The notes under the pieces are model-generated. The model was given only the letters and a program-made list of their open reading frames with translations. It was not told the DNA's origin and did not search any database. DNA of 64,000 nucleotides, taken from contig JAUNVW010000002.1 of assembly GCA_030540635.1 (NCBI GenBank), positions 4,796-68,795 on the forward strand, in the 5' to 3' direction. The first letter of the stretch is position 1. The number at the start of each line of letters is the position of its first letter. This document shows positions 1 through 64,000 of this stretch, piece after piece. The DNA is from Tissierellia bacterium. GTDB taxonomy: Bacteria; Bacillota; Clostridia; Tissierellales; Peptoniphilaceae. The translations under genes were made by a program, and so were the position numbers.

Positions 1-53
1 AGGAAGACTTGAGGAATCATTAATAGAATTCTTCTAAGAATAGTTTTCCACAT

Positions 54-1016
54 TTACAACTCTCCTCCTTGTTTTTCCCGAATCAGTTCCTTGTTTCCTG
101 CAACAAAATGTGTGTCCGACAAAGGCTCAAGATCATATACTCTACCTTCTTTATCGTAGTAGCGATCTTCCTCTTTTAGAAACTCATTTTCAACAGCGAT
201 CCGTTTATTATGGATCTCTTCTCGAATATTTGGATCCACTTCTGGTATCGCCGCAATGAGTCTTTTTGTATAAATATGTTGCGGATGATTATAAATATCT
301 TCCCGGGTTCCCGTTTCTACAAAACGACCCCGATGCATAATATTAATATAATCACACATATGACGGACAACTCCTAGATCATGGGATATGAATAGATAGG
401 TCAAATTAAATTGATCTTGAATATCTTTCATGTAATTTAACACTTGAGCTTGGACAGAAAGGTCCAAAGCCGAGGTTGGTTCGTCGGCGATGATTAATTT
501 CGGATTCGACGCAACAGCCCTTGCTACACCAAGACGTTGCCTTTGCCCCCCGGAAAACTCGTGGGGATATTTATAAATGGCATCGGATGGCATTCCGACA
601 ATATCTAGAAGTTCCAAGGTTCTGACCCGTTCTTCTTTCGGCGATAATCGATCAAAGTTTCGTAGTGGTTCACCGATAATATCGTAGACCCTTTTTTTCG
701 GGTCGAGAGAAGACAAGGAGTCTTGAAATATCATTTGAACATCTTTATTATATTGTATTCTTTTTCTTGCTCTTTTATTGGTTACATCCTCTTCTCCATA
801 AAGGATTGTACCGTCGGTTAACTTCTCGAGTCCAACGATGGCTTTCCCAATGGTTGATTTCCCCGAACCGGATTCCCCAATAAGACCGTAGGATTTTCCT
901 TCTTCAATCTCCAAATCGACGCCATCGACGGCGTAGACATAATCCACAATTGTGTTGAAGAATCCACCTCGGATCGGATAGTGAACTTTTAAGTTTTTAA
1001 CCGATAAAAAACCCAT
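54..1016 (-). CDS. oppF: Oligopeptide/dipeptide ABC importer ATPase, OppF type
   Basis: ATP-binding subunit that powers peptide uptake with OppD and two permeases at the membrane. The 320 residues show Walker A GESGSGKST (47-55), Q-loop IFQD (96-99), signature FSGGQRQR (about 154) and Walker B LIIADEP with TSALD (174-185). A charged C-terminal tail follows, as usual for OppF/AppF. The open frame runs 60 codons further upstream inside oppD. I chose ATG 1014-1016 because it has a GGGGGAG ribosome site and lies one base after the oppD stop. Read with oppD; permease and binding-protein genes are not in the window and may lie beyond base 1. Substrate is unknown. Confidence 0.93.
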   Translation of the reverse strand: MGFLSVKNLKVHYPIRGGFFNTIVDYVYAVDGVDLEIEEGKSYGLIGESGSGKSTIGKAIVGLEKLTDGTILYGEEDVTNKRARKRIQYNKDVQMIFQDSLSSLDPKKRVYDIIGEPLRNFDRLSPKEERVRTLELLDIVGMPSDAIYKYPHEFSGGQRQRLGVARAVASNPKLIIADEPTSALDLSVQAQVLNYMKDIQDQFNLTYLFISHDLGVVRHMCDYINIMHRGRFVETGTREDIYNHPQHIYTKRLIAAIPEVDPNIREEIHNKRIAVENEFLKEEDRYYDKEGRVYDLEPLSDTHFVAGNKELIREKQGGEL

Positions 1017-1017
1017 C

Positions 1018-2016
1018 TCAACTCTCCCCCCTAAAATGAAAATCCTTCCAACAAGTACAACGGACAAAATGCCCATTGCCAAGATCGTGAAGCACTGGAT
1101 GATCTTCGTGATGATCTTCGGGAATCCAAGGAATTCTCGGTGCAAAACGACAACCTGTTCGAGGTAGATGTCGTAAGGAGGGAACCATGCCCTCAATCAC
1201 ATGTAAATCTGCTTTTTCACTATCTTTTTGTGGAATGGAGTTTAGTAATGATCTCGTATATGGATGTTTAGGATCATTGAACAAATCATAAACATTTGCT
1301 ACTTCAATGATTTGTCCAGCGTACATCACCGCCACACGATCAGCCGTTTGTGCGACTACTCCTAAATCGTGGGTGATAAAGATAATACCTGCATCAATTT
1401 CATCTTGCAGATCTTTTAGTAAATCTAGTATTTGTGCTTGTATTGTTACATCTAATGCCGTTGTCGGTTCATCGGCAATGAGAATTTGCGGCTTACAAGA
1501 AAGTGCTATCGCAATGATAACTCGCTGACGCATTCCTCCGGAAAGTTCATGGGGAAATTGTCGAAGCATTCGTTTGGGATTACTAATCCCTACTTGTTCC
1601 AATAACTGAGTCGCCCGCTCCCGTCGCTGTTTATCATTTAAGTCCGTATGATAAATCAGTGCTTCTTCAATCTGTTCTCCCACTCTCATCAGTGGATTCA
1701 ATGCCGATAGCGGGTCTTGGAAAATCATTCCAATCTCTCCGCCCCGTACTTTGTTATATTCATCTTCGGAGTATTCGAGTATATTTTCTCCGTTGTATAT
1801 GGCCTCTCCCGAGATCCGGGTGTAATTCATATTATGAAGACCCATAATCGTTGTGGCAAGGGTCGACTTCCCGCAACCGGATTCTCCTACAATGGCTAGG
1901 ATTTCATTTCGATATAAATCAATGGAAACATCATCCACGGCATCGTAGTAATCTTGACCGATCTTGAAACCAGTGTGCATATGTTTGATTTCAAGTATTT
2001 TGTCGTGCCTTTTCAA
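1018..2016 (-). CDS. oppD: Oligopeptide/dipeptide ABC importer ATPase, OppD type
   Basis: Second ATPase of the peptide importer, 332 residues. Walker A is GESGCGKST (44-52), the signature LSGGMRQR, and Walker B ILIADEP followed by TTALD. The C-terminal oligopeptide-transporter tail with CRFAPRIP and a later CTCW is the usual OppD/DppD extension. The start is TTG (2014-2016) with GGGGGAGG about six bases ahead. The gene is first behind a consensus promoter at 2153-2181, so this operon appears to begin with the ATPases rather than with the binding protein. That order differs from the classic oppABCDF arrangement and suggests the membrane subunits follow downstream or sit elsewhere. Confidence 0.93.
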   Translation of the reverse strand: MKRHDKILEIKHMHTGFKIGQDYYDAVDDVSIDLYRNEILAIVGESGCGKSTLATTIMGLHNMNYTRISGEAIYNGENILEYSEDEYNKVRGGEIGMIFQDPLSALNPLMRVGEQIEEALIYHTDLNDKQRRERATQLLEQVGISNPKRMLRQFPHELSGGMRQRVIIAIALSCKPQILIADEPTTALDVTIQAQILDLLKDLQDEIDAGIIFITHDLGVVAQTADRVAVMYAGQIIEVANVYDLFNDPKHPYTRSLLNSIPQKDSEKADLHVIEGMVPSLRHLPRTGCRFAPRIPWIPEDHHEDHPVLHDLGNGHFVRCTCWKDFHFRGES

Positions 2017-2344
2017 TCGGCCTCCCCCTCTCTAAATTACCATGGAGCATTTTCTAAGTAGTTCACATATAATATTTTTTTAGTAAATTAGTATGTGAAA
2101 GCATTAAGCGTATGTTTCACCCTTTTCAAATATTGCTCACATAGTTATTACTATTTTAATTCTAAAAAGCAAAATTGTCAATTAAAAACAATCAATTTGG
2201 TAGGAGTAATTCATTATCACCCTATAAAAAACCCGTCTATACCAACAATATGTCGCCGTATATAATTTACCGACCGAATATATAGTGTTTTTTTGATCAT
2301 TTTAAGATCTTAGGGATTTCTAAAACAAAGAATTCGAAAAAATA
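2017..2344. other. Intergenic region between oppD and the pfkB gene
   Basis: No gene is visible here. It holds the oppD promoter and, inside the expected oppD leader, an inverted repeat with arms TTCACATA (2062-2069) and TATGTGAA (2092-2099) around a 22-base loop. The repeat could be an operator or a leader hairpin. The rest is AT-rich with no recognisable riboswitch. Confidence 0.5.
2153..2181 (-). promoter_or_regulatory. Promoter of oppD-oppF
   Basis: On the minus strand TTGACA (2176-2181) and TAAAAT (2153-2158) are separated by exactly 17 bases, a near-consensus sigma-A promoter. Transcription should start near 2146, leaving a leader of about 130 bases before the oppD TTG start. Confidence 0.72.
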
Positions 2345-2353
2345 TGATATACT
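2345..2353 (+). promoter_or_regulatory. Extended -10 promoter element of the pfkB gene
   Basis: TG-A-TATACT at 2345-2353 is an extended -10 element, with no convincing -35 at 17 bases. It lies about 28 bases before the chosen ATG. The same TGATATACTGAAA string precedes the exonuclease III gene at 21750. Confidence 0.5.
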
Positions 2354-2381
2354 GAAATGAATATGAGAGAAGGTGAATATG

Positions 2382-3299
2382 ATGATTTATACTGTGACAT
2401 TAAATCCATCGGTGGATTTAATCGTAGAATTAGATCATTTGGAACTGGGAACATTAAATCGAATGAATAATGATATGAAAGTTCCCGGCGGAAAAGGAAT
2501 CAGCGTATCCCGTGTACTTCGACGTTTGGGGATGCCATCGGTGGCCACTGGCTTTATCGGAGGTTTCACCGGTCGTTTTATTGACGAATGGCTTCGGGGT
2601 GAAGATATCGCTTCCGAATTTATTGAAATCGACGACGATTCTAGAATTAATATTAAGCTTTTAAAACAGAACGAAACGGTGATCAATGGGAAGGGACCGT
2701 CAGTTTCCATCCAAGAAGTCCAGGCATTTCTATACTATATGTCCCGGGTTGGAGAAGGAGATATTGTGATCATGAGTGGAACAATCCCTCCCAATGTGGA
2801 CCGAGATATTTACGATCGTATTATCCATATTTGCAAAGCCAATCGATCGGAATTTGTCGTTGATGCCCCACCAAAAAGGCTTTTACGCCATTTAAAAGAA
2901 GGTCCCCTGTTAATTAAGCCGAATTTAATGGATTTAAGTCAGATGTTCAATGCCCCGATAAAATCAAAGGATGATATTATCAAGTACGGTCAACAAACCG
3001 TTGAGCTCGGCGCTAAATTTTCCATTGTTTCCCTTGGAGAACTTGGGGGTATTCTCTTTACCGATGAAGGTAAGATTTACGAAACCGAACGAATTACCGG
3101 TGACTATGTAAATTCCGAAGGTTCTCGAGATGCCATGATTGCCGGTTTTATCTCGACATGGATAAAAACCGCCGATGCTGAGGAATCCTTTCGAATGGCA
3201 ACAGCCGCCGCCTCTGCCACAGCCTTCACCAAGGATTTGGCAAAGAGAGATCAAATTTTCAAATTAAAAGATTCCATTATCATTAAAGAATTACAGTAA
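2382..3299 (+). CDS. PfkB-family sugar kinase (1-phosphofructokinase / tagatose-6-phosphate kinase type)
   Basis: ATP-dependent kinase of phosphorylated sugars, cytoplasmic, 305 residues. The N-terminus MIYTVTLNPSVDL and the substrate loop PGGKGISVSRVL (35-46) are typical of FruK/LacC. The catalytic signature, normally GAGD, reads GSRD (247-250) within NSEGSRDAMIAGF. The catalytic aspartate remains, but the anion-hole alanine-glycine pair is replaced by serine-arginine. The start could be GTG 2373 or ATG 2379. ATG 2382 fits both the family N-terminus and the GAGAAGG site eight bases ahead. The gene is alone, without a PTS or fruR partner, so which of the two substrates it uses cannot be told. 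Confidence 0.85.
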   Translation: MIYTVTLNPSVDLIVELDHLELGTLNRMNNDMKVPGGKGISVSRVLRRLGMPSVATGFIGGFTGRFIDEWLRGEDIASEFIEIDDDSRINIKLLKQNETVINGKGPSVSIQEVQAFLYYMSRVGEGDIVIMSGTIPPNVDRDIYDRIIHICKANRSEFVVDAPPKRLLRHLKEGPLLIKPNLMDLSQMFNAPIKSKDDIIKYGQQTVELGAKFSIVSLGELGGILFTDEGKIYETERITGDYVNSEGSRDAMIAGFISTWIKTADAEESFRMATAAASATAFTKDLAKRDQIFKLKDSIIIKELQ

Positions 3300-3328
3300 A
3301 AGATCAAGGCTTTGCCTTGATCTTTTTT
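3300..3328 (+). terminator. Terminator after the pfkB gene
   Basis: Perfect 11-base stem AAGATCAAGGC / GCCTTGATCTT with loop TTT, followed by a T run. It starts directly after the pfkB stop codon. Confidence 0.9.
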
Positions 3329-3349
3329 AATGAAATAAGTTTGGAGATG

Positions 3350-4582
3350 CTATGGAATAAGACCAGGAATTAGGGCATTGATCAGCATTTTTAATACCGT
3401 GATTCCCACAAGATTTAATACAATGGCCGAAGGAACTTCCCCCAGTAAAATCAAACCCATTGCAGATAGACGATCCTTTTTAGAAATATCCCGATAGAGA
3501 AAGTTGATCAATAAAAAGGCCCCTAAAATTAAATGGAAGAAAAAGATAAAGGGATGCTCCGTTAAAAAAGATGAAGATAATATGGCACCGGGAAATCCAA
3601 AGAGACTCGTTCTCTTCGGAAGATAAGCGATAAGCTCAAGTAAACCGATGATTATCGCCGTCATTAATAGGGCCGGTTTTTTTGCTCCTCGATCATCCAC
3701 CATACCCTTTGCTAGACGAAGTCCCAAGGCCAGGATAATCAATCGATATATTCCATGGATCAATGCTAAAAATACGGCAACAAAATAGACGAAGATCACC
3801 GGACCTGTGCCTAGCATTAAATGAAAATTACGGATGAAGAGTAATAAGGGCAATAAAGTTATAATCGAATAAAAAACAAGGGCGACATTTCTCTTCTTCG
3901 ATCCTTCTCCACCCAATAGGGATAATGTATTTTGGAGAAATGGACCGAGTTTTTCTTCCCAATCATCGATCTTTTCAGTAATATCCTTTCCCATTTTACG
4001 GATTTTTTCAATGACTGGTGTTTCTTCCCCATCGGCTTTGTCCCCATCGACAAATTCTCTATCGGTATTGACTTCGGAAAAAAGCTCTTCCCGTGAAGGT
4101 GGTTTGAATTCTTCCCCATCTTTTTTCCCATGGTGATCTATAGGATCAATTTCATAGATAAAGTCATTTTTTTCTTCTCCTTCGATGACGCCGGTATCCT
4201 CCCATGTTTTTATTCTTTCTCCTTTCTCCTTTTGATTTCCAGCGGAAAATAATTCATCAATGGATTGAAACTCAAAGGAACCGGTTCGATCGAAAATGGT
4301 TTCTTCCGGTACCTTTCCTTCTTTTTTTAAAATTTCTTCCCGTTTTTTTAAAATCTCCTCTTCCATTTCCTGTCGGATTTGATCTTTTGTAATGGTATGG
4401 ATATCTTTGGTAAAGCCTTCCTCTTCCAAATTATTATCCTTTGTATGGGAAAGATTATCGGAAGAAGACTCTGCCGGAGATTCGTCATAATGTTTCAAGA
4501 TATAATTTTTTATATGAATACCACAGCGGTAGCAATAATTGGCATTGTCGGATACTTTTGTTCCACATTTGGGACAGTACAT
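3350..4582 (-). CDS. Zinc-ribbon membrane protein of unknown function
   Basis: A 410-residue protein. It opens with a double-cysteine zinc ribbon (CPKCG at 3-7 and CYRCG at about 17-21). A long, highly charged, mostly acidic linker follows (about 40-205). The last 190 residues hold five or six hydrophobic segments, among them VFYSIITLLPLLLFI and PALLMTAIIIGLL. The architecture matches many Bacillota zinc-ribbon membrane proteins that have no assigned function. The start ATG has GAGGTGAT ahead of it. A possible promoter TTGACG-16-TATAAA lies at 4599-4626 but would leave almost no leader. No operon partner is seen, and I do not assign a function. Confidence 0.82.
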   Translation of the reverse strand: MYCPKCGTKVSDNANYCYRCGIHIKNYILKHYDESPAESSSDNLSHTKDNNLEEEGFTKDIHTITKDQIRQEMEEEILKKREEILKKEGKVPEETIFDRTGSFEFQSIDELFSAGNQKEKGERIKTWEDTGVIEGEEKNDFIYEIDPIDHHGKKDGEEFKPPSREELFSEVNTDREFVDGDKADGEETPVIEKIRKMGKDITEKIDDWEEKLGPFLQNTLSLLGGEGSKKRNVALVFYSIITLLPLLLFIRNFHLMLGTGPVIFVYFVAVFLALIHGIYRLIILALGLRLAKGMVDDRGAKKPALLMTAIIIGLLELIAYLPKRTSLFGFPGAILSSSFLTEHPFIFFFHLILGAFLLINFLYRDISKKDRLSAMGLILLGEVPSAIVLNLVGITVLKMLINALIPGLIP

Positions 4583-4696
4583 AACATCACCTCTCTTGTT
4601 TATATTATATCATAGAATATCGTCAAGAATCTTTTGTTGAAATATTGTAAACTTTATGCATCCTTTTTGCAATCCTTCATCAAAATGTATGCGCCC

Positions 4697-4725
4697 TTGT
4701 ATTTTACAGATTTTCTATATATAAT
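4697..4725 (+). promoter_or_regulatory. Promoter of the COG2509 flavoprotein gene
   Basis: TTGTAT (4697-4702), a 17-base spacer, then TATAAT (4720-4725). Predicted leader of about 37 bases ends with GGAGAGAGTGAA before the ATG. Confidence 0.65.
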
Positions 4726-4769
4726 AAATTAGATTATGAATGTGAATTTTCTGAAATGGAGAGAGTGAA

Positions 4770-6152
4770 ATGAAAAACTACGATATCATCATTGTTGGTG
4801 CTGGAGCTGCGGGGGTCTTTGCCTCCTACGAATTTACAAGACGAAAGACCAATGGGTCCATATTAATGATCGATAAGGGAAATCCAATCGAAAGACGGGT
4901 TTGCCCCATAAAAACAGGTAAAGTGCCCACTTGTATTTCCTGTGTGCCCTGTAATATTATGAATGGATTTGGTGGCGCTGGAACATTATCCGATGGAAAA
5001 TACAATATTACCAATGAATTTGGTGGTGATCTGCATAATTATATCGGGAAAGAAGAAGCCATATCCCTCATGGAATATGTCGACAAGGTGCTGTGCCGTT
5101 TCGATGATGGTGAATCAAAGCTATATACCACGGCAAAATCCGATTTAAAAACCCAATGCTTACGTTACGATCTCCATTTACTCGATGCGAAGGTACGCCA
5201 TTTTGGTACCGATCGAAATTTTGAAATTCTTAAAAAGATTGATAAATATATCGAAGAAAAAGTGGATAAAATCTTCAACACATCCGTTGAGAAGGTTTCA
5301 CGGCAAGACGGTGGTTTTCTTATTACAACGAATAAAGGAGATAAGTATTTTTGTAAGGACCTCATCTTAGCTTCTGGACGTTCTGGTTCCAAATGGATTT
5401 CGGAAGTATGCAAAGAACAAGGCATTGAATTAAAAAGTAATAAAGTCGATATCGGCGTACGGGTGGAATTACCCGCCGCAGTATTTAAACATATTACCGA
5501 TGATGTTTATGAATCAAAAATTGTCTATCAAACGGAAAAATACAATGATTTAGTCCGTACTTTTTGCATGAATCCCAATGGGGAAGTCGTCGCTGAAAAC
5601 ACCAATGGGGTAATCACCGTCAATGGTCATGCCTATTCTGATCCTAAGTTTCACACGGAAAACACGAACTTCGCCCTTCTAGTGTCCAACACCTTTACCG
5701 AGCCTTTCCGTAACTCCAATGAATACGGCGAGTCCATCGCAAAACTATCCAATATGTTGGGAGGCGGTGTTTTAATGCAACGTTTCGGTGATTTAAGAAA
5801 GGGCCGACGTTCCAGTGAACGGCGAATGAAAAAATGCTTTACAAGACCGACACTAAAGGCGACTGCTGGCGATTTATCCCTCGTCATTCCCAAACGACAA
5901 TTGGATGATATTATCGAAATGATTTATCGATTGGATAAAATAGCACCGGGAACAGCCAACGAAGACACCTTGCTTTACGGTGTGGAGGTTAAGTTTTACA
6001 ATTCACGAGTTGCTGTCAACGAAAATCTCATGACTTCAGTGGAAGGTCTATATTGTATTGGGGACGGTTCTGGCGTAACCCATTCCCTTTCTCAAGCATC
6101 GGCATCCGGTGTGTTAATCGCCCGTCTATTAGACGATAAATATAAAAATTAG
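4770..6152 (+). CDS. FAD-dependent dehydrogenase-like protein (COG2509 type)
   Basis: Predicted cytoplasmic flavoprotein of 460 residues. It starts with a Rossmann FAD motif, IIIVGAGAAGVFASYEF (about 6-22). A cysteine cluster follows (C at about 46, 55, 58 and 61), then GFGGAGTLSDGK, the hallmark of the uncharacterised COG2509 dehydrogenases. A second flavin motif, GLYCIGDGSGVTHSLSQA, lies near the C-terminus. The start is an ATG with GGAGAGAG upstream. The next gene begins 12 bases after its stop and is probably co-transcribed. The physiological substrate of this family is not known. The cysteine cluster might bind metal or be redox-active, which is an inference only. Confidence 0.85.
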   Translation: MKNYDIIIVGAGAAGVFASYEFTRRKTNGSILMIDKGNPIERRVCPIKTGKVPTCISCVPCNIMNGFGGAGTLSDGKYNITNEFGGDLHNYIGKEEAISLMEYVDKVLCRFDDGESKLYTTAKSDLKTQCLRYDLHLLDAKVRHFGTDRNFEILKKIDKYIEEKVDKIFNTSVEKVSRQDGGFLITTNKGDKYFCKDLILASGRSGSKWISEVCKEQGIELKSNKVDIGVRVELPAAVFKHITDDVYESKIVYQTEKYNDLVRTFCMNPNGEVVAENTNGVITVNGHAYSDPKFHTENTNFALLVSNTFTEPFRNSNEYGESIAKLSNMLGGGVLMQRFGDLRKGRRSSERRMKKCFTRPTLKATAGDLSLVIPKRQLDDIIEMIYRLDKIAPGTANEDTLLYGVEVKFYNSRVAVNENLMTSVEGLYCIGDGSGVTHSLSQASASGVLIARLLDDKYKN

Positions 6153-6164
6153 GAAGTGATCAAT

Positions 6165-6722
6165 TTGAACAGTGCGTTTCAAACAAGCAAAGAAGTAGAA
6201 GAACAAATTGAAGGTCTAAAAAGGACTTTACGCATATATTTTGAAGGGGAATTACAGTATTCCTATCGTCTTCAGGAACTCTCTTACCCCTTTGAAGAAG
6301 ATGAAGATTTAAAGAAAATTTTAGATATATTTGACGGTGCCTATACCATGAAGGACATCTTAAATTTTGAACAAGATGTGCGAGTAACTGCCGTCAATCA
6401 CGAAGAAAAACTCGCCTTTTATTACGATACGGATCAAAAATTTACCGAGGCTCGAAAAAAGACACTAGAACATTATCCGAAGGATCTCGATCTCGGTTAT
6501 CCTGTGGATTTTTGGATTGAAAAATGTGATGAAATCAATGCTTCACCGATCATCGCTTTACCCAGTGCCTTAATGGATACCATGGTGGATTTTTCCATGG
6601 CAAAATCCGGTTATAATGTCATTCGGATTAAACATAAAGAATTTGATTGGACATTGGACGGTGCCATCGATGTATTACGCCGATTTATTAAAAATTCAAA
6701 AAACAAAAACTTTGTTTGGTAG
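6165..6722 (+). CDS. Hypothetical protein in operon with the COG2509 flavoprotein
   Basis: A soluble 185-residue protein that I do not recognise. The N-terminal half is rich in charged residues and likely helical (EVEEQIEGLKRTLR, then an acidic FEEDEDLKKIL stretch). The C-terminal half mixes short hydrophobic stretches such as SPIIALPSALMDTMVDF. No signal peptide, membrane segment or known catalytic motif is visible. The open frame can start at GTG 6156, but TTG 6165 has AGGAAG eight bases ahead and is preferred. It follows the flavoprotein gene closely and shares its terminator, so the two probably act together or are co-regulated. Confidence 0.75.
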   Translation: MNSAFQTSKEVEEQIEGLKRTLRIYFEGELQYSYRLQELSYPFEEDEDLKKILDIFDGAYTMKDILNFEQDVRVTAVNHEEKLAFYYDTDQKFTEARKKTLEHYPKDLDLGYPVDFWIEKCDEINASPIIALPSALMDTMVDFSMAKSGYNVIRIKHKEFDWTLDGAIDVLRRFIKNSKNKNFVW

Positions 6723-6725
6723 ACA

Positions 6726-6754
6726 AAAACCCGGACTCATCTCCGGGTTTTTTT
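6726..6754 (+). terminator. Terminator after the flavoprotein operon, also facing yitT
   Basis: Stem AAAACCCGGA / TCCGGGTTTT around a six-base loop, with T and A runs on both sides. It can serve the plus-strand operon and the converging minus-strand gene. Confidence 0.88.
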
Positions 6755-7616
6755 AATCCATTTTTCGCCAACGCCAACCAAAAGTTTCCGATGCATTGGT
6801 GACGGTAATAAAGGCCTTGGGATCGGTGTTTTGAATGAACCGCTTCAAACGAACGTAATCCCGATTATTGACCACGGTTTGAACGACTTCTTTCTCCTTT
6901 TTCGTATATGCTCCCACCGCTCGATAAACATTGGCGGAACGGGTTAATTCTTGAATAAGAAAAGTACAGACTTCTTCTGGATGGGCCGTGTTAATGATGC
7001 AGAGCTTCGATGTATTTAAACCATCGATGGTATGATCGATGATGAGTCCATTTAAAATCACGCCCACAAGGGAATATAAGGCAATCCGTGGACCATAGGC
7101 ATAGCCTGCTAGGACCGTGACGATAAAGTCGACGATTAAACAGCCTTTTCCCAATTCTAGTCCATAGTATTTATGAAAGATTTTAGCAAATATATCCGAT
7201 CCTCCCGTGGAAGCATAGTTATTTAATACCATACCCACGCCACTTCCGTAGAGAAGGACGGCTGCCACCAATTGGATAAATGGATCGTCGATAAACGGTT
7301 TTTCCATGGGCACCAATTGCTCCAAAAGCCATACAAATACCGATAAACCTAGGGCAGCCATTACGGTTTTAATCCCAAAGGCTCGTCCCAGTACAAGATA
7401 ACCAATAATAAACAAGACGATATTAATGAGAATCAGTAATGCTCCCGTTGACAAAGGCAAATATTTCGAAAGGACCATGGCCATTCCCGTAGCCCCACCT
7501 AAGGAAAAGTGATTCGGCAATAGAAAAAAATGAATCCCGAGACCAATCATGACGACGCCAATTATAATCATTAGGATTTCTTTTTTCTTCCCCTGTTGTA
7601 TTTTTTCTTTTCTCAT
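6753..7616 (-). CDS. YitT family membrane protein
   Basis: Integral membrane protein of 287 residues. The DUF161 region provides five or so transmembrane helices (from about residue 12, including GGATGMAMVLSKYLPLSTGAL, to about 200). A C-terminal soluble DUF2179 domain follows, ending in ITVTNASETFG. These features are typical of the YitT/YebE family in Bacillota. The family is widespread and its transported substrate is not settled. The start ATG has AAGGGGGAACGAA ahead. Monocistronic between terminators at 6726 and 7663. Confidence 0.9.
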   Translation of the reverse strand: MRKEKIQQGKKKEILMIIIGVVMIGLGIHFFLLPNHFSLGGATGMAMVLSKYLPLSTGALLILINIVLFIIGYLVLGRAFGIKTVMAALGLSVFVWLLEQLVPMEKPFIDDPFIQLVAAVLLYGSGVGMVLNNYASTGGSDIFAKIFHKYYGLELGKGCLIVDFIVTVLAGYAYGPRIALYSLVGVILNGLIIDHTIDGLNTSKLCIINTAHPEEVCTFLIQELTRSANVYRAVGAYTKKEKEVVQTVVNNRDYVRLKRFIQNTDPKAFITVTNASETFGWRWRKMD

Positions 7617-7662
7617 TTCGTTCCCCCTTCCCGATCAAATTAATTATAACACAATGATAAAT

Positions 7663-7703
7663 AAAAACACTCGAATTTTCCATTTGAAAATTCGAGTGTT
7701 TTT
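7663..7703. terminator. Hairpin terminator, left copy of a repeated hairpin
   Basis: Perfect 18-base stem (7663-7680 with 7686-7703) and five-base loop CATTT, ending the ABC exporter operon on the minus strand. Its sequence is almost the same as the hairpin at 12299-12337. The two bracket the accessory block. Confidence 0.85.
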
Positions 7704-7720
7704 AATGACGGATCCCACTT

Positions 7721-9481
7721 TTATTCCAAGCTATGGATATCGTCTTTTCCATCCTCATTCTCCTTCTTCGGTAAGGATTTGGTATCTTCTCCATACCATT
7801 TTCCTTGTTCCTTTACCATTTCATGATAAAGAGGATCTATTTTTAATAGTTCTTGATGATGGGCTTTCGCGATAATCTTTCCTTCTTCCATATGAATAAT
7901 CTCATCGACATAGGGACACAATGCTAAACGGTGCGTGATGATCAATGAGGTTTTACCTTTTATTTTATCTAAGACCCACCTGTAAATCTTTGATTCTTGT
8001 AAAGGATCAATATTCGAGGTCGGTTCATCAAAAATAAGAAATGGTTTATTTTCCAAAGCCATTTTTGCGAGATAAAGCTTTTGCCACTCACCTCCACTTA
8101 ATTCGACACCTTTAAATTCTCGGCCAAGTACTGTTTTTGGAGTAAGGGGTAAATCAAATGTTTTTATCATATTGAGCATTTGATTTTCAGAAATTCTTTC
8201 ATCATTTCCCATCTGGAAAAATTCCTGAACCGTCATTTTGAAACGATGAATCTTTTGAGGCATGTAGGAAATCGGGGTAAAGGCTTCTTTCTTTCTTTGT
8301 ATCACTCCCGTTTTAGGTGGATACAATCCCATAAGAAGTTTTGCAATAGTCGACTTTCCTGCACCATTCGACCCAACAATCGCATAGGATTTGTTTTTCT
8401 CCAATACGAAATCCAAAGGCCCCAAGCAAAACTCTTTGTTTTGAGGATAAGTAAAGACGACTTTACAAGATCGTAGCTCGTTCTCATCATTCTCTTCCAT
8501 GGTGATGGTCTCTTTTTCATACTTAAATATCTCAAAGAGAACATCGCTTCTTGATAAATAATAACGACCTTGGCCTAATCCTTGAAATAAACTTGTTGCG
8601 CCAGATTGCATTGATTGAAATGCTAATAATGCAGCAGCAGCCATAGACACTTCAATCTTCTGATTAAAAACGAGAAGGAAGGTGAAAGCGATGGATATTA
8701 AAAGCCCAAGACTTTTTATAAACTCGCAAATTGCGTATTCAAGATAATCCTTTCGATGAAAAGATTTTAATGCTTTTATCCTCTCTTTTTCTTCTTCTTC
8801 CCAAAAACCTTGTATTATTTTTTGACTATTTGAAAGTCGAAGTTCCTTCTGATAAGGATCTTGAAACAACCAGGACCGATATACTTTTGAACGGTGAATA
8901 TTTCCCTTCTGTAAACTCTTTAAGTTCGCAAAATCTTTCCCACGAATCATACGATTTATAAAAATTGGTATCGTAGACAGTAGTGCAAATATACTTAAAA
9001 GCGGATGGTAGGTGTAAAGTAATACAGTGACCGATAATAAGGTAAAAGATGATTTTAGATTGCTAACAAAATTATAATAAAGCATACAAAAATCTTCTGA
9101 AGCAATACTGTCTTTTGCATTTGTTAATCTCTCTAAAAATTCGGTTTTTTCAAACTGTAAAAGGGGAATCTCCATACATTTTTCAGCAAGTTTTTTTCTC
9201 AAAATTAGATTTGTCTTTTCAAATAAACCAGCATTTAAAGCAACTTGATTAACAGATTTTAAAATTCCATCAAAGAGATACCATAAAAACAGAAAAAATA
9301 AGCTCCGATAAAGAAGATTAAGATTTGATTTGAAGGTCACGAGATTTATAATTTTTTCTGTAAAAAAACTAAGTACTGCCGGCATTAAGCCACTCATTAA
9401 GAATGTAATTAGGACAATGGCACTACTTATTGGTACGAAACGAAAGATCTTTTTTATATAGAAAAAATATCTTTTAATCAT
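7721..9481 (-). CDS. ABC exporter half-transporter (membrane domain plus ATPase), second subunit
   Basis: A 586-residue protein with an N-terminal transmembrane domain (about six helices, 1-310). The C-terminal ATPase has Walker A GSNGAGKST, signature LSGGEWQKL, Walker B FLIFDEP and D-loop SNID. It is an exporter-type half-transporter that should pair with the upstream gene product as a heterodimer in the membrane. The start is ATG 9479-9481 with a strong AGGAGGTGG site. A longer open frame exists but has no ribosome site. It overlaps the upstream ABC gene by eight bases, so translation is probably coupled. Next to a SPASM-domain remnant, export of a modified peptide is the likeliest original role. 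Drug export cannot be excluded. Confidence 0.88.
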   Translation of the reverse strand: MIKRYFFYIKKIFRFVPISSAIVLITFLMSGLMPAVLSFFTEKIINLVTFKSNLNLLYRSLFFLFLWYLFDGILKSVNQVALNAGLFEKTNLILRKKLAEKCMEIPLLQFEKTEFLERLTNAKDSIASEDFCMLYYNFVSNLKSSFTLLSVTVLLYTYHPLLSIFALLSTIPIFINRMIRGKDFANLKSLQKGNIHRSKVYRSWLFQDPYQKELRLSNSQKIIQGFWEEEEKERIKALKSFHRKDYLEYAICEFIKSLGLLISIAFTFLLVFNQKIEVSMAAAALLAFQSMQSGATSLFQGLGQGRYYLSRSDVLFEIFKYEKETITMEENDENELRSCKVVFTYPQNKEFCLGPLDFVLEKNKSYAIVGSNGAGKSTIAKLLMGLYPPKTGVIQRKKEAFTPISYMPQKIHRFKMTVQEFFQMGNDERISENQMLNMIKTFDLPLTPKTVLGREFKGVELSGGEWQKLYLAKMALENKPFLIFDEPTSNIDPLQESKIYRWVLDKIKGKTSLIITHRLALCPYVDEIIHMEEGKIIAKAHHQELLKIDPLYHEMVKEQGKWYGEDTKSLPKKENEDGKDDIHSLE

Positions 9482-11219
9482 GCTTTCCCACCTCCTGAAC
9501 CCATTTCTTCTGTTCTTCAAACAATTGACAGTAGAGTCCTTGATTCGCCATTAATTCTTGATGATTGCCATCTTCAACAATCTTACCTTTATCCAAAAGA
9601 AGAATACGATCTGCCATTTTCGCGGAAACCATACGATGGGAGATCAATAAAAGCCCTCGCTTTTGTATCAAAGAGAATAAGCGATCATATTGGGCAGCTT
9701 CCGTTAAGGGGTCTGCATTTGAAAGTGGTTCGTCTAGGATTAAATAGGTATCTCTTGGAAAGATACCTCGTGCAATTGCAAGTCTTTGCCATTGACCTCT
9801 GGATAAATCAATCCCACTTTCTTCCGTCTTTCCTAAGTATGTATCTTTTTTATCTTGTAGATTTTTTAGGGAAGCATAGGCTAAGGCTTCATCGATTCTG
9901 TTGTCATCGTAACGATGCTCGTAATCATAAAGAGCGACATTTTCACGAATCGTTCTCTCAAAGCAAGCAAAATCCTGAAGTACTGTACTAAAGATCTTAG
10001 CTAACTCCTTTTTTGAATAGGCATTAATATCTTTACCAAAGACCATGATCTGCCCCTGATCCGCTTGATAAAGCCCTAAAAGAAGCTTAATAAATGTCGT
10101 TTTCCCAGCACCATTTAAGCCAACTAAAGCGATTTTTTCATCGTTCTCAATTTTAACATTCAGATGATCGATTATCCGCACATCTGTTCCAGGATAAGTA
10201 AAACAAACTCCTCGCATTTCAATAAAAGGTTTTGTTTTATCCTTTTTTCCTTGTGTAAACTTTTCTTCATCAAGATTTAGCCAGTATTCATACTCTCTGA
10301 TGTAAAAACTATTTCTTGCCAAATTTGACATTTGAAAGGAAATCTCTTCTGTAATTTGGAGTACAACTAAAAGTGAAGCTACAAGACTTGTAAATAATCC
10401 AATGCTAATATCATTCGCCATAGTGCCAAGTGCCAGATAGAAAAAAGATGATAAAAACCAAAACAAAGTTATGACTCGACTAAGTACAGCATATCTTTGT
10501 GCTTTCACCGTTGTTTCGATCCGTTCTTTTGACAAAAGTTCTGTAATTTCTACGAGTTTCTCTCGGAAAAGAGAAAGTCCTCCTATCATTCTCAGATATG
10601 ATAATGTATAACGGTCCATAATCTTAGATTCTAAATCATTAAATCGACGTTCTTTCTCACTTTGTTTTTGGAACATTCGATTCATTAAGTCCATTGCTTT
10701 AAAATCAAAAAACACAATAATAAATAAAGTGAAGATATAGAATACTATTAAAACGGGTCCCGCTTTTAAAAACAGCCATAAAATACCGACAATTTGTAAA
10801 AAATCACCGAGTAAAGACAATGTGTTTTCAACCACCGTTACCATCTCTTCTTCTCCCGCTTGTAAGGCTAAGTGAAGATGATCTAAATCATCCGAGGATT
10901 CCATATGTTCGTATGAAATAACTTGATTTTTTTCAATCAATTCTTTTTGAAAAGAGAACGCCGTATCTAATTCTAAAAATAAGCTCGTTTTTCTCCTAAA
11001 ATACCCTAGAAGAATGGCTAGGATATGAATCAGTCCGTAAATAATAAAAAGAAGATATGGAAATTTTAATAGTGTTAATCGGTCAATCATTTTCGATAGT
11101 AAATACAATTCCAAAGGTAATATGATGCTCAAAAGAAAAGAGAGCATTGTGATCGTCATTAAGCGCCCCTGATAAAGATTCGATATTTTTAAAAATGTAT
11201 CTTTTAATTGTTGGTACAT
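9474..11219 (-). CDS. ABC exporter half-transporter (membrane domain plus ATPase), first subunit
   Basis: A 581-residue half-transporter. Six hydrophobic segments lie in the first 300 residues. The ATPase domain has Walker A GLNGAGKTT, signature LSRGQWQRL (the usual second glycine position is arginine), Walker B YLILDEP and D-loop SNAD. Both signatures of the pair keep LS-G-W-Q features typical of peptide-cluster exporters. No peptidase C39 domain precedes the membrane part, so leader cleavage would need another protease. The start ATG lies inside the end of the SPASM frame (16-base overlap) with AAAAGGA upstream. Both subunits look intact, unlike the maturase before them. Confidence 0.88.
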   Translation of the reverse strand: MYQQLKDTFLKISNLYQGRLMTITMLSFLLSIILPLELYLLSKMIDRLTLLKFPYLLFIIYGLIHILAILLGYFRRKTSLFLELDTAFSFQKELIEKNQVISYEHMESSDDLDHLHLALQAGEEEMVTVVENTLSLLGDFLQIVGILWLFLKAGPVLIVFYIFTLFIIVFFDFKAMDLMNRMFQKQSEKERRFNDLESKIMDRYTLSYLRMIGGLSLFREKLVEITELLSKERIETTVKAQRYAVLSRVITLFWFLSSFFYLALGTMANDISIGLFTSLVASLLVVLQITEEISFQMSNLARNSFYIREYEYWLNLDEEKFTQGKKDKTKPFIEMRGVCFTYPGTDVRIIDHLNVKIENDEKIALVGLNGAGKTTFIKLLLGLYQADQGQIMVFGKDINAYSKKELAKIFSTVLQDFACFERTIRENVALYDYEHRYDDNRIDEALAYASLKNLQDKKDTYLGKTEESGIDLSRGQWQRLAIARGIFPRDTYLILDEPLSNADPLTEAAQYDRLFSLIQKRGLLLISHRMVSAKMADRILLLDKGKIVEDGNHQELMANQGLYCQLFEEQKKWVQEVGKHD

Positions 11220-12063
11220 GGTAAATTTTTTCCTTTTCTATAAATTCCCGAACCAATTTCTTCTGCATGATAAATTAAATCCATCAAATGATCAATTGAA
11301 CGGTTAAAAATGTCTTTTGGGCAAGAAGTTTTTTTATTTTGATTAATTTTATCATAATAGCAACCTCCATTACAAATACTATAATAATGACAATTCTGGC
11401 AAAAAGCCTCTTTTTGACTACCTTTTTTACATATTAATTGACTCAAACTATTGTTTAAATCATCATAAAGGCTTTCTCCATTTGTGATAATAAATTCTTT
11501 ATTACCTAGACCACTGATACAATTATAAATGGTACCAGAAGGCCCTAATACAAATTCCTTTTTATTATCTTTAATACATGAAGAGGCTGGAAGAATTCGA
11601 TTTACTGGTATTCCTTGATCAAAAACCTTTTTAAATACCTTGTAAAACTTATCGATTTGATCAGAACGATATAATGAATTCTCCTCTGTATATTTACATC
11701 CACCGTAAGGATCACATTCGTTACCTAAATTAAAAATTATTTTTGGATTTTCACAAAATATATAATCACTATATTTTTCTTTCATATCATGATAATATAC
11801 ATTATTATCTATCCGTTCATTTTTATATCTGATAAAATTTTCATCGATAGTCTTTTCTCGTTTCGGTGTAACGCATATCATATCATTCGATGAATTAAAA
11901 TATAATACATTGCGGTCAATAATTTATCCATATGTCATATTAAAAAAATTAGTATCCATTTCTCCCCTAGTAAAATACTGATTTATTATCTTTGCCTTTG
12001 CTCCAAACATCCTGAAAGTATAACGATTTCATTTTCAAAAAACTTTGTAAATCTTGAGCGCAT
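11204..12063 (-). pseudogene. Decayed radical-SAM/SPASM peptide maturase
   Basis: The last 225 codons (11204-11881) are open and end in a SPASM-type cluster-binding domain. It contains SSC, YNC, CQNCHYYSICNGGC and TSCPKD. The CxxxCxxC motif of the radical-SAM core is absent from the open frame and from the bases before it. Upstream, a strong site GGAGGTG precedes ATG 12063, but that frame ends after 25 codons. A different frame reads on as MFGAKAKIINQYFTRGEM and meets an in-frame TAA, after which IIDRNVLYFNSSND joins the open SPASM frame. This pattern fits a gene with at least one frameshift, one nonsense codon and loss of the catalytic core. An alternative is a short standalone SPASM protein starting at ATG 11881, which lacks a ribosome site. 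Confidence 0.65.
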
Positions 12064-12083
12064 TTATCACACCTCCAATCTGC

Positions 12084-12120
12084 AATATATTAGAATATGA
12101 TTTCTATGTCCTAATATATT
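12084..12120. promoter_or_regulatory. Perfect inverted repeat upstream of the SPASM remnant
   Basis: Arms AATATATTAG (12084-12093) and CTAATATATT (12111-12120) are exact reverse complements, with a 17-base spacer. It lies about 20 bases before the GGAGGTG site on the minus strand. It could be an operator or a leader hairpin. No T run follows. Confidence 0.4.
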
Positions 12121-12250
12121 AATTATATTTTAACATGTTATGGTTTATTTTGTAACTTTTCCAAGATATTATACTATGATTAATAAGATTAATAGGTAAA
12201 ATGAATCCACATCTTTGTGAAAATATAATCTATTCATTCGCCATGTTCAT
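12119..12250 (-). pseudogene. Possible decayed small gene ahead of the SPASM remnant
   Basis: ATG 12248-12250 has GAGGGAG four bases ahead but meets TAG after six codons. The same frame then stays open for 36 codons (reading through IIFSQRCGFILPINL) to TAA at 12119. This is where a peptide precursor gene would be expected, between the glgP-operon terminator and the maturase. The frame may also be chance in AT-rich DNA, so confidence is low. Confidence 0.22.
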
Positions 12251-12298
12251 CGTACTCCCTCGCTAGAAAGCTTCGTATTCACAATAATATACTAAAAT

Positions 12299-12337
12299 AA
12301 AACACTCGAATTTCCAAATTGAAAATTCGAGTGTTTT
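12299..12337. terminator. Hairpin terminator, right copy of a repeated hairpin
   Basis: A 15-base perfect stem (12299-12313 with 12323-12337) and T-rich flanks. It terminates the glgP-thioredoxin operon on the minus strand. It matches the hairpin at 7663-7703 over most of its length. Confidence 0.85.
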
Positions 12338-12338
12338 T

Positions 12339-12680
12339 TTACCCATGAATTAAATTTTCACAAGCTTTACGAAACACCGCTTTACTTTCTTCTCCATAGA
12401 TCCGATGAATTTCTTCATCTCCTTTGAAGAATACCGTACAGGGAAAGGGTGTTGCTCGATATTTTTGTATAATCGGATCTTCTTTAAAATCCAATATATT
12501 TTCTAAACGATATTTATAAAAATCAATTTCGCCATCATAGGCAATGGTTAGATCATCCATAATGGGTTCTATCGTTTTACATGGACAGCAACCGTCAATA
12601 TAGAAAAAGATAATCTTATACCCATCCCTTTTCATGATTTTATCGAAATCTTTCTTTTTTATTCGCATCATTTTGCCCAT
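12339..12680 (-). CDS. Thioredoxin-like protein with a CCPC active site
   Basis: A cytoplasmic 113-residue protein with a thioredoxin fold. The active-site motif is CCPC (31-34) in YIDGCCPCKT, where classical thioredoxin has WCGPC. A cis-proline region, ATPFPCTVFF, lies at about 85-94 with an extra cysteine beside it. No signal peptide. The start ATG has AGGTG upstream, and the gene lies 16 bases after glgP, so they share a transcript. The altered motif, with no tryptophan before it and an additional cysteine, suggests a specialised disulfide or metal role rather than general thioredoxin. The link to glycogen phosphorylase is unexplained. Confidence 0.85.
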   Translation of the reverse strand: MGKMMRIKKKDFDKIMKRDGYKIIFFYIDGCCPCKTIEPIMDDLTIAYDGEIDFYKYRLENILDFKEDPIIQKYRATPFPCTVFFKGDEEIHRIYGEESKAVFRKACENLIHG

Positions 12681-12696
12681 AGGAGCACCTGACTTT

Positions 12697-15069
12697 CTAG
12701 GAATTCTTTTCTATTTTCCAAATTTCTTCTGCATATTCTTTAATGGTTCGATCGGAAGAAAATTTTCCACTACCGGCAATATTTGCCAAACATTTTTGCG
12801 CCCAAGAGCGTCGATCTTTATAGGCCTTGTCGACTTCTTCTTGTGCCGCTTTATAGGCATGGAAATCTTTTAACACGAAATATTCATCGGCTTTTTGTCC
12901 AAATTGGGGATCGATCAAAGAGTTATAGATATCTAGGAACATATAGGATCCCGCATCGGAAATTCGATCAGATAATAGCGTATCGACGACACGTTTAATA
13001 TCTTCATTGCAATGATAATATTCCTTTGGATTATATTGATCGTAGATCCCATGGAGTTCATCCACAGTGGAACCAAATCGGAAGTTGTTTTCTTCGCCGG
13101 CTTGTTCAAATATTTCGATATTCGCACCGTCTAATGTACCAATTGTCGGTGCGCCATTTAACATAAATTTCATATTTCCAGTACCGGAGGCCTCTTTTCC
13201 TGCTGTAGAGATTTGCTCCGATAGATCGGCGGCAGGATAAATTTTCTCACCGTAAGTGACTCGGAAGTTTTCAACAAAGACGACTTGAATCTTTTTCGAT
13301 ACTACAGGATCTTCATTGACTAAACGGCCAACTTCATTGATGAATTTAATGATGGCTTTCGCTCGAAAGTATCCAGGAGCAGCCTTTGCTCCAAAGATAA
13401 AGGTTCTTTTGTGAATATCTAAATCGGGATTCTCTTTTATTCGATAATAAAGATCTAAGATGTGAAAGGCATTGAGTAATTGTCTTTTGTATTCATGGAG
13501 TCGTTTTACTTGAATATCGTAAATCGAATCGGGATCAATTTCCACGCCTTCTTCTTTTAGGATATAATCTCTTAATTTTTCTTTGTTTCGGTGCTTAATT
13601 TCCATGAGACGATTTAAGACTTGATCATCCTCAATGAATTCCATGAGTTTTTCCAACTCCGTCAAATCATTTTTCCATTGATCCCCGATAAGCTCGGTGA
13701 TGAATTCGCTTAGTTCTGGATTGGAATACATGAGCCAACGCCGGGGTGAAATCCCATTGGTTTTATTGACGAATTTTTCAGGATATAAATCGTACCAAGG
13801 TTTCAATTCCTTGTTCTTTAGAATTTCCGTGTGAATTTGTGCAACGCCATTGACTTTCGTCCCAATGTATAACGCAATATTTGCCATACGAACTTGGCCA
13901 TTGGCAATGATTCTAATTTCCTCTATTTTCTCTGCCGAATAGTACAGATTGTTTAGATATTCAACGAATCGACGGTCGATTTCTTTGATGATTTCCAAGG
14001 CCCTGGGATTGGCTTCTTCCACAATATGGAGGGGCCATTTTTCCAAGGCTTCTTGTAATATGGTGTGATTGGTAAAGGCAAAGCATCGATTCACAATATG
14101 ACAGGCATCTTCCCAGCTCAAGTTTTTTTCATCGATGAGAATCCGTAACAATTCGATGACCGCCATGACCGGATGGGTGTCATTTAATTGAATAATATGG
14201 TATTTTGGGAAATTCGAAAAGGATTTGTCCTCGGGGAAATTTCGCTCATACATTTGTACCATATCTTTAATGGATGCGGAACAAAAGAAGTATTGTTGTT
14301 TTAACCGTAGGATTTTCCCTTGATCTTGGATATCATTGGGATAAAGAACCCTTGTAATATCTTCTGCTCGATTTTTTTCCGCGACGGCTTCATTGAATTG
14401 GAAATTATTGAACTTTTGGAAATCAAAGGCCTCAATGGGCTCGGCTTTCCATAATCGTAATTTATTAATATAGCCATTATGATATCCGATGACGGGATAA
14501 TCATAGGGTATGGCGACGACGGATTGGTTTTTAAAATGGATGATTTGACTGTCGGATTCGATTCGATTGAACCAAGGATCCATTTCGTCGGTCCAGTCAT
14601 CCCCTTTTTCCGTTTGGAATCCATTTTCAAAGCCTTGTTTAAAAAGTCCTTGTGTGTATAGAACACCGTAACCCATCATGGGTAATTCCAAGGAGGCACC
14701 TGAGTCCATAAAACAAGCGGCTAATCGACCTAGTCCACCATTTCCCAATGCTGCATCCTCTTCTTGCTCTTCCATTCGATTGAGATTTATGCCCAATTCT
14801 TCCAATGCGCCTACAACTTCTTCGGTAATGCCAAAGTTCAATAGATTATTCCCTAGAGAACGGCCAATGAGAAATTCTGCACTAAAATAATAGGCTTTTC
14901 TGTCGTATTTCGCATTTTCCGATGTTTCTTTCCAGGAATCTTTTAAGCGATTCATTACGGTATGGGAAACGGCATGATATTTCTCATTATCATTGGCTTC
15001 TTCCACTGTTTTTCCATAATGATAGAGCAACCAATCACGGATTTGTTGCTTAAAATTTTCTTTATTCAA
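12697..15069 (-). CDS. glgP: Glycogen/starch phosphorylase
   Basis: Releases glucose-1-phosphate from alpha-1,4-glucans by phosphorolysis, using pyridoxal phosphate; cytoplasmic. The 790 residues include LGNGGLGRLAACF near residue 107 and the cofactor motif EASGTGNMKFMLNGA with the Schiff-base lysine at about 634. The length is close to the family norm of about 800. The start is TTG 15067-15069 with GAGGGGAG about ten bases ahead. A promoter lies at 15122-15150. No glycogen synthesis genes (glgB, glgC, glgD, glgA) are in the window, so the polymer may be stored glycogen made elsewhere or imported maltodextrin. A thioredoxin-like gene follows in the operon. Confidence 0.95.
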   Translation of the reverse strand: MNKENFKQQIRDWLLYHYGKTVEEANDNEKYHAVSHTVMNRLKDSWKETSENAKYDRKAYYFSAEFLIGRSLGNNLLNFGITEEVVGALEELGINLNRMEEQEEDAALGNGGLGRLAACFMDSGASLELPMMGYGVLYTQGLFKQGFENGFQTEKGDDWTDEMDPWFNRIESDSQIIHFKNQSVVAIPYDYPVIGYHNGYINKLRLWKAEPIEAFDFQKFNNFQFNEAVAEKNRAEDITRVLYPNDIQDQGKILRLKQQYFFCSASIKDMVQMYERNFPEDKSFSNFPKYHIIQLNDTHPVMAVIELLRILIDEKNLSWEDACHIVNRCFAFTNHTILQEALEKWPLHIVEEANPRALEIIKEIDRRFVEYLNNLYYSAEKIEEIRIIANGQVRMANIALYIGTKVNGVAQIHTEILKNKELKPWYDLYPEKFVNKTNGISPRRWLMYSNPELSEFITELIGDQWKNDLTELEKLMEFIEDDQVLNRLMEIKHRNKEKLRDYILKEEGVEIDPDSIYDIQVKRLHEYKRQLLNAFHILDLYYRIKENPDLDIHKRTFIFGAKAAPGYFRAKAIIKFINEVGRLVNEDPVVSKKIQVVFVENFRVTYGEKIYPAADLSEQISTAGKEASGTGNMKFMLNGAPTIGTLDGANIEIFEQAGEENNFRFGSTVDELHGIYDQYNPKEYYHCNEDIKRVVDTLLSDRISDAGSYMFLDIYNSLIDPQFGQKADEYFVLKDFHAYKAAQEEVDKAYKDRRSWAQKCLANIAGSGKFSSDRTIKEYAEEIWKIEKNS

Positions 15070-15121
15070 ATTGATATTACTCCCCTCTATTTACGTCTTT
15101 CGTTTGTAACGATGTTTTACT

Positions 15122-15150
15122 ATTATACCGAAGATCCGAGAAAATGTCTA
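15122..15150 (-). promoter_or_regulatory. Promoter of glgP
   Basis: Minus strand TAGACA (15145-15150), 17-base spacer, TATAAT (15122-15127). Predicted start about 45 bases before the TTG start codon. Confidence 0.65.
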
Positions 15151-15190
15151 TTTTTTTAGTCGCCTTACTTTCTATCATCATTGAGGTAAA

Positions 15191-15219
15191 TTGCCAATCG
15201 ACTTTCCTTGTAGTATTAT
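15191..15219 (+). promoter_or_regulatory. Promoter of ddl-murF
   Basis: TTGCCA (15191-15196), 17-base spacer, TATTAT (15214-15219). It lies 34 bases before the ddl start and is divergent from the glgP promoter. Confidence 0.55.
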
Positions 15220-15252
15220 AGAATAGACAGAAATTTAAGAAAGAGTGATTTT

Positions 15253-16317
15253 TTGAAAAATATATTTGTATTATATGGTGGGCCCTCGGTGGAACACGAA
15301 GTTTCCATTACATCAGCCGCAAAAGTGATCGGTGCTTTAGACCGTAATAAATATCGCGTCTTTCCATTCTACATCGATAAAGAAGGATGTTTCCATCAAC
15401 AAGAAGATGGTCGCACAGAAGAGGAATTAACCCGTACAAGAGACAGGGATCGATGGCTTTCCATCGCTGATTTTTTATCGACGGCGGAATTAAAAAACGG
15501 AATTATCTTTCCCGTTATGCATGGCACCTATGGAGAAGACGGTTCTTTCCAAGGTTTTCTAGAAGTTTTGGATCGCCCCTATACCGGAGATAATGTTTTA
15601 TCCTCGGCCCTTTGTATGGATAAGGGCATGTGTTCGGATATTTTTAAAGCCCACGGTATTCCCCAAGCGAATTACGTCATTTTTCAAAAAGAAAATCCTC
15701 CTTCTACGGATGATGTGTTGCGTCAAATTCCCCTACCTCTTTATGTAAAGCCTTGTAATGGGGGTTCCTCCGTTGGCGTCCATTTTGTGACGAAAATCGA
15801 GGATTTAAAAAATGCTTTAACGGATGCTTTTTCCTATGATCGACGAATCATTGTCGAGGAAGCCATTGAAGGGGAAGAATTACAAATTGGTGTTTTGGGA
15901 AATGATCAGCCTTTGGCGAGTCGCCCAGGTGTCTACGGCGTGCCGGAAGAATATGATTTCTTCGATTATGATGCAAAGTACAATGATGATAATACAAAAT
16001 TGCTTTTACCTTTCCCTATGGAGAAAGAAAAAGAACAGGAGGCGCGGGCCCTTGCCGAACGAGCCTATGAAGTGACCGGTTGTTGTGGTTATGCCCGTAT
16101 CGATATCTTTCTACGAAAAGATGATCAAAAGCTCATCGTCAACGAAATTAACACTTCACCCGGTATGACCTCCCATTCCATGTTTCCAAAACTATGGACC
16201 GTTACCGAGGAAAACAAAAATCTAACATATCCTCAAGTCCTTGATCGAATCATTGAACTGGCAGAAGAAAATTATGAGCGTAAAAAAGAACGTATCGTTT
16301 CAAAGGAAGATTTATGA
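15253..16317 (+). CDS. ddl: D-alanine--D-alanine ligase
   Basis: ATP-grasp enzyme of 354 residues that makes the D-Ala-D-Ala dipeptide of peptidoglycan in the cytoplasm. It starts MKNIFVLYGGPSVEHEVS and has the typical EEAIEGEE strand. The omega-loop DYDAKYND has a tyrosine that points to D-alanine rather than D-lactate as second substrate. The metal-binding end is NEINTSPGMTSHSMFP. The start codon is TTG with a weak AAGAGTGA site. The gene overlaps murF by four bases (ATGA), so its product passes directly to the next enzyme. No van-type partner genes are present. Confidence 0.96.
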   Translation: MKNIFVLYGGPSVEHEVSITSAAKVIGALDRNKYRVFPFYIDKEGCFHQQEDGRTEEELTRTRDRDRWLSIADFLSTAELKNGIIFPVMHGTYGEDGSFQGFLEVLDRPYTGDNVLSSALCMDKGMCSDIFKAHGIPQANYVIFQKENPPSTDDVLRQIPLPLYVKPCNGGSSVGVHFVTKIEDLKNALTDAFSYDRRIIVEEAIEGEELQIGVLGNDQPLASRPGVYGVPEEYDFFDYDAKYNDDNTKLLLPFPMEKEKEQEARALAERAYEVTGCCGYARIDIFLRKDDQKLIVNEINTSPGMTSHSMFPKLWTVTEENKNLTYPQVLDRIIELAEENYERKKERIVSKEDL

Positions 16318-17678
16318 TTACATTAAATGTAGAAACACTAAAGAAAATTGTAAATGGCAGACCCCACGGTATCGCCTCGACTTCTTTCCAAGGAATTAGT
16401 ACCGATACTCGAAGCATTAAAGAGGGAAATCTATTTATCCCTTTAAAAGGGGATAATTTTGACGGCCATGATTATATTGAAGAAGCCATAGATAAAGGGG
16501 CTGCTTTTGCCCTATCGGAGAAAGAAATGGGTGATCTACCGGTACTTCTTGTGGAAAACAGCAAAGAAGCACTGTTTCAAATCGCCGCTTATCATCGCAA
16601 TCAATCGGACGCGACAGTTATTGCCATCACCGGTTCCAACGGTAAGACGACGACGAAGGATTTAATTGCCTCTATCCTTTCTCCATCCTTTACCGTACAA
16701 AAAACACCGGAAAATCTCAATAATGAAATTGGCCTTTCCAAAACCATATTAGATTTAGAAAGGGATACCGAGTATCTTGTCCTAGAAATGGGCATGGAGG
16801 ATTTCGGTGAGATTTCTCTATTGACCCATATTGCTAAACCTGATATCGCAATTATCACCAATATTGGCGATTGTCATTTGAAAAAATTGAAAACTAAGGA
16901 AAATATCGCTAAGGCGAAATTAGAAATCCTTGAAGGTTTACAAGATGATGGCGTTTTCATCTATAATCATGATGATGAGGTGTTACGAACAGCGGTGCAA
17001 AATCGGAAAATTGAGAAAAACACGATATCTTTTGGTACCGATGAAAACTCAACTTTTCAAATTGAGCCGGTTAAATACGATGAAACGGGATCGACTTTTA
17101 ATTTTGCCGGACATCTTTTTACCATCCCCCTATTGGGTGCCCATCAAATGTACAATGGAGCAGTCGCCATTTTAATCGCCCAAATGCAGGGGATGGAGTA
17201 CAGCGATATTGCAAAGGGCTTAACCAATATTCAAATAACAGGAATGAGACATCAACTCTTCCATAAAAAAAATCTTTATATCCTCGACGATTCCTATAAA
17301 TCCAATCCCCAATCCCTTATTTCTTGTCTAAATACCGTCAATGCCTTAAAGGGATTTGACCGCAAAATAGCCGTCATTGGTGATATGCTCGATCTCGGAG
17401 ACCAAGAGGTATCGATACACGAATCCATGGGCCGACGATTGGATCCCGAGCAATTGGACGATATTGTGACTATTGGTCAATTGAGTTTTCATATCCATGA
17501 ACAATTGAAAGCCAATTTCCCCGATGAACGACTTTATCATTTTGAAACAAAGGAACAAGCTTTAGCGACTATTGAAGGATTAATCCAAGGGAAAACACTC
17601 GTTATGGTTAAAGGCTCCAGGGCTTTAGCCTTAGACGAATTGGTCCATCAACTGTTGGAGGATTGGCCGAAAGATTAA
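16314..17678 (+). CDS. murF: UDP-N-acetylmuramoyl-tripeptide--D-alanyl-D-alanine ligase
   Basis: Adds the D-Ala-D-Ala dipeptide to the UDP-MurNAc-tripeptide, the last cytoplasmic step of the peptidoglycan precursor. It has 454 residues, normal for MurF. The Mur ligase N-domain includes STDTRSIKEGNLFIPLKG (about 30-46). The P-loop is TGSNGKTTTK (106-115). The central and C-terminal domains include DDSYKSNPQS and IGDMLDLG. The ATG overlaps the ddl stop and uses coupling. A hairpin terminator begins at its stop codon. Confidence 0.96.
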   Translation: MITLNVETLKKIVNGRPHGIASTSFQGISTDTRSIKEGNLFIPLKGDNFDGHDYIEEAIDKGAAFALSEKEMGDLPVLLVENSKEALFQIAAYHRNQSDATVIAITGSNGKTTTKDLIASILSPSFTVQKTPENLNNEIGLSKTILDLERDTEYLVLEMGMEDFGEISLLTHIAKPDIAIITNIGDCHLKKLKTKENIAKAKLEILEGLQDDGVFIYNHDDEVLRTAVQNRKIEKNTISFGTDENSTFQIEPVKYDETGSTFNFAGHLFTIPLLGAHQMYNGAVAILIAQMQGMEYSDIAKGLTNIQITGMRHQLFHKKNLYILDDSYKSNPQSLISCLNTVNALKGFDRKIAVIGDMLDLGDQEVSIHESMGRRLDPEQLDDIVTIGQLSFHIHEQLKANFPDERLYHFETKEQALATIEGLIQGKTLVMVKGSRALALDELVHQLLEDWPKD

Positions 17679-17706
17679 AACCGAGACGAAAGTCTCGGTT
17701 TTTTTT
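17677..17706 (+). terminator. Terminator of ddl-murF
   Basis: Stem AACCGAGAC / GTCTCGGTT with tetraloop GAAA and a long T run. Confidence 0.92.
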
Positions 17707-17732
17707 CCTTAAATCCATAATCAAATGGTCAT

Positions 17733-17761
17733 AAAAAAAGGACGGTTACCGTCCTTTTTTT
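17733..17761 (-). terminator. Terminator of the 17.8 kb small gene
   Basis: Stem AAAAAAAGGACGG / CCGTCC with A and T runs on either side and loop TTAC. It overlaps the end of the minus-strand gene. Confidence 0.88.
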
Positions 17762-18254
17762 AAAGATCTTCTTTTATCGTTTTTCCCTTTTCATTTTGGG
17801 ATACCTTTGTAATTTTCTTTACAAAAGGTACATCATTTTCCTTATCACATTCAACAAGATAATACACTTTATCGGTATTTTTGTTTTCTTTGTATGCTTT
17901 TCTCATGATTTTAAATAACGAATAAGGATGTTCTGGTTCCTTTAAAGTGATCATCCCTTTATCTTCTTGTAAAATGGCTTTGTAAATTAAATCTTCAAAA
18001 TCAATTCCGTCAATTCCTGGAATGAGTAGATAGTCGCCTTCTTTACTTAAATCCTCTTCCCCTTTTACTTGAACTGCACTGTGGGCTCTCGAAGCAACCA
18101 TCATTAAAGTCGCCATGAAAGGACGGATTCCCGCAGAACGGTGTCCTGCTGCAATAACAGAGTCCTTGTTCTCAATGGCTTCGGATATGATCTTTGCTTC
18201 TTCCTCGGTCATAAATTCTTGATCGACAAACTTTTTCATCATTGGATTCATCAT
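17760..18254 (-). CDS. Hypothetical protein with a degenerate P-loop-like segment
   Basis: A soluble 164-residue protein that I do not recognise. After a short acidic helix comes SVIAAGHRSAGIRPFMATL (about 32-50). Its spacing resembles the beta-strand, P-loop and helix of secretion-type ATPases, but the lysine and threonine of Walker A are absent. Later segments (DYLLIPGIDGIDFEDL and KVYYLVECDKEND) could be further strands of an alpha/beta fold. The ATG has an AGGAGG site five bases ahead. It stands alone between terminators. A remote, inactive relative of CpaF/PilT-type ATPases is one possibility and is an inference only. Confidence 0.75.
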   Translation of the reverse strand: MMNPMMKKFVDQEFMTEEEAKIISEAIENKDSVIAAGHRSAGIRPFMATLMMVASRAHSAVQVKGEEDLSKEGDYLLIPGIDGIDFEDLIYKAILQEDKGMITLKEPEHPYSLFKIMRKAYKENKNTDKVYYLVECDKENDVPFVKKITKVSQNEKGKTIKEDL

Positions 18255-18356
18255 AAAACCTCCTGGATTATATTCTCGTCTTCATTATATCACGAATTTA
18301 CACAAAAAATAAGTTGGTCAGCGGACAAAAGAAAAATTCCCAGATCTTCCTTTTCT

Positions 18357-18884
18357 TTATAACTGAAATAGGGCACCGGCAATCCCGCCCAATATAATGA
18401 TGAATATGGGATGGACTTTCGGCTTGAGCCATAAAATCAAGAGAAATAACAATAATAAGATCAAAGATGGAATTTGAATGGTTTGGGGAAAAAAACTCAT
18501 TTGAAAGACCGGCGCCATGGCTCCTAAAATTAAACCTGCAGTACAGGGCCGAATACCTTGGAATGCTGTTTCTACTATTTTTTGTTCTCGATATTGATCG
18601 TAAAATTTACTGATGATAATCGTAATGATCACCGATGGCAAGACCAATGACAATGTTGCCAATAAAGAACCAAGAACTCCATAGGCTTTATAACCGGAAA
18701 ATGTCGCCATATTGACGCCAATGGCACCTGGTGTAGATTCTGAGATCGCAATCATGTCCAGTAATTCTTCTTGGGTAAACCAGGGATATTTCATCGCCAT
18801 CTGTTGAAGAAAAGGAAGGGTCGCCAAACCTCCACCGATGGCAAATAAACCGGCTTTAAAAAATTCAACGATCATATTTCCCAT
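18357..18884 (-). CDS. Chromate-type transporter, second half-size subunit
   Basis: A 175-residue membrane protein of the CHR family with one CHR domain. The signature FFKAGLFAIGGGLATLPFL is at the N-terminus, followed by ISESTPGAIGVNMATF and four or five helices. Half-size CHR proteins occur as adjacent pairs that form the transporter together. I chose ATG 18882-18884 because AGAAAGG lies nine bases ahead; the nearer upstream ATG is too close to that site. The end of the preceding CHR gene overlaps it by 20 bases. Substrate may be chromate or another anion; the family is often not chromate-specific in anaerobes. Confidence 0.87.
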   Translation of the reverse strand: MGNMIVEFFKAGLFAIGGGLATLPFLQQMAMKYPWFTQEELLDMIAISESTPGAIGVNMATFSGYKAYGVLGSLLATLSLVLPSVIITIIISKFYDQYREQKIVETAFQGIRPCTAGLILGAMAPVFQMSFFPQTIQIPSLILLLLFLLILWLKPKVHPIFIIILGGIAGALFQL

Positions 18885-19413
18885 GATGATCATCCTTTCT
18901 AAATTGGTAAACGATGTAAATAATGGCTGAAAGTACAACGGGAATAATCGGGGTAATCTTCCATAAAGCGATGGCGATCGTCGTTAATAGAAAGATAAGA
19001 AAACCTAGTATATCACGGATTCCCGTTTTGGCCATGCGATAAACCGTCATCATCACCAAAGCACAGACGGCAATTCGAATTCCTTGAAAAATATGATCGA
19101 TGGATTCATTGTTCCGTATCCCTTTTAAAAGACTTGCAATCCCAATAATGATCAAAATGGATGGTGTGATTAGACCTAAGATGGCGGCAATTGCCCCTGG
19201 TATCTCTTTTTGTTTATATCCAATAAATACCGCCGTATTAACGGCGATAATTCCAGGTGTCGATTGTCCAATGGCGTAGTAGTCCATTAAATCTTCTTCT
19301 GTCGCCCATTTTTTTCGATCGACAATTTCCCGTTGTAATAAAGGGAGCATGGCATATCCACCACCAAAGGTAAATGCTCCCATTTTTGCAAATACAATAA
19401 ATAATTCCCACAT
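18865..19413 (-). CDS. Chromate-type transporter, first half-size subunit
   Basis: A 182-residue CHR-domain membrane protein. It opens with FIVFAKMGAFTFGGGYAMLPLLQ and contains IGQSTPGIIAVNTAVFIGY, both diagnostic for the family. Five hydrophobic segments follow. Paired with the next gene, it should complete one transporter with antiparallel halves. The ATG has TAGGAG upstream. A hairpin at 19422-19455 lies just before the ribosome site and separates it from the symporter gene. Confidence 0.88.
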   Translation of the reverse strand: MWELFIVFAKMGAFTFGGGYAMLPLLQREIVDRKKWATEEDLMDYYAIGQSTPGIIAVNTAVFIGYKQKEIPGAIAAILGLITPSILIIIGIASLLKGIRNNESIDHIFQGIRIAVCALVMMTVYRMAKTGIRDILGFLIFLLTTIAIALWKITPIIPVVLSAIIYIVYQFRKDDHHGKYDR

Positions 19414-19421
19414 AATATCTC

Positions 19422-19455
19422 CTAAAAAGGGAATACCACCAATGTGTTATTCCCT
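19422..19455 (-). terminator. Hairpin between the symporter and the chromate-type transporter
   Basis: Minus-strand stem AGGGAATA / TATTCCCT with a 12-base loop, followed by TTTTTAGG, which merges with the ribosome site of the next gene. It may be a terminator, a partial terminator or an attenuator. No separate promoter for the transporter pair was found. Confidence 0.5.
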
Positions 19456-19461
19456 AAGATT

Positions 19462-20742
19462 CTATTCATTAAAACGTTCCATATTAATCATTTTTGATTG
19501 TCTAGACAAAATCACCGTACAAGTCGCATCTCCTGTAACATTGACCGCCGTTCTTGCCATATCCAATAATCGGTCAATTCCCATGATCATGGCAATTCCC
19601 TCCACAGGTAATCCAACGGAATTAAAGACCATGGATAATGTAATCAGTCCAACGGAAGGTATTCCTGCTGTACCAACGGATGCCAAAGTCGCTGCAATAA
19701 TCACCGTTAAATAATCATTGAAACCTAGAGAAATCCCGTAGGCGTGGGCGACAAAGATGACGGCAACTCCTTGCATTATCGCCGTTCCGTCCATATTTAC
19801 CGTTGCTCCCAAGGGAATGGTGAAGGAAGATATTCTTTTATCAACACCCATATCTTCTAAATTTTTAATACTCAATGGTACCGTTGCACTTGAGGATGCC
19901 GTTGAAAAGGCAAAGCTCATAACCGGTAACATTTTTCGAATGAATTTCAACGGATTGACCCGGCCTAATACCGCCAGCAAAATCATATAGACGATAAAAA
20001 GCTGAACGATGAGGGCTAAGATAACTGTACCCATATAGGTCAGCATGGATAATATGGCATCAAATCCCAATTGGGAAAATGTCTTGGCCACAAGGGCAAA
20101 AACACCAATCGGAGCAAATTTCATGACGCCCATGGTCATCTTCATCATTGCATCGTTAAATTCAGTAAATAAATTAGCTAAATAGCTTGCATTGCTTCCC
20201 ATATTTGCCAAGACAAGGCCCAATACAATGGCAAAAAAGATGATCTGAAGCATATTCCCCTCTGCCATTCCTCCAACGGGATTCGTCGGGATAATATTGA
20301 GTAAAGTTTCCACCATGGACACATCGGCATTTTCAATCGCTGCTGCGTCAAAACTCTGGGAATCAGCGACAGATAGATCCATGCCAAGGCCGGGTTTAAT
20401 TAATACGGCTAAAGTAATGGCAATGGCAATGGCTAATGCCGTTGTTAGCAAATAAAACAATACGGTTCGTATTCCGATGGAGCCAAGTTTTTTCGTATCT
20501 CCCATACTCATGGAACCGGACACCAATGAGGCAAATACTAAAGGTACAACTAACATCTGCATGGCTCGAATAAAACCTGTCCCTAAAATGTGGAAAACTC
20601 CGTCAATGACAATATCATCTCGCCAATGGGAAGGTCCCAAGGTATTTAATATAATACCAAGGATGGCTCCTGAAATTAAACCGATAAAGATTAATTTCGT
20701 TAGATTTAAATCTTTCCTATTCTTTTTTATTTTTTTATCCAT
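19462..20742 (-). CDS. Dicarboxylate/amino acid:cation symporter (DAACS family)
   Basis: A 426-residue integral membrane protein of the GltP/DctA/SstT superfamily. The first helices are preceded by a basic N-terminus. The serine-rich re-entrant motif FAFSTASSSATVPLSI (about 274-289), the NMDGTAIMQG motif and the last re-entrant loop GTAGIPSVGL are all present. It imports acidic amino acids or dicarboxylates with Na+ or H+. Aspartate or glutamate is plausible because aspartate ammonia-lyase is encoded at 43 kb, but this is inference. The start overlaps the end of the RmlD-like gene by eight bases, so they are co-transcribed. Confidence 0.92.
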   Translation of the reverse strand: MDKKIKKNRKDLNLTKLIFIGLISGAILGIILNTLGPSHWRDDIVIDGVFHILGTGFIRAMQMLVVPLVFASLVSGSMSMGDTKKLGSIGIRTVLFYLLTTALAIAIAITLAVLIKPGLGMDLSVADSQSFDAAAIENADVSMVETLLNIIPTNPVGGMAEGNMLQIIFFAIVLGLVLANMGSNASYLANLFTEFNDAMMKMTMGVMKFAPIGVFALVAKTFSQLGFDAILSMLTYMGTVILALIVQLFIVYMILLAVLGRVNPLKFIRKMLPVMSFAFSTASSSATVPLSIKNLEDMGVDKRISSFTIPLGATVNMDGTAIMQGVAVIFVAHAYGISLGFNDYLTVIIAATLASVGTAGIPSVGLITLSMVFNSVGLPVEGIAMIMGIDRLLDMARTAVNVTGDATCTVILSRQSKMINMERFNE

Positions 20743-21586
20743 GATTCACCAATCCTTCATTTTTAATATAGCCCTTTAAGGCCTTTTCCCAAGATGGGAA
20801 ATCATAAAGACCGGATATACGTAGAATATAATTATCAAGGACCGTGTAATCTGGCCGATAAATGGACCGTTCGTCTTTTTCCACCATTTCAACTTTTCCA
20901 CGGACATTGGCTAATTCTAATATCTTTTCCGCCCATTCCTTCCGGCTAGCCTTCCCTTGGCAAGATGCGTGAAATGTTCCATAATCATAACTTTCGATAA
21001 TTTGACTAATGAATTGAGCAAGCTCATAGACAGAAGTAGGAGATGCCGTTTTGTTCTTTGGCATATAAATCGTCTCGCCTTTTTTTGCCTGTTCAATGAT
21101 CTCTTCTACCCTTCGATTTATTGGGGAATATAGCCAAGACGTTCTGATAATGAAATGCTTGTGGCAAAATCCGCGAACAAAATCTTCACCGAACTTCTTC
21201 GATTTACCGTAAATGGTCTGGGGATCAACCATATCATATTCCCGATATGGAGTATTGGCAAAACCATTAAAAACATCATCGGTTGAAAGATGGACAAGTT
21301 TTGCATTGACGGTTTGTGAAGCGATGGCCACATTGCGAGCGCCTAATCCATTGACGGCATAGGCCCTATCTGGATCCTTTTCACAGGCGACAGGATCGGT
21401 AAAACCTGCACAGTTGATTATGGCAAAGGGCCGGAGTCTTTCGGCAAATAAAGTGACCTCCTCTGAATCAGTTACATCGACTTCTTCTTTATCAGTCAAT
21501 AAGAGCTCAATATCCATTGGATCGAAATAATATTGTAATGCATTACCAACTCGTCCATTGGCACCGCAAACCCAAATTCTTCTCAA
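20735..21586 (-). CDS. RmlD-like NAD(P)-dependent sugar-nucleotide reductase
   Basis: A 283-residue short-chain dehydrogenase of the dTDP-4-dehydrorhamnose reductase subfamily. The Rossmann motif GANGRVG is near the N-terminus, followed by NCAGFTDP, the STDDVFNG strand and the catalytic YGKSK (Y-x-x-x-K). The open frame begins at GTG 21595, but AAAGGAG is optimally spaced for TTG 21584-21586. No rmlA, rmlB or rmlC gene is adjacent. Being paired with a dicarboxylate symporter is odd, so the substrate and even the rhamnose assignment are uncertain. Confidence 0.8.
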   Translation of the reverse strand: MRRIWVCGANGRVGNALQYYFDPMDIELLLTDKEEVDVTDSEEVTLFAERLRPFAIINCAGFTDPVACEKDPDRAYAVNGLGARNVAIASQTVNAKLVHLSTDDVFNGFANTPYREYDMVDPQTIYGKSKKFGEDFVRGFCHKHFIIRTSWLYSPINRRVEEIIEQAKKGETIYMPKNKTASPTSVYELAQFISQIIESYDYGTFHASCQGKASRKEWAEKILELANVRGKVEMVEKDERSIYRPDYTVLDNYILRISGLYDFPSWEKALKGYIKNEGLVNHG

Positions 21587-21749
21587 ATTAAACACTCCTT
21601 TCTCTTAATATAATAATATTATATAGTATTGTAGTGCTTTAATCAAATAGCAATGTGTGAAGTTATTATGTTAAAAGAACTTAATATCTGACAAGTATCA
21701 ATCGATCGTTAAAAGATTTTTGAAAATTTCAGGCCTTTTTTCTTTTTTA

Positions 21750-21758
21750 TGATATACT
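21750..21758 (+). promoter_or_regulatory. Extended -10 promoter element of exonuclease III
   Basis: TG-A-TATACT, identical to the element before the pfkB gene, about 75 bases before the ATG. No good -35 is visible. Confidence 0.45.
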
Positions 21759-21831
21759 GAAAAAAGGATGTTTTTTTACATCTTATCAATTGAAATCATC
21801 GCCGAAGGGCATATGGATAAAAGGAGGAATT

Positions 21832-22599
21832 ATGAAATTAATTTCATGGAATGTCAATGGCATTCGCGCTTGTTACAATAAAGGTTTTGAAGATAGTTTT
21901 AAAAAATTAGACGCCGATGTGTTTTCGGTGCAAGAAATTAAGATGAAACCCGATCAAAAAGATATTAATATGGAAGGTTATTATCTCTATATTAATTCCG
22001 CGGAAAAACCCGGTTATTCCGGTACGGCAACCTGGACAAAGGAAGAACCCCTTTCTGTTCAATACGGCATTGGAATTGAAAAACACGATCAAGAGGGTCG
22101 AGTCATCACTTTGGAATTTGAAAATTTTTACCATGTGAATTGTTATACCCCAAATTCCCAAAGAAAATTAGCCCGTTTAGATTATCGCATGGAATGGGAA
22201 GATGATTTTCGAGAATATTTAAAAAGTTTAGACCAGAAAAAACCCGTCATCCTCTGTGGTGATTTAAATGTTGCCCACAAGGAAATTGATCTAAAAAATC
22301 CATCGTCCAACCGTAAGAACGCCGGTTTTTCCGATGAAGAGCGGGCACAAATGACTAATTTATTAGATGCAGGATTTACCGATACTTTCCGTTTCTTCTA
22401 TCCGGATAAAGAGGAAGAATATTCCTGGTGGTCCTATATTACAAGGGCAAGGGATCGAAATGCCGGCTGGAGAATTGACTATTTCGTCACATCAAAACGA
22501 CTAAATGATGCACTGATCGACGCAAAAATACATCAAGATATTTTCGGCTCCGATCACTGTCCAGTGGAATTAGAATTGGATCCATCGGCTTTATCATAA
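21832..22599 (+). CDS. exoA: Exodeoxyribonuclease III (AP endonuclease)
   Basis: Base-excision repair enzyme of 255 residues that cuts DNA at abasic sites and has 3'-5' exonuclease activity. It begins MKLISWNVNGIRA. The metal-binding glutamate is in QEIK, the catalytic region is GDLNVAHKEIDLKNP, and the catalytic aspartate-histidine pair is in GSDHCPVEL. The C-terminal RIDYF strand is conserved. The start was set at ATG 21832 after a perfect AAAGGAGGAATT site rather than 14 codons earlier. The M16 peptidase gene follows 18 bases later. Confidence 0.95.
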   Translation: MKLISWNVNGIRACYNKGFEDSFKKLDADVFSVQEIKMKPDQKDINMEGYYLYINSAEKPGYSGTATWTKEEPLSVQYGIGIEKHDQEGRVITLEFENFYHVNCYTPNSQRKLARLDYRMEWEDDFREYLKSLDQKKPVILCGDLNVAHKEIDLKNPSSNRKNAGFSDEERAQMTNLLDAGFTDTFRFFYPDKEEEYSWWSYITRARDRNAGWRIDYFVTSKRLNDALIDAKIHQDIFGSDHCPVELELDPSALS

Positions 22600-22617
22600 A
22601 ATCAAAGGAGAATGATT

Positions 22618-25503
22618 ATGGATTTAACACATTATCGATTAATCCGTTCCGAAGATCTTTCGGATATCCGTTCCAAAGGTCATCTTTTGGAACATGAAAG
22701 TGGCGCCCGAATCGTCGCCATAAAAAATGATGACGATAATAAGGCCTTTTACATCGGCTTTCGAACACCGGTACATGATTCCACCGGCGTTCCCCATATT
22801 TTAGAACATTCCGTATTAAATGGCTCAAAGAAATATCCATTAAAGGAGCCTTTTATGGAATTAATCAAAGGTAGCTTAAATACATTTTTAAACGCCATGA
22901 CTTATCCCGATAAAACCGTATATCCTGTGGCAAGTCGCAATGATAAGGATTTTTATCATTTAATGGATGTCTATTTAGATGCGGTTTTATATCCCCTTAT
23001 TTATCGGCGAAAAGAAGTGTTTTTACAAGAAGGATGGCATTATGAGATTTTTAATCGCGACGAGCCCCTTCGTTATAAAGGCGTTGTATATAATGAAATG
23101 CGGGGAGCTTATTCCGATCCCCATGAAGTCGTGTATCAGGAATTTACGAAAAACATCTTTCCAGATACTGGCTACGCCTATAGTTCAGGTGGAGATCCCT
23201 ATATTATTCCAGAATTAACTTATGATGATTTTTTAGATTTTCATCAAAAGTACTACCATCCTTCCAATAGTTATATTTATATTTATGGCGATGGTAATTT
23301 AGAGGAGGAACTTCGCCATATCCATCATTTTCTAAAGGATTTTAAAAGAAGTTCCGTCGATTCTATGCCAAAACTTCAAGGAGAATTTGAAAAAATGCGC
23401 CGAGTTAAAGCCAATTACTCCCTTTCCACCGATGATGATCCAAAGGGAAAGGATTATTTGCTCTATGGCGTAAAATTAGGCGAGAAAAAGAATCTCAAGG
23501 AGAAAATGATCCGGGATATCCTCTCCCATGTCCTCTTCGCCTCCGATGCCTCACCGATTAAAAAACGATTATTAGAGGCGGGAATTGGCGAGGATTCTGG
23601 AGCTTTCAATGGAGATGGTAGAGAACTAACTTTAGGATTTCTCGTTAAAAATACAGAAGCCTCCAATGGGGAAAAGTTTTTTCAATTGTTGGAAGAAGAA
23701 TTAAAGATCCTTGTGGAAAATGGATTAAATAAAGAGGAATTATTGGCCGCCATTGAACAAATGGAGTTTTCCTTTAAGGAAACCGGTGGTTTTCCCGTCC
23801 CTGGCTTAATCCACGGCCTATCCCTATTGGATAGCTGGATTTACGATGATGATCCCTTCATTGGTGTCCGTTATCAAGATCAAATTGATGAGTTAAAAGA
23901 ATTGGTCGGCCAATCCTATTTTGAAGAATTTATTCAAGAAAGAGTTTTAAATAATCCAACAAAAATTCTTTTGGAATTACATGCAACACCGGGTTTAACT
24001 GCAAAAAAAGATGAGGCCATGAAAAAAAAGCTGGAAGAATACAAAAAGTCGATTTCCCTCAATGAATTAGATCAGTTGATTTCGATGAATGAGAAATTAA
24101 AAGAGTATCAAAACCGGGAAGATACCGAAGAGGTCAAGGAATGTATTCCCCGATTAACCCTTGAGGATATTAAGCCGTCCATCGATAAGATTCCCCGGGT
24201 CGAGGAGGATTGCGACGGGGTAAAAACTTTATTCCACGATTTATTTACAGGAAAAATCCTTTATTTGGATATGGCTTTTGATTTATCCGTCATTGAACAA
24301 GATGAAATCCCCTACGCCACTTTATTGTCAGATTTAATGGGTCTAATGGACACAAAAAATTACGATTATGAAGATTTAATTACAAGGGCTCACTTGGTAA
24401 CTGGAGGCATTAGTATTTTCCCCGAAATCATCATCAATGGAAGGGATCCTCAAAAATATCATGAACGGATGATCTTAAAAACAAAGATCAATAAAGATCA
24501 TTACCGGGATGCCTTTAGCCTGTTGAGCGAATTCTTTACCACTTCTTTTAAAGATAAAAAAAGAATTAAAGAGCTACTTCAACGGTGGCGTTTATCCCAA
24601 GCCGAGGATATTTCCAATAGTGGCCATTCCTATGGTAGTTTACGGGCGTCTTCCTTCTTTAGCGAAACCATGAGATATAAAGACGAATTAGGTGGTATTT
24701 CCTATTTGGATTTTCTCAACGAACAATTCGATCATTTCGATGAAAATATCGAAATAATGGTGGAAAAATTAGAAAATGTTTTTGAAAAAGTCTTCACCAA
24801 AAACAATCTCGTCATTAGTATTACCACAGATAAAGAAGAATGGCCGATGATTAAGGAGAATTTAAAGGATTTTTTAAATTCATTTTCCGATAAAGTCTAT
24901 CCGGCGATTACGAAGAAGTGGGAGAAGAAAGAAAAGAAAGAGGGCATCAAGGCTTCTACTGGCGTAAATTACGTCTGTATGTCTGAAGATTTGACGAAAT
25001 TTTCCTTCCGATATCAAGGAAGCATGGAAGTTGTTTCGTCCTATATTTCCAATGAATTCCTCTATCAAAGGATTCGGGCCCAAGGTGGCGCCTATGGTCA
25101 AGGTTTTCGCATTACAAAAACAGGACGAGGGGAGTTTTTGTCCTATCGAGATCCCAATTTAACACAAACCCTTAAGGTTTATCAAGAAGTGGGCGAGTTC
25201 TTACAACATCTTGAACTTGATGGAAAAGAATTAGTAAAACACATTATCGGGACGGTCAATCGCTTTGACCCACCCCTTACTCCCCGGGCTAAGGGAAGCC
25301 GTGATTTATACCACTATATTGCCGGTAGAAAACACGAAGAAATCGAAGCCCATTATCGGGAAGCCTTGGCAACGAAATTGTCGGATTTCCATAAAATCGG
25401 TGAATTATTACAACAAGTTCAGCAAGAATATATATGCGTCATCGGTAGTGCGGAATCCATTGATGAAAACAAAGAACTCTTTACGGATCTTCGTAAATTA
25501 TAG
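22618..25503 (+). CDS. M16C family zinc metallopeptidase (presequence-protease type)
   Basis: A 961-residue peptidase of the insulinase/PreP class. The inverted zinc motif HILEH (within VPHILEHSVLNGS, about 58-62) is followed by the third ligand region YNEMRGAYSDP. The two-lobe M16C organisation and a middle coiled, charged linker (around 470-520) are visible. No signal peptide, so it should degrade short peptides in the cytoplasm. ATG 22618 has AAAGGAG seven bases ahead and is preferred over ATG 22612. It shares a transcript with exonuclease III and ends in a terminator. Confidence 0.93.
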   Translation: MDLTHYRLIRSEDLSDIRSKGHLLEHESGARIVAIKNDDDNKAFYIGFRTPVHDSTGVPHILEHSVLNGSKKYPLKEPFMELIKGSLNTFLNAMTYPDKTVYPVASRNDKDFYHLMDVYLDAVLYPLIYRRKEVFLQEGWHYEIFNRDEPLRYKGVVYNEMRGAYSDPHEVVYQEFTKNIFPDTGYAYSSGGDPYIIPELTYDDFLDFHQKYYHPSNSYIYIYGDGNLEEELRHIHHFLKDFKRSSVDSMPKLQGEFEKMRRVKANYSLSTDDDPKGKDYLLYGVKLGEKKNLKEKMIRDILSHVLFASDASPIKKRLLEAGIGEDSGAFNGDGRELTLGFLVKNTEASNGEKFFQLLEEELKILVENGLNKEELLAAIEQMEFSFKETGGFPVPGLIHGLSLLDSWIYDDDPFIGVRYQDQIDELKELVGQSYFEEFIQERVLNNPTKILLELHATPGLTAKKDEAMKKKLEEYKKSISLNELDQLISMNEKLKEYQNREDTEEVKECIPRLTLEDIKPSIDKIPRVEEDCDGVKTLFHDLFTGKILYLDMAFDLSVIEQDEIPYATLLSDLMGLMDTKNYDYEDLITRAHLVTGGISIFPEIIINGRDPQKYHERMILKTKINKDHYRDAFSLLSEFFTTSFKDKKRIKELLQRWRLSQAEDISNSGHSYGSLRASSFFSETMRYKDELGGISYLDFLNEQFDHFDENIEIMVEKLENVFEKVFTKNNLVISITTDKEEWPMIKENLKDFLNSFSDKVYPAITKKWEKKEKKEGIKASTGVNYVCMSEDLTKFSFRYQGSMEVVSSYISNEFLYQRIRAQGGAYGQGFRITKTGRGEFLSYRDPNLTQTLKVYQEVGEFLQHLELDGKELVKHIIGTVNRFDPPLTPRAKGSRDLYHYIAGRKHEEIEAHYREALATKLSDFHKIGELLQQVQQEYICVIGSAESIDENKELFTDLRKL

Positions 25504-25530
25504 GAAAACGGCTATGGGGCCGTTTTCTTT
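25504..25530 (+). terminator. Terminator after the M16 peptidase
   Basis: Stem GAAAACGGC / GCCGTTTTC with loop TATGGG and a short T run. Confidence 0.8.
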
Positions 25531-25581
25531 ATATTGGTCATAAAGAGCCTTTTTTTCTCAATATTTAGGGGAGGTGATGGT

Positions 25582-26370
25582 GTGAAAATACTACTGGATC
25601 CAGGCCATGGTCCTGGAAAAAAAGACAATCGAGGTTCACTAATTGGTAATGAAGGGGATAATAATTACGCTTTTTCCGTGGAGTTAAAAAAAGAATTGGA
25701 AAAATACGGTTTTCAAGTCGGCACGACGAGATTACAAAATAGGGAAAATCCTTCCTTAAAAGAACGGGGTCATATGGCAAAGAATTATGATTTATTCATT
25801 AGTCTCCACTCCAATGCTGGGCCACCATCGGCCCGGGGAATGGAGATCTATGGCGATATTAACAACAACAATCCTTCCTTAATGAGGGCCCTCATCGATG
25901 GCACTTGCCGTGAAATGGGTATTGTAAATCGTGGCATAAGGTATCGAACCAGGAAAGATGGTCGTTTTCATATCCAAGACCACAGCCCCGGTGGATCCAA
26001 TTACTACGGCGTTCTCTATCACAATCGGGCAAAAGTTGCCATGCTCGTGGAATTTGTATTCCATAGCAATTGGGAGGATTGCCAAATATATGTTCATCGA
26101 CGAAGTCAATTAGCAAAGGTTTTTGCTAAAATCCTAGCTGATTATTATAATAAGAAAGAGAAGTATATAATTTCCTGTTATATCACAGGCTATGAAAAAG
26201 CCCAGGAATATTCAAAAAAACTAGAATGTCCCCTTCTTCCCCATGATTATTACAATTATACAAAGGGAAGTTGGAAAGAGTTTAAGGATAAAAATTATAA
26301 AATCATTGCCATAGGCGGTGTCCGATCCAATCACTCTTCCTATTGCGATGAATTTATCCCGGGTAAATAG
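25582..26370 (+). CDS. N-acetylmuramoyl-L-alanine amidase, endolysin-like
   Basis: A 262-residue amidase_3 enzyme that cuts the bond between MurNAc and the peptide stem. The zinc ligands are visible as LDPGHG (first histidine), the glutamate in GNEGDNN and LHSNAG (second histidine). The catalytic glutamate is in LVEFVFHSN. A C-terminal domain of about 80 residues (from about 180) may bind the cell wall. It has neither a signal peptide nor a membrane anchor, an architecture typical of clostridial phage endolysins rather than housekeeping amidases. The start is GTG 25582 behind GGGGAGGTGATG. No phage genes flank it, so it may be domesticated. Confidence 0.87.
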   Translation: MKILLDPGHGPGKKDNRGSLIGNEGDNNYAFSVELKKELEKYGFQVGTTRLQNRENPSLKERGHMAKNYDLFISLHSNAGPPSARGMEIYGDINNNNPSLMRALIDGTCREMGIVNRGIRYRTRKDGRFHIQDHSPGGSNYYGVLYHNRAKVAMLVEFVFHSNWEDCQIYVHRRSQLAKVFAKILADYYNKKEKYIISCYITGYEKAQEYSKKLECPLLPHDYYNYTKGSWKEFKDKNYKIIAIGGVRSNHSSYCDEFIPGK

Positions 26371-26379
26371 GTGAGCATC

Positions 26380-27300
26380 ATGGATAATAAATGGAAGAAA
26401 TTTTTAGAAGAATTACCTTCTAGTCCCGGTGTTTATGAGTTTTATTCCAAGGAGAATCATTTGATCTATATTGGAAAAAGTAAAAATCTACGATCTCGAG
26501 TTCGTTCTTATTTTAATCCTTCCCAAAATTGGAAAAAAGCAAAACGTATGATTGACCATATCCACCGTATAAAAATAACCCCAACACATACCCATTTGGA
26601 AGCCCAATTACTGGAGCTTCATCGGATCTTTTACAAGAAGCCCCTTTTTAATCATCAAATGAAAAATGATCGGAGACTTTCCTATTTAAACTTTGATGAT
26701 GAACGATTGGTAATTACTACGTCAAAAGTCCCGGGAAAGCACCATATCGGTCCAATTACCACTTCTAGTAGGCTTTATGCTTTATTAGAAAATTTAGATA
26801 AAATCCAGCCAATTCGCAAAGATTATCAATTTGATTATCATGTGATCGGGGAGGGAATGGATAAAAATGAACGGATCCTTTCTTATGATCACTTAAAACA
26901 GATCTTAACGGATCCAGAGGAATTAACCCTTTTTCGCTTCACTTTAAAAGAAAAAATGAATCAGGCTTCCCGTGAATTAAATTTCGAGAAAGCCATTTTT
27001 TATCGCGATTTAAATACTCAATTACAAACTGTTCATAATTTTTTAATCCAAAGGGAGCTTTTCGCCAAAAAGGATTATGTCTTTTGCTATCCCCATAAAA
27101 TCATTTGGATTCACAAAGGCATAATGATGCACGGCATCCCCTATAAAAAGGATGTGCCTTTTGAGCATCAAATAGAGTCCCTTTGTTGTTTAACACCAAT
27201 TGAGGTAAAGGAAAAGATTTACAAATACCACCGTGATATTGTTTATCGTGAATTCGTAAATCTAAAGGACTCTTGTATAATTCCACTCAATAAGCAATAA
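26380..27300 (+). CDS. UvrC-like GIY-YIG nuclease, short form
   Basis: A 306-residue protein with an N-terminal GIY-YIG domain. It has SPGVYEF and LIYIGKSKNLRSRVRSYF (about 15-45), the arrangement seen in UvrC and Cho. A UVR-type helix pair (KMNQASRELNFEKAIFYRD) lies at about 195-215. The second, endonuclease V-like nuclease and the helix-hairpin-helix domains of UvrC are missing, so it resembles the Cho-type single-incision nuclease plus a UVR segment. ATG 26380 has AGGTGA seven bases ahead; GTG 26371 is the alternative. It follows the amidase directly and ends in a terminator. Confidence 0.83.
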   Translation: MDNKWKKFLEELPSSPGVYEFYSKENHLIYIGKSKNLRSRVRSYFNPSQNWKKAKRMIDHIHRIKITPTHTHLEAQLLELHRIFYKKPLFNHQMKNDRRLSYLNFDDERLVITTSKVPGKHHIGPITTSSRLYALLENLDKIQPIRKDYQFDYHVIGEGMDKNERILSYDHLKQILTDPEELTLFRFTLKEKMNQASRELNFEKAIFYRDLNTQLQTVHNFLIQRELFAKKDYVFCYPHKIIWIHKGIMMHGIPYKKDVPFEHQIESLCCLTPIEVKEKIYKYHRDIVYREFVNLKDSCIIPLNKQ

Positions 27301-27324
27301 AAACTGCCTTCGGGCAGTTTTTTA
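27300..27324 (+). terminator. Terminator facing both the GIY-YIG gene and the VOC gene
   Basis: Stem AAACTGCC / GGCAGTTT with tetraloop TTCG, A run before and T run after, between two converging genes. Confidence 0.92.
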
Positions 27325-27780
27325 TTTTTCCAAATACTCCATGGCTTCGAGAATAATACCATCGGGATCTTTGAAATAAATCGCTTTACTTTTTCCAAAG
27401 CCATTTTTTGTAAAATCAAAATCCTGGGGAAGGGAAAAGGTCATGATTCCTTGTTCTTCCAAATGGCGATGAAATGCCGTAATATCATCGACGGCAAAAC
27501 ATATCTCTGAAATGGAGGTTTGGAACAAATCACATTTTCTATGTTGAATTTCTCGATTCTCAAACATTAGTAATTCCACCGATGGTGAAATCTTCTTTGG
27601 ATCTCCATTTAAATAGGCCACATGGACTTTTATATTTTCCTCCTTGAAAAGGGCATCGGTTTCTGGGCCTTCCATAATCAATCGCCCTTCGTATTCTAAG
27701 CCTAAGATATCCCGATAAAACTCAATGGAACGGTCAATATCAGAGACTGTGATTCCCACATGAACAATTTCTTTTAACAT
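27322..27780 (-). CDS. VOC (glyoxalase/dioxygenase superfamily) protein
   Basis: A soluble 152-residue protein with two beta-alpha-beta modules. The first is HVGITVSDIDRSIEFYRDILGL with a metal-ligand histidine. The middle strand VELLMFE carries a glutamate, and the end DPDGIILEAMEY carries another. The usual second histidine position reads SEICFAVDD, so the metal site may lack one ligand. ATG 27780 fits AAAGGAAG eight bases ahead. It overlaps the GNAT gene by seven bases and shares its promoter. Substrate unknown. Confidence 0.85.
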   Translation of the reverse strand: MLKEIVHVGITVSDIDRSIEFYRDILGLEYEGRLIMEGPETDALFKEENIKVHVAYLNGDPKKISPSVELLMFENREIQHRKCDLFQTSISEICFAVDDITAFHRHLEEQGIMTFSLPQDFDFTKNGFGKSKAIYFKDPDGIILEAMEYLEK

Positions 27781-28550
27781 TTTTCCGACTTCCTTTCCCA
27801 ATAAAATGTAATATAACTTCCCACATCACAATATCCTAGGGCGTCATAGACATATTTTCCAAGTTCCGATGCTTGTAATATGACTTTTTTCGCGTGATGA
27901 TCCAATGCATAATTTGTCATCGTCGCGACAAGATCTTTCGCGAGGCCTTTTCCTCGATGGTCGGGATGGGTCCCAATATAATAAAGTCCCCAATAATCCG
28001 TTTTCGGATCTTGAGATAGGAATCCACTGGAGAGTACTTCTCCGGTATTTTCATCACGAATCAAAGCTAATTCTCCCTGATGAAGGATTTGTATTAATTT
28101 TTTCGATGTTTTTTCAGATAATTCAAAAGAAAGTCCAAGGACAACGGCGACTTCATCGATGATTTCATCATTGATTTCTGGAAATTCGACGGAGTATTTT
28201 ATATCGCGGTGAATTTTCTCCCCTCGTTCCATGGCCGGTCCACCGTTTTCATCTTTGATATAAAATCCTCGATTATACAATTCTTCCCGGTATTTTTCTT
28301 TTTGATCCATCGCCATACGAATGCGCCAATTTTTACGAGAATCTTTTTTCCAGATATCCAAGGCCCCATCGACAATGGATAGTCCATCAACGGTATTTGG
28401 TCCTAAAATTATCCCTCGCAAATGGCCATCATTTTCATCAACATCAAAATCATAGACAATGGAATCTTCTCTTTTATAATAAAAGGAGCCACTTCTTTTC
28501 ATTCGCTCCTCAATGGTTACAATTAATTGCCTTTCAATATTTGGATCCAT
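27774..28550 (-). CDS. GNAT family N-acetyltransferase
   Basis: A 258-residue protein. The C-terminal half carries the acetyl-CoA motif YYIGTHPDHRGKGLAKDLV (about 195-213) followed by the typical VILQASELG strand. The N-terminal half is a less conserved substrate-side domain. ATG 28550 has AAAGGAGG five bases ahead; an earlier ATG lacks a site. A promoter is at 28576-28605. Acceptor substrate cannot be told. Confidence 0.86.
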   Translation of the reverse strand: MDPNIERQLIVTIEERMKRSGSFYYKREDSIVYDFDVDENDGHLRGIILGPNTVDGLSIVDGALDIWKKDSRKNWRIRMAMDQKEKYREELYNRGFYIKDENGGPAMERGEKIHRDIKYSVEFPEINDEIIDEVAVVLGLSFELSEKTSKKLIQILHQGELALIRDENTGEVLSSGFLSQDPKTDYWGLYYIGTHPDHRGKGLAKDLVATMTNYALDHHAKKVILQASELGKYVYDALGYCDVGSYITFYWERKSEKC

Positions 28551-28575
28551 AAAAATCCCTCCTTTTGGTTTCATT

Positions 28576-28605
28576 ATTATAACAGATTAATCTTCCCTTT
28601 TACAA
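28576..28605 (-). promoter_or_regulatory. Promoter of the GNAT-VOC operon
   Basis: Minus strand TTGTAA (28600-28605), 18-base spacer, TATAAT (28576-28581). Confidence 0.6.
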
Positions 28606-28769
28606 GGACTAGGAATTTATATAATAATGAATAAGAATCGCCGATTCTTACTTCTTCCATCGCCTCCATCTAAATGCCTTTCATCGGATTTTCAGAAAAC
28701 TTTTCCCCTCTTTCTCTATTATCCTCGCTTTTCTATATAACTTCGCCTAGTTATTAAAGGGTGATAAAA

Positions 28770-28803
28770 GAAAAAAAGATCGCCGAAATGAGTTCGACGA
28801 TCC
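28770..28803 (-). terminator. Terminator of the encapsulin operon
   Basis: Ten-base stem (28778-28787 with 28793-28802, one mismatch), five-base loop, then a run of T on the minus strand. Confidence 0.85.
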
Positions 28804-28812
28804 TAAAATATT

Positions 28813-29598
28813 TTATTTAAATGCGACGATTTTATCTTCGTCGAGTACTCGAAATGCCAATGATTCTGTAATAAATAGACGTACATTTTCCACATCATCC
28901 GCTTGATATCCGATGGAATAGTCTTGTCCAATGGTCAATTCAAAATCTTCATCCCTTTCTGGGAATAATAATCCGCCCTCTAAATGATCTGTGCGGACAA
29001 TTTTACCACCGATTAATTCTTTCACCACATCAATTAAATATTTACCATCAAATACAATATTTAAACGATCATATAGCTCTTCCGATACGACAAGGGCATA
29101 GGGTTTTTCGCCATAGGCATCTTCCAATAATAAAGTGGCATCGGAAATATTTTTAAGGATTTCATTCCCCTCTTTTCCAAAGTCTAAAGTATTGGCAGCG
29201 ACTTCTTTCATGCCTTCAGATGCCGCTTTTTTATAGCCATTGTAAATTAAATCATCTTCAAATTGACATAACTTTTCAACGGCTTCTTCCAATGGATCAA
29301 GATCCAAATCTTTAGCACCACGTTCGATATTGTCCAGTTCCCATTTTGGTAATTCAAATTCCACACGGGCTTCAATTAAATTCCTTAATTTATAGGATCC
29401 CTTTTGTACATCGGAATCATCATCAAACAGAACAAGACGGCCTTCGTCCACGGAATTTTTTTCAAATCCATAGGGTCCTTGAACTTTTAAAACCCGTCTA
29501 CCTGTTAATTTTGCATTAATCACATCGACTGCTGCATCGTCAATTTCATTCCACGCTTCTTCGGTGATCGGTGCAATGGAGCGTTTTAATAAATCCAT
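28813..29598 (-). CDS. Encapsulin nanocompartment shell protein, family 1
   Basis: A 261-residue shell protein of the linocin/encapsulin family with the HK97 capsid fold. It assembles into a hollow cytoplasmic cage. The N-terminal helix MDLLKRSIAPITEEAW and the following VLKVQGPYGFEKNSVDEGRL are classic family 1 sequence and form the cargo-binding side of the shell. LRNLIEARVEFELPKWELD and the C-terminal FRVLDEDKIVAF are conserved too. The start ATG follows GAAAGGAAG. The ferritin cargo gene lies 17 bases upstream in the same operon, and a terminator follows. The length is usual for a T=1-type cage, but the assembly size is inferred. Confidence 0.95.
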   Translation of the reverse strand: MDLLKRSIAPITEEAWNEIDDAAVDVINAKLTGRRVLKVQGPYGFEKNSVDEGRLVLFDDDSDVQKGSYKLRNLIEARVEFELPKWELDNIERGAKDLDLDPLEEAVEKLCQFEDDLIYNGYKKAASEGMKEVAANTLDFGKEGNEILKNISDATLLLEDAYGEKPYALVVSEELYDRLNIVFDGKYLIDVVKELIGGKIVRTDHLEGGLLFPERDEDFELTIGQDYSIGYQADDVENVRLFITESLAFRVLDEDKIVAFK

Positions 29599-29615
29599 AA
29601 ATATCGACTTCCTTT

Positions 29616-29969
29616 CTAGTCTAATTGTCCAATTTTTAAATCTTGGGAGTCGCCAGGTGAATCGTCTTCTTCATCATCCCCATCTTCTAATTCCATGATG
29701 GGCTTTTCGGTGAAAAGATAGGTTCTCATTTGACTGTCCCAACCCTTTTGATTTCGTCGCAACCACTCTAAAAGCATCATTGCGTGTTCCATTTCTTCTT
29801 CTGCATTATGTTGCATAATATCGGCGACAGCTTTATCGTCGGATACGGCAACCCGTTGTGTATACCAGAACACGGCTTCAATTTCTTCAATTAGTGATTT
29901 AATCGCACGGACACGATCCCGATCCTTTTCTGACATTTCCTTTGCTGGTTCATGATAATCTTGAGCCAT
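29616..29969 (-). CDS. Encapsulated ferritin-like protein (EncFtn), encapsulin cargo
   Basis: A 117-residue ferroxidase whose annular oligomers oxidise iron inside the encapsulin cage. Metal-site residues by alignment with the known EncFtn family are E29 and E31 with W35-Y36 (EEIEAVFWYTQRV), then E59 and H62 in EEEMEHAMM. LEWLRRN and MRTYLFTEKPI follow. The tail is an acidic linker (about 95-107) and ends in DLKIGQLD, which matches the hydrophobic pattern of encapsulin cargo-loading peptides. GGAGGTAATAAAT precedes the ATG. Expression control by iron is plausible, but no clear Fur box was found. Confidence 0.94.
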   Translation of the reverse strand: MAQDYHEPAKEMSEKDRDRVRAIKSLIEEIEAVFWYTQRVAVSDDKAVADIMQHNAEEEMEHAMMLLEWLRRNQKGWDSQMRTYLFTEKPIMELEDGDDEEDDSPGDSQDLKIGQLD

Positions 29970-30052
29970 ATTTATTACCTCCTTGTTTTCTTTACGATTA
30001 TTTCTATTTCATTATAAGTTTTCCATTATTATGTATACCCTCAGATAAAAAT

Positions 30053-30088
30053 AATAAACAGGCAATTGTAAAAAAACGCCTGTTTATT
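30053..30088. terminator. Hairpin at the end of ribF
   Basis: Eleven-base stem AATAAACAGGC / GCCTGTTTATT with a 14-base A/T loop, overlapping the ribF stop. Likely terminator of the rimP-ribF operon. Confidence 0.6.
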
Positions 30089-30968
30089 TCCATGATTGTA
30101 AATCTTTATTTAATTGTTGAATTAAGGCTTCTTTGGATTTGAATTTAACGTTTTGCCGTAAATATTCTTTAAAAATAATTTTTATTTCCTTGCCATATAA
30201 ATCCCCGTGAAAATCCATTAAATAGGATTCAATTTTCAGTTCCTTTTCAAGAAAGGTTTTATTGGTTCCAATGCTGGTCATTGCCCGGTATTGTTTACCT
30301 TCAACAATACAAAGGGTTCTGTACACACCAGTGGAAGGGATATAGTAATTTGTTTCTAGATTTGCCGTTGGAAATCCCAAACTTCGACCCCTTCCCCTCC
30401 CATGGACAACTTTTCCCTTCATGGCATAATCCCTGCCCAAAAGAAGATTGGCAAAAAGGATATTACCTCCATCCAATGCTCGGCGAATATTTGTGGAACG
30501 GACCGGTATTCCACCCACTTTATATTCTTCCATGGTATGAAGTTTAAAATCAAAGGGAATCTGTAATTTTTTTAAATCATCCACCCTGGAGCTGGCATTT
30601 TTACCAAAACGATAATCTTCCCCGACAAATAAATCGACAAAATTCGTTTTTTTCTTTAGATAAGAAATAAATTCTTCACCTTTTTTTTGGCGAATTTCAT
30701 CGTCAAATTCTAATATAAAACATATATCCATGGCTTTACTGGCATTGATTTTGTCTTTTAGATCCGTAAGTATTGGTAAATCCGCATTCTTCAACGTGTT
30801 TTGGGTGTGTTGTGTGAATAATAAAATCGACGATGCCATGGATTTTTCCTTTGCCTTCTCGATGACTCGATTCATTAACTGTTGATGACCTCGATGCATT
30901 CCGTCGAAATTTCCTAAACAAATGGCTGTTTTTTTTCTACTATAATCGGTATTTAAATCTATGATCAT
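30084..30968 (-). CDS. ribF: Bifunctional riboflavin kinase / FAD synthetase
   Basis: Makes FMN and FAD from riboflavin in the cytoplasm; 294 residues. The N-terminal FAD synthetase domain has the nucleotidyl motif LGNFDGMHRGHQQL (about 18-31) and VPVRSTNIRRAL-type ending. The C-terminal kinase domain starts HGRGRGRSLGFPTANL (about 185-200). Last gene of the rimP operon, eight bases after truB. The start ATG follows AGGTGAATT. Confidence 0.94.
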   Translation of the reverse strand: MIIDLNTDYSRKKTAICLGNFDGMHRGHQQLMNRVIEKAKEKSMASSILLFTQHTQNTLKNADLPILTDLKDKINASKAMDICFILEFDDEIRQKKGEEFISYLKKKTNFVDLFVGEDYRFGKNASSRVDDLKKLQIPFDFKLHTMEEYKVGGIPVRSTNIRRALDGGNILFANLLLGRDYAMKGKVVHGRGRGRSLGFPTANLETNYYIPSTGVYRTLCIVEGKQYRAMTSIGTNKTFLEKELKIESYLMDFHGDLYGKEIKIIFKEYLRQNVKFKSKEALIQQLNKDLQSWK

Positions 30969-30975
30969 AATTCAC

Positions 30976-31845
30976 CTATAATAATCTCTTTTTCATTTTC
31001 AAATAACGCCGTTCTCGATCCCTGGTTTCCAAGATTCCAATAAATTGGTCCTGATGATACAAACGGTAATTTCCCACTTTCCCATCAAAGGGCAAAAAAC
31101 CTCCTTGACATAGTATTTTCGCTTTTTCCCCATCCATTTCAAGGGCTTCTAAATCCTGTAAAAATTCATCCATCGGATGGATCCAATCTTCGATATTTTT
31201 GATTGTTGAAACTTGTTTTAAAGAAATACTTTCTTCAATGGATAAGCCCGCGGTTTTCGTGCGGATTAAATGGGACAAATAGGCATAACTCCCCAGCTCT
31301 TTTCCAATATCATCGACTAATGTTCTAATATAGGTGCCTTTGGAACATTGGACTCGAAATACCACCCGATTTTTATATTGGCGAATTAATTCCATATCCC
31401 CGATTTGGACCCTTCGAGTTTTTCGTTGAATTTCTTCGCCTTTACGGGCATATTCATAGAGTTTTTTTCCTTTGACTTTTACCGCTGAATACATGGGAGG
31501 TATTTGTTCAATGGTCGTCGAAGAAATTTTTTGGAAGAATTCTTCCACTTCCTTCTTCTTTGGCCGATGGGCACTTTGATTGATTATTTCCCCGGAGGCA
31601 TCTTTCGTTGTCGTTTCTTGACCAAAAATCATCTCTCCAATATATTCTTTGTCTTTGTTTAGAATCACTTCACTGAGTTTCGTTCCCTGTCCCAGTAATA
31701 GGGGAAGAACTCCCGTTACATCGGGATCTAATGTGCCACCGTGGCCTATTTTTTTCATCCCTAGAATTTTACGAAGAATACAGACCACATCATTGGAAGT
31801 ATAGCCCTTCTCTTTGTAAATATTCAATACCCCATTATATTTCAT
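30976..31845 (-). CDS. truB: tRNA pseudouridine(55) synthase
   Basis: Makes pseudouridine 55 in the T-arm of tRNAs; 289 residues. NIYKEKGYTSNDVV at the start and GHGGTLDPDVTGVLPLLLG with the catalytic aspartate (about 35-53) are diagnostic. CSKGTYIRTLVDDIG is also conserved. It overlaps nrnA by 11 bases and has only a weak ribosome site, so translation is probably coupled. Confidence 0.95.
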   Translation of the reverse strand: MKYNGVLNIYKEKGYTSNDVVCILRKILGMKKIGHGGTLDPDVTGVLPLLLGQGTKLSEVILNKDKEYIGEMIFGQETTTKDASGEIINQSAHRPKKKEVEEFFQKISSTTIEQIPPMYSAVKVKGKKLYEYARKGEEIQRKTRRVQIGDMELIRQYKNRVVFRVQCSKGTYIRTLVDDIGKELGSYAYLSHLIRTKTAGLSIEESISLKQVSTIKNIEDWIHPMDEFLQDLEALEMDGEKAKILCQGGFLPFDGKVGNYRLYHQDQFIGILETRDRERRYLKMKKRLL

Positions 31846-32779
31846 GGCATTTCATTTCCATTAAAATTTTTTCTTCCACAGATTTACGATCGCCAGGGAT
31901 TTCACAGCCGGAAGCGAATTTATGGCCACCGCCTCCAAAGGCCTTTGCAATTTTACCCACATCTACTTTTTTGGAACGGAAGGAGATTTTAAAAAGATTG
32001 TCTTCTTTTTCTTTTAAAAGCACCGAAACCTCGACTTCTTTCGTATCTCGATATTCATTGACTAAGTCATCGATATCGGCCATTTCTAAGTTTTTATCCT
32101 CCACATCTTTATTCATGATATGGCTAATGGCAATTTTATTGTTTTCATAAAATCTTGTTTGGGATAAAATTTTAAAGGCTAATTTCCGACCGGCTAGGGA
32201 ATTGGATTGATAAATTTTTTCCATGACCATTTGTTTATTTGCCCCGTTTTTTATCAGTACCGCTCCACAATTTAATGTGTTTTCGTCGGCGGATTCATAT
32301 AAAAAGCGATTTGTATCGGTGATCAATCCGGTGAATAATAAAGTCGCCATTTCTCCATCCATGGGAAATTGTAAATCCCTAATGATTTCATAGACAATTT
32401 CACAAGTTGAGGATTTATCCGGCAATACATAATTAATATCTCCGTAATATTCGTTACTGCGATGATGGTCGATATTTAAAACGGTTGTCGCTTGATCCAT
32501 GATTTCATCAATCGGTCCTAATCGTTTCACATCGGCACAATCGACGGTAATCAAAAGATCCAAGGTCCCATTGATTTCATTGACGAACGAATCAATGAAA
32601 GGTAAAAATTGGTATTTCTCCGGTATTTTATCAAATTGGAGGGGATATACTTTTTTCCCGAGTTTCTCCATTAATCGCGCCATCGCCAAGAGCGATCCTA
32701 AATTGTCACAATCGGGGTTTAGATGGGAACAAATCCCGACTTTTTGTGCATTTAGGATCGCTTCTTTAATTTTATTCAT
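31835..32779 (-). CDS. nrnA: DHH-family phosphoesterase, nanoRNase/pAp phosphatase
   Basis: Degrades very short RNAs and pAp; cytoplasmic. The DHH domain has HLNPDCDNLGSLLAM, TVDCAD and the name-giving NIDHHRSN. The DHHA1 domain ends in GGGGHKFASGCEI. The first ATG of the frame is at 32794, but the family usually starts MNKIKEAI, which fits ATG 32779 (314 residues). Neither has a clear ribosome site, and both overlap the end of rbfA, indicating coupling. Confidence 0.92.
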   Translation of the reverse strand: MNKIKEAILNAQKVGICSHLNPDCDNLGSLLAMARLMEKLGKKVYPLQFDKIPEKYQFLPFIDSFVNEINGTLDLLITVDCADVKRLGPIDEIMDQATTVLNIDHHRSNEYYGDINYVLPDKSSTCEIVYEIIRDLQFPMDGEMATLLFTGLITDTNRFLYESADENTLNCGAVLIKNGANKQMVMEKIYQSNSLAGRKLAFKILSQTRFYENNKIAISHIMNKDVEDKNLEMADIDDLVNEYRDTKEVEVSVLLKEKEDNLFKISFRSKKVDVGKIAKAFGGGGHKFASGCEIPGDRKSVEEKILMEMKCHEI

Positions 32780-33125
32780 CGGATCGAATTTCATCGATTA
32801 GTTTTTCAATATGCATGCCCCGTTCTTGGGATTCATCAAGTTTAAAAATCAATTGGGGAATATGTCGAAGATCCACTTCTTCACCAATTAATTTCTTTAA
32901 ATAACCCCTGGCATTTTCAAATCCTTTTAAGGTTTCCTTCTTTTCTTCTTCATCGCCAATGATGGAGATATACACATAGGCGAAGGAAAGATCATTGGTC
33001 ACATCCACATCGGTGATGCCGGTTTTTAACGAATCGATGCGAGGATCCCGAAGTCCATGGTAAACAGCATTGGAGATTACTTTTTGTATTTCCATGGATA
33101 TTCTTTTTACTCTTTTTTCATTCAT
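32772..33125 (-). CDS. rbfA: Ribosome-binding factor A
   Basis: Assists late maturation of the small ribosomal subunit by binding 16S rRNA; 117 residues, the usual size. KRISMEIQKVISNAVYHGLRD and VDVTNDLSFAYVYIS are typical, as is LRHIPQLIFKLD near the end. It lies nine bases after infB in the rimP operon. Confidence 0.95.
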   Translation of the reverse strand: MNEKRVKRISMEIQKVISNAVYHGLRDPRIDSLKTGITDVDVTNDLSFAYVYISIIGDEEEKKETLKGFENARGYLKKLIGEEVDLRHIPQLIFKLDESQERGMHIEKLIDEIRSDE

Positions 33126-33134
33126 TTATCTCAC

Positions 33135-35243
33135 CTATAATGTCCTTTTTACTTCTTTCATAATATATGCTTCGGCAATATCGCCTTCTTTAATATCATT
33201 AAAGTTTTCAAGGCCAATTCCACCTTCATAACCTTGGGCCAATTCCCTTACATCATCCTTGAATCGTTTCAAGGAGGAAACGGGACCTTCAAAAATAACA
33301 ATATTATTTCTCAATAATCGAATAGTAGAGTTTCTCGTAATCTTACCACTTGTCACCCGAACACCGGCAATGGTTCCAACGGATGGAATTTTGAAAAGAT
33401 CTCGAACTTCAGCACGACCTTGAACTTCTTCCACAAGATCGGGTTCTAACATTCCTTCAATGGCTGATTTTAAATCTTCAATGGCTTCATAAATAACGCG
33501 ATAGGTTCTAATTTCCACAGATTCTTGTTTCGCTAAATCGATGGCCCCTTGTGTCGGCCGAACATTAAAGCCAATGATGATCGCTTGGGAGGCCATGGCC
33601 AACATAACATCGGATTCGGTAACGCCACCAACGGCGCCGTGGATAATCTTGACTTTAACTTCATCATTGGATAATTTTTCAAAGGATTTGGAAACGGCGT
33701 CAATGGTTCCCCGTACATCGGTTTTAATGATAATATTAAGTTCCTTTAATTCCCCTTGATCAATTCGGTCAAATAAATCATCTAGTGATACATGATTCAT
33801 GGAAAGGGATTCTTCTCGATTGTGATCTTTGATTTTTTCCGCGTATTCCCGTGCTGTTTTTTCGCTATCTACGGCATAAAGCATATCCCCGGCTTCGGGC
33901 ACCTCGGAAAGTCCAAGGATTAATACCGGCGTCGATGGTCCCGCCTTTTTAATGGTTTTACCATTATCATTGAAAATGGCGCGAACTCGTCCACTGGCTT
34001 GTCCGGAAAAAACTTCATCCCCTTGATGGAGAGTTCCTTTTTGTATTAATACCGTTGCCGTCGGTCCACGGCCTTTGTCCAATTGGGCTTCCACCACTGT
34101 TCCCACGGCATGTCGATTGGGATTGGCTTTTAATTCTTCCATTTCCGCAACCATTAGTATCATTTCAAGTAATTCATCGATTCCTTCGCCTTTTAAAGCC
34201 GATACCGGTACGACAATGGCATCTCCACCCCAATCATCGGGCATTAATCCATTTTCCGCCAATTCTTGTTTAATCCGTTCTAAATTAGCATCGGGACGGT
34301 CCATTTTATTCACAGCGACGATAATTGGAACTTCTGCTGCCTTTGCATGGGCAATGGCCTCTAGGGTTTGGGGCATGACGCCGTCATCGGCAGCGACAAC
34401 AAGAATGGCAATATCGGTGACTTGGGCTCCCCGTGCCCTCATGGATGTAAAGGCTTCGTGGCCCGGAGTATCTAAGAAAATGATCTTCTTATCATCGACC
34501 CGTGCCGTATAGGCACCAATATGCTGTGTAATTCCTCCGGCTTCTCCCTGACGAACATGGGATTTACGAATATTATCAAGGATAGAAGTCTTCCCATGGT
34601 CAACATGACCCATAATCGTTACCACCGGTGGACGAGGCTTTAAATCCTCTTCTGGATCTTCAAAATCGAGATTAAAGACATCGGCATCTTCAAAATCTTC
34701 CACTTCTTCTTTAATAATTTTCTTGCCGAATTCATCGGAAATTAATAATGCCGTATCAAAATCAATTTCTTGGTTTTGATTGGCCATGACACCGTAAGAT
34801 ATTAATTTTGTAATGACTTGATTTACAGGAATTTTTATACGATCGGCGAAATCCTTCACCATAATGGTTTCCGAAATTTCAACGGGCTTTTCTTCCTTTT
34901 TTCGTTCTTTTTTCTTTTTCGTCGGCCTCTCCTTTTTCTCTTCCTGTTTTTTATTTCTTCGATGATGTTTCGACGATTTCTTCTTTGATTCTTCTTTCTT
35001 CTGTTGTTTTTTCGTTGATTTTTTTTGTTTCGAACCCCCATTCTTTTGTTGATCGGTGGGTTTTTTCCTTCTTTTTTCCGGTGTTGATTGATTATATTCT
35101 GCTCTGACTTTATCCATATCTTCTCCCTTTATAATTGACATGTGAGAAGTATAATCCATTTTCATATCGCCGAGTTTCGTCATTAATTCTTTTGTCGAAA
35201 TCCCTAGCTCTTTCGCCAGTTCATAGATTCTCATCTTCTTCAT
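33135..35243 (-). CDS. infB: Translation initiation factor IF-2
   Basis: GTPase that places initiator tRNA on the ribosome; 702 residues. The first IF2 N-domain (1-50) is followed by a very lysine-rich, low-complexity linker (about 55-120) and a second IF2 N-domain (123-175). The G domain has G1 GHVDHGKTS (212-220), G3 DTPGHEAF and G4 NKMD, and C-terminal domains follow. ATG 35243 has AAGGAGG seven bases ahead. The ylxQ gene that often lies between rnpM and infB is missing. Confidence 0.97.
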
Positions 35244-35255
35244 CGTAAAACCTCC

Positions 35256-35528
35256 TTACAGGTCGTTGTTTACATAACTTTCTAGCTCCTCATATATATT
35301 TTCATCGATTTTTGTTTTCAATCGTTGATTTAATTGTCGATTCTTCTTCGCCTTTTGAATACATTGATGGTTTTTACATAGATAAGCGCCTCGTCCGTTT
35401 TTCTTGCCACTGAGATCGACACATACCCCTTCTTCTTTATTGTTGACCACACGAATCAATGCTTGTTTTTCTTTTGAAGCGCCACAGGCGACACATTTCC
35501 GAAGGGGTTTCTTCCGTTTTTTGGCCAT
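35256..35528 (-). CDS. rnpM: RNase P modulator RnpM (YlxR)
   Basis: A 90-residue RNA-binding protein of the YlxR/DUF448 family, described as a modulator of RNase P. PLRKCVACG, then GRGAYLCKNHQC are the family motifs, with four cysteines that may bind zinc. The tail is basic. It sits between nusA and infB as in most Bacillota. Confidence 0.93.
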   Translation of the reverse strand: MAKKRKKPLRKCVACGASKEKQALIRVVNNKEEGVCVDLSGKKNGRGAYLCKNHQCIQKAKKNRQLNQRLKTKIDENIYEELESYVNNDL

Positions 35529-35537
35529 AATTCCTCC

Positions 35538-36887
35538 TTATTCTGTTTCCAAATCTTCTTGCCCATTGTCGAGGACTTCTTTTTGCTCTTCGTCAAAATC
35601 GTCCTGATCTTCTTGTTCTTCATCAGGAAGATTTTCGGATTCTTCCATCAAAAGATCTCCTTGATGATCGTCCACATCCTCTTCATCAAGGGCAATTTCA
35701 TTGTCTAAAACGTCTTCCGATTCTTTCTTCTCCTTGGAGTTTTGCTTTTCTTCAAAGCTTTCTAAAGTTTCCTGGGGAATAACTACCCCTAAAGATTCTA
35801 GATAGTCGATTTCACCTTCAAATTCTAGGGCCAATTCACCAGATTCAATTTCTTCCGGGTATTTTTCGTTTCCTTTAATATCAATTTTCCAATTGGTTAA
35901 TTTTGCCGCTAAACGAACATTTTGACCTTCTTTTCCAATGGCTAAGGAGAGCTGATCTTCTGCCACGAGGATCCTCGCTAATTTATTCCGTTTATCCGTA
36001 AAGACCTTTACCACATCTGCCGGTGATAAAGCATTGGATAAAAATAGTTCTACATCAGAACTCCAAACAATAATATCGAGTTTTTCTCCGCCAAGTTCAT
36101 CGACAATGGTCTTAACCCGTTGTCCTTTGAAACCAACACAGGCGCCCACTGGATCCACGGATTCATCATTACTAAATACGGCTAATTTCGTACGGGATCC
36201 CGCTTCCCTTGCAATGGAATAAATCTCCACAAGACCTTCGTTAATTTCTGGTACTTCTAATTCTAAAAGTCTTGTCACTAAATCTTTATCGGCTCGGGAT
36301 AAAATAACTTGAGCCCCTTTTGTTGTATTTTTTACTTCTTTGATAAATAATTTAAGACGTTGGCCGGGTTCGTATTTTTCACCGGGAATTTGTTCACCTA
36401 AAGGTACAATTCCTTCGATTCGTCCCAGATCAATATAGAGGATTCCATGATCGATTCGGCGGATATTTCCAGTAATAATCTCTCGCTCTCGATCTTTGAA
36501 CTCATCGTAAATGACTTCCCGTTCCGCATCCTTAATCTTTTGAACGACCATATTCCGTGCCGTTTGTGCGGCAATCCGTCCAAAGTTTTTTGGCACAACT
36601 TTTACCGGAACCTCTTCCCCGAATTGAGCCGTAGGAAGGATCTTCCTTGCTTGATCTAAATTAATCTGAAGATAGGGATCTTCTACAGTATCCACCACAA
36701 CTTTCATGGCATAGACATTAATCTCCCCAGTTTCTCGATCCATGGTTACATTCACATTGGCATTGTCGTCATAGTTTTTCTCGTAGGATTTCACCAAGGC
36801 CTTTTCCAAGGCATCAAATATTATCTCCTTCGAAATCCCCTTATCCTGTTCAATATCATTTAATGCTTTGATAAAATCTTTTTCCAC
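35538..36887 (-). CDS. nusA: Transcription termination/antitermination protein NusA
   Basis: Binds RNA polymerase and modulates pausing, termination and antitermination; 449 residues. The N-terminal domain starts KDFIKALNDIEQDKGISKE. An S1 domain contains DHGILYIDLGRIEGIVP. Two KH domains follow, with GACVGFKGQRVKTI and LAIGKEGQNVRLAAKLTNW. The last 75 or so residues form a strongly acidic, low-complexity tail (DEEDVDDHQGD, then PDEEQEDQDDFDEE) that the B. subtilis-type protein lacks. The start is GTG 36887 after GAGGTGAGG. Confidence 0.96.
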   Translation of the reverse strand: MEKDFIKALNDIEQDKGISKEIIFDALEKALVKSYEKNYDDNANVNVTMDRETGEINVYAMKVVVDTVEDPYLQINLDQARKILPTAQFGEEVPVKVVPKNFGRIAAQTARNMVVQKIKDAEREVIYDEFKDREREIITGNIRRIDHGILYIDLGRIEGIVPLGEQIPGEKYEPGQRLKLFIKEVKNTTKGAQVILSRADKDLVTRLLELEVPEINEGLVEIYSIAREAGSRTKLAVFSNDESVDPVGACVGFKGQRVKTIVDELGGEKLDIIVWSSDVELFLSNALSPADVVKVFTDKRNKLARILVAEDQLSLAIGKEGQNVRLAAKLTNWKIDIKGNEKYPEEIESGELALEFEGEIDYLESLGVVIPQETLESFEEKQNSKEKKESEDVLDNEIALDEEDVDDHQGDLLMEESENLPDEEQEDQDDFDEEQKEVLDNGQEDLETE

Positions 36888-36902
36888 TTTTTTTCCTCAC
36901 CT

Positions 36903-37379
36903 CTAATTATCAAATACGGCAAAACGAATCCAAGCGAATTCATCCAATGGAATTTGGACCAATTCTTCCTTTTTATTTTGTAATCGAATGTGTACCGATT
37001 CCTCATCATAATCTTCCAATCGTCCTTTGAGGATTTTTTGTCCTCGGTAATTCCCGTAAAACTTCATCTCAACAATATTACCGAGATTCTTTTTAAAATC
37101 CCGTTCCCTTTCAAAGGGTTTGTCTAATCCCACCGATGAAACTTCCAGAAGATAGGAGGACGCGATGGGATCCAATTCATCAAGACGTTGGGAAAGATAA
37201 TTGGAAACTTTCTCGCAATCTTCAATGGTCACAAATCCCTCTTCTTTCTCGATGAAAAAACGAAGGATATTTTCTTTGTTTTCATGGACAAATTGTATTT
37301 TATAGATTTCTACACCGAGTTTCTCAACTTCCGGCGTAAAAATCTCCTCTAAATATTGGCATAATTCTTTTTGATTCAT
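36903..37379 (-). CDS. rimP: Ribosome maturation factor RimP
   Basis: Needed for 30S subunit assembly; 158 residues. EIYKIQFVHENKENILRFFIEKEEGFVTIEDC is shortened to its recognisable halves here: LRFFIEKEEG and VTIEDCEKVS, followed by YLLEVSSVGLDKPF. The open frame extends 63 codons further upstream across the promoter, so ATG 37379 with AAAGGAAA ahead is the start. First gene of the operon that runs to ribF. Confidence 0.94.
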   Translation of the reverse strand: MNQKELCQYLEEIFTPEVEKLGVEIYKIQFVHENKENILRFFIEKEEGFVTIEDCEKVSNYLSQRLDELDPIASSYLLEVSSVGLDKPFERERDFKKNLGNIVEMKFYGNYRGQKILKGRLEDYDEESVHIRLQNKKEELVQIPLDEFAWIRFAVFDN

Positions 37380-37401
37380 TGAATTTCCTTTCTTCTGTGA
37401 T

Positions 37402-37435
37402 ATGAAACAAAGAAGAGTGGGAACTCCCACTCTTC
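37402..37435 (-). terminator. Leader hairpin (possible attenuator) of the rimP-nusA operon
   Basis: Perfect ten-base stem GAAGAGTGGG / CCCACTCTTC with tetraloop AGTT, followed on the minus strand by TTTGTTT. It lies about 17 bases after the predicted transcription start and 22 bases before the rimP ATG, so it can act as a conditional terminator. Confidence 0.65.
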
Positions 37436-37458
37436 CTCCAAAGCTATTGACATCATTT

Positions 37459-37487
37459 ATTATACCAGAAAAAGCATCTTTTTTCAA
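37459..37487 (-). promoter_or_regulatory. Promoter of the rimP-nusA-infB-ribF operon
   Basis: Minus strand TTGAAA (37482-37487), 17-base spacer and TATAAT (37459-37464), with TGG directly before the -10, making it an extended -10 promoter. This is the strongest promoter visible in the window. Confidence 0.82.
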
Positions 37488-37493
37488 ATAAAA

Positions 37494-37539
37494 TCCCGTC
37501 GACAACGGGATATCCTTGTTTTTTAAAAAAAACAAGGAT
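37494..37539 (-). terminator. Two tandem hairpins just upstream of the rimP promoter
   Basis: One hairpin pairs ATCCTTGTTTTTT with its complement (37512-37539). The next pairs TCCCGT with ACGGGA (37494-37510) and is followed by TTTTATTTG on the minus strand. They probably insulate the rimP operon from transcription coming from the MATE gene. Confidence 0.65.
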
Positions 37540-37793
37540 CCACTTCTCACAAAAGTGAAATCAAACATAGAAAGGTTCTACGTCTTATCTTTTTTCTTAA
37601 ATCTTTTCATGATCCAATGCTCTAAAAGATTAATTCCAAGGATAAAACTTTTTTTGCATGGACGTCAAGGACATTTGTAATGAATCGATCTTACATATTA
37701 AAAAGCGATTTGTTTTAATTCAAATCTCTTCCCTTTTTTACAATCATTTCAAAAGACTTTTGAATTTTCTGTGATAAATTTTTTATCGAAGCC
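37540..37793. other. Intergenic region after the MATE gene
   Basis: No gene is visible. Just after the MATE stop lies a weak hairpin GATTTG / CAAATC followed by GCTTTTT on the minus strand (around 37700-37735), a possible MATE terminator. The rest is AT-rich. Confidence 0.4.
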
Positions 37794-39167
37794 CTATTCT
37801 TCCGTTCCCTTTTGATTCTCAACCCGTTCTCGATCTTTTTCTTGATTTAAATGAACCATAATTCCATAATATAGAACGAAGATTATTGTTGTTACGAACC
37901 AAGACCATGGATATCCTAAGATTATGTTGTTCAAACTCATGGAGAATTTGCTTACAACTTGGACCCATGTAACACGGAAGATACATGTTCCAATCAATGT
38001 GATGATCATAGGATGGAATGTATTTCCTCTTCCTTTAATTCCCCCTGCAAAAACTTCACCAAAAGCATAGAATATATAAAATGGACAAGTCATACGCATC
38101 AAATAGACAGCATTTTCAATGGCCGCTGGATCTCTTGTAAACAGTGTGGCAATGGGTTCAATAAATACATAGAGAATTAAACTGATGAATCCAATGGTTA
38201 CCGTTGAGGTCAATAGTCCACATCCCACCGATTGATTCATTCGGTCTCGCTTTTTAGCACCGTAATTTTGTGCAACAAATGTCGTAACGGCGACCCCCAT
38301 GGTATCGGCCAATGACCAAATAATAAAATCTGCTTTTCCACAAATGGACCAACCTGCAATACTATCGGTGCCGAAGGAGTTAATTCCCCTTTGCATAAAC
38401 ATATTCGCAATGGAAAAGAGAATGGATTGCAATGCCATAGGAGAACCTAATCCTAGAGTTTTTTTCAAGGATCCCAAGTCTTTTGTTCTCTTGAAATGAT
38501 AGCCTAAGCCCTTGATCTTTCGAAGAACTAAGATCATAGCGACTCCTTGAGCCGTTATCGTCGCTAAAGCTGCTCCGGCAACAGACCACTTCAGCATTCC
38601 CACTAAAATGATATCTAGAAATATATTCAAGATTGAACTAAATAGTAAGTAGTAGAAGGGATTCTTAGAATCTCCCAATGCTCGTAATATTCCCGATGCA
38701 ATATTAAAAGTAAAGACAAAGATCGTACCAGCAAAATATACGCGCAAATAGGAAAGGGAGAGTCTATAAATATCATCTGGGATTAACATCACCCTTATAA
38801 AACGAGGTGCAAAGATAATTCCTATTATCGAGATCATGATCCCACCGATAATACTAAATCGGATTAAACTACTTATAAATTCATCCAGCTTTTCTTTTTG
38901 ATTAGCACCGTAATACTGAGATACAATAATTGTGCCACCAGTACTTAGTGCAATAAATTCGTTGATCAATAATTTTACATAAGCATAAGGTGCGTCGATC
39001 GCTGCCAATGCACTCTTTCCCGCAAAGTTCCCGATAATAAGTGCATCAACAAAAGTATAGGATTGCTGAATCAAACTCCCTAATAGAATCGGAATAAAAT
39101 ATTTCACAAAGGACCGATAAAGTGGACCTTCCGTAATTTGATTTTTCTTATTTAACGTTTTTGACAA
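37794..39167 (-). CDS. MATE family multidrug/toxin exporter
   Basis: A 457-residue membrane protein with about twelve helices. It has the MATE opening EGPLYRSFVKYFIPILLG-type region and repeated half signatures (FVDALIIGNFAGKSALAA and ALGDSKNPFYYLL). MATE proteins export cationic drugs or metabolites against Na+ or H+. The start is TTG 39165-39167 with GGAGG seven bases ahead. It is preceded by about 700 bases without a gene and is transcribed alone. Substrate unknown. Confidence 0.92.
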   Translation of the reverse strand: MSKTLNKKNQITEGPLYRSFVKYFIPILLGSLIQQSYTFVDALIIGNFAGKSALAAIDAPYAYVKLLINEFIALSTGGTIIVSQYYGANQKEKLDEFISSLIRFSIIGGIMISIIGIIFAPRFIRVMLIPDDIYRLSLSYLRVYFAGTIFVFTFNIASGILRALGDSKNPFYYLLFSSILNIFLDIILVGMLKWSVAGAALATITAQGVAMILVLRKIKGLGYHFKRTKDLGSLKKTLGLGSPMALQSILFSIANMFMQRGINSFGTDSIAGWSICGKADFIIWSLADTMGVAVTTFVAQNYGAKKRDRMNQSVGCGLLTSTVTIGFISLILYVFIEPIATLFTRDPAAIENAVYLMRMTCPFYIFYAFGEVFAGGIKGRGNTFHPMIITLIGTCIFRVTWVQVVSKFSMSLNNIILGYPWSWFVTTIIFVLYYGIMVHLNQEKDRERVENQKGTEE

Positions 39168-39262
39168 TCTAAGCCTCCATTAAAAAACACTTCATTTTCC
39201 TCACAAATCCCTTGGTACGACTTCATTATGAAGGAAGATATTAGGTAAATCTTATTGATCAT
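39152..39262 (-). other. Possible leader ORF overlapping the MATE start
   Basis: A 36-codon frame starts at ATG 39260-39262 with GGAG eight bases ahead. It runs over the MATE ribosome site and start codon in another frame, stopping at 39152. A leader peptide controlling MATE translation is conceivable; chance is at least as likely. Confidence 0.2.
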
Positions 39263-39680
39263 CCTAAAATCTCCAAGATTACTTGCCTATGACGATGTAG
39301 ATTGGGGTTTTATTTCCAACAAAACGATCGATCATAAGTTTTATACCACGGCCGGATCCAATCCTTTCAGCCCATTGATAAATAAAATCTAGATTCTAAA
39401 ATTCTATAATGATACGATTTACGCAAGCTTTCGTCTTAATTAGGCTCTCTGAATACTCTAATTAGCTAGCTAGAAATTACTATAGCATGTATGATATCTG
39501 TTATCAATAAGATAATGACAAAAATCTCATTTTATTTTTTTTTAATTTTAGTTTATTTTTACAAAAATGATGTTTTCCATCGCCTTTTGTTAAATTTCAT
39601 TTCGATTACACATTTGAATTAAAATCCGATCTTCCAATCCCACCGATATCCTTTTAAACTATTTTCTTGAATGCGGAAAT
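39168..39680. other. Long untranslated region upstream of the MATE gene
   Basis: About 510 bases (710 counting to the ComGB gene) hold no convincing gene. On the minus strand, short inverted repeats such as CTAATTAG and the AAGCTT-centred ACG...CGT element around 39420-39470 could belong to a structured leader. I could not match a known riboswitch (guanidine, preQ1, T-box), and no consensus promoter was found. Confidence 0.4.
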
Positions 39681-39715
39681 AAAAAAAGCGATTAAGTATT
39701 TTTCTTAATCGCTTT
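39681..39715 (-). terminator. Terminator of the HAD-aspA-comGA-comGB operon
   Basis: Twelve-base stem AAAGCGATTAAG / CTTAATCGCTTT with loop TATTTTT and, on the minus strand, a run of seven T. It lies about 160 bases after the comGB-like stop. Nothing coding was found in between. Confidence 0.88.
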
Positions 39716-39877
39716 CTTCGATTTGATTGGTTTATTTGCCAAGGCGCAATCCATTTCAATCATCATTTTTTAAGCGCGTAAAGGATCTTTTTAAAATGAT
39801 AGCTCTATTTTCAATTTCTTTCAGTGGAATGATGCTTTTGTAAAAGTCTTTTCTTTTTCAATCTTCAAACAGTTTTA

Positions 39878-40990
39878 TCAATACACATCCATTTGATTGA
39901 CAAGATCAAACATCGGCGTTGCAATGGATAGGACGACAAAACCCACAAGAAAGCTCATGATAAAAATTAAAACTGGCTCTAGAATCTGTAAAGCCTTTTC
40001 GATGGAATAGGCCGTCTCTTTTTTGTAAAAATCACCGGTATTTTTAAAGCCTTCGGCAAGCTTTCCCGTTCTTTCACCGACGGATATCATCGTCACCAAT
40101 AATTTCGTAAATATATCGCGATGAAAGGCTTCGGTCACGGTTTTCCCTCGAATTAAATCTTCTTGAATCTCTTGAAATACTTGGCGATGATATAAATTCT
40201 CCATACCTTCAGTTAAAATTTCAAGGCCTTGTAATAAGGGGACTCCATTTTGTAGTACAAGGGCTAAATTTGAAGCGATTTTCTCTGTAAACAACTCTTT
40301 TCGTAAACGGCGATATCCGGGAAATTTTACCCAAAATTTATGAACGCCATAACGAATTTTTTCTTGTTTCATGGAAAAGAAAAATAAAATGAATAGAAGA
40401 ACTGAAAATAGGAGGATATGGACGCCGTATTGATTAAAAAAACTTGTTATTTTCAAAAGAAGTAATGTGTTCCACGGCAATTGGGCGCCACTGTCTTGAA
40501 ACAAGGTAACAAAGGTGGGCAAAACATAGATCAATAAAAAGATCATTACAAAAAGTAATGTTATCATAACGATGATCGGGTAAAGTAAAGCCCGTCGAAT
40601 TTTTTGTTTTCTTTCGTTTTCCAATTGATAATATTCACTTAATCTTTGGCAGATCTCTGGGAGTTCTCCAGTTTGTTCGCCAGTTCGAATCATTGAAGTT
40701 AAAAAACTCGTAAAATGAACATCCTCCGATATTGCATCGCTCATCGCCATTCCTGAAGATAAATTTTTTTCCAAATGATCCAATGACGGCTTCAATGATT
40801 TTAGTTCTGATTGATCTTTTAGGAGACCAACGGCTTCATGGCTATGGATACCGGCTTTTAAAAGTTCTGAAAATTGACGTAAAAATAATGCAAATTGTGC
40901 TGGGTTTTTCCCTTTTCCAATGGGTTGATTTAAACGTTTCCATATTTTCTTTTTCTTTTCATTCCATGCTAATTTTAACGGCTTCTTCAA
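39878..40990 (-). CDS. Type II secretion/pilus inner-membrane platform protein (GspF/ComGB/PilC type)
   Basis: A 370-residue protein with two GspF repeats. FLRQFSELLKAGIHSHEAV begins the first and FTEKIASNLALVLQNGVPLLQGL the second. Three hydrophobic segments are visible (about 145-170, 190-215 and 340-360). It would form the membrane platform for a pilus or competence pseudopilus together with the ATPase before it. The start is TTG 40988-40990 with AAAAGGAG nine bases ahead, overlapping the ATPase gene. No prepilin gene (comGC or pilA type) follows. Confidence 0.9.
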   Translation of the reverse strand: MKKPLKLAWNEKKKKIWKRLNQPIGKGKNPAQFALFLRQFSELLKAGIHSHEAVGLLKDQSELKSLKPSLDHLEKNLSSGMAMSDAISEDVHFTSFLTSMIRTGEQTGELPEICQRLSEYYQLENERKQKIRRALLYPIIVMITLLFVMIFLLIYVLPTFVTLFQDSGAQLPWNTLLLLKITSFFNQYGVHILLFSVLLFILFFFSMKQEKIRYGVHKFWVKFPGYRRLRKELFTEKIASNLALVLQNGVPLLQGLEILTEGMENLYHRQVFQEIQEDLIRGKTVTEAFHRDIFTKLLVTMISVGERTGKLAEGFKNTGDFYKKETAYSIEKALQILEPVLIFIMSFLVGFVVLSIATPMFDLVNQMDVY

Positions 40991-42107
40991 TACTGGTCAC
41001 TCCTTTTGCCACTTTTTCAAGGGCTTTTCCAAATAATGTGGGAATCTGTCGTTCTTTTCCCCTTTGCCGTAATTGATCGAGGGAAGTATCTTTACTAAAT
41101 TCTTTTTTAAGATCAGGGTCTAAGGGTAGGATTTCCATTACCGCAAATCGCCCTTGATAGCCGTCGAAACACTCTTCACAGCCAACAGGATCATAGATAT
41201 CTTGCACTTCAATATGAAAAGGTTCAAATAAAAACTTCTCTTCCTCTGTGATTCCTCTTTTTCGTTTACATTTTGGGCAAAGTTTTTTCATCAATCGTTG
41301 GGAGATGATGCCCGTCAAAGCCGATTGGAGCAAATAGGCTTCAATGCCCATATCCAATAAACGAATGACGGCGGAATAGGTATCGGTGGTATGTAATGTG
41401 CCATAAACTTTATGGCCAGTAATCGATGCTCGAACGGCAATTTGAGCCGTTTCTTGATCGCGAATTTCACCAATTAAGATAATATCTGGATCTTGACGAA
41501 GTACAGAACGTAGGGATTGACCAAAGGAAATTCCAGCTAATTCGTTAATCTGCATTTGATTGATGCCGTCGATTTTGTACTCCACGGGATTTTCAATGGT
41601 TGTGATATTGACATCATCACGGTGTTCTTCCCGTAATAAGGCGTAGAGGGTCGTCGTCTTCCCACAACCCGTAGGCCCGGTTAAGAGAATCATCCCGTCA
41701 TTTCTTTGGATCATTTTTTCAATTTCCTTCATATCCTCGGGATCATCGCCAATCTCTTTTGTCAATGCCTCAAATTTCTCCGGATCCAATAGGCGAAGGA
41801 CCATTTTCTCGCCATTCACCGTGGCAATCGTCGACACGCGAATATCTATTGTTTTCTCTCCCATTTCAAAACGAAAACGACCATCTTGTGGCATTCTTTT
41901 CTCTGCAATATCCATATCCCCTAGGATCTTAAATCGAGAGATGATCCCTTGATGATATTCTTTTTTAAGATAATCCAATGGGTATAAATCTCCCCCAATC
42001 CGTCCCCGAATCACCGTATCCTGACTTCGTGGTTCTATGTGTATATCCGAGGCTTTTTTTAATAAGGCTTTTTTTAAAATCTCTTCACAATAGATAATAT
42101 TATCCAT
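40959..42107 (-). CDS. Type II secretion/pilus assembly ATPase, short form (GspE/ComGA/PilB type)
   Basis: A 382-residue AAA-like ATPase that drives pilin assembly at the membrane. It has Walker A GPTGCGKTT (144-152), the Asp box TTIENPVEYKIDGI, Walker B LIGEIRD, the His box GTLHTTD and a cysteine tetrad CPKC...CEEC (about 285-310). The large N-terminal domain of PilB is absent, as in ComGA. The start is ATG 42105-42107 behind AAAGGAG; nine earlier codons lack a site. It overlaps the glycosylase gene by eight bases. Confidence 0.91.
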   Translation of the reverse strand: MDNIIYCEEILKKALLKKASDIHIEPRSQDTVIRGRIGGDLYPLDYLKKEYHQGIISRFKILGDMDIAEKRMPQDGRFRFEMGEKTIDIRVSTIATVNGEKMVLRLLDPEKFEALTKEIGDDPEDMKEIEKMIQRNDGMILLTGPTGCGKTTTLYALLREEHRDDVNITTIENPVEYKIDGINQMQINELAGISFGQSLRSVLRQDPDIILIGEIRDQETAQIAVRASITGHKVYGTLHTTDTYSAVIRLLDMGIEAYLLQSALTGIISQRLMKKLCPKCKRKRGITEEEKFLFEPFHIEVQDIYDPVGCEECFDGYQGRFAVMEILPLDPDLKKEFSKDTSLDQLRQRGKERQIPTLFGKALEKVAKGVTSIEEAVKISME

Positions 42108-42567
42108 GGCGTATCTCCTTTGACCAAATTTCAATTAAATCCTCCAATGAATACGCCCCATTGGCTGGGGATGTGGAGGGTAAATACTTTGCTTTTTTAT
42201 AACCTGTTGTTTTTAGGATTTCTTCGGCCTTTCGCCCATTACAAAATACCTTTTTGATATTAGTTTGTTCTAGGATAGGGCGAATATCTCTCGCTTTAAT
42301 ATTTGTCATGGACTCATCTTTCGATCCAACAATATCACATGCAATGGCGATATCGGCCAAGGCAATATGATTTCGTAGCAAAAATTCCTTTTTCTCATCA
42401 ATGGTTCTTGGTACTTCTTCATTCCATATCCGCGCCAATACTTTCCAAAAGCGATTATTGGGATTGCCGTAATAAAAATTATTTTTCCGCGATATCACCG
42501 ATGGAAAAGAGCCGAGAATTAAGATCTCGGACTCTTCATCATATATGGGTTCAAAATAAAAGATCAT
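42100..42567 (-). CDS. DNA-deoxyinosine/uracil glycosylase of the Mug-like family
   Basis: A 155-residue DNA repair protein. LILGSFPSVISR and FYYGNPNNRFWKVLA are the hallmark of the hypoxanthine-DNA glycosylase branch of the uracil-DNA glycosylase superfamily. SPANGAYS near the C-terminus is the second active-site loop. It should remove deaminated bases (hypoxanthine or uracil). It overlaps aspA by four bases. Confidence 0.88.
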   Translation of the reverse strand: MIFYFEPIYDEESEILILGSFPSVISRKNNFYYGNPNNRFWKVLARIWNEEVPRTIDEKKEFLLRNHIALADIAIACDIVGSKDESMTNIKARDIRPILEQTNIKKVFCNGRKAEEILKTTGYKKAKYLPSTSPANGAYSLEDLIEIWSKEIRHG

Positions 42568-43985
42568 TTGTTTCTTTGTTTGATGAGATATTCCGCTGCA
42601 ATCCCTGGCTGGGTCATGGCTTTTGGATCGAGGATTTCATCGAGCATTTCTTCACTCATTAAATTGTACTCAATAATGAGTTCTCGAACGGGACGGTCTT
42701 TTTCTAGGGATTCTTTCGCGATTTTCGATGTCGTGGTATAGCCGAGATGAGGCACAAGGGCCGTGACGATACCGACGGATTCCCGAATATCCTTGTCTAA
42801 GATTTTTTGATTTGCTTCGATGCCTTTTACACAATTTTCTCGGAGAGTATAAACGCCATTGGCGAGGATTTCCAAGGATTCAAATAAGGAGTAAAATAAG
42901 ACCGGTTCAAAGGCATTGAGTTCCAATTGCCCACTTTCTCCACAAATCGTTACGGTCATATCATTTCCGATAACCCGATAGGCCACTTGATTCATGACTT
43001 CAGGGATTACAGGATTGACTTTTCCTGGCATAATGGAAGATCCTGCTTGTTTCGCCGGTAATTTGATATCGGCGACCATGGTCTTTGGTCCCGATGAAAG
43101 AAGGCGAAAATCACTGGCCATTTTTGATAATGAAATCGCCGCTGTTTTTAAATTTCCTGAAACTTCCACTAAATTATCCACATTATTGGTTCCATCAATT
43201 AAATCTTCACTTCGCACTAAATCAATACCGGTTAAATCTTTTAATATGGGGACGATCCGTTTAAAATAGGTGGGGTCCACATTGATGCCCGTACCGATGG
43301 CCGTCGCTCCCATATTAATAAAACGAAGTTTATACTTGGAACGTTTCATTCGCTCAATATCCCTTTTAACCACCGAAGCATAGGCATGAAACTCTTGACC
43401 TAATCGAATGGGAACCGCATCTTGAAGCTGTGTCCGACCCATTTTTAAGATATGATCAAATTCCACCGCTTTTTCCATTAAGGCATCGTAGAGTAGTTCC
43501 AATTCATAAACCGTTCTTTCCATAATATTTACGGCAGCGATTTTCCCCGATGTTGGAAAGACATCATTGGTAGATTGTCCCATATTGACATGATCATTGG
43601 GATGGACATATTCATAGCAACCTTTTTTTCCACCCATAATTTCATTGGCTCGATTGGCAATGACTTCGTTGGCATTCATATTGGCCGTCGTTCCCGCTCC
43701 CCCTTGGATGGGATCGGTGATGAACTCATCCATCATTTTTCCATCTTCAATTTCATCACAGGCCTTAACAATGGCATCCTTTACTTCTTCTTCCAAAAGT
43801 CCAGCCTCATAATTTGCTAAGGCACAAGCTTTCTTAACAATGGCCAAGGCACGAACCAATTCCACATGTAATTTTTGACCGGTAATGGGAAAATTATCCA
43901 TTCCCCTTTTCGTATGGATGCCGTAATAGGCTTCTTTGGGGACTTTTCCCTCTCCAATACTATCTTGTTCCAAGCGATAATCCAT
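42564..43985 (-). CDS. aspA: Aspartate ammonia-lyase
   Basis: Converts L-aspartate to fumarate and ammonia; cytoplasmic homotetramer, 473 residues. GAGTTANMNANEVIANRA and the superfamily signature GSSIMPGKVNPVIPE (about 322-336) with the catalytic serine are present, as is MGRTQLQDAVP. The ATG shares a base with the upstream HAD stop, and AGAGGTGGAG lies before it. With an anaerobic lifestyle, it probably feeds fumarate respiration or amino-acid fermentation, which is an inference. The DAACS symporter at 19.5 kb could supply aspartate. Confidence 0.95.
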   Translation of the reverse strand: MDYRLEQDSIGEGKVPKEAYYGIHTKRGMDNFPITGQKLHVELVRALAIVKKACALANYEAGLLEEEVKDAIVKACDEIEDGKMMDEFITDPIQGGAGTTANMNANEVIANRANEIMGGKKGCYEYVHPNDHVNMGQSTNDVFPTSGKIAAVNIMERTVYELELLYDALMEKAVEFDHILKMGRTQLQDAVPIRLGQEFHAYASVVKRDIERMKRSKYKLRFINMGATAIGTGINVDPTYFKRIVPILKDLTGIDLVRSEDLIDGTNNVDNLVEVSGNLKTAAISLSKMASDFRLLSSGPKTMVADIKLPAKQAGSSIMPGKVNPVIPEVMNQVAYRVIGNDMTVTICGESGQLELNAFEPVLFYSLFESLEILANGVYTLRENCVKGIEANQKILDKDIRESVGIVTALVPHLGYTTTSKIAKESLEKDRPVRELIIEYNLMSEEMLDEILDPKAMTQPGIAAEYLIKQRNK

Positions 43986-44626
43986 TACTCCACCTCTTCT
44001 AATAGTAGTTTTTCTAATTCTTCCACGGTATGAACAATACGATCGGCGCCTGCTTCTTCCAATTCTTTTTGACTTCCATAGCCATAAAGAACGCCAATGG
44101 AAGATAGATGGTTTTTCTTCGCACCGTAAATATCATGGGAACGATCGCCAATCATCACTGTATTATCCCTTTGCAACTGATGATCGGTAACCACTTTTTC
44201 AATGATATCGTCTTTCTCTACAAATTTGCCATCTAATGTCGCACCGGTAATATCTTTAAAATACTTGGCAAATCCGAAATGCTCCAAGATTTCTACGGCA
44301 AAAACTTCAGGTTTCGATGTGGCGATATAGAGATTATTTTCCAGTTTTTCTAGTAGTTCTTTTATTCCTCCATAGGGTTTGTTTTCAAATAGGCCTTTAT
44401 CTTTGAAATACTCCCGATAAATTCCAATGGCCTTTTCCGCCTTTTCATCGGAAAAACCATAAAAGTTCATAAATGAATCCTTTAGTGGTGGACCAATGAA
44501 TTTACGTAGGGATTTCCTTGATTCTACGGGTATGTCGAAATGTTTCAATGCGTACTCTACGGATTTCGTAATTCCCTCTTCGGAATCCGTCAAGGTTCCA
44601 TCGAGATCAAATATTATATTTTTCAA
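43985..44626 (-). CDS. HAD-superfamily phosphatase, phosphoglycolate-phosphatase-like
   Basis: A 213-residue phosphatase. Motif I is FDLDGTLTDSE, motif II IATSKPE, and the final acid motif MIGDRSHDIYGAKKN. A cap domain lies between motifs I and II. The start is TTG 44624-44626 (reading MKNIIFDLDG) with AAAGGAG seven bases ahead, while the longer frame begins 18 codons earlier without a site. First gene of the operon leading through aspA to the ComG-like pair. Substrate uncertain. Confidence 0.9.
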   Translation of the reverse strand: MKNIIFDLDGTLTDSEEGITKSVEYALKHFDIPVESRKSLRKFIGPPLKDSFMNFYGFSDEKAEKAIGIYREYFKDKGLFENKPYGGIKELLEKLENNLYIATSKPEVFAVEILEHFGFAKYFKDITGATLDGKFVEKDDIIEKVVTDHQLQRDNTVMIGDRSHDIYGAKKNHLSSIGVLYGYGSQKELEEAGADRIVHTVEELEKLLLEEVE

Positions 44627-44707
44627 ATAAATGCTCCTTTTCTTTACTCTTTGATTCATCTTCATTATAAATGATTTCATATCTTTTGTAAAAATAAGAA
44701 ATCAAAT

Positions 44708-44745
44708 AAAAAAATGTCTTGATTTTCATCAAGACATTTTTTTTT
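44708..44745 (-). terminator. Terminator after the SH3 lipoprotein gene
   Basis: Stem ATGTCTTGAT / ATCAAGACAT with loop TTTC, flanked by long A and T runs. Confidence 0.92.
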
Positions 44746-44748
44746 CGT

Positions 44749-45408
44749 TTATTTTAAATATTCTTTTACGACATAACCACTGAGTTCACCAAATTGAATT
44801 TTTACCCATTGATTACGTGTCAAATCCGTATCCATGATAATTTCGACTACATCCCCACGTTCTAAAGTACCACGGATCTCTGCATTTTCACTGGCAAAGG
44901 TTCTTATATTGAGGACATCGACATCACATACCATGGTTTTCTCCGATGGGGGCCGATTCTCTTCTCGATGGTCTTCATCATAGGGTTCTTCGTCATCATC
45001 ATAATCACTAAGGGAATCTTCATCAACCATAGAAGGTGTTCGTTCCAATTCTTTTAAGTATTTTTTTGCGACATAACCTTTAAAATCCTCAACTTCAACT
45101 TTTGCCCAGGGGCCTTTTGTTTCGATAATCCGAAGGATCTCCCCTTCCTCCAATGTCGTGATAATTTCTCCGTCTGTATCTGGTGTTTTTCGTAGATTTA
45201 AAGACTCTACTTCTACCATATATTCATTGTCTTCATCATATTCTTCTTCTCCACCGATAAGTTGTGTTTCTTGACTACCTTCTGGTGTTTCCAATAATAC
45301 GACTTCATTCTTATTATCTTCTTCCCCATCGGAATCGATAAACTGTACTTTTTCACACGATGTAAAGAATAAAAGAATGGTGATGATAATTGCCCACAAT
45401 CTTTTCAT
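44749..45408 (-). CDS. SH3-domain lipoprotein
   Basis: A 219-residue exported protein. A signal peptide ends in the lipobox LFFTSC, with C18 as the lipid-modified residue. Two bacterial SH3b domains follow at about 65-115 (LNLRKTPDTDGEI to GYVAKKYLK) and 158-219 (LNIRTFASENAEI to GYVVKEYLK). They are separated by a very acidic linker. SH3b repeats typically bind peptidoglycan or mediate contacts at the cell surface. No enzymatic domain is present. Confidence 0.9.
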   Translation of the reverse strand: MKRLWAIIITILLFFTSCEKVQFIDSDGEEDNKNEVVLLETPEGSQETQLIGGEEEYDEDNEYMVEVESLNLRKTPDTDGEIITTLEEGEILRIIETKGPWAKVEVEDFKGYVAKKYLKELERTPSMVDEDSLSDYDDDEEPYDEDHREENRPPSEKTMVCDVDVLNIRTFASENAEIRGTLERGDVVEIIMDTDLTRNQWVKIQFGELSGYVVKEYLK

Positions 45409-45478
45409 AGCATCTCTCCCGTCTCTACTATTATAATCTATTTAAGAATAAAAGATAGTTACAAGTTCTTAATTTTTG

Positions 45479-45961
45479 TTAAATCATATTTATTACTCCA
45501 TGGCTAAATAAAAAGAGAAGCAAACCGGCGCATAAATTACCTAAGGCAATGATGGGTAGAGCGGTTTTAAGGCGTAATCCCAATAGCCCGGCCACCAGAG
45601 AACCTGTCCAAACACCGGTGCCTGGCAATGGGATGGCCACTAAAAAGAATAAACCAAATATACCCAAGTGATGGATTTCTCTCCCTTTTTCCATCGCCTT
45701 TTCTTCGAAATAATGGATGACTTTTTTTAATTGGGCATTTTTTCGTAATAGGGCAAATAGAGGTCCTATTATGGGGATTAAAAAAACCGGAGGCATCATC
45801 GAGCCGATATAGGTGATGAAAAATAATTCCATGGGATCAATGCCTAAACCCATCCCAATGGGGATTGCTCCCTTTAACTCAATAAGAGGCATCATGGAAA
45901 GGAAAAATAAACCTTCCAAATTCCCGTATTGATTGATTAATATTTCCACTAGCGTATCCAA
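45479..45961 (-). CDS. Small multidrug-export-type membrane protein (COG2426)
   Basis: A 160-residue membrane protein with four or five helices. It matches the COG2426/Sm_multidrug_ex family by PLIELKGAIPIGMGLG near the N-terminus and LPGTGVWTGSLVAGLLGL. Despite the family name, the transported compound is not established. The start is TTG 45959-45961 with GGTG about seven bases ahead. Its own promoter at 45985-46013 is divergent from the PTS gene. Confidence 0.88.
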   Translation of the reverse strand: MDTLVEILINQYGNLEGLFFLSMMPLIELKGAIPIGMGLGIDPMELFFITYIGSMMPPVFLIPIIGPLFALLRKNAQLKKVIHYFEEKAMEKGREIHHLGIFGLFFLVAIPLPGTGVWTGSLVAGLLGLRLKTALPIIALGNLCAGLLLFLFSHGVINMI

Positions 45962-45984
45962 AATATCACCACTTTTCTTCTTTT

Positions 45985-46013
45985 AATATATCATATTTTG
46001 GAAATTCTGGTAA
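45985..46013 (-). promoter_or_regulatory. Promoter of the COG2426 gene
   Basis: Minus strand TTACCA (46008-46013), 17-base spacer, TATATT (45985-45990) preceded by TGA, an extended -10. Confidence 0.55.
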
Positions 46014-46037
46014 TCTAAATCTTCTTGATGAAAATCC

Positions 46038-46067
46038 TTCACATAAATCATATTAATTTGGTATAAT
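46038..46067 (+). promoter_or_regulatory. Promoter of the PTS EIICBA gene
   Basis: TTCACA (46038-46043), 18-base spacer, TATAAT (46062-46067) preceded by TGG. The leader of about 45 bases contains no antiterminator-type repeat and ends with AAGGGGG before the ATG. Confidence 0.65.
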
Positions 46068-46118
46068 ATAATAGCAAGCATATATCAATAAAAAAAGAAT
46101 TTATAAAGGGGGTTTACA

Positions 46119-48257
46119 ATGAATAATAGTAAAGTTTTTGGTGTGTTACAGAGAATTGGACGTTCCTTCATGCTTCCCATAGCCATGTTACCTGTGGCGG
46201 GATTGTTATTGGGAATTGGGGGTTCTTTTACCAATGAAACCATGTTAAAGACCTATGGTCTTTGGAATGTCATGGGACCTGGGACCATTATTCATGGAGT
46301 ATTGGAGGTTATGCGTTCGGCAGGAGATATTATCTTTGCCAATTTACCGGTGATCTTTGCCATTGGCGTTGCCATTGGTATGGCAAAGGCGGAAAAAGCC
46401 ACGGCGGCATTGGCATCGGCCATTGCATTTTTCGTGATGCACGCATCCATTTCATCGATGATCACATTAAATGGTGGTACGGAAAAATTATTGGAAGGTT
46501 CCGTGGCCTCTGTTATTGGCATAGAATCATTGCAAATGGGAGTCTTTGGCGGAATTATCGTAGGACTTGGTGTGGCGGCACTCCATAATCAATTTTACAA
46601 AATAGAACTACCCAATGTTCTATCCTTTTTCGGAGGAACTCGATTTGTCCCGATTATATCGGCTTTAGTTTATGTCTTTGTAGGGATTCTGATGTTCTTT
46701 ATATGGCCACCTGTTCAAAGTGCCATTAATGCCGTCGGTTCTTTCGTGCGATCCTCAGGATATGGCGGTACATGGGTCTATGGATTTATGGAGAGATTGT
46801 TAATACCTTTTGGTTTACACCATGTATTCTATTTGCCATTTTGGCAAACAGCCGTCGGAGGTACTATGGAAATTGGCGGTCGCCTCGTGGAAGGCGCTCA
46901 AAATATCTTCTTTGCCCAATTAGCCGATCCATCGACGAGTGTGTTTTCCGTGGAAGCAACTCGATTTATGTCCGGAAAATTTCCTTTGATGATTTTTGGA
47001 TTGCCCGGCGCTGCCTTAGCAATGTATCATACGGCAAAAAAGAAAAATCGTAAAGTCGTTGGAGGTTTATTGTTTTCTGCTGCACTAACCAGTATGTTGA
47101 CGGGAATCACCGAACCTTTGGAATTTACTTTCCTTTTTGTTGCACCATTTCTTTATGGTATCCACTGTGTTTTCGCAGGCCTTGCCTATATGCTGATGCA
47201 TATTCTTAAAGTTGGAGTCGGAATGACTTTCTCCGGAGGATTTATTGATTTATTACTCTTTGGCATTATGCAAGGAAATGGGAAAACCCACTGGCTCCGA
47301 GTTATCCCTGTGGGGATTGCTTACTTCATCGTTTATTATCTCGTCTTTAGTTTCATTATTAAGAAAAGAGATCTTAAGACACCCGGTCGTGAGGACAAAA
47401 AAGAGGAAGAGATTAAACTTTATACCAAAGAGGATATGAAGGAGAAATCCAGTGTCAAGGGAAAAGAAGTCGATGAAATATCTACGCTCATCATGGCTGG
47501 CCTTGGCGGTCGTAAAAATATCCGGGATGTGGATTCCTGTGCCACAAGACTTCGTTGTTCCGTCGAAGATCCAAATCTAGTAAATAAAGAAATGCTAACC
47601 CAATCGGGGGCTGCCGGCGTCATCATGAGTGGAAATGGGGTTCAAGTGATTTACGGTCCTAGGGTATCGGTTATTAAATCAAATCTAGAAGAATATATCG
47701 AAAATGTCGACCGTGGTGAAACTGAGGAAGTTCATCTCACCAAGGATACAAAAGTAGAAACTCCAGAAACTCAAGAAAACAAAGGCAGTGCAAAACAAGA
47801 TCATCAAGAAATAAAGGTGTTTTCTCCAATGAAAGGGAAAGTAGTTCCCTTGAAAGAAGTTCCCGATGAGGCCTTCGCCCAGGAAGTTCTAGGTCGGGGA
47901 ATCGCCGTCGATCCCACGGAGTATAGATTATATGCGCCGATTCAAGGAACTGTCGCCATGGTCTTTGATACAAAACACGCCATTGGCATTACTTCCGATG
48001 ATGGTTTGGAAATTTTACTCCATGTGGGAATGGATACTGTAGAAACAAAAGGAGAAGGATTTACTGTCCATGTGAAACAGGGAGATTCCATCGATATCGG
48101 CGATCTGCTAATGGAATTTGATGGGAATTTACTAAAAGAAAAAGGATATCCATTGGTGACACCGATGATCTTTACAAATTTAGAAGATCATCAAGAACTA
48201 AAAGTACGGGCAAAGGGAAATATCAATGCCGGAGATGAACTTTTAATCATCGATTAG
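46119..48257 (+). CDS. PTS permease EIICBA, glucose/maltose/N-acetylglucosamine type
   Basis: A 712-residue fused sugar transporter that imports and phosphorylates its sugar at the membrane. Domains run EIIC (about 1-420, eight to ten helices, with GITEPLEF and PFGLHHVFYLPFW), EIIB (about 445-530; the phosphorylated cysteine is the first in SCATRLRC) and EIIA (about 565-712; the active histidine is in LLHVGMDTV, with the helper KHAIGI). Domain order and motifs are those of the glucose family. Glucose is likeliest; maltose-type or N-acetylglucosamine cannot be excluded. It stands alone with its own promoter and terminator. Confidence 0.93.
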   Translation: MNNSKVFGVLQRIGRSFMLPIAMLPVAGLLLGIGGSFTNETMLKTYGLWNVMGPGTIIHGVLEVMRSAGDIIFANLPVIFAIGVAIGMAKAEKATAALASAIAFFVMHASISSMITLNGGTEKLLEGSVASVIGIESLQMGVFGGIIVGLGVAALHNQFYKIELPNVLSFFGGTRFVPIISALVYVFVGILMFFIWPPVQSAINAVGSFVRSSGYGGTWVYGFMERLLIPFGLHHVFYLPFWQTAVGGTMEIGGRLVEGAQNIFFAQLADPSTSVFSVEATRFMSGKFPLMIFGLPGAALAMYHTAKKKNRKVVGGLLFSAALTSMLTGITEPLEFTFLFVAPFLYGIHCVFAGLAYMLMHILKVGVGMTFSGGFIDLLLFGIMQGNGKTHWLRVIPVGIAYFIVYYLVFSFIIKKRDLKTPGREDKKEEEIKLYTKEDMKEKSSVKGKEVDEISTLIMAGLGGRKNIRDVDSCATRLRCSVEDPNLVNKEMLTQSGAAGVIMSGNGVQVIYGPRVSVIKSNLEEYIENVDRGETEEVHLTKDTKVETPETQENKGSAKQDHQEIKVFSPMKGKVVPLKEVPDEAFAQEVLGRGIAVDPTEYRLYAPIQGTVAMVFDTKHAIGITSDDGLEILLHVGMDTVETKGEGFTVHVKQGDSIDIGDLLMEFDGNLLKEKGYPLVTPMIFTNLEDHQELKVRAKGNINAGDELLIID

Positions 48258-48268
48258 ATATCCAAAAA

Positions 48269-48300
48269 TAAAACTCCAAGGATAAATCCTTGGAGTTTTA
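48269..48300. terminator. Bidirectional terminator between the PTS gene and clpB
   Basis: Thirteen-base stem (48270-48282 with 48287-48299), loop TAAA, flanked by A and T runs between converging genes. Confidence 0.92.
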
Positions 48301-48302
48301 CT

Positions 48303-50888
48303 TTATTCTTCTTTTGTGATTTTTAAATGACCATGTTCAGTAGTGATTAGGATATGATCCTTATCGAGAATATTGCCTTTTATAATTTCTTTTCCTAATT
48401 CTGTTTCCACTTCTTTCTTGATGAATCGTTCAATGGGTCTTGCTCCATATTGAACATTATAAGCCTTTGAAATAATCAATTCTTTAGCGGCATCGTCAAC
48501 ATGAATTTCCATTTGACGTTCGGAAAGCCGGTCTTGTAATTGTTGGACATATTTGTCAATGATTTTATAAATGACTTCTTCGCCCAAAGGTTTAAACATG
48601 ACAATATCATCTACTCGGTTTAAGAATTCCGGTTTGAAACGACTGCGAAGTTCATTATCTACTTGTTCTTTTGCAATATCCGAAATTTTTCCACTGTCCT
48701 CAATTCCCTCAATGAGATAATGGGAACCGATATTCGAGGTCATAATGATAATGGTGTTTTTAAAATCCACTGTTCGTCCTTGATTATCCGTTAAGCGCCC
48801 ATCGTCTAATACTTGTAATAGAATATTAAACACATCGGGATGGGCCTTCTCAATTTCATCAAAAAGGATGACCGAATATGGTTTACGTCGTACAGCTTCT
48901 GTTAATTGACCGCCTTCTTCGTAACCGATATATCCCGGAGGTGATCCAACTAATCGAGAAACGGAGTGTTTTTCCATATACTCACTCATATCGATTCGAA
49001 TTAAATTGTTTTCATCATCGAACATAGCTTCTGTGAGAGCCTTCGCCAATTCTGTTTTCCCAACCCCTGTCGGTCCAAGGAATATAAAGGATCCTATGGG
49101 TTTATCGGGGGATTTTAATCCCGATCTTGCTCGAATAATACTATCGGATACTGATTTAACGGCTGGGTTTTGTCCGACTACCCGTTTATGGAGAATATCT
49201 TCCATGGAGAGAAGTCGATCCCGTTCGGTTTCCACAAGTTTATTTACCGGAATTCCCGTCCATCTTGAAACGACTTCAGAAATCTCTTCTTCGGTTACTT
49301 CTTCTTTTAACATGGCTTGATCTTCTTCATTTTTTTGATTAAGTTCTTCTAATTTTTGTCGAAGTTCACCGAGCTTTCCGTATTTTAATTGGGATAATCG
49401 TTCGAAATCATAATTTCTCTCGGCTTCATCCATTTGGGTTTTCACTTGTTCGATTTGCGCTTTAACCTCTTTTACTTCATCGATGGATTGCTTTTGTTCA
49501 AACCATTTCTCATATCTGGAATCAAAATCATTTTTCGTATCTTGAATTTCTTTTTCCAATAGTTCTAAGCGTTTTTGACTACGTTCATCATCTTCTTTTT
49601 TCAATGCCGCCCGCTCGATTTCCAATTGTAAAATTTTCCGTTTCTTTTCGTCTAAATCTTGGGGCATGGTGTCAATTTCTGTTCGCAACATTGCAGAGGC
49701 TTCGTCCATTAAATCAATGGCTTTATCCGGCAAGAAACGATCGGTGATATATCGATCGGAAAGAGTTGCACAACTGATGACGGCATTGTCGGAAATTCGG
49801 ATTCCGTGGTAGATCTCGTATTTTTCCTTTAGACCACGGAGTATGGATATGGTATCCTCAACGGTAGGCTCTTCCACTAAAACTTTTTGAAATCGCCGTT
49901 CCAAAGCCCCATCCTTTTCGATATATTCTCGATACTCATCTAAAGTTGTCGCACCAATGGTACGAATCTCTCCCCGGGCAAGCATTGGTTTTAAAATATT
50001 GGCGGCATCCATTGCCCCTTCAGATTTACCTGCACCAACTAAAGTATGAATCTCATCGATAAACATGATGATTTGTCCATTGGATTCATGGATTTCTTTT
50101 AAAACCGCTTTTAATCGTTCTTCAAATTGTCCCCGGTATTTCGCACCGGCAACTAAAGATCCCATATCTAAGGCGAAGACCTTTTTATCGGCTAAGGTCT
50201 CCGGCACATCATTTTTAACGATTCTTTGGGCCAAGCCTTCCACAATGGCGGTTTTACCCACACCAGGCTCTCCAATTAATACGGGATTATTTTTTGTTCT
50301 TCGGGAAAGTACCATAATACAGTGGCGGATCTCATCATCACGGCCAATGACAGGGTCAAGATTTCCCTCCCGGGCTTCCTTTGTAAGATCTCGACCGTAT
50401 TTCTCTAAAGCATCCATGCTCGACTCAGGATCATCGCTATCAATCCGTCGATTTTGCCTTATCTCTAAAAGTTTCTCTTTAAATTCTCCTGGTTTAATAT
50501 TGTATTTCGTTAATATTTTTTCCGATGGAATATTTTTCTCCCGTAAAAGGGCCATAAATAAATGTTCCACGGAAATATATTGATCGCCCATTTCCTTCGC
50601 CAAATCTTCCGATTGTAAAAGTATCCTTTGGAATACGGTATTGGGATAGATATTTGACGAACCTTGAGTTTTAGGCAGTTGATCTAAAGCTGTTCTCAAA
50701 GATTCTACATAGGCTTTATAATCTGTCGCCATCTTGTTGAGAACCATAGGGACAACGCCATCGGAATTTTGAACCAATGCATAATTTAAATGCAAATCAT
50801 TGATTTCTGGATTGCCATTTTTAATGGCAATGTTCTGGGCATCTTGGATAGCTTCCATTGATTTTTGGGTAAATTTATTGTAGTCCAT
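48303..50888 (-). CDS. clpB: Disaggregase ClpB (AAA+ chaperone)
   Basis: Hexameric chaperone of 861 residues that pulls apart aggregated proteins with DnaK and DnaJ. The N-domain spans 1-150. The first AAA+ has Walker A GEPGVGKT (206-213), Walker B IMFIDEIH and the [15 protein letters not shown] loop. A long coiled-coil middle domain spans about 390-520. The second AAA+ has Walker [10 protein letters not shown] near 605 and Walker [14 protein letters not shown]. The length is normal. It lies 13 bases after cbpA under a CtsR-type operator. Confidence 0.97.
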
Positions 50889-50901
50889 TGCCGATCACTC
50901 C

Positions 50902-51831
50902 TTATGCATAAATTTCTTGTAATTTCTCGTAATATTCTTTGGCTTCTGGTTTTAAGTCCTTGGGATTTTCGATACTGATTTCTAAATAAAGATCTCCCTT
51001 ATTCTTCTTCATGTCTCGAAAACCTTGTTTTGGAATACGAATTCGTTGATTATTTTCCATATTTTTTGGAATATTGACTTTTATTTTTTTACCACTTAAT
51101 GTTTTAACGGTCGTTTTTGTTCCAAGGGCGGCTTCCCATGGATAAATCTTTAATTTTCGAATCAAATCCAAACCTTCTAATTTATTGTTCTTATCAATTA
51201 AATTGATTTTCACATAGACATCGCCATCTAGGCCAAAACGATCCCCTTTGATCCTGATTTTTTTTCCCGGTAAAATTCCTTTTGGTATTTTCAACGGAAT
51301 CGTCTTGGGCTGACCATTAATCGTCAAATTTAAATCCCGTTGACTTCCATTATAGAGATCTTCAATGCCGACGGTGATATCCACTTGGTACTTCGGTCGT
51401 TGGCGATTTTGTCCTCGAAATCTTGAAAAAATATTCTCCTCTTTTTGACTTCTTTGACGTTGTTGTCCTCCAAAGAACATATCAAAGAAATCCGAAAAAC
51501 CACTGCTATTGCTTCCTGTTTGATAGGAATAGCTGTATCCATCCGATTGACCAAATCCTGAAAAATCAAATCCATAATGGGATGGGTCAAAATTCTCCCC
51601 TTGGGTAAAATTATAATTGGAACCAAAGGCATCATATTGTTTTCTCTTCTCTTCGTTGCCTAAAACTTCATAGGCTTCGTTGATTTCCTTGAATTTTTCT
51701 TGGGCTTTATCATCCCCTTTGTTTAAATCGGGATGATACTTTTTCGCCAATTGACGGTATTTCTTTTTTATTTCATCGGCATCGGCTTTTTTGTCGACAC
51801 CTAATATTTTATAATAATCTTTATACTCCAT
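50902..51831 (-). CDS. DnaJ-class co-chaperone without zinc domain (CbpA type)
   Basis: A 309-residue J-protein. The N-terminal J domain ([22 protein letters not shown] and HPD at 33-35) stimulates DnaK. A glycine/phenylalanine-rich stretch follows (about 75-130), and then two DnaJ C-terminal substrate domains (from about 140), without the CxxCxGxG zinc region. This is the CbpA architecture. The open frame extends 52 codons upstream through the promoter and operator, so ATG 51831 behind GGGGGGAG is the start. It is co-transcribed with clpB. Confidence 0.93.
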
Positions 51832-51858
51832 ATCGCTCCCCCCTCGGGTGTTATTGTC

Positions 51859-51875
51859 TTTGACTATCTTTGACT
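51859..51875 (-). promoter_or_regulatory. CtsR heat-shock operator
   Basis: The minus strand reads AGTCAAA-GAT-AGTCAAA. This fits the known CtsR consensus (A/G)GTCAAA-NAN-(A/G)GTCAAA at every defined position. It lies directly after the -10 element, overlapping the predicted start site of cbpA-clpB. Confidence 0.82.
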
Positions 51876-51883
51876 TTAATATT

Positions 51884-51912
51884 ATTATACACCTTTTCAC
51901 CGATAAATACAA
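51884..51912 (-). promoter_or_regulatory. Promoter of cbpA-clpB
   Basis: Minus strand TTGTAT (51907-51912), 17-base spacer, TATAAT (51884-51889). Predicted start near 51877, at the edge of the CtsR box. Confidence 0.75.
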
Positions 51913-51957
51913 GGGTTTTAAGAATTTTTTTGATGGTTCAGGCAGCATCTTTACATT

Positions 51958-51991
51958 AAAAAAATGACTGGTCAAATGATCAGTCATTTTT
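51958..51991 (-). terminator. Terminator of the lipoprotein-apbE operon
   Basis: Stem AAAATGACTG / CAGTCATTTT with a ten-base loop, followed by a T run on the minus strand. It ends apbE upstream of the cbpA promoter. Confidence 0.85.
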
Positions 51992-53016
51992 TATTCTTCA
52001 TTATCCCAAGTTGTAATTATTTGATCATCTTTCATGATCCACATGGCGTCGACATTATCCATGGAATCGACAAGCGCCCTACCTTTTTCATAATCCATTA
52101 AAAATAAAGTTGTGGATAGATAATCGGCTAAAGCGGAATCTTCGGTAATCACTGTTGTCGACAAAAAATGATCTCCCGGCATTAAAGTGTCGGGATCGAT
52201 GATATGATGGAGTTTTACACCATCAACTTCATAAAATCTCTGGTAATCACCGCTGGTCACCACACTAATATCATTGCCGTAATAGGCTTTGACAATACTC
52301 GGTGATGAATCATCTTCAAATACATGGGGATTTTGAATCCCTATCCCCCATTGGTCCCGATTTTTCTCCAAGGGTTTACCGACGGCTTTCACATTGCCCC
52401 CTGCATTTAAAATAAATGAGGTCAAGCCTTCTTCTTCCAAAGTCTGGGCAATTTTCTCTGTGGCATAACCTTTTGCCACAGCTCCTAAATCCAAAGACAT
52501 CTTTTCATTATTTAAGAAGACTTTATTGTCTTTAATGATAATATCTTCGAGATTTGCCGATTTTTTTGCTTCCTTTAATTCTTCAAGGGAGGGAATTTCT
52601 GCTTCTTTTCCATCGAGGGCTTGTTCCCGCTTATCATGCCATAATTGTAGAACTTCACCCATGGCGATATTGACTTCATCTCCATATATTTTATTTTGTT
52701 CCAATGTCCATTGAATTAAGTCGATGATATCATCGCTGACTTCCACTTCTTCTTTCCCGGCAAGGTCATTGATGGTTTTTAAATTATTGATTTCATAATT
52801 ATTGTAAATATCAAATTCTTCATGATATCTCTTTAATTCTTCCTCTAAAATCTTCTCATATTTCTCAAATTCTTCCTTCGATGCCACATAGGCAATAAAG
52901 GAAACATCGGTATCAAAATAATCGTAAATATGGCTTTCCATTTTTATCGCCGTTTTATTTTGACAGCCACTAAGAAGGAAAATCCCTAGAATTAAGATCC
53001 AGATATATCGTCTCAT
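51991..53016 (-). CDS. apbE: FAD:protein FMN transferase (ApbE), lipoprotein
   Basis: Attaches FMN covalently to a threonine or serine of exported redox proteins. The 341 residues start with a lipoprotein signal peptide (lipobox LLSGC, C18), so it works outside the membrane. NNYEINNLKTIND and LDLGAVAKGYATEKI with the ILNAGGNVKAVG strand are the ApbE flavin-binding motifs, and HHIIDPDTLMPG carries metal ligands. No flavinylated target (RnfG, NqrC or an FMN-binding domain) is in the window. It overlaps the preceding lipoprotein gene by four bases. Confidence 0.94.
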   Translation of the reverse strand: MRRYIWILILGIFLLSGCQNKTAIKMESHIYDYFDTDVSFIAYVASKEEFEKYEKILEEELKRYHEEFDIYNNYEINNLKTINDLAGKEEVEVSDDIIDLIQWTLEQNKIYGDEVNIAMGEVLQLWHDKREQALDGKEAEIPSLEELKEAKKSANLEDIIIKDNKVFLNNEKMSLDLGAVAKGYATEKIAQTLEEEGLTSFILNAGGNVKAVGKPLEKNRDQWGIGIQNPHVFEDDSSPSIVKAYYGNDISVVTSGDYQRFYEVDGVKLHHIIDPDTLMPGDHFLSTTVITEDSALADYLSTTLFLMDYEKGRALVDSMDNVDAMWIMKDDQIITTWDNEE

Positions 53017-53783
53017 TCCATAATTTCCTTTTCGCCCATAATGGGATAGACTTTATTTAATTGACGAACTTCCAATTGACCTCGAATATGGGAATTTGCC
53101 GTTCGAAAGATTTCTTCCACCTGTTCCAATTGTCCATTATTATCGAAAAGATATTTGGCGTAGACATTAATCTCTTCAATATCATCGAAGATAATGTGGA
53201 AATCATTTTTAAGAATCTCGTAGATTTCTTTCTTTCCGTCCTTTAGATAAATCATCGTTTCCCCGTCTAATTCCCGCACTTCCACATGATCTTGAATTTG
53301 TTGCAAATGATTTAAAATTTCTGGAACAGATAGATAAATACTTGGTTCATCCCTTTTTTCCATGGTCCATTCATTGAGATTATCCTCTTTTTTAAATTCT
53401 TTTTTTTCATTGTAAATCATTCGAGATTTCTGCTTATCTTTCACTTCGATCATCAGTTCTTGGGAATCGACTTCTCCATCTTTATAATTCGTAAAGGCAT
53501 TGACCCTTTGTAGACTTTCTTGTTGTTGTTGATTGATTTGATGGAGGACATTTAATTGTAAGACCGTTTCACTGGCTGTAATCTCTTCCCCATTAAGTAA
53601 ATCGTTTAGTCTTTCTTCCCTCTCTTTTCCTTCAAGTCGCCTTCCTTCTTCTTCATCTTTTTTTTCTTCTTTTTCTTCTACGACTTCTTCTTTAGAGGTC
53701 TGTTTTTTTGTATCGTCCTTATTACATGAACTTAATAGGCCGATGATCACAAGGGCCATGAGTATTTTCTTTAAGATTTTCAT
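53013..53783 (-). CDS. Lipoprotein of unknown function, partner of apbE
   Basis: A 256-residue exported lipoprotein: signal peptide with lipobox GLLSSC (C20), then a lysine/glutamate-rich spacer (about 24-60). A mixed alpha/beta domain follows, with a polyglutamine stretch (INQQQQESLQ) and repeated beta-like segments. The pattern loosely resembles LolA/LppX-like lipoproteins of Gram-positives, but I do not recognise the family with confidence. It carries no visible D-x-x-(S/T)-G-A-T flavinylation motif, so it is probably not an ApbE substrate. ATG follows AAAGGTG; promoter at 53822-53850. Confidence 0.75.
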   Translation of the reverse strand: MKILKKILMALVIIGLLSSCNKDDTKKQTSKEEVVEEKEEKKDEEEGRRLEGKEREERLNDLLNGEEITASETVLQLNVLHQINQQQQESLQRVNAFTNYKDGEVDSQELMIEVKDKQKSRMIYNEKKEFKKEDNLNEWTMEKRDEPSIYLSVPEILNHLQQIQDHVEVRELDGETMIYLKDGKKEIYEILKNDFHIIFDDIEEINVYAKYLFDNNGQLEQVEEIFRTANSHIRGQLEVRQLNKVYPIMGEKEIME

Positions 53784-53821
53784 TGTTTTTCACCTTTTCT
53801 TTTCAAGATATCCACTGTATT

Positions 53822-53850
53822 AGTATAATTTATCTTCCTTTATTTTTCAA
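53822..53850 (-). promoter_or_regulatory. Promoter of the lipoprotein-apbE operon
   Basis: Minus strand TTGAAA (53845-53850), 17-base spacer, TATACT (53822-53827). It is divergent from, and four bases away from, the tRNA promoter. Confidence 0.72.
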
Positions 53851-53854
53851 ATGA

Positions 53855-53883
53855 TTGAATCTTCAATTTGAATATGCTATAAT
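53855..53883 (+). promoter_or_regulatory. Promoter of the tRNA-Ser gene
   Basis: TTGAAT (53855-53860), 17-base spacer, TATAAT (53878-53883) preceded by TGC, an extended -10. Predicted start about five bases before the mature tRNA. Confidence 0.75.
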
Positions 53884-53894
53884 TGACTTGTTAT

Positions 53895-53983
53895 GGAGAA
53901 GTATCGAAGTGGTCATAACGAGGCGCACTCGAAATGCGTTTGGGTTCACGCCCACGGGGGTTCGAATCCCTCCTTCTCCGCCA
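53895..53983 (+). tRNA. tRNA-Ser (anticodon CGA)
   Basis: Class II tRNA with a long variable arm. Acceptor stem GGAGAAG pairs with CTTCTCC, followed by discriminator G and an encoded CCA. The anticodon loop CTCGAAA gives anticodon CGA, reading UCG serine codons. The T-arm contains GGTTCGAATCC. It is a single gene with its own promoter and terminator. Confidence 0.95.
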
Positions 53984-53984
53984 A

Positions 53985-54014
53985 AAAAGCCAAGGATTAT
54001 CCTTGGCTTTTTTT
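53985..54014. terminator. Terminator between tRNA-Ser and the DUF951 gene
   Basis: Stem GCCAAGG / CCTTGGC, loop ATTAT, with A and T runs on both sides, between converging units. Confidence 0.92.
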
Positions 54015-54237
54015 ATTCTTCCGGCGGTTCATAATGAACAATGGAGACGAATTTTCCGTCTTTATCTTTAATTTTTCGAATTCTCTTGTTAAAATCCAAT
54101 CGCTTCATCCATGTTATCCGATCACATCCAAGGCATCTTAGCTTAATATCGGCCCCCGTTCGTAAGATTTCCCAGGAATTTTCGCCACAGGGATGTCCTT
54201 TTTTTAAGGTGACAATATCACCAACTCGGTATTTCAT
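54013..54237 (-). CDS. DUF951 family protein
   Basis: A small basic 74-residue protein. YRVGDIVTLKKGHPCG and IKLRCLGCDRITWMKR are the DUF951 signatures; the three cysteines may form a small metal or nucleic-acid-binding site. DUF951 genes often lie next to MscS-type channels in Bacillota, as here. The role is unknown. ATG follows AAGGAGG and overlaps the mscS stop by four bases. Confidence 0.9.
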   Translation of the reverse strand: MKYRVGDIVTLKKGHPCGENSWEILRTGADIKLRCLGCDRITWMKRLDFNKRIRKIKDKDGKFVSIVHYEPPEE

Positions 54238-55067
54238 CTTTGTCCTCCTTCTGGAATTTTGGCAAATGAAATATTATCTTTTCCAATGCGATTCCACAAT
54301 GCCCGTCGGATTTCCCGTTCAATAAACCATTGTTGCCCCTCCGCTGTATATGCCCAGATGGCGATGGTCATGGTAAAGCTTTCAAAGGCCGTTATGCCAA
54401 TGTATTCCGGAACTTCTTTTATTTTATCCGGATATTTTTTTTCCAGATCTTTCCCCACTTCTTCGACAATTTCTTTGAGTAAATCCAAATCCGTGTCAAA
54501 GGGAAGTTTTACTTCCACAACCGCTTTTTGACGAATCATCGATTTATTGGTCACCATTTGGATATCCCCATTATTAATCATGTGAATGGAACCATCGAAG
54601 CCTTCAATGGTCGTTGTTTTTAATCCTAATTCAGTAACGACACCATCGACCCCGTTAATAAGGACATAATCCCCAATATTGTAACGTTCCTCGATGAGAA
54701 TAAATATCCCGGCAATTAAATCTTTGACGAGGAATTGGGCGCCAAGGCCGATGGCGAGTCCACCAATACCAGCCGTCGCAATAATGGATGCTGTATTAAT
54801 GCCAAAAATTTGCAGGATTTGTATCAATCCGAGGAAATAGAATAAATACCGAACTCCATTCATGAGTAATTTCGATAGGGTTAAATAGGTTTTTGTTTTT
54901 GTAATTCCAATTTTCGAGTTTACCGAGTGGCGGATAAATCGATTAATTAAAAGAACGAGAAGTCGAACAATGATAATAATTACAATTGATAGGGCAATCT
55001 TCCCGTAAATACTCAAATGTCCCGGTTCAGATAATAATAATTTATTCATCTGTTGAATGATTTTCAT
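54234..55067 (-). CDS. Small-conductance mechanosensitive channel (MscS family)
   Basis: A 277-residue channel that opens under membrane tension to relieve osmotic shock. Two N-terminal helices are followed by the pore helix, ASIIATAGIGGLAIGLGAQFLVKDLIAG, given here as its parts: IATAGIGGLAIGLGAQ and KDLIAGIFIL. The cytosolic beta domain has YNIGDYVLINGVDGVVTELGL. ATG follows GAGGAGAATTT; it overlaps the DUF3343 gene by four bases. Confidence 0.94.
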   Translation of the reverse strand: MKIIQQMNKLLLSEPGHLSIYGKIALSIVIIIIVRLLVLLINRFIRHSVNSKIGITKTKTYLTLSKLLMNGVRYLFYFLGLIQILQIFGINTASIIATAGIGGLAIGLGAQFLVKDLIAGIFILIEERYNIGDYVLINGVDGVVTELGLKTTTIEGFDGSIHMINNGDIQMVTNKSMIRQKAVVEVKLPFDTDLDLLKEIVEEVGKDLEKKYPDKIKEVPEYIGITAFESFTMTIAIWAYTAEGQQWFIEREIRRALWNRIGKDNISFAKIPEGGQR

Positions 55068-55324
55068 AAATTCTCCTCACTCAATACTTCCACTGCATGA
55101 TTCTCATCTTTATTGTATTTCCAAAGATGGGCAATGGGTAATTTCTCTTTTAAGGCTTTCATCGATTCCAATTGATCCATGGAGAGCATAATTGCTAAAC
55201 CACAGGAAGTGGTGATTTCCCGTGGCGTTGGAATGGTCTTAAAATCATAGCCTTTCGTTTTTAGATCGCTTTCTGTTTTCATGGTGTGATGGACCGATTC
55301 AAAGGTCAATAGTAAAACTTCCAT
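55064..55324 (-). CDS. DUF3343 family protein (putative sulfur/selenium carrier)
   Basis: An 86-residue soluble protein. LLTFESVHHTMKTES at the start and the TPREITTSCGLAIML segment with a single conserved cysteine match DUF3343, proposed as a Se/S carrier. Its start codon overlaps the yedF stop, so the two are made together. Confidence 0.88.
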   Translation of the reverse strand: MEVLLLTFESVHHTMKTESDLKTKGYDFKTIPTPREITTSCGLAIMLSMDQLESMKALKEKLPIAHLWKYNKDENHAVEVLSEENL

Positions 55325-55902
55325 TATCTGATGATCATATTCTTTCCGGCATTTCCAATGCTTTCATAAATATCATACATATTGGAAATTTCGCCAATTT
55401 TTAACTGATCTTTTCGATGGTAGAAATCCAAACAAGTTCCACAGGAAATGATCTCGACACCTTCTTTTTTCATTTTTTCTAAATCATCGAGGACAGGGGA
55501 ACCTTCTGTCGTCAGATAAATCCCACGATTGTAAAAAACTAAGGTTTTTGGCAAGGGCTTTGTTTCTGAAACGGTGTAAATGAAAGATTTCATTAGGATT
55601 TTACCTAATTCTTCCTCCCCTTCACCCATTTTGTCGGAAGCAAAGGCAATGGTTAAACTTTCCCCTTTTCCTTCTTCCTTTTTTTTACCATCTTTCGTGA
55701 TGATTACCTCGTAATCCCCATCGAGACGTTCTTCGTATTGGAATTTATAATTTTGACTGCGAGCAAACTTCTCCAAATTCTTTACGCATACTTCATTATC
55801 GGCGAGGGTTAATACTTCGCCATGATCCATTTGATCCAATTCTTTTTTTGTTAATATAACAGGTTTTGGACAATCCATTCCCCGAGCATCAATTGTTATC
55901 AT
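55324..55902 (-). CDS. yedF: Sulfurtransferase-like protein YedF
   Basis: A 192-residue protein associated with selenium metabolism. The N-terminal TusA-like domain has DARGMDCPKPVILTKKE, whose CP motif carries the reactive cysteine. The C-terminal domain is DsrE-like and contains ISCGTCLDFYHRKDQL with two more cysteines. The second ATG (55902) is better spaced after GGAGGAA than the first at 55905. Selenophosphate synthetase and selenocysteine genes are not in the window, so the selenium link rests on family knowledge. Confidence 0.92.
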   Translation of the reverse strand: MITIDARGMDCPKPVILTKKELDQMDHGEVLTLADNEVCVKNLEKFARSQNYKFQYEERLDGDYEVIITKDGKKKEEGKGESLTIAFASDKMGEGEEELGKILMKSFIYTVSETKPLPKTLVFYNRGIYLTTEGSPVLDDLEKMKKEGVEIISCGTCLDFYHRKDQLKIGEISNMYDIYESIGNAGKNMIIR

Positions 55903-55911
55903 CATTTCCTC

Positions 55912-56892
55912 CTAGGGTATTCTCTCCATTCGATTATTAAATACTAAATAAACTCCATGTCGATTTGAAACGACTTTTTTTATTTTTCCATCGACTTTAT
56001 AATCATTGATTTGATTGGTACGATAAACGCCGTATCCTCTTTCATTATATAATATTACATCGCGATCATGACTTAGAATATACTCATATTCTGAACGTAA
56101 ATTGATTTTATCAATACGATTTAATTTTTCATCATAGACAATGAAAGAATCTCCATCGATGATGTAAATCCCCTCTCCATTGACATCGAAACTTTTTATA
56201 TCATCGACATAAACCGAATACAATTCATGTTCCGATGTAAAGACATAAATGGACCGATTGGTTAGCATAACTAAATCATCGTCCATAAATTTCATGGCGT
56301 AAATCACTTGATCGACGAATTCATGATGGAGGATCAAGCCCTTACTCCCATGGAGATAAAACTCCGAAATATAGCGATTTTCATCGGTGTCTAATGCGGC
56401 GTAGGCAAAATAATTCCTCTTTTTATTCACTGCAGATAATGTAAACATTGCCTCTTCATCGACTTGTTTTGCCAATAAATTCCCATCATTGTCAAGTGTT
56501 TTAATTTCATGATCGCCTAAAACCGTAAGGGTATTGTTCTCCCCCTTGATCATTTGATAATCCCCGGTATCTTCAATGGTCTTTCGGTGTTTTCCATTTT
56601 CTTTATAAATGTCAATACCATCGTTTAATATATAGAAGTATTCATCGCCGGCGGCTAAGTCTTTCATCCGGCCTTCATAAATAACCCGAGTCTTTCCACG
56701 ATCATCGATGGTTAAAACTCTATCCTTGTCTTTTACCGCTGCCACTTTATCCGTTAATACAAGACTTTTTGGTTCTTGCAAATTAATTTTTTGAAAGCCA
56801 TCATAGTTTTGGTGAAATGCAAGAAACAAAGAAAGTAAGATGACGATGATGAGTACAGCAATTGCTCCGTATTTAATCCATTTTTTATCCAT
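55912..56892 (-). CDS. DUF5711-like membrane-anchored propeller protein
   Basis: A 326-residue protein. One N-terminal transmembrane helix (about 8-28, IAVLIIVILLSLFLAF) is followed by an extracellular part of short repeats with YxxxD and W/Y-rich strands (DKDRVLTIDD, NDGIDIYKENG, DGDSFIVYDEK), suggesting a beta-propeller. It resembles the DUF5711 family and has no known function. ATG 56892 follows GGAAGGAAG. It probably starts the transcript that continues through yedF to DUF951. Confidence 0.75.
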   Translation of the reverse strand: MDKKWIKYGAIAVLIIVILLSLFLAFHQNYDGFQKINLQEPKSLVLTDKVAAVKDKDRVLTIDDRGKTRVIYEGRMKDLAAGDEYFYILNDGIDIYKENGKHRKTIEDTGDYQMIKGENNTLTVLGDHEIKTLDNDGNLLAKQVDEEAMFTLSAVNKKRNYFAYAALDTDENRYISEFYLHGSKGLILHHEFVDQVIYAMKFMDDDLVMLTNRSIYVFTSEHELYSVYVDDIKSFDVNGEGIYIIDGDSFIVYDEKLNRIDKINLRSEYEYILSHDRDVILYNERGYGVYRTNQINDYKVDGKIKKVVSNRHGVYLVFNNRMERIP

Positions 56893-56986
56893 AATTCTTC
56901 CTTCCATTCTCCTTTATTATAACATAATTGTGGGATATGTTTTAAGAATCGGGTATATATAAGCTAACAAAGGAAGGAGGCAATTT

Positions 56987-57427
56987 ATGGCAAATATTTT
57001 AATATGTGTAGATGGTTCTTCCGGTTCGGATCATGCCGTAGAACAGGCCATTAAATATGGATTATTAAAAGGCAATTATGTCCATTTACTTCGTGTGGTA
57101 CCAGAGAGCAAAGTGATTCCCGGAGGTGCTGCCGGTGCAGAGTACATCAATGCCTTAGTCGACTATAATGTAGAGCAGGCCAAAGAAATGCTCGAAAAGT
57201 ACGAAGAACGGATTAAAAACAAATGCCTGAATTACTCCACTCGGTATATTATTGGAGATCCGGCCAAGGAAATCCTCCATTATGAAGAAGACAATGAAAT
57301 TGATATGATCGTCATTGGCTCCCGGGGACTTGGCAAATTCTCCAGAACAGTTATGGGTTCGGTTTCAACAAAGGTATCCAATAATTGTAAATGTTCTATT
57401 TTCGTATCGAAGGAGCCCCATGAATAA
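56987..57427 (+). CDS. Universal stress protein (UspA family)
   Basis: A 146-residue cytoplasmic protein. ILICVDGSSGSDHAVEQA opens the fold, and the ATP-binding signature is IGSRGLGKFSRTVMGSVS (the G-x2-G-x9-G-S/T type), so it probably binds ATP. It occupies its own small transcription unit on the plus strand, with AAGGAAGGAGG before the ATG. Confidence 0.92.
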   Translation: MANILICVDGSSGSDHAVEQAIKYGLLKGNYVHLLRVVPESKVIPGGAAGAEYINALVDYNVEQAKEMLEKYEERIKNKCLNYSTRYIIGDPAKEILHYEEDNEIDMIVIGSRGLGKFSRTVMGSVSTKVSNNCKCSIFVSKEPHE

Positions 57428-57428
57428 C

Positions 57429-57474
57429 TCGATTAAAAACTCCTAAATCTTAAGATTTAGGAGTTTTTAATCGA
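57429..57474. terminator. Palindromic bidirectional terminator
   Basis: A perfect 46-base palindrome with 23-base arms centred between 57451 and 57452. The core arms are AAAAACTCCTAAATCTT and complement. It lies between the converging UspA and DUF1294 genes. Confidence 0.88.
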
Positions 57475-57748
57475 TAGGGTTAAGGATATAATATAAAAAT
57501 ATTAAGGCGTAAATCATTGCTATTATCGGTATTCCCCGATAAAATTTCTTTTTGGATAATTTATGTTTTCCAAGAATCATGGCCATGGCTCCCCCTATAA
57601 AGCCTCCAAGAACAGAGAATAAAAGAAGAACTTTTTCCGAAATACGCCATTTTTTCTTCACGGCTTTTCTTTTGTCCCAAAGAAATAAGAGGAAGTTTAG
57701 GGTATTTATTCCAAGGAAATAAAGGAATATTTCCCGATTATAAGGCAT
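57467..57748 (-). CDS. DUF1294 family membrane protein
   Basis: A 93-residue membrane protein. The family motif FLLFLWDKRKAVKKKWRISE follows a first helix; GGFIGGAMAMILGKHKLSKKKF starts the second, and a third ends the protein. Function unknown in the family. It overlaps the amidotransferase gene by 11 bases. Confidence 0.88.
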   Translation of the reverse strand: MPYNREIFLYFLGINTLNFLLFLWDKRKAVKKKWRISEKVLLLFSVLGGFIGGAMAMILGKHKLSKKKFYRGIPIIAMIYALIFLYYILNPID

Positions 57749-58436
57749 TTTTAAAGGCCTTCATTAATTGGACATTGGCTTCACTTTTTTGATAGGCATA
57801 TTCCGGATGCCATTGGACACCTAAGAAAAATTTCTTCCGGGGATCATAGGCTCCTTCAATGAGCCCATCGTCAGATCTGCAAATCTCAACAAGATCATCG
57901 GCCAATTCACGAATCCCTTGATGATGAAGGGAATTGACTTGGAAACGGGAAGTCCCCACCATTTGTTTAAAATCATCATGGGTAGTATTTACCCAATGGG
58001 CAAAATTTGTGTAGGGCTTTTCCATTTCATGATTATCCTTTAGATCTTTAAACTCTTCTTTTAAATCTTGATATAATTTTCCCCCCATGACGCCATTCAT
58101 CAATTGAAAACCACGGCAAATCCCGAGAACGGGAATGTCTTTTTCCAGTAGAGCTTCCATTAAAGTCGTTTCTAGAAAATCTCTTTTTGGTGCAAATTCT
58201 TTACAATGGCGATTCTCTTCACCATAAATCGACGGATGAATATCTTGGCCTCCACTGAAGATGAATCCGTCTAATTGATCGACAAGGGCAAATATGGCTT
58301 CCTTTTCCCTATGGAATGGTAAGATTACATAATTAATTTTAAAGTCATTTAACATTTCCATATAATAATCCAATAACCAAAGGGATTTTAAATCCCCATC
58401 ATATAAAGGGGTAAGACCCACTATTTTATCCATCAT
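57738..58436 (-). CDS. Class I glutamine amidotransferase-like hydrolase (peptidase C26, PuuD-like)
   Basis: A 232-residue cytoplasmic hydrolase related to gamma-glutamyl-gamma-aminobutyrate hydrolase. The catalytic triad is visible: C107 in GICRGFQLMNG and histidine and glutamate in GVQWHPEY. FSGGQDIHPSIYGEE is typical of the C26 branch. It removes gamma-glutamyl groups from an unknown amide. Two adjacent ATGs follow AGGAGGTCC. The putrescine pathway partners of PuuD are absent, so the precise substrate is open. Confidence 0.88.
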   Translation of the reverse strand: MMDKIVGLTPLYDGDLKSLWLLDYYMEMLNDFKINYVILPFHREKEAIFALVDQLDGFIFSGGQDIHPSIYGEENRHCKEFAPKRDFLETTLMEALLEKDIPVLGICRGFQLMNGVMGGKLYQDLKEEFKDLKDNHEMEKPYTNFAHWVNTTHDDFKQMVGTSRFQVNSLHHQGIRELADDLVEICRSDDGLIEGAYDPRKKFFLGVQWHPEYAYQKSEANVQLMKAFKNAL

Positions 58437-58547
58437 GGACCTCCTATTATTTGGGAAAAAATCAATTGATCCATCTAAAGCTGATTTTTCCCCTATTTTT
58501 AAAGCAATCCAGTATATTATATCATAGTCCTTCGACTTTACAAGAAA

Positions 58548-59669
58548 TCAGTTCCGACTTTTTATTTTTTTAACGGCAAGGCCGGCGACGATAAAGAATA
58601 TGAAAAATAGGAGTAATAAAATCGATAATGAAGGATCCAAACGATTATTCATTATCGCAAAATCCATATTGTTAACGAGATAATACATGGGTAAAATCTT
58701 CGAAAATTGGATAACATTTTGGGATAAAATTTCCCGGGGTACAAAATTTCCACTAATCATCGCCATTGACAGGGCGACTCCTGTAAAAATCGCATTTAAA
58801 ATGGATTTATGATGGGTGAAATTACTTATAAAAAATACCATGCCTATGGAAACCAGAAGTAATAGGGAGAGATTTCCAATGATCGGTAAATGATGGACTT
58901 CAAAAAAGGCTTCTTTTTGATAAAAATAGAGTATTGGCATATAGAAAAGAATTAGGATAAAGGAAATGAGAAATTGGGACATCAGGCTCTTTCCAATAAA
59001 TTCTTTTCGGCTCGTCCCCGATACTAGAATCCTGTTGGCGATATTCTTCCTTTGAAATTCTATGAATCCTATCCCCACCACATTGAAAATCAACATCATC
59101 AATACATATAAATAGGAATTAAAGAATGCAATTAACCATTCTTTATAATATAAGGATTTGGCGATATCATCATTTTGAAATTGCACCTTGGTCTCGATGG
59201 CCTCCAGATCTTGAAAAAGTTGATCCAAAGGAATGTCGTTTTTGATCCCGGCATTCATGAAATGGAGGATTTCCTCCCCTTGATTTTGAAACAAAATAGA
59301 GGCATATCGGGTTTTATCCGTAAAGACTTGGAGAATCTCCTTTTCTCCATTTATTAATTTTTCGTCAAAATCACGATTTAAGATCAATCCACCATATATT
59401 TTCGATACATAAAGATCTTCTTTTAATTTGTTTTCATCGTCATAGGCGATTAATTCATGATCTTTTCCCAAAGTTTTTAGGAAAAAATTGCCGAATTTGC
59501 CTTCTCCTTCATTGATATAACCAATGTTTACCCTTTCTTTTTCAAAGCTCATGGGCGTATCTTTTGTCTTTGAAAACAAAATGGTCAGGACGATAAATAT
59601 GATTAAATATAAGATAATTTGTAAGGGTTCTCTTTTTATGATTTTTAAATATACTTTAAATAGATTCAT
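58548..59669 (-). CDS. ABC-2 type transporter permease, second subunit
   Basis: A 373-residue membrane protein of the ABC-2/YhgE-like layout. One N-terminal helix is followed by an extracellular domain of about 150 residues (30-180), then five helices including FLISFILILFYMPILYFY. It overlaps the preceding permease gene by 14 bases. With the next two genes it forms an exporter of the antibiotic-resistance or lipid type. Confidence 0.88.
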   Translation of the reverse strand: MNLFKVYLKIIKREPLQIILYLIIFIVLTILFSKTKDTPMSFEKERVNIGYINEGEGKFGNFFLKTLGKDHELIAYDDENKLKEDLYVSKIYGGLILNRDFDEKLINGEKEILQVFTDKTRYASILFQNQGEEILHFMNAGIKNDIPLDQLFQDLEAIETKVQFQNDDIAKSLYYKEWLIAFFNSYLYVLMMLIFNVVGIGFIEFQRKNIANRILVSGTSRKEFIGKSLMSQFLISFILILFYMPILYFYQKEAFFEVHHLPIIGNLSLLLLVSIGMVFFISNFTHHKSILNAIFTGVALSMAMISGNFVPREILSQNVIQFSKILPMYYLVNNMDFAIMNNRLDPSLSILLLLFFIFFIVAGLAVKKIKSRN

Positions 59670-60705
59670 ATTTCGATCTCCTTAATACAATAATGGGAAC
59701 AATCATCAATACAATGGCGGTGAGGATGTTTTTAACTATCGATTGAAAAAAACCATCAAAAATTTGTAATTGATTAATACGATAATAATTTTCCGTCAAA
59801 ATATTTGCCGGATTAATACTTTGAAGCCATGGCAGTTTTTCATCGGCTAAAATCTTTAAATCGGCGTTTTGCATCCCCGATAGCGCAGTAAAAAATAAAA
59901 TCGCAAATACCGTCAACCCCGTTTGAACACTGGATGATATTTTCGGGATTACACTAATGGCCATGCCTAGAGCTATGCCATAAAATGAACCGCAAAGGAC
60001 GAGAAGGAGATTGCGATAGTCCATCACAAAAATTTCCCGTTTCAATACAAATTGTAAAAAACCCATTAATATAAGGGTTGCCACTGTATTTAATGCCAAA
60101 TAAGTAAAGGACGAGTATAAAATCAATTCACTTTTTTTCGCCGGTGAAATGGATATTCGTTGGCCAAGAACCGAGCGATTGGGCTGAATTACATTTGAAA
60201 AATCATTGATGAAAAAAGCGCTATATAGGGATAACATGACGATTAAGGTGTAAAAGACTAAATCAAAATCTTGTATTTTATTATCCTCGGCTTTGATAAA
60301 TGGACGTTCAAATTCAAAATCTTCAATGGGTAGTGCTGATCCTCGAATTTTCCCATAGGTATTGACGGCGTGATATAGAATATTTTGCTCCAAGCCATTG
60401 GATTTAATAATGATCTTATCACCGTTGACAATCCCTAAAATATCATCATTTTCCAATGCTTCTTCCGCTTTTTCTTTCGCTAAATCTTGGATATCAAATA
60501 TTTTCATGGACTGAAAGTTTCTTTTTAACTCTTCATTTTCTTCAATGGCTATGGGGATTTTAATCCTTTCTTCTTCCATATCCCCAAAGGCAAAATGAAA
60601 GACGAGGGTAAGTAGCATGGGAAAAAGAATCGTCCAAAATAAAGCAACACGGTCATTGACTACATTTTTTATACTTATCATAAAATTTCTTCGGATTCTT
60701 CCCAT
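59656..60705 (-). CDS. ABC-2 type transporter permease, first subunit
   Basis: A 349-residue permease with the same plan as its neighbour: helix at about 20-42 (LFWTILFPMLLTLVFHF), extracellular domain to about 145, then five helices, ending IVLMIVPIIVLR. The ATG shares its region with the ATPase stop (coupled translation). Two related permeases per ATPase suggest a heterodimeric membrane pore. Confidence 0.88.
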   Translation of the reverse strand: MGRIRRNFMISIKNVVNDRVALFWTILFPMLLTLVFHFAFGDMEEERIKIPIAIEENEELKRNFQSMKIFDIQDLAKEKAEEALENDDILGIVNGDKIIIKSNGLEQNILYHAVNTYGKIRGSALPIEDFEFERPFIKAEDNKIQDFDLVFYTLIVMLSLYSAFFINDFSNVIQPNRSVLGQRISISPAKKSELILYSSFTYLALNTVATLILMGFLQFVLKREIFVMDYRNLLLVLCGSFYGIALGMAISVIPKISSSVQTGLTVFAILFFTALSGMQNADLKILADEKLPWLQSINPANILTENYYRINQLQIFDGFFQSIVKNILTAIVLMIVPIIVLRRSKYESI

Positions 60706-61637
60706 TACTCTCGAAGCTCCTTTCCCGTTAATTCTAAGAAAACATCATTTAATGTGGGATTCTCGGTATAGAGTCTACTGTAAATGTATTTCTTTTCTTT
60801 TAAAAAGGCTAATAATTCCTCCAAATTATTGGTCGATTGACCAAAACAAAGGCGATAGGCATTTTCATTTTTTGTTACATCCATAATATTGGGTAATGCC
60901 CGAAACTCTTTAATGGTTTCTTTCCTTTCATTTTCAAGTTCTAAATGTATTTTTTCCGTCGTCGCAATGGAGCTTCTCAGTTCGTCCGTCGTTCCTTCCG
61001 CGAGATTTTCTCCTTTATCCATGATAATGATCCGATCACAAAGCTCCTCGGCCTCATCTAAATAATGGGTGGTATAAACAACGGTAACTCCTTTCTCTTT
61101 CAATCGTTTAATGCCCTGGAGGATAAAATTTCGGGACTGGGCATCGACGGCTACTGTCGGTTCATCGAGGAACAGCAGTTTTGGTCCATGGACAATACCA
61201 CAGGCAATATTTAATCGTCTTTTCAATCCCCCGGATAATTTCCGGGGCAAAAATTTACGATATTTTTCAATTTCAACGAATTCCAAAGCCTCTTGGACAA
61301 GTTTTTTATTGTCTTTTGGGGAGAATTTATATAGGGATGCAAAATAATGGATATTTTCTTCCACCGTTAAAGATTCAAATACACCGATTTCTTGGGGTAC
61401 AAGGCCAATTTGTTCTTTCAGATCATAGGATGTTGGTTTCATTTTTTTGCCAAACACTTTAATTTCTCCTTTATCATAAGTGAGTAGTCCTAGAATACAA
61501 TTGATGACCGTTGTCTTCCCCGAACCATTGGGACCGATCAGGCCGACGATTTCTCCTTTTCGAACCAACATATTAAAGTGATTTACTGCGATTAGGTCTT
61601 GATAAGCTTTTACTAAATTTTTTACTTCGATTACCAT
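60705..61637 (-). CDS. ABC-2 type transporter ATP-binding subunit
   Basis: A 310-residue ATPase. Walker A GPNGSGKTT (about 36-44), Q-loop LVPQE, signature LSGGLKRRL, Walker B LLFLDEP with TVAVD, and the switch histidine in YTTHYLDE. The C-terminal extension is that of drug/antibiotic exporters (CcmA/NatA-like). ATG 61637 has AGAGGTG six bases ahead and is preferred over the earlier GTG. It drives the two permeases that follow. It is divergent from a two-component system at 61.7 kb. Confidence 0.92.
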   Translation of the reverse strand: MVIEVKNLVKAYQDLIAVNHFNMLVRKGEIVGLIGPNGSGKTTVINCILGLLTYDKGEIKVFGKKMKPTSYDLKEQIGLVPQEIGVFESLTVEENIHYFASLYKFSPKDNKKLVQEALEFVEIEKYRKFLPRKLSGGLKRRLNIACGIVHGPKLLFLDEPTVAVDAQSRNFILQGIKRLKEKGVTVVYTTHYLDEAEELCDRIIIMDKGENLAEGTTDELRSSIATTEKIHLELENERKETIKEFRALPNIMDVTKNENAYRLCFGQSTNNLEELLAFLKEKKYIYSRLYTENPTLNDVFLELTGKELRE

Positions 61638-61738
61638 ATTTATCACCTCTTAATAATATGATACAATGATTTCAACGGGAAAATTAGTGGTAATTGTCAT
61701 TTTTTCATATGACAAATGTAATGAACAAGGAGGAAGGG

Positions 61739-62797
61739 ATGGAATTATTTATTATTCGCTTATTCATATACTTCATTTGCACGAGTTTTTACTTCAATAA
61801 AGAGATCACCCTTCTTCGTCTAAGTTCGGTTTTAATCCTATTGATCCTTTCTTTATTAAAGGAATATTTTTGTCGAAAAAAAATCGATTATTTCTATTAT
61901 TTTCTCTATGGATTATGTCTTTTTCCCTTTCCCCGACTTCTTTTTTTCTTTCCCGCAATTTCCTTTGATTTGGCGGGAAATTTTCGCTGGAAATCTTGTG
62001 GTTTTCTAATTTTAATTTTCATCAAACCCGATCTTCGGCTTTTTTTGGCATCACTTTTCACGATCTTTTTATCCATCAGCCTTAGGGATTACGAAGATCG
62101 GATTCAATACCATCGATTATCGAAAAATCGTTTAAAGGAAGATGCCCTTCTTTTACGAAAAACCCATGAGCAGTTCTTAGAAGAACAAGTTCTTAAAGAA
62201 GAGATGATTCTGTTTCAAGAACGGGAGAGGATTTCCAGGGAGCTCCATGATTCTATTGGCCATACCATTTCCTCCTCGATTATCCAATGTAAGGCCTTGG
62301 AAATGATTGCGACAAATCATCGGGAAAAAATGATGATTTGTCGATTGGCTAAGGGCTTGGAATCCGGTATGGAAGATATTCGTAACACCCTCCATCACAT
62401 GAATCAATCGGCCTTTGATCTCCAATGGAAAATCAATGATTTAATGAAGGATATCACCGCGGAAAAGAATCTCTTTTATTATCTCGATGATGAACCGGTC
62501 TATGAATTGAAGAAAGATATTATTCTCATGGTCAAGGAAGCAATTACGAATTTCAATAAACATTCCAATGGAAATTACTTTTCCATTACGGTAAAGGAAA
62601 CAAAGGATTACATTATCCTTCTTATGAAAGATAATGGCATAGTAGGAGATATGAAACAGGGATTAGGTTTAGAAAATCTTGAAAATATTGCAATAAGAAA
62701 TCATGGAAAATGTACCATTGGTACGGAAAATGGATTTCAAATAAGAGTACTCTTACAGAAAGGAAAAAAAGATGAAGATAATCATAATCGACGATGA
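61739..62797 (+). CDS. NarL/DesK-type sensor histidine kinase
   Basis: A 352-residue membrane kinase. Four or five short hydrophobic helices with almost no loops (1-115) suggest sensing within the membrane. A coiled-coil follows (125-165), and then the HisKA_3 box ERERISRELHDSIGH with H170. The ATPase has KEAITNFNKHS (N box), DNGIVG and QGLGLENL. ATG 61739 has a perfect AAGGAGGAAGGG; the frame extends 15 codons further without a site. It overlaps the regulator by 26 bases. Confidence 0.92.
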   Translation: MELFIIRLFIYFICTSFYFNKEITLLRLSSVLILLILSLLKEYFCRKKIDYFYYFLYGLCLFPFPRLLFFFPAISFDLAGNFRWKSCGFLILIFIKPDLRLFLASLFTIFLSISLRDYEDRIQYHRLSKNRLKEDALLLRKTHEQFLEEQVLKEEMILFQERERISRELHDSIGHTISSSIIQCKALEMIATNHREKMMICRLAKGLESGMEDIRNTLHHMNQSAFDLQWKINDLMKDITAEKNLFYYLDDEPVYELKKDIILMVKEAITNFNKHSNGNYFSITVKETKDYIILLMKDNGIVGDMKQGLGLENLENIAIRNHGKCTIGTENGFQIRVLLQKGKKDEDNHNRR

Positions 62798-63368
62798 TGT
62801 ATTGGTCGTGGAATCTTTAAAAATGATTTTTACTGCCCATGGAATTGATGTTGTCGCCGAAGGTTATTCCGGTCGAGAAGGTGTCCTTCTTTATGAAAAA
62901 CACCGTCCCGATGTTTTATTAATGGATATACGCATGGATGATCAAGACGGCATCACCGCAACAAAGGAAATTATGGCGAAGGACCCCAATGCTAAAATTT
63001 TACTTTTGACGACTTTTCAAGATGAAGAATATATTAATAAAGCCCTTCATTACGGAGCCTCTGGCTACATTTTAAAATCCAATATCGATTCTTTGATTCC
63101 ATCGGTACAAGCTGTTTATTCTGGAAATACCGTACTTGACCGAGAGATTGTCGGAAAATTAACGAGAGAAAAAATCTTTGACGATAATCATCTCACCCCA
63201 AGGGAATCGGATATTTTAAAACTTGTGGCTGAGGGATTTTCCAATCGGGAAATTGCTCAAGCCCTTTATCTCAGTGAAGGTACCGTTCGAAATTATCTTT
63301 CAAATTTGTTGACAAAGCTTGAACTACGGGACCGTACCCAATTGGCGATTTATTATTATAAAAGGTGA
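62772..63368 (+). CDS. LuxR/NarL-type response regulator
   Basis: A 198-residue regulator. The receiver domain has D8-D9, the phosphorylation site D52 in LLMDIRM and K102 in YILKSN. The LuxR-type helix-turn-helix (about 135-198) contains LTPRESDILKLVAEGFSNREIA and VRNYLSNLLTKL. It is transcribed with the kinase. The divergent ABC-2 exporter is the most likely target, by analogy with the known LnrJK-LnrLMN antibiotic-sensing systems. Confidence 0.93.
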   Translation: MKIIIIDDDVLVVESLKMIFTAHGIDVVAEGYSGREGVLLYEKHRPDVLLMDIRMDDQDGITATKEIMAKDPNAKILLLTTFQDEEYINKALHYGASGYILKSNIDSLIPSVQAVYSGNTVLDREIVGKLTREKIFDDNHLTPRESDILKLVAEGFSNREIAQALYLSEGTVRNYLSNLLTKLELRDRTQLAIYYYKR

Positions 63369-63372
63369 TATC

Positions 63373-64000
63373 ATGTTTTCAAAACAAAAGGAATATTTAA
63401 AAGAAGGCCATTTAAGAACTTATTCCCTTCGCCTTCTCCATATCCATCAATTAAAAAAAGAAATTTTATCCAAAGAGAAAGCGATTATTAACGCTTTAAA
63501 AAGGGATATTGGAAAATCAGATTACGAATCCTATATGATGGAATATTATTTGGTACTTTCAGAATGTGATTATTTCATTAAACATTTGAAAAATTTAGTT
63601 ACACCAAAAAAACTTCCCTGGGACTTGTCGACTTTCCCTGCGAAAAAGAGAATTCTCTACAAGCCCTATGGCCAAGTCTTGATCCAATCCCCTTGGAATT
63701 ATCCTTTTCAATTAGCGCTTATCCCGGTCATCGGTGCCATTTGCGCCGGAAACACCGTTGTTTTAAAAACATCCCGAAAGGTCCCCCATGTCAATGAAGT
63801 ATTGGGCGAAATTTTCCAGGGATTTCCTAAAGAATTGATTTATTTCGCTGAAGAAGAAAGCCATGATGAGATTTTAGAATATCCCTTTGATTTTTATTTT
63901 TTCACCGGTTCAAAAAAAGTCGGAAAGAAAATCTATGAAATCGCCGCAAAAAATATGGCGCCAATCGTTTTAGAATTAGGGGGCAAATCCCCTTGCATCA
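63373..64000 (+). CDS. Aldehyde dehydrogenase, 5' part (cut by the window end)
   Basis: The first 209 codons of a class 3-like NAD(P)-dependent aldehyde dehydrogenase. It starts MFSKQKEYLKEGHLRTYS. PYGQVLIQSPWNYPFQL, PVIGAICAGNTVVLKTS and FFTGSKKVGKKI match the coenzyme-binding region, and the visible end LELGGKSPCI includes the conserved glutamate. The catalytic cysteine lies beyond base 64000. ATG 63373 lies just after the regulator stop and may be co-transcribed with the two-component genes. Confidence 0.93.
   Translation, partial: MFSKQKEYLKEGHLRTYSLRLLHIHQLKKEILSKEKAIINALKRDIGKSDYESYMMEYYLVLSECDYFIKHLKNLVTPKKLPWDLSTFPAKKRILYKPYGQVLIQSPWNYPFQLALIPVIGAICAGNTVVLKTSRKVPHVNEVLGEIFQGFPKELIYFAEEESHDEILEYPFDFYFFTGSKKVGKKIYEIAAKNMAPIVLELGGKSPCI

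Follow-up and report, generated by a model that had tools for sequence, protein, structure and literature searches.

A probable decayed member of a small RiPP operon subfamily with a retained ABC exporter pair in a Tissierellia bacterium

Background

The streptococcal RaS-RiPP loci combine a tiny precursor peptide, a radical-SAM enzyme and a transporter, often under Rgg/SHP control (PMC13361665). RiPPs that incorporate selenocysteine are likewise already known, namely the SbtA/SbtM seleno(thio)oxazole peptides (PMC11002830). The locus considered here belongs to a 64,000-nt stretch of DNA (the window, i.e. the whole stretch that was analysed) from a MAG of a Tissierellia bacterium (1.30 Mb, 69% complete, 54 contigs). 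Comparison with complete operons in related bacteria places the window, in a decayed state, within a new, small and apparently mobile RiPP subfamily. Most probably the locus represents a recently inactivated copy of a rare operon of precursor, radical-SAM/SPASM maturase and two exporters (ABC1 and ABC2), of which the exporter pair was kept for a role of its own.

Results and discussion

Layout of the locus

The island and the two genes that bound it comprise the following features:

7616..6753, gene for what we take, from its own sequence, to be a YitT-like membrane protein, bounding the island on one side
7669..7697, left-hand boundary hairpin 3' of ABC2, the second 29-nt copy of the two in the assembly
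7721..9520 (-), ABC2, intact half-size ABC exporter, 599 aa as listed (ABC_tran match and exporter tree)
9474..11219 (-), ABC1, intact half-size ABC exporter, 581 aa (ABC_tran match and exporter tree)
11204..11881 (-), remnant maturase, SPASM half only, with homology at about 11767-11234 (TIGR04085 and C-terminal profile)
11882..11959 (-), possible 5' remnant of the maturase; its start codon (11959, preceded by GGGGAG) shares the SPASM frame, which the TAA at 11926-11924 closes
11986..12063 (-), degenerate precursor ORF, MRSRFTKFFENEIVILSGCLEQRQR, behind GGAGGTGTGATAA (shuffles and window-free profile)
12304..12332, right-hand boundary hairpin, a terminator-like element of 29 nt that separates the island from the thioredoxin-like gene
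12680..12339, thioredoxin-like gene, bounding the island on the other side

The two hairpins at the island ends are near-identical, and no third copy is present in the 69%-complete assembly. They may be a mark of the arrival of the island, or a terminator that was copied in some other way.

The original prediction, of a SPASM frame devoid of a radical-SAM core followed by two intact, overlapping half-size ABC exporters, had its coordinates right and agrees with the domain matches. The SPASM frame (11881..11204, (-) strand, 225 codons) is recovered by TIGR04085 with 41.8 bits against a cut-off of 27 bits, and contains no Pfam match to a radical-SAM domain. The frames of ABC1 and ABC2 are open, overlap and both have an ABC_tran domain; on visual inspection neither has lost its Walker A/B, signature or H-loop motifs. 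For ABC2 the ATG at 9481 is a more probable start than the listed TTG at 9520.

Complete relatives and their distribution

A search of 61 genomes recovered two close full-length counterparts with frames of 449 codons and 34-37% identity across the SPASM half. The two loci, L021 from an Ezakiella MAG and L022 from Fenollaria timonensis GD5, each encode a 445-aa maturase with the core CNLNCSYC, followed by overlapping ABC1 and ABC2 genes. A search across 249 genomes of the order brought to light one more member, in G195, a genome of the same order as that of the window, whose 433-aa maturase is 48% identical to that of Ezakiella and is again followed by ABC1 and ABC2. All three complete operons have the gene order precursor, maturase (433-445 aa), ABC1 and ABC2, and their maturases carry a CNLNC(S/I)YC radical-SAM core. 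A scan of genome contigs returned the L021 and L022 loci only, and no further close member was recovered at useful similarity in class and phylum samples, plasmids, phages and viral contigs, although one sample behind this result contained no genome with a complete member, making its silence weak. The maturase family thus appears to be rare among the genomes searched. At the DNA level the only near match to the locus among plasmids was a 70-bp ABC fragment, and Rfam yielded no convincing known RNA element in the intact loci.

Several other gene clusters were observed in the course of these searches. Just 5' of the G195 operon (L083:2099-3320) are a divergent HTH regulator and an ORF for a 50-aa peptide whose N-terminus is hydrophobic; the two may form a peptide-sensing regulatory pair. 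Within the same family, L084:286-7620 has the appearance of a RiPP-like cluster, with several radical-SAM genes in a row and a 57-aa peptide ORF ending in CRCSSKTSDQIC. In another RiPP-like locus (L085:5049-6584), a gene for a 437-aa radical-SAM/SPASM protein precedes an ORF for a Cys-rich peptide of 62 aa and an ABC gene. In a related genome, L075 (G087:C64:6253-7461) displays another SPASM maturase frame with an internal TAA.

Absence of the radical-SAM core

When the three complete maturases were split into parts for profile searches, the C-terminal profile matched the window with E=8e-47, and the N-terminal and radical-SAM core profiles found no match there. The complete radical-SAM core (CxxxCxxC) expected of the operon subfamily is absent from the window, so that this copy is a remnant and not a working member. 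The distance from the stop of the precursor to the start of the SPASM homology is ~219 nt in the window versus ~830-850 nt in the relatives and, by arithmetic on these gap lengths, ~610 nt are missing, including the whole radical-SAM core. The proposal that the maturase of this RiPP locus is dead and its exporters are intact is thereby supported. A sequencing error had been named as a way in which it could fail; a point error cannot account for a loss of this size. The suggested comparison with relatives pointed the same way, in that these have a complete maturase, none has the short SPASM protein, and a precursor was also found.

The break could alternatively be an artefact of MAG assembly or of the population, or a strain difference, with the cells carrying a complete maturase. 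Such a reading draws on the incompleteness and fragmentation of the MAG, but the locus is interior to a 107-kb contig and the deleted core, when sought in the rest of the assembly, was not found. Moreover, an assembly gap leaves the degenerate core of the precursor unexplained, and we consider an artefact improbable.

A second alternative is that the short SPASM protein functions on its own, in precursor binding or immunity, as a partner of the 25-aa peptide encoded upstream and of the exporters. Like a gene in use, the frame has stayed open for 225 codons despite very AT-rich DNA and has retained seven SPASM-region cysteines; furthermore, the 25-aa ORF has kept its ribosome-binding site and leader. 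However, no stand-alone SPASM frame of this family was found in the other genomes searched (61, and 249 of the order), and among the family matches in the 249 genomes all other frames have at least 409 codons as against 239 in the window. Its plausible start codon at 11959 is stopped in frame by the TAA at 11926-11924, no ribosome-binding site is evident in front of the ATG at 11881, and core cysteines of the precursor have been lost, so that a stand-alone function appears quite unlikely. The stretch 11959-11882 has no significant homology to maturase N-termini; 11959-11800 had seemed promising by eye as the maturase N-terminus and was dropped, the similarity not being significant.

Returning to the inactivated operon, the SPASM half of the window is 34% identical to the relatives, compared with 28-32% for the intact exporters against the same genomes. 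As its divergence is about that of the exporters, the break in the maturase is probably recent; the exporter-like similarity together with the seven cysteines suggests that the SPASM half was under constraint for most of its history.

The precursor peptide

The frames 5' of the SPASM frame had been described as broken. One of them (12063-11986, (-) strand) is a real small gene, a degenerate precursor that had been missed in the first reading. Its 25 codons, preceded by a strong ribosome-binding site, encode MRSRFTKFFENEIVILSGCLEQRQR, which is homologous to the 28-33-residue peptides of the three complete operons, i.e. MISRVRKFLRNQQTIYSGCTCRSQRCTS in Ezakiella, MISRVRKFLRNQQTIYGGCTCRSQRCAN in Fenollaria timonensis and MIDKITKMIKGVVTTYDT[TGA]NCGSQRCAESHVTY in G195. 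In all three relatives the precursor ORF lies directly 5' of the maturase behind a GGAGGTG-type ribosome-binding site, and the window ORF occupies the equivalent place. The gapless alignment of the window and Ezakiella peptides scores 50.5, against a shuffle mean of 7.4 and with 0 of 2000 shuffles reaching it. In a search with a precursor profile made without the window, the ORF ranks first of 2545 window segments (E=0.0045; next 1.2). In view of this homology, the idea that the 25-aa ORF encodes the N-terminal end of the broken maturase was rejected. Only one of the three core cysteines is left, with the second replaced and the peptide stopping where the third would be expected.

The Ezakiella precursor ORF lies between the arms of a perfect inverted repeat of 12 nt (AGCTACACAGAT / ATCTGTGTAGCT; L021:1574-1737); L022 has a similar inverted repeat, and in L083 a long hairpin comes after the precursor. 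Such elements possibly set the expression of the precursor relative to the maturase.

The exporter pair as a separable module

In the exporter tree, ABC1 and ABC2 fall into two separate supported clades, each with the corresponding gene of the related operons, and the window shares with this subfamily the orthologous, overlapping ABC1 and ABC2 genes 3' of its maturase remnant. The exporters linked to RiPP genes do not constitute a clade of their own; this was considered and rejected, as RiPP linkage is scattered on the tree. In G107, G108 and several other genomes, close Fenollaria relatives among them, the pair is present without precursor and maturase; in G107 and G108 its gene neighbourhood is that seen in F. 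timonensis, and its identity with the Ezakiella copies is 92-96%. F. timonensis itself has, 5' of the cassette (L022:8350-8581), a duplicate of the native ABC1 leader region together with the first 85 bp of ABC1. The simplest reading of this duplicate in the one genome would be an insertion scar, left when the cassette inserted beside a resident pair. The exporter pair is thus a separable module, which would explain its survival in the window. That the same pair is kept without RiPP genes elsewhere, and that a cassette can insert beside it, argues for a role of its own, as had been proposed for the window exporters. Membership of their protein family would suggest peptide or drug efflux, or self-protection.

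The other possibility raised for the exporters is that they serve a RiPP made elsewhere in the genome, with a maturase acting in trans. Their intactness would be compatible with this, as would the ~31% of the genome that lies outside the assembly, yet among the ten radical-SAM genes visible no further SPASM match in this genome rises above the cut-off, and no second precursor copy is found in it at E<=0.5. We therefore give such an arrangement little credence, and favor retention of the pair for a role of its own.

Beside the Fenollaria exporters is a methyltransferase-like gene with an in-frame TGA (L042:6093-6842 and L045:5709-6458; FHAT[TGA]VGGS), flanked by homologous codons on both sides in several genomes. 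The gene is likely to encode a selenoprotein.

Base composition

The AT-richness reported for the stretch is confirmed, with 27.4% GC at 11204-12100 versus 37.5% across the window. Its interpretation as a sign of decay does not survive the comparison, since the intact maturases of the three other genomes have 24.6-24.7% GC; low GC is hence a property of the cassette. In Fenollaria and Ezakiella the maturase/precursor region has 24.6-26.9% GC, and the exporters and neighbours 34-40%; the G195 operon and its surroundings have 24-28%. The difference between cassette and neighbours suggests transfer of the cassette from an AT-rich source.

A candidate selenocysteine precursor in G195

The G195 precursor (L083:3378-3479) has an in-frame TGA at the position of the first core Cys of its relatives. 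The homology runs on past the TGA (SQRC), and this is the best-scoring of 11,175 stop-free segments of the locus. The genome carries SelB and tRNA-Sec, so that an in-frame TGA at a Cys position of homologues and the Sec machinery are both present in G195, and the rest of the operon is intact. As a possible bSECIS element, a 5-bp hairpin is found at a suitable distance 3' of the TGA, with a stability no better than that of shuffles. The precursor is accordingly a candidate selenocysteine RiPP that would stand apart from the known SbtA/SbtM peptides, with a Cys nonsense mutation, one base away, as the alternative, given that a single genome has the TGA. On a wider reading, which we hold to be slightly better supported than its negation, the window would stand at the decayed end of a hitherto undescribed RiPP subfamily that moves horizontally and whose precursors swap Cys and Sec at the first core position, (U/C)-x-C-x4-C, and in G195 a maturase distinct from the SbtM family would produce a Sec-containing modified peptide.

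Functional and evolutionary implications

In the intact relatives, a precursor of 28-33 residues with a C-terminal (Cys or Sec)-x-Cys-x4-Cys core would be translated and modified in its core by the maturase, presumably by radical cross-linking at Cys/Sec side chains, with the product exported by a predicted ABC1/ABC2 heterodimer. In the window species, the ~610-nt deletion would have taken the radical-SAM core, an in-frame stop closes the frame 5' of the remnant, and the precursor has lost two of its three core cysteines. Given these three lesions the locus is hardly able to make a modified peptide. The exporter pair may have been retained for a role such as tolerance to, or efflux of, peptides of this kind or drugs.

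Taken alone, the window is an ordinary case of gene loss. What deserves attention is the modular history, together with the candidate selenocysteine precursor found in G195. One RiPP operon is seen in several states: three genomes have it complete, several have the exporters only, in F. timonensis it is apparently inserted beside a resident exporter pair, and in the window it is freshly broken. With these states present in related bacteria, it can be tested directly in which order biosynthesis, export and possible self-protection were gained and lost. The precursors of the intact relatives are very short and easily synthesised.

Comparison with known systems

The exporters are reminiscent of the half-size exporter pairs typified by TM_0287/TM_0288, with fused membrane and ATPase domains encoded by adjacent genes, and ABC1 matches TM_0288 chains along its whole length (E=2e-43). 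They differ in that ABC1 and ABC2 occupy clades of their own, common to related operons of the order.

As in the RaS-RiPP loci (PMC13361665), the tiny precursor of the intact relatives shares its operon with a single radical-SAM/SPASM enzyme and with exporters, and in G195 the divergent HTH regulator and small secreted-looking peptide ORF extend the likeness. However, they come from other bacteria, their (C/U)xCx4C motif with SQRC lies outside the 16 named subfamilies of that study, there are two half-exporters in the operons, and the maturase and precursor of the window are broken. No Rgg/SHP-type regulator and peptide lie beside the window island, and the G195 HTH regulator matches none of the Rgg families.

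The assignment to sactipeptide or ranthipeptide loci made at the outset finds no support from profiles, as none of the complete relatives comes near any NCBIfam equivalog cut-off. Membership would depend on the chemistry, namely a thioether between Cys sulphur and an alpha or non-alpha carbon. The best NCBIfam match of the complete maturases is CefB, the Cys-every-fifth radical SAM/SPASM maturase (NF038107), with 135 and 121 bits; the PapB model gives 79 and 78 bits (cut-off 340) and the SkfB model 43 bits (cut-off 300). Two core cysteines of the precursors are five apart, as in the CefB system, but the maturases are far under its cut-off of 600 bits and the precursors match no NCBIfam model. 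Together, the intact relatives make up a new maturase subfamily of small size.

For the G195 maturase, an SbtM-type model is not among the best 25 of 43 NCBIfam matches. As in the SbtA/SbtM system (PMC11002830), the genome uses Sec and the radical-SAM/SPASM enzyme adjoins a precursor that contains an in-frame TGA; in contrast to it, the relatives of G195 have Cys at the TGA position and the precursor is very short. G195 offers a candidate for a second family of selenocysteine RiPPs.
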